From assembly GCA_946887085.1 (NCBI GenBank), contig CAMPKG010000096.1, forward strand, positions 1-10,367: DNA of 10,367 nucleotides. The letters run 5' to 3'. The position numbers and the translations under genes are program-made. A model generated the notes under the pieces. It ran no database searches and was not told where the DNA came from. It saw only the letters and a program-made list of their open reading frames with translations. Origin of the DNA: an uncultured Sphingobacteriales bacterium (GTDB lineage: Bacteria; Bacteroidota; Bacteroidia; Chitinophagales; Chitinophagaceae). Shown here piece after piece: positions 1 to 10,367 of this stretch (positions within the stretch are counted from its first letter, which is position 1; every line of letters begins with the position of its first letter).

Positions 1-1507
1 ATCCCGTAGCGGTCGAAGCTGTTTGCACGGGAAGTGTCCCCCAGACATAAGTATACGGCGATGTTCCGCCTGCTGGCGAAGCAGTAGCACTACCGTTTGT
101 CGCCCCGTTACAACTAGCATCCGTTTTCGACATGGTGGTGGTCAGCACCGCAGGCTGGCTAATAACCACAGACGCCGAAGTAATGCAATTTTGGGCATCA
201 GTGACTGTAACCGTATAAGTACCCGCCGGCAACCCGGTAGCGACGGCCGTTGTTTGAACCGGGCTGGTATTCCAGCTGTAGCTATGTGGCGATACACCAC
301 CGGTTGACAACACGGTGGCTACGCCATTAGTGCCGTTGAAGCAGCTTACATCGGTTTTATTACCAGTTGCGCTCAACTGGCCCGGTTGTCCTACCACCGC
401 AGTGGCTGTTGTGGAACATCCGTTGCCGTCAGTAATGGTGACCGTATAGGAACCGCTGGATAAACCCGTAGCTGTAATGCCCGTTTGAACGGGAGTGGTG
501 TTCCAGCTATAGCTGTATGGATTAGTACCGCCGGCCGGCACTGCAGTCGCAGTTCCGTTATTACCGTTGTTACATGAAGCATCAGTTTTTGTTGCGGTCG
601 CTGTAAGCTGCGTTGGCTGCGTGATAAGGGCGTTGGCGCTGGCTGTACAGTTATTCGAATCTGTAACAGTGACTGTGTATGTGCCTGCCGGCAAACCGCT
701 GGCCGTAATTGTAGTTTGAATAGGCAAACTATTCCAGCTGTATATATATGGCGTGCTACCGCCGGCAGGTACTGCAGTTGCTGTTCCCGTATTTGTATTG
801 TAACAAGTAACGTTCGATTTGGTAGTGGCTACAGCAAGTTGCGTCGGCTGGGTTATAATCGCCGTATCCTTCGCCGTACAACCGTTTGAATCGGTTAGCG
901 TAATAATGTATGTACCAGCGGTTAGCCCCGTTGCTATAGCAGTAGTTTTTACCGGCGTGGTATTCCAGCTGAAAGAATGGGGCAAAACGCCGCCGCCAGC
1001 AGTGGCTGTCGCGGTGCCGTTATTCCCATTATAACAACTCACATTAGTCCGGTTTGCAGACACCGTGAGTTGTGTGGGCTGTGTGATGACGACAATAGCA
1101 GTGTCTATACAGTTCTTAAAGTCTGTAATGGTAACGGTGTAAGTTCCCGCAGAAAGCCCGGTAACGGCGGCCGTGGTCTTAACCGGCGAGGTGTTCCAGC
1201 TATAAGTATATGGCGCCGTTCCACCCGTCACAGACACATTAGCCGTACCATTAGTACCATTATAACAACTGACATTGGTTTTTGTTGCGTTGGCATTCAA
1301 CAATGGTGGCTGTTTGATAGTATCCGTTTTTGTTCTGATGCAACCTATACTATCTGTTACTGTAACTGTATAAATGCCTGCAGCTAAATTCGATGCTGCT
1401 GCTGTGGTTTGAACTGGTGAGCTATTCCAGCTATAACTATACGGAGTTTTACCACCTGTAACGGATGCAGTCATGCTTCCTGTGGCGATGCCATAGCACG
1501 CAATGTC
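1..1507 (-). repeat. Seven tandem 231-bp (77-residue) SprB-like coding repeats
   Basis: On the + strand the 8-mer TTCCAGCT, the complement of the Ser-Trp-Asn codons, starts at 270, 501, 732, 963, 1194 and 1425. Every interval is exactly 231 bases. A seventh, diverged copy (CCCCAGAC, Val-Trp-Gly) starts at 39, again 231 away. Taking the Asn/Asp before the Cys motif as the boundary, units lie at 1507-1277, 1276-1046, 1045-815, 814-584, 583-353, 352-122 and 121-1 (partial). The copies are alike in protein but differ at many synonymous positions, so this is an aged, protein-level array. It probably continues beyond the left edge. Each unit begins with a Cys motif (SCYN or SCNN) and has a second Cys near its end (NGCT, NNCT, NCI), which could form a disulphide within each repeat. 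Confidence 0.95.
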
Positions 1508-2668
1508 TTGTTTGGTAAGACTCACCACGGGATCGCTTACATACACGTTGACCGTGTCTCTCCGGAAACAACCGCGTGGGTTGGTCACCAGGAGATGATA
1601 GGTTGTATTCGTCGTAGGTGTTGCAATCGGGTTGGCACAGTTGGTACAACTGAGGCCTGTAGCAGGTGTCCAGCTATAGGTAAGTGGCAAAGTATCTGAT
1701 GTTGCATTCGAAGCAAGAGGCAGGCTTACCCCACGGCAAATGGTTGTATCCTTTGTCGCATTTAGCGCCACGTTGGAAACGGTAACAGTGGTGAACAAAG
1801 TATCAGGACACCCAAAACCTGTATATGGCGTAAGAATCACTCCATACTTTGTGGTCGTTGACGGTGTAGGTATTGTTATGGACTGCCCCGTACCCTTCGA
1901 GGTGGTGAGGGTAGAATCATACCATTGATAGGTGGCAAACCCCGGCGGTGCACTCAAACTTGTTGTTGGCGATGAGGAGCAGGCAACAGAATTTATTTTG
2001 AACAGGCCGCACTCAAGGTCTACATAACCATAGCCGAAATGCGCACCGAGATCGCAGTCGCCGCTGGCAAAATCCAGTGCTACGGTTTTTCCCCCGTAAT
2101 TCGACAAATTGATACTTGCAGTTGTCCATGATTTATACCAAACGTTTGTGCTGCCATACCGCTGAAACCCTGGAAGATTGGAAGATGCAACGAAGGAGAA
2201 CTGGCTGCACGGTATGATCGCGTTTGTCGCCGAATCGTAGGCCTTTACTTCAAAGCGTGGCTGATCCGCAGCGTTATGTCCCGGATCCTGGAACACGACT
2301 GCATAGCGAAAGATAATGCTGTAGTTATTAAGGCCGGCGGGAATCTTCGCATAATATCTTGCACGCTCTGCCTGCCTTCCCATTGAATCATTACCCAAAC
2401 GTAAAGAGTATTGCCCGTTTGGCGCAACGATCGGGAAATTTCCATAAGGATCGGTAGCAGTACCACTTGTAAGCGTATGGCGATTAGTAAGCGGAGCTGT
2501 TTGTGTATTTGCAGTTATTGCGCAGCACGTGCCGGTATAAAACAACCAATGGCCAAGATTACCATGTTCAAAGTCCACATTCGGCGGACATGGAATGGTC
2601 TGGCTCCTTGATGAATTGGCAATAAGCAGGCAATAAAATAGAAACAGAGTATATTTTAGTCCCCTCAT
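1..2668 (-). CDS. Giant secreted/surface protein with SprB-type repeats (3' end outside window)
   Basis: The frame is open from ATG at 2668-2666 to the window edge: 889 codons with no stop, so the C-terminus is missing. Residues 1-23 look like a signal peptide (basic start, hydrophobic YTLFLFYCLLIA, then SSRSQ). Residues about 24-220 form a beta-rich, jelly-roll-like domain (starts PCPPNVDFEHG, ends GYVDLECG) of the kind found at the N-terminus of Bacteroidota adhesins. Residues about 222-300 and 300-378 are Ig/PKD-like; the second carries the familiar YSWTPATGLSCTNC stretch. From about residue 388 there are seven 77-residue repeats with the SprB-repeat pattern (SCYNG, GG-PYSYSWN, GTYTVTVTD). 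SprB of Flavobacterium is a mobile cell-surface gliding adhesin exported by T9SS. Similar repeats also occur in non-gliding surface proteins, so a role in adhesion is inferred, and the T9SS C-terminal signal cannot be seen. No Shine-Dalgarno is evident; the leader is A/T-rich. Very sure of the gene and repeat family, unsure of function. Confidence 0.93.
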   Translation of the reverse strand, partial: MRGLKYTLFLFYCLLIANSSRSQTIPCPPNVDFEHGNLGHWLFYTGTCCAITANTQTAPLTNRHTLTSGTATDPYGNFPIVAPNGQYSLRLGNDSMGRQAERARYYAKIPAGLNNYSIIFRYAVVFQDPGHNAADQPRFEVKAYDSATNAIIPCSQFSFVASSNLPGFQRYGSTNVWYKSWTTASINLSNYGGKTVALDFASGDCDLGAHFGYGYVDLECGLFKINSVACSSSPTTSLSAPPGFATYQWYDSTLTTSKGTGQSITIPTPSTTTKYGVILTPYTGFGCPDTLFTTVTVSNVALNATKDTTICRGVSLPLASNATSDTLPLTYSWTPATGLSCTNCANPIATPTTNTTYHLLVTNPRGCFRRDTVNVYVSDPVVSLTKQDIACYGIATGSMTASVTGGKTPYSYSWNSSPVQTTAAASNLAAGIYTVTVTDSIGCIRTKTDTIKQPPLLNANATKTNVSCYNGTNGTANVSVTGGTAPYTYSWNTSPVKTTAAVTGLSAGTYTVTITDFKNCIDTAIVVITQPTQLTVSANRTNVSCYNGNNGTATATAGGGVLPHSFSWNTTPVKTTAIATGLTAGTYIITLTDSNGCTAKDTAIITQPTQLAVATTKSNVTCYNTNTGTATAVPAGGSTPYIYSWNSLPIQTTITASGLPAGTYTVTVTDSNNCTASANALITQPTQLTATATKTDASCNNGNNGTATAVPAGGTNPYSYSWNTTPVQTGITATGLSSGSYTVTITDGNGCSTTATAVVGQPGQLSATGNKTDVSCFNGTNGVATVLSTGGVSPHSYSWNTSPVQTTAVATGLPAGTYTVTVTDAQNCITSASVVISQPAVLTTTMSKTDASCNGATNGSATASPAGGTSPYTYVWGTLPVQTASTATG

Positions 2669-2961
2669 ACTCTTAAATTTTTTAACAAGAGATACCTGCT
2701 AAAAAATAAAAACCCCGTCAGCTCTTATTCTTCCAAAAGTTTATCTCTCCTCTGTAATATGATGATCCCTTATTACCCCTAAAATTATGAACTTATTTAT
2801 CAATCTCAAATAGTTATGCTTAAGCATTCAACAAAAAATCCATAACAAACATATCATATAGCTAAAGGCATAATTCTTATTAGATCAAAAATCAATACAG
2901 CGGTTCATTATCTTTGGAAGTACTAAATGGGATCTCAAATCATTTAAGCAGGATTTTTTAT
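2669..2961. promoter_or_regulatory. AT-rich divergent intergenic region
   Basis: These 293 bases separate the starts of the repeat protein (minus) and the TPR-barrel gene (plus), so they must hold both promoters. The stretch is clearly richer in A and T than the genes on either side. I see no tRNA-like fold, no convincing coding frame and no strong hairpin with a T-tract. One good plus-strand -7 box lies at 2909-2916. On the minus strand the only full TAnnTTTG match is TATGTTTG at 2853-2846, which would imply an approximately 170-base leader for the repeat-protein gene. That assignment is weak. Confidence 0.6.
2909..2916 (+). promoter_or_regulatory. Candidate Bacteroidota -7 promoter box TATCTTTG
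   Basis: TATCTTTG matches the Bacteroidota sigma-ABfr -7 consensus TAnnTTTG at all fixed positions. It lies 45 bases before the ATG at 2962, giving a leader of roughly 40 bases. I see no clear TTTG element at the -33 position, so the match rests on the -7 box alone. The identical octamer precedes the response-regulator gene. Confidence 0.45.
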
Positions 2962-4239
2962 ATGCGTTTTTTTAACGGGGTAAAAATAAGCACCGCAGTT
3001 CTCAGTATTATTCTATTTTCCAACCGACCGGCATTTTCACAGGATATAGAAGTAATAAAAGACCCCGACAGTCTCTATTCACTTGCGCGTACGGCCGCTT
3101 TCGGGGAAAAGAATTACGACAAAGCAATAATGTATGCCCAACGGGGATTACAACTTTCGCCCAACTATATCGACCTCGTTGTGTTCATGGGCAGCCTCTA
3201 TACCTGGAAAAAAGATACCGACAGCGCCAGGTATTTTTTTGAAAAAGCCATCTCCCGGAAACCGGAATACGTGAATACCTATTCCGCTTATTCCGATATG
3301 GAATTCTGGAGTGACAGAGACTCAGCTTCTTTGCTGGTACTTGACCGCGGATTAAAATATCACCCGTCGTCTGTTGCCTTGTTGAGCAGGAAGGCCCGCG
3401 TGCTCGAGGAACTGCGTGATTATAGGGCAGCGGCGTATTACGCTGACTCTGCATTGAGAATAGACAGGCGAGATGCTGATGCTCTCGGAGTAAGGCGTAG
3501 AATACAGGATTATATATCGGGAAATCGCATCGGGTTGAAATACGACTATGTATACTTTGACAAGCAGTTCAACGACCCCTGGCAACTTCTTGCGATCGAT
3601 TATACCAGGCAGACGTCGGTAGGTTCTGTAACAGGCCGAATCAATTACGCGAACCGTTTTGCCAACAACGGTTTACAATTTGAGGTCGACGCATATCCCC
3701 GCATCTCGAAAACCTTTTATGCCTATGTCAATGCAGGCTATGCACATAACCTTGATACCTCTGATGTATTTCCGAAATGGAGGACAGGGCTGTCTCTATT
3801 CGCCAACCTGCCTTCCGGCTTCGAAGCAGAAGCGGGAGTACGTTATCTATACTTTTCAAGCGGGACCGATTTTTACACTGCTTATCTTGGTAAGTATATC
3901 GGAAACTTTCTTTTGGGCGCAAGGACATTTTTGACACCTGCTGCAAACAAATCATCACATTCCTATAACGTCACTGCACGTTATTATTTCGGAGCCATAG
4001 ATGATTATATAAACCTGCTGCTCGGATACGGTATATCTCCTGATGACCGCGCCGTTGCCCCTCAGCTAACTGTTGCGAATTTGAAAACGTATAAAGCTGA
4101 AGCGATCTTCCGAAAATCGGTCAAGCGACTTAATATTTTTACAGCGAATGCCTCCATTGCAAACCAGGAATTTATCCAGGGGACACTCAAAACAGGCAAC
4201 CAGTTCCAGTTCGGTCTCGGTTATATCCGTCGGTTCTAG
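2962..4239 (+). CDS. YaiO-family outer-membrane beta-barrel protein with N-terminal TPRs
   Basis: A 425-residue envelope protein. Residues 1-27 are a signal peptide (basic start, hydrophobic TAVLSIILFS, ending PAFSQ). Residues about 35-185 are helical TPR-like repeats, for example around 51-67 (NYDKAIMYAQRGLQLSP) and 86-101. Residues about 186-425 alternate polar and hydrophobic positions with many aromatic residues, as in a beta-barrel, and end in Phe (GLGYIRRF) as many outer-membrane proteins do. Together this fits the YaiO-type OMP domain. TPR followed by a barrel is also the plan of PgaA, the PNAG exporter, so a role in passing a polysaccharide across the outer membrane is plausible but inferred. 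The start at ATG 2962 was chosen because it begins the signal peptide, has AGGA at 2950-2953 eight bases upstream, and lies downstream of the TATCTTTG box. The gene converges on the glycosyltransferase with a single base between stops. Confidence 0.85.
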   Translation: MRFFNGVKISTAVLSIILFSNRPAFSQDIEVIKDPDSLYSLARTAAFGEKNYDKAIMYAQRGLQLSPNYIDLVVFMGSLYTWKKDTDSARYFFEKAISRKPEYVNTYSAYSDMEFWSDRDSASLLVLDRGLKYHPSSVALLSRKARVLEELRDYRAAAYYADSALRIDRRDADALGVRRRIQDYISGNRIGLKYDYVYFDKQFNDPWQLLAIDYTRQTSVGSVTGRINYANRFANNGLQFEVDAYPRISKTFYAYVNAGYAHNLDTSDVFPKWRTGLSLFANLPSGFEAEAGVRYLYFSSGTDFYTAYLGKYIGNFLLGARTFLTPAANKSSHSYNVTARYYFGAIDDYINLLLGYGISPDDRAVAPQLTVANLKTYKAEAIFRKSVKRLNIFTANASIANQEFIQGTLKTGNQFQFGLGYIRRF

Positions 4240-4240
4240 T

Positions 4241-5674
4241 TTATTTCTTTGCTGCCGCAGTCGGTGTGCCAAATCCGGTGCGTGTCATTTCGCCCCAGCT
4301 TTTCTTTTTCCTAATAAGGTCAACATATCCTTTAATAGCTGCCCATACGCCGAAGGGATGGAAATAAAAAGGTTCAGTGAGCGCGGTTAGCAACAGCTTC
4401 ATCATATCGGTACGGCGACGGTATTGGTTATAGGTTACTACCTCTATCAGTGCGGAAAATGCTGAATACATGTAACCAAAGCTGATGATAAACACCATGA
4501 AGGCCACGAACAGCTGCCAGTCAATGATCTGCAGGTACACCATGATCAAAAAGGCAAACATCCCAAAAAACTCGATCAGGGGAGCCACCATCTCGAAGAA
4601 GAACCAGTAAGGATAGCTCAGCATTCCCAGCAGCCCGTACTTTGGGTTGAAGAACATTTTCTTGTGGAGCTTCAGGGTCTCGATCGTACCGCGCATCCAG
4701 CGGTTGCGCTGACGGCCAAGTATCTTTTTCGACTCGGGAGCTTCGGTCCAGCAGAGCGGGTCCGGAATATAGGCGACCCGGTAAGGTATCTTCGCCTCCT
4801 CCATATAACGGCGCATGCGCACCACCAGCTCCATATCCTCTCCTACCGTGTTGTGATCATACCCACCACATTTCACCGCGATATCTTTTGCAAATGCACC
4901 AAACGCGCCTGAGATCAGCAGCAGTCCGTTCATACGCGCCCATGCCATACGCCCCAGCAGGAATGCGCGTATATACTCCAGCGACTGCATGCGAGCATAA
5001 TAATTCTTCGGCAAGTTCACTTTCAGCAGGCGACCATCCTGTATCACACAAGAGTTGGCAACGCGCACCACTCCACCAGTGGCTATCACTTTTTCCTTAG
5101 TCTCCTCGAGGAACGGCTTGATCATTTTCATCACCGAATCCTGCTCAAGGATACAATCCACGTCGATGCACACGATGATATCATGACTGGAAATGTTGAT
5201 GCCTACGTTCAGCGCATCGGCTTTGCCGCCGTTCACCTTATCTACAACCACAAGTTTTTTGTAAACGGGGTTTTTACTTTTATAAACACCGCGAACCTCT
5301 TTTGTTTTTATCTGGTACCGAACAAAAAAATCGATCTTCTCCAGCTGGTATGCATCAATCAGCTTCTGAATACTGTCATCTTTACTGCCGTCGTTAATGA
5401 TGACTACCTCAAGGTGATTATAGTATATGGACAAGAGCGAGCGGACGTTCTCAATAATGGTTGCGCCCTCGTTATATGCCGGCGCAAGAATGCTGACCGA
5501 TGGGTCGTGTGGTGAAGACACCAGCAGCCGATAGTCTGTAAACTCATTGCTGCGTATATATTTTTTTGTCTCGCCAATGGAGTATAACCCAATGAATATA
5601 TAGGACAACAGCAATGCCGCTGAGTAAAAGAAGATGACATAGGTAAGCAGGTCTGTTGCTATTTGGTAGATCAT
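4241..5674 (-). CDS. Membrane family-2 glycosyltransferase, likely polysaccharide synthase
   Basis: A 477-residue inner-membrane enzyme expected to polymerise a sugar from a nucleotide-sugar donor on the cytoplasmic face. A transmembrane segment lies at about 10-33. The GT-A domain follows with PAYNEG (65-70), NDGSKDD (94-100, Asp95), NGGKADALN (148-156), the metal-binding DVD (Asp171, Asp173), the GED catalytic-base region (278-280) and QRNRW (322-326), the QxxRW motif of processive synthases such as PgaC, cellulose synthase and hyaluronan synthase. C-terminal membrane segments lie at about 347-412, with another hydrophobic stretch around 428-450. No PilZ domain is visible. The start ATG (5674-5672) overlaps the HEAT gene's TGA in ATGA, implying translational coupling. 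The donor sugar and the product cannot be read from the sequence. The motifs make the enzyme class secure; polymer synthesis is a strong inference. Confidence 0.92.
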   Translation of the reverse strand: MIYQIATDLLTYVIFFYSAALLLSYIFIGLYSIGETKKYIRSNEFTDYRLLVSSPHDPSVSILAPAYNEGATIIENVRSLLSIYYNHLEVVIINDGSKDDSIQKLIDAYQLEKIDFFVRYQIKTKEVRGVYKSKNPVYKKLVVVDKVNGGKADALNVGINISSHDIIVCIDVDCILEQDSVMKMIKPFLEETKEKVIATGGVVRVANSCVIQDGRLLKVNLPKNYYARMQSLEYIRAFLLGRMAWARMNGLLLISGAFGAFAKDIAVKCGGYDHNTVGEDMELVVRMRRYMEEAKIPYRVAYIPDPLCWTEAPESKKILGRQRNRWMRGTIETLKLHKKMFFNPKYGLLGMLSYPYWFFFEMVAPLIEFFGMFAFLIMVYLQIIDWQLFVAFMVFIISFGYMYSAFSALIEVVTYNQYRRRTDMMKLLLTALTEPFYFHPFGVWAAIKGYVDLIRKKKSWGEMTRTGFGTPTAAAKK

Positions 5675-6765
5675 CGTTTCAACTCCTGTTTAACATGGTT
5701 ATAAATATGCAGGTAGGGTTCGGGCTGCGTTTCAGCTTTCGCCAGGAGAATATCATATCCTCCCGTGCAGTTTCGTGCAATAGCCCGTGCAGCTTCCAGT
5801 TTCAGCAGGTCGTCACTATTATCGAGCTGCTGCATCAAAAATTCTGTTTCATTATCATCAGCTATACGGAACAATTGCTGCAATATGACGCGCTTGTTAG
5901 CAAATGTCTCCGAAGGGAAATGGTCAACAAGTATCTTCGAGGTAGATTCGTTGGCCAGCCTCGCGAAAGTCACTACGGCTTGCCGGCGTACGGCCTCATC
6001 TTCATGATCGAGACAATGCATGATATCGTCGTGTGCATGCAGCTGGTAAAATATCTCCGCCAGCCTCAGTGCAAACATCACCACGTATTTATTTTCAGAC
6101 CTCATCCAAACCGGGATCGAAACAATATCTTCGGGGTCTATTGCCTTCAACTGTTCCACGATCTTCAGTTGTTGCCAGTCTGTAAGCGGGTATGTTAATG
6201 TATCCAGGAACGTCAGCCCTGCAAACCCCTGGAAACTGATGACCGCCGTTTGCGCCTCTGTACGGATGATATCGTTGTTGCTGTTGGTATACCTGGATAT
6301 CTCTTCCTGCATATCGCGCTGGTCCATCATATACAATTCGTATATGCCTTTTCCGCGCCGGTACCAGGCTTTGTTGCCGAATTTTTCGAGTGTATCCTTG
6401 CGTAGCTCCAGTTTCTCGTAAAGGCGCGAGATATTGCCTGCAGCCTGGCCGGTAAGGTTTTTCCTAACAGAGATCAGCCGGTCGATCACAAACTGCCGGG
6501 TATCACGCTTTTCCAGTTCTTTGAGCAGGAAGGGTGAGATAGTTACTTCTGCGGCAATGTCTTCTTCCAGCAAAGCCTCGCTTATCCATTCATCTACCTC
6601 CTGTACTATCCTTTGTTTGGTAAAATGCCCTTTCTTTTTCTGGTACAGATATAGATAAATAAGCGCTACGATAATAACAGTGAGCGCACCGAACACGGCA
6701 GACACCATGTATAGTCGCTCTGCAGTAATAAAATCGAGGAATGAATCTCTTGTTGTAGTAAACAC
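5671..6765 (-). CDS. Membrane-anchored HEAT-repeat protein
   Basis: A 364-residue protein with one transmembrane helix at about 20-41, followed at once by YQKKK, which suggests the C-terminal bulk is cytoplasmic. Residues about 46-130 are helical and charged. From about 160 to 345 there are HEAT-like helical pairs, clearest at about 246-271 (HEDEAVRRQAVVTFARLA) and 307-332 (NSDDLLKLEAARAIA). HEAT arrays are protein-binding scaffolds and no catalytic motif is seen. The gene sits between a receiver protein (16-base gap) and a polysaccharide synthase (ATGA overlap), so a natural guess is an adaptor linking the receiver to the synthase at the inner membrane. That guess is inference. The start is uncertain: GTG at 6765 lengthens the N-terminus, while ATG at 6708 begins just before the membrane helix. 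Neither has a clear Shine-Dalgarno. Confidence 0.85.
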   Translation of the reverse strand: MFTTTRDSFLDFITAERLYMVSAVFGALTVIIVALIYLYLYQKKKGHFTKQRIVQEVDEWISEALLEEDIAAEVTISPFLLKELEKRDTRQFVIDRLISVRKNLTGQAAGNISRLYEKLELRKDTLEKFGNKAWYRRGKGIYELYMMDQRDMQEEISRYTNSNNDIIRTEAQTAVISFQGFAGLTFLDTLTYPLTDWQQLKIVEQLKAIDPEDIVSIPVWMRSENKYVVMFALRLAEIFYQLHAHDDIMHCLDHEDEAVRRQAVVTFARLANESTSKILVDHFPSETFANKRVILQQLFRIADDNETEFLMQQLDNSDDLLKLEAARAIARNCTGGYDILLAKAETQPEPYLHIYNHVKQELKR

Positions 6766-6781
6766 AATAATACGGGCTGAT

Positions 6782-7144
6782 CTACTTTTTCAATTGCCGC
6801 TTGATCCGGATGGTGAGCTCTGTAAGGCTGAACGGTTTGGTGATATAGTCGTCGGCGCCCAATTCAAAAGCCTCCTCTACAATGCTTTCCTGGCCCATGG
6901 TCGAAAACACGATCACGGGTATTTTCTTTTCCGTCATTGATTTGACTTTGCTTACTATCTCAAGGCCGCTGGCATATGGCATCATCATGTCGGTCAGCAC
7001 AAGATCGGGCATGGTCGCTTCGAGTTTTTCCAATGCATCTTTCCCGTCATTGCAACAGATCACCTCAAATCCCTCTTTTTTTAGCTTCAGTTCCACTGTT
7101 TTTTGTATCAGTGAGTCGTCCTCAGCTACAAGTATTTTTATCAT
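6782..7144 (-). CDS. Single-domain response regulator (CheY-like receiver)
   Basis: The 120-residue protein is one complete receiver domain with no output domain. The acidic pocket is Glu8-Asp9-Asp10, the phosphorylation site Asp52 (LVLTDMMMP), the switch residue Ser81 (VIVFST), the aromatic switch Tyr100 and the conserved Lys103-Pro104 (YITKPF). All key residues are present, so it should be phosphorylated by a histidine kinase, which is not encoded in this window. With no DNA-binding region it must act through protein contact; the HEAT protein 16 bases downstream is the obvious partner to consider. It starts at ATG 7144, 38 bases after the cytochrome gene's stop, with a TATCTTTG promoter-like box in that gap. 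It may therefore be transcribed both from its own promoter and by read-through. Confidence 0.95.
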   Translation of the reverse strand: MIKILVAEDDSLIQKTVELKLKKEGFEVICCNDGKDALEKLEATMPDLVLTDMMMPYASGLEIVSKVKSMTEKKIPVIVFSTMGQESIVEEAFELGADDYITKPFSLTELTIRIKRQLKK

Positions 7145-7163
7145 ATTAAATTTATGATTCTCT

Positions 7164-7171
7164 CAAAGATA
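7164..7171 (-). promoter_or_regulatory. Candidate Bacteroidota -7 promoter box TATCTTTG
   Basis: On the minus strand the 38-base gap between the cytochrome stop and the response-regulator ATG contains TATCTTTG, matching TAnnTTTG, with 19 bases between its end and the ATG. No good -33 TTTG is seen at the right distance; that region falls in the end of the cytochrome gene. The same octamer precedes the TPR-barrel gene. Confidence 0.42.
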
Positions 7172-7182
7172 GCCACAGCCGC

Positions 7183-8193
7183 CTAAAAAATCACCGGGAG
7201 ATTGTTGGCCTTGTGATAATCGACAATAGGCTGATACGGGCCAAACTTATGCTGTTCAGCCGAAAAGCTATCGGCAAATGGTGGCTTGTGGTAGTCTATC
7301 GGTTTTTTTGTGACGTTGGGATAGCCCGGCGTGAACTGCGATTCGGGGCGTGAATGGATGCGGTCATCGTTTATAAAAGCAGCTACATCAATAGCTTCTG
7401 CATCGGTAAGCACGGGCCTGTTCCAGAAAGCGATATTATTCGGCATATTAGCTTTAATAAATCTTGCTGCCTTCAGCACGCGGTGCATGCTTGAACCCTT
7501 ATCATAAGAATCCGGCCCCCAAAGCGGCGGATATATATACCCCGATGAATCTGGTTTGAACTGCCCCTGGCCCTCTGCCCCATGGCAACGGCTGCAATGT
7601 TTGTTGTAAACGACGCGTCCGTTCTCAACACTGGCAGGCCGGTCTGGGTATTTCAATTCCATGGCCCCATCGCCGGGAACGTTTTCGCCGGTTGGTACGC
7701 CCTCGCTCAGCCATTTCATATAAGTGACCATGGCAACCATCTCCCTGCTGTCAAGTGGAATCGCCTTTCCGTGGTGCGGGCGTTCAATACAGTTGTTCAC
7801 ACGTTCAGCAAGTGTCAGAATCCTGTTTTCCCTGCCGCGGAACTGCGGATAGCGCGCATGGGTGCTGAAATAGTTCAGCCCGTATGGACGTGTCCCGCCA
7901 TCAAGGTGGCAGTTGCCGCAGTTCATTTTATTGCGAAGGTTCTGGCTCACAGTTCCCTCCGGCCCAATATAGTATGCCGTGTTCACGATGAGTTCCCTGC
8001 CATAGCGAATCATATCGCCGTATTCATTGTGCGGGATAGTAGATGTATCGGAAGGAGTGAAAAGGGAATCAGCGGATGCCTGCTTTTTTGTTTTTTTATC
8101 AGCTGGCTGGTTGCATGCGACAATCGCACATGTGATGCCAAGCAACAATAAAATCACTAGATTAGGCTTCTGTTTATTAACTATCAATTGCAT
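7183..8193 (-). CDS. Diheme cytochrome c lipoprotein, TsdA-like (thiosulfate dehydrogenase/tetrathionate reductase family)
   Basis: A 336-residue lipoprotein from ATG 8193: n-region with Lys, hydrophobic LVILLLLG, lipobox IVAC with Cys27. Two c-type heme sites are visible, C92-GN-C95-H96 and C200-SR-C203-H204. The surroundings match TsdA: CHLDGG after heme 1, YPQFRGRENR, ERVNNC135IERP, EMVAMVTYMKWLS, CHGAEGQGQ, PPLWGPDSYDKG and FIKANMP. Cys135 lies 43 residues after the first heme cysteine, where TsdA has its unusual Cys ligand to heme 1. Asn249-Met250 resembles the heme-2 ligand region I recall for Campylobacter TsdA. TsdA enzymes interconvert thiosulfate and tetrathionate in the periplasm; the direction cannot be told here. 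After about residue 285 there is a tail with two DYHK motifs (300-303, 325-328). No acidic surface-export motif follows Cys27, so periplasmic anchoring is likelier than surface display. Confidence 0.85.
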   Translation of the reverse strand: MQLIVNKQKPNLVILLLLGITCAIVACNQPADKKTKKQASADSLFTPSDTSTIPHNEYGDMIRYGRELIVNTAYYIGPEGTVSQNLRNKMNCGNCHLDGGTRPYGLNYFSTHARYPQFRGRENRILTLAERVNNCIERPHHGKAIPLDSREMVAMVTYMKWLSEGVPTGENVPGDGAMELKYPDRPASVENGRVVYNKHCSRCHGAEGQGQFKPDSSGYIYPPLWGPDSYDKGSSMHRVLKAARFIKANMPNNIAFWNRPVLTDAEAIDVAAFINDDRIHSRPESQFTPGYPNVTKKPIDYHKPPFADSFSAEQHKFGPYQPIVDYHKANNLPVIF

Positions 8194-8194
8194 G
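8191..8194. other. Shared CATG: two divergent genes start on the same palindrome
   Basis: The plus-strand sulfotransferase-like gene begins with ATG at 8192-8194, and the minus-strand cytochrome gene begins with ATG at 8193-8191. Both starts are supported by immediately following signal peptides. There is therefore no intergenic DNA, and each gene's promoter and leader must lie inside the other's 5' coding sequence. I found no full TAnnTTTG box within about 90 bases on either side. Confidence 0.75.
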
Positions 8195-9694
8195 TACAGG
8201 CTTATATCAGTTTTGGTCTCCACGTTGTTGACGATCTCTTCTTTTGCGCAAATCCTTCCTGCTGAAGGTGATACGCTAAATTACCGATTAATTGGCTTCT
8301 CTGTACCGGTGCAGGCAAAAACAGCGTTGTATAAGCTGGAGATTGCATCCGGCTATGTCAACAACCAATACAATTTTCAAAAAAATATTATCTATACAGC
8401 CAGCGCGAATGATAATAGGATCATCGCAACAGTACCGGAATTTGGCAGATCTTATACCTGGAGAATAAGTGAATACTCAAAAAAAGGAAAGTTAGCTTCA
8501 ACTACGCCATTCTACCATTTTATAACCGGCACCCATACTAACTCGGATACACGCAGGTATCCTATGAAGATCATAACGCCGGCAGACAGTTCACTCGCAC
8601 GCTTGCTGATCTTCCGCGATGCGACGCGCAACTTGTATGACCTGAGCGGAAATATATTATGGTATTTGCCTGAAATACCTGGAATAGTAGATACAGCAAC
8701 TAATATACGAGACTTAAAGACAACACCACGGGGAACTATTACATTTTTAACGCCAACCGCAGCTTGCGAAATTGACTATGATGGCAATATTCTATGGAAT
8801 GCGCCTGACGACGGAAGAGTAAGTGGTGACACGTCCGAATATTATCATCATGAATTCACAAGACTACCTAACGGCAATTATATGGTTGCGGGAATGGAAA
8901 ATGTATTTACAGGACTTAGCTCAAACAGGAAGCCCCCCCCGGTAAATGGCGGGATTAGGGCAAACAGCGATAGCGTCGCACCCGTTACAACGAAACACGG
9001 CACATTGATAGAATATGATCCGTCGGGGAAGATCGTATGGAGTTGGAAATCATCATCCATTTTTTCAATACCTGAACTTTTCGGCGACCGGGTAAATGGC
9101 GTTACCCACATGAATGCGTTTTACGTCAATGACAAAGATTCCACTATTTACATCAGCTTCAGGGACATCAGCCGCATAATCAAACTTAAGTATCCGCAAG
9201 CCAGGGTAGTTGCCGAATACGGCCAGTCTTTAAATGGAGAATCGAGAGCGGGAGACGGTATGTTCTACGGACAGCATTGCTGTCGTATTGGAAGCAGTGG
9301 CCAGCTGTTGTTGTTCAACAACAACGCCAGGTTTATAAAAGGAAGCCGGGCTTCCCGAAACCCGGTGGCTTCGATTGCAGGATTTAATGAAACTGACAGG
9401 GGCAGTTTAATCAAAGACTGGAAATTTGATTGCGATATCGACAGTTTTGCACGTTCATCCGCACCAACGGGGGGAAGCATTTACGAACTCTCCGACGACG
9501 TATACCTGGTTTCGATGGGTGGTACCAACCGCGATTTTATTGTCACTAAACAAGGCCAACTACTGTGGAACGCTGTTTTCCGCACCTGGGGCGATGCGGC
9601 CTGGCCCATCGTCAACTACAAAACAAGCCCTCTTGACGCTAACCACCTTCATATGTTGATTTTCAATCATTTGCTAGCTGTTAAAGAAAACTAA
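8192..9694 (+). CDS. Arylsulfotransferase (ASST)-family secreted protein
   Basis: A 500-residue protein. Residues 1-20 are a signal peptide (VLVSTLLTISSFAQ). About 25-112 is a fibronectin-like beta-sandwich (ends YTWRISEY and PFYHFITG). About 120-500 is a bladed propeller with repeated DxxGNILW-type turns (149-157, 195-202, 276-284, 453-459). Arylsulfate sulfotransferases move sulfate from a phenolic ester to another phenol in the periplasm through a histidine intermediate. Likely counterparts of the E. coli AssT active site are His219/His220 (YYHHEF), His306 (VTHMNAF), Arg324 (SFRDIS) and His362 (GQHCC). The His306-Arg324 spacing of 18 equals that between His356 and Arg374 of E. coli AssT as I recall them. 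Two cysteines directly follow His362, which is unusual. ATG 8192 was chosen because it starts the signal peptide; the frame stays open upstream to 8027 but only over antisense of the cytochrome gene. No T9SS C-terminal domain is seen. Confidence 0.82.
   Translation: MYRLISVLVSTLLTISSFAQILPAEGDTLNYRLIGFSVPVQAKTALYKLEIASGYVNNQYNFQKNIIYTASANDNRIIATVPEFGRSYTWRISEYSKKGKLASTTPFYHFITGTHTNSDTRRYPMKIITPADSSLARLLIFRDATRNLYDLSGNILWYLPEIPGIVDTATNIRDLKTTPRGTITFLTPTAACEIDYDGNILWNAPDDGRVSGDTSEYYHHEFTRLPNGNYMVAGMENVFTGLSSNRKPPPVNGGIRANSDSVAPVTTKHGTLIEYDPSGKIVWSWKSSSIFSIPELFGDRVNGVTHMNAFYVNDKDSTIYISFRDISRIIKLKYPQARVVAEYGQSLNGESRAGDGMFYGQHCCRIGSSGQLLLFNNNARFIKGSRASRNPVASIAGFNETDRGSLIKDWKFDCDIDSFARSSAPTGGSIYELSDDVYLVSMGGTNRDFIVTKQGQLLWNAVFRTWGDAAWPIVNYKTSPLDANHLHMLIFNHLLAVKEN
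8933..8940 (+). repeat. C8 homopolymer inside the ASST-like gene
   Basis: Eight consecutive C bases encode part of Lys-Pro-Pro-Pro (residues 247-250). Gain or loss of one C would frameshift the protein at about its midpoint, so the tract is a possible slippage or sequencing-error site. The reading frame is intact as given. Confidence 0.9.
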
Positions 9695-9766
9695 ACGAAT
9701 ATTTCTTTTCTAACCGGAAGTTTCATAAATTAGTATAACTATTATCTAATTATTTAATGGTCCGGT

Positions 9767-10367
9767 ATGAAAAAACTTCGACTCTATAGCTTTGCGCTAT
9801 TAGCATGCGCAACGTCTTTGCAAGCGTCAGCCCAATGTTCAACTAGTAGCACGCCTACTAACAACTGTGCATCCTACGGCGACATGATCAGTTCGTTTTC
9901 GTTGAACAGTATTTCAGCAACAGGAAACAGCGGTTGCGGCACCAACGGTTACAATTCATTCTCAAGCCCGGTTTGGAATTTGACGCTGGGTCAGTCTTAC
10001 AACTTTACCGTTGGTTTTGGCAACGGCGATCCCCAGGGCATTGCGATCTGGATAGATCTCAACGGCAACAACAACTACGACAATAGTGAAATGATATTCT
10101 CTACATCTTCGCCGAGCACAAGCGGCACAAGCGGAACGCTAGCCATTCCGTCGAGTGCCTCGGCAGGAAACGGCAGAAGAATGAGGGTCCGACTTGGGTA
10201 CTATATGTACACATGGTACGGCAGCGACGCATGTACAAACGGCATCGGCACCTGGGGCGAAACCGAAGATTACTATGTAAACCTGGTAGCGCCCTGCCCT
10301 TCACCGTCAATATCGGCCCAGCCGCAAAACCGCACGAGTTGTGAGCCCGGCAGTACTTCGTTCTCTG
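9767..10367 (+). CDS. Secreted GEVED-domain protein (3' end outside window)
   Basis: The frame is open from ATG 9767 to the right edge, showing 200 residues. Residues 1-23 form a signal peptide (basic start, SFALLACATSLQASAQ). Residues about 30-175 are a GEVED domain: a beta-sandwich with the acidic, probably Ca2+-binding loop WIDLNGNNNYDNSE (95-108, Asp97, Asn99, Asn101, Asp105, Glu108) and the terminal signature GETEDYYVNL (164-173). An Ig-like domain begins at about 180 (ISAQPQNRTSCEPGS). In Bacteroidota this domain is common in multi-domain secreted proteins carrying a T9SS sorting signal, often adhesins or enzymes. What the rest of this protein does cannot be seen. The 72 bases upstream (9695-9766) are A/T-rich, show no clear -7 box or terminator, and have no strong Shine-Dalgarno. 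The gene follows the sulfotransferase gene on the same strand and could be read with it. Confidence 0.88.
   Translation, partial: MKKLRLYSFALLACATSLQASAQCSTSSTPTNNCASYGDMISSFSLNSISATGNSGCGTNGYNSFSSPVWNLTLGQSYNFTVGFGNGDPQGIAIWIDLNGNNNYDNSEMIFSTSSPSTSGTSGTLAIPSSASAGNGRRMRVRLGYYMYTWYGSDACTNGIGTWGETEDYYVNLVAPCPSPSISAQPQNRTSCEPGSTSFS

Follow-up and report, generated by a model that had tools for sequence, protein, structure and literature searches.

A receiver, a HEAT-repeat protein, a family 2 glycosyltransferase and a YaiO-family barrel form a conserved gene module in Bacteroidota, a candidate exopolysaccharide system

Four adjacent genes in the window (the whole 10,367-nucleotide stretch of DNA that was analysed) raise the question of whether a polysaccharide synthase, an outer-membrane barrel, a membrane-anchored HEAT-repeat protein and a stand-alone receiver belong to one system and, if so, how its synthase is switched. 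The original prediction read them as an exopolysaccharide module with a signal running from phospho-receiver to HEAT protein to synthase. The list of window ORFs contains all four at the positions given there, and the genes, motifs and coordinates of that first reading are upheld by the ORFs, domain scores and motif positions (Table 1). The receiver, HEAT and glycosyltransferase (GT2) genes are co-directional and lie head to tail. The barrel gene is convergent with the GT2 gene, a single nucleotide separating the stop codons, and its opposite orientation means that the four genes are not one operon. The fetched locus nearest in GT2 belongs to a Flavipsychrobacter MAG (L001, 86% identity), and a protein search gave a match of 88% in Polluticoccus soli.

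Table 1. Positions in the window of the four genes and of their sequence features
Feature	Position	Strand	Basis
TPR + YaiO-family outer-membrane beta-barrel protein, 425 aa	2962..4239	+	PF19413, TIGR04390
YaiO barrel domain, residues 188-425	3523..4236	+	TIGR04390 match positions 1-230 of 230
Processive-type family 2 glycosyltransferase (GT2), 477 aa	4241..5674	-	PF13641, PF00535, model fold
GT2 QxxRW motif (RQRNRW)	4697..4714	-	sequence
GT2 GED motif (VGEDME)	4829..4846	-	sequence
GT2 DxD motif (IDVDC)	5153..5167	-	sequence
GT2 motif NDGSKDD	5375..5395	-	sequence
ATGA overlap of HEAT stop codon and GT2 start codon	5671..5674	-	sequence
HEAT-repeat protein with membrane anchor, 364 aa, start codon GTG	5671..6765	-	family profile A1; PF13646 just under its cut-off
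Single N-terminal hydrophobic segment of HEAT protein, residues 15-43, then basic stretch	6637..6723	-	hydropathy scan
Stand-alone receiver (REC), 120 aa	6782..7144	-	PF00072
Codon of phospho-acceptor Asp52 of receiver	6989..6991	-	sequence

The receiver scores 96.1 bits against PF00072 (cut-off 30.2) and possesses D52 and K103. Both residues are conserved in 42/42 aligned receivers, in an alignment that includes one unrelated row (L038) and leaves out the receiver of L008. The HEAT protein reaches 25.3 bits with PF13646, just under the cut-off of 27.7. In many of its relatives, this domain is found in precomputed annotation or scores above the cut-off, and Pfam HEAT_2 exceeds its cut-off in six of nine divergent genes scanned at the HEAT position. 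The family profile (A1) matches HEAT and alphaRep structures over positions 245-346.

The GT2 matches PF13641 with 74.8 bits (cut-off 27) and PF00535 with 72.6 bits (cut-off 23.3), and its motif residues show little or no variation across 32 aligned rows. By domain and by its DxD, GED and QxxRW motifs, it classifies as a processive-type family 2 enzyme. The predicted structure (pLDDT 79.3) matches hyaluronan synthases (HAS), PcManGT and BcsA, with the HAS/BcsA fold extending over ~366-394 residues. The barrel protein scores 218.7 bits with PF19413 (cut-off 23.9) and 174.1 bits with TIGR04390 (cut-off 32) over the full domain, which places it in the YaiO family. TPR models also exceed their cut-offs in this protein. 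A signal-like stretch is visible by eye at its N-terminus, where the hydropathy scan marks no segment. The PgaA plan that had been proposed for the barrel thus holds as an architecture of TPR plus barrel, but not as a family assignment. No function of the YaiO family was found in the literature searched.

The four families co-occur in other genomes, as predicted. A profile of 30 HEAT proteins, searched against genome contigs, gave 46 loci, all titled Bacteroidota except for one outlier (L027), which is probably mis-binned. These loci were counted by hand. GT2 follows HEAT in 44 of them, and the remaining two (L021, L044) are cut off ahead of the place where it would stand. A stand-alone receiver is present in 40/46, either just before the HEAT gene or on the YaiO/C4 side, the one of L008 being visible in one of two listings; the six loci without it (L021, L022, L028, L039, L044, L046) end early. 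YaiO was identified in 32 loci. Seven others (L003, L021, L022, L032, L039, L044, L046) end too early to judge, and YaiO is locally absent from 7/39 assessable loci (L005, L033-L037, L040). Five of the seven genomes with such YaiO-less loci were searched: four encode YaiO elsewhere (G016, G018, G019, G021), and it was not found anywhere in the fifth (G017). The regions fetched around YaiO in G016 and G018 contained no GT2.

The same association was seen in a sample of 296 genomes that share their phylum with a Sediminibacterium genome. Of these, 70 carry the GT2 family and 69 carry YaiO, the 69 all being among the 70, which leaves G163 as the only GT2 genome without YaiO. The distance between YaiO and GT2 is at most 8 kb in 64/69 genomes, and in the other five YaiO is located on another contig. 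The idea that the barrel might regularly lie apart from the synthase is therefore largely contradicted by these 64 genomes, although YaiO is locally absent from the seven HEAT loci named above. In total, 80 regions centred on YaiO or GT2 were fetched. Three come from genomes that the HEAT search had given before (G016, G018, G019), of which G019 also belongs to the phylum sample. Seventy-three regions contain 74 GT2 ORFs, corresponding to 74 of the 78 GT2 places in the sample. For 71/74, the preceding gene lies on the same strand and encodes 230 aa or more, and 70 of those 71 genes match the HEAT family, so that a HEAT-family gene stands directly upstream of 70/74 GT2 ORFs. The profile used for these upstream genes was iterated on the genes themselves; the first round, with A1 alone, matched 58/71.

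At the level of whole genomes, a 25-row HEAT profile, with some rows drawn from this same sample, has matches in 103/296 genomes at E 1e-10. With a limit of 78 bits, chosen after the list had been seen (78.3 bits, next 75.1), 68 genomes are HEAT-positive and 67 of them also carry GT2. Three GT2-positive genomes (G158, G205, G253) lack a HEAT match at this limit, and G026 has one without GT2. Fisher values are 2e-67 for YaiO with GT2 and 1e-61 for HEAT with GT2, kinship being ignored. In 20 control regions of these genomes, placed by the author's choice at round coordinates, there was no GT2, HEAT, YaiO, LtaS-like, C4 or stand-alone receiver gene. The gene grouping is not due to chance, and the module is real and conserved.

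Many relatives encode an additional enzyme, an LtaS-like phosphotransferase. In 26 of the 46 HEAT loci, the GT2 and an LtaS-like domain (PF00884; 127.6 bits in L014) form one chain; a separate LtaS-like gene is found in seven loci, none was seen in ten, and three could not be assessed. In the phylum sample, eight of the 74 GT2 ORFs carry the domain and 19 more have one within 6 kb. The fused form makes up a single clade of 16 in a 32-row tree (support 97/93). In the alignment of the LtaS-like domains, E and GRT are present in 32/33 and GDH in 31/33, the remainder being gaps; we take the Glu, the Thr and the GDH to be the active-site residues of LtaS/OpgB. The closest solved chains are VP1736 and LtaS2. 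Assignment to the NCBIfam LtaS or OpgB equivalogs was rejected, as the best scores were 45.2 bits against 970 and 36.9 bits against 572. No LtaS-like enzyme stands beside the GT2 of the window, and of the five genomes of its branch (G001-G005) four have no match, while G001 has a weak one (75.6 bits). The enzyme thus seems to be absent from the window's own branch. The earlier statement that no modifying enzyme is seen is correct for the window itself and also fits the relatives closest to it, but not the 33/43 assessable HEAT loci with an LtaS-like gene or domain. With this distribution, a phospho-substituent is plausible for the relatives only.

How the synthase might be switched was approached through its neighbours. 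At a limit of 60 bits, 53/74 GT2 ORFs have a stand-alone receiver no more than 5 kb away, and the other 21/74 have none at that distance. Directly before the HEAT gene, a REC-bearing gene occurs in 44/74 and a stand-alone REC ORF in 41/74. A second classification, with a receiver limit of 40 bits and a GGDEF scan, divided the 74 ORFs into 54 with a stand-alone receiver, seven with GGDEF but without REC, four with a REC-GGDEF-REC protein, one with both GGDEF (a GGDEF-EAL protein) and receiver, and eight with none of these. GGDEF proteins are consequently present within 5 kb of 12/74 GT2 ORFs. Their motif is intact in eight and degenerate in the four REC-GGDEF-REC proteins, whose last REC scores 105-111 bits against the receiver profile, compared with 79 for the next best fused REC and a median of 46 for the others. 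These four belong to one clade (100/100) in a midpoint-rooted GT2 tree of 80 rows, in which stand-alone receivers occur on both sides of the root.

The Pfam scan found neither PilZ nor other c-di-GMP parts in the window proteins, and in 23 genomes of close relatives GGDEF was found in one and PilZ in none. GGDEF occurs in 23/70 GT2-positive and 134/226 GT2-negative genomes, so 47/70 genomes with the synthase are free of it. The lack of PilZ and GGDEF noted in the first reading is accordingly valid for the window locus and nearly all of its close relatives, whereas in the phylum the 12 GGDEF neighbours, eight of them motif-intact, indicate that c-di-GMP may act in some lineages. Genes resembling a hybrid kinase or an Hpt protein are present in 33/46 HEAT loci, the kinase labels being based on resemblance to a single hybrid kinase from L042; neither was seen in the window or in L001. 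This distribution makes c-di-GMP an unlikely input for the module in general and, together with the kinase and Hpt neighbours, is consistent with a phosphorelay. The switch would probably be operated by the receiver and the HEAT protein, not by c-di-GMP.

Based on these data, we consider it rather probable that the locus encodes an exopolysaccharide system of the synthase-dependent type, spread widely across Bacteroidota, with YaiO as its exit, switching by receiver and HEAT protein and, in relatives, modification by an LtaS-like enzyme. The gene set, motifs, predicted GT2 fold, gene order and co-inheritance come directly from the sequence. The mechanism that we infer, from the sugar and the protein topology to polymerisation, export, signalling and the chemistry of modification, would run as follows. 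The GT2 would polymerise a sugar, and its own membrane helices would form the passage for the chain. In the periplasm, the TPRs of the YaiO protein would take over the chain, and the barrel would be its way out through the outer membrane. A relay of hybrid kinase and Hpt would phosphorylate the receiver, whose target would be the HEAT solenoid on the cytoplasmic side of the membrane-anchored protein. This HEAT protein, encoded by the gene that overlaps the GT2 start, would in turn switch or hold the synthase. Many relatives might, in addition, decorate the chain with a phosphoglycerol- or phosphoethanolamine-like group by means of the LtaS-like enzyme that is joined to the synthase or encoded nearby.

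A more far-reaching version can be proposed only tentatively, its chances being somewhat below even: the module might represent a distinct, ancient class of synthase-dependent exopolysaccharide machines in Bacteroidota that uses phosphotransfer in place of c-di-GMP, in which a single receiver binds a membrane-anchored HEAT scaffold gating the synthase and the polymer leaves through a YaiO barrel dedicated to this task. If so, the REC-GGDEF-REC proteins, in which the cyclase motif would be dead, might form a side branch, with the GGDEF domain as a scaffold only and the receiver as the working input.

Receiver and HEAT protein could also act at another level, such as transcription, localisation or the assembly of an envelope complex, or the receiver could have its targets elsewhere, the neighbourhood reflecting common regulation only. 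We regard this as unlikely, although HEAT precedes 70/74 GT2 ORFs while the receiver is missing near 21/74, so that HEAT could be structural. Against it, no DNA-binding domain was found in the window receiver by Pfam scan, REC-bearing genes stand directly before HEAT in 44/74, and in G026 a protein matching REC and GGDEF is positioned directly before HEAT even though no GT2 is near. A little less likely still is that the product of the GT2 is a glycolipid, or a glycan for a surface protein or a teichoic-like polymer, and that YaiO is an outer-membrane insertion or scaffold protein and not a pore. The GT2 has the full set of processive-synthase motifs and the long HAS/BcsA match described above, and polysaccharide exporters share the combination of TPRs with a barrel, as described for PgaA. 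Finally, a c-di-GMP-controlled Pga- or Bcs-type system with its c-di-GMP parts elsewhere in the genome is highly improbable, since the GGDEF or GGDEF-EAL proteins near the synthase of some distant relatives are outweighed by a GT2 score of 128.2 bits, far under the PgaC_IcaA cut-off of 422.3, by the 23 close relatives, none of which has PilZ and one of which has GGDEF, and by the 47/70 GT2-positive genomes that are free of GGDEF.

The preferred reading, an exopolysaccharide system switched by receiver and HEAT protein, would matter in several ways. To our knowledge, most matrix polysaccharides of Bacteroidota lack an assigned synthase, and we found no earlier description of this module in the literature searched. 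The near-perfect co-inheritance of the gene set offers the YaiO family a concrete, testable role. The regulatory mechanism that we infer is the interesting part of the module, which could serve as a test case for switching a polysaccharide synthase without c-di-GMP.

By analogy, the module would work like the Pga, Bcs and HAS synthases; by its sequence, it belongs with the YaiO, GT2 and receiver families, membership of Pga and Bcs having failed. It resembles Pga (PgaC/PgaD, PgaA, PgaB) in combining a membrane GT2 with TPR and outer-membrane barrel in one protein, and among the NCBIfam models the window GT2 matches PgaC best. PgaC/D is controlled by c-di-GMP, in place of which the window has HEAT and receiver; its barrel is of the YaiO family, and no PgaB-like deacetylase was found by Pfam scan among the eight main window ORFs. 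The YaiO barrel domain is ~240 aa long, compared with ~290 aa (residues 515-807) for the PgaA porin construct, so the pore widths may differ.

With Bcs, the module shares the BcsA-like fold of the GT2 model. BcsB and BcsC were not seen among the window proteins, and membership was rejected because PilZ is missing from them and from the close relatives. BcsG is kin to the alkaline phosphatase superfamily. The relatives' transferase is of the PF00884/LtaS-like type and, in its fused form, would correspond to the BcsA-BcsG pair within a single chain, resembling BcsG, which database entry titles name as a pEtN transferase working with the synthase.

The E. coli yaiS-yaiP-yaiX-yaiO stretch (b0364-b0358) also contains a GT2, YaiP, not far from a YaiO barrel (182.4 bits with TIGR04390), together with a putative deacetylase and an acyltransferase; no function of this cluster was found in the literature searched. 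Its YaiO consists of the barrel only, unlike the TPR plus barrel of the window, YaiP is 25% identical to the window GT2 over 300 columns, and no receiver or HEAT gene is annotated. Among solved structures that are full-length and include the membrane part, Chlorella virus HAS and Xenopus HAS1 are some of the nearest to the GT2, a likeness of fold at ~17% identity; we know of no hyaluronan synthase that works with an outer-membrane exporter, the role that YaiO would have here.

A recurrent companion of the module in its relatives is a protein of ~397 aa, here called C4. Among the 46 loci found with the HEAT profile, 24 carry this protein, and 18 of these also have the YaiO barrel. In the phylum sample, it is found near eight of the 74 GT2 glycosyltransferase ORFs. 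A Pfam scan of two C4 copies returned no match, and structure modelling predicts a ThuA/GATase1-like fold.

A second protein, of ~740 aa, has relatives near GT2 in seven regions (L062, L067, L076, L077, L083, L084 and L116). It is labelled DUF4838 after the L062 copy, the one scanned with Pfam. This protein is possibly an enzyme acting on the polymer. Genes of the nucleotide-sugar epimerase/dehydratase type are also present in deep relatives, directly upstream of HEAT in L109, L110 and L101 and after YaiO in L104, where GlmS is located downstream of GT2.

Within the window, the module is flanked by four other genes, two of them truncated. The SprB-repeat protein is presumably a surface protein of the gliding/T9SS type. 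The cytochrome c and arylsulfotransferase-like pair adjoins the receiver, and only one of the 46 loci compared, that of the Flavipsychrobacter MAG (L001), retains both next to it.

Genes flanking the module in the window, and related features in other genomes
Feature	Location	Strand	Basis or remark
Very large surface protein, start only, truncated by window end	2-2698	-	seven SprB repeats (PF13573)
SoxA/TsdA-like cytochrome c, two cytochrome domains	7183-8223	-	domain matches
Divergent arylsulfotransferase-like protein	about 8192-9694	+	domain matches
GEVED-domain protein, truncated by window end	9767-10366	+	domain match
C4, ~397 aa	range L012-L043, e.g. L014:12661-13860		N-terminal TM-like helix
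yaiS-yaiP-yaiX-yaiO	L047, E. coli K-12 380069-384616		GT2 near YaiO barrel, outside Bacteroidota

A contig titled Beijerinckiaceae (L027) has the gene set of the module, its GT2 nests among Bacteroidota in the GT2 tree, and the contig is probably mis-binned. In Niabella defluvii (L038, CP079215), HEAT, GT2 and YaiO are each split over several frames, apparently through sequencing error or decay.

HEAT is also found in another pairing. In genome G026 (L148), its partner is a protein matching both REC and GGDEF, and no GT2 or YaiO match was found within the 17 kb fetched. Outside Bacteroidota, a GT2 also lies close to a YaiO barrel in the E. coli K-12 cluster, in which yaiX is interrupted by IS2.
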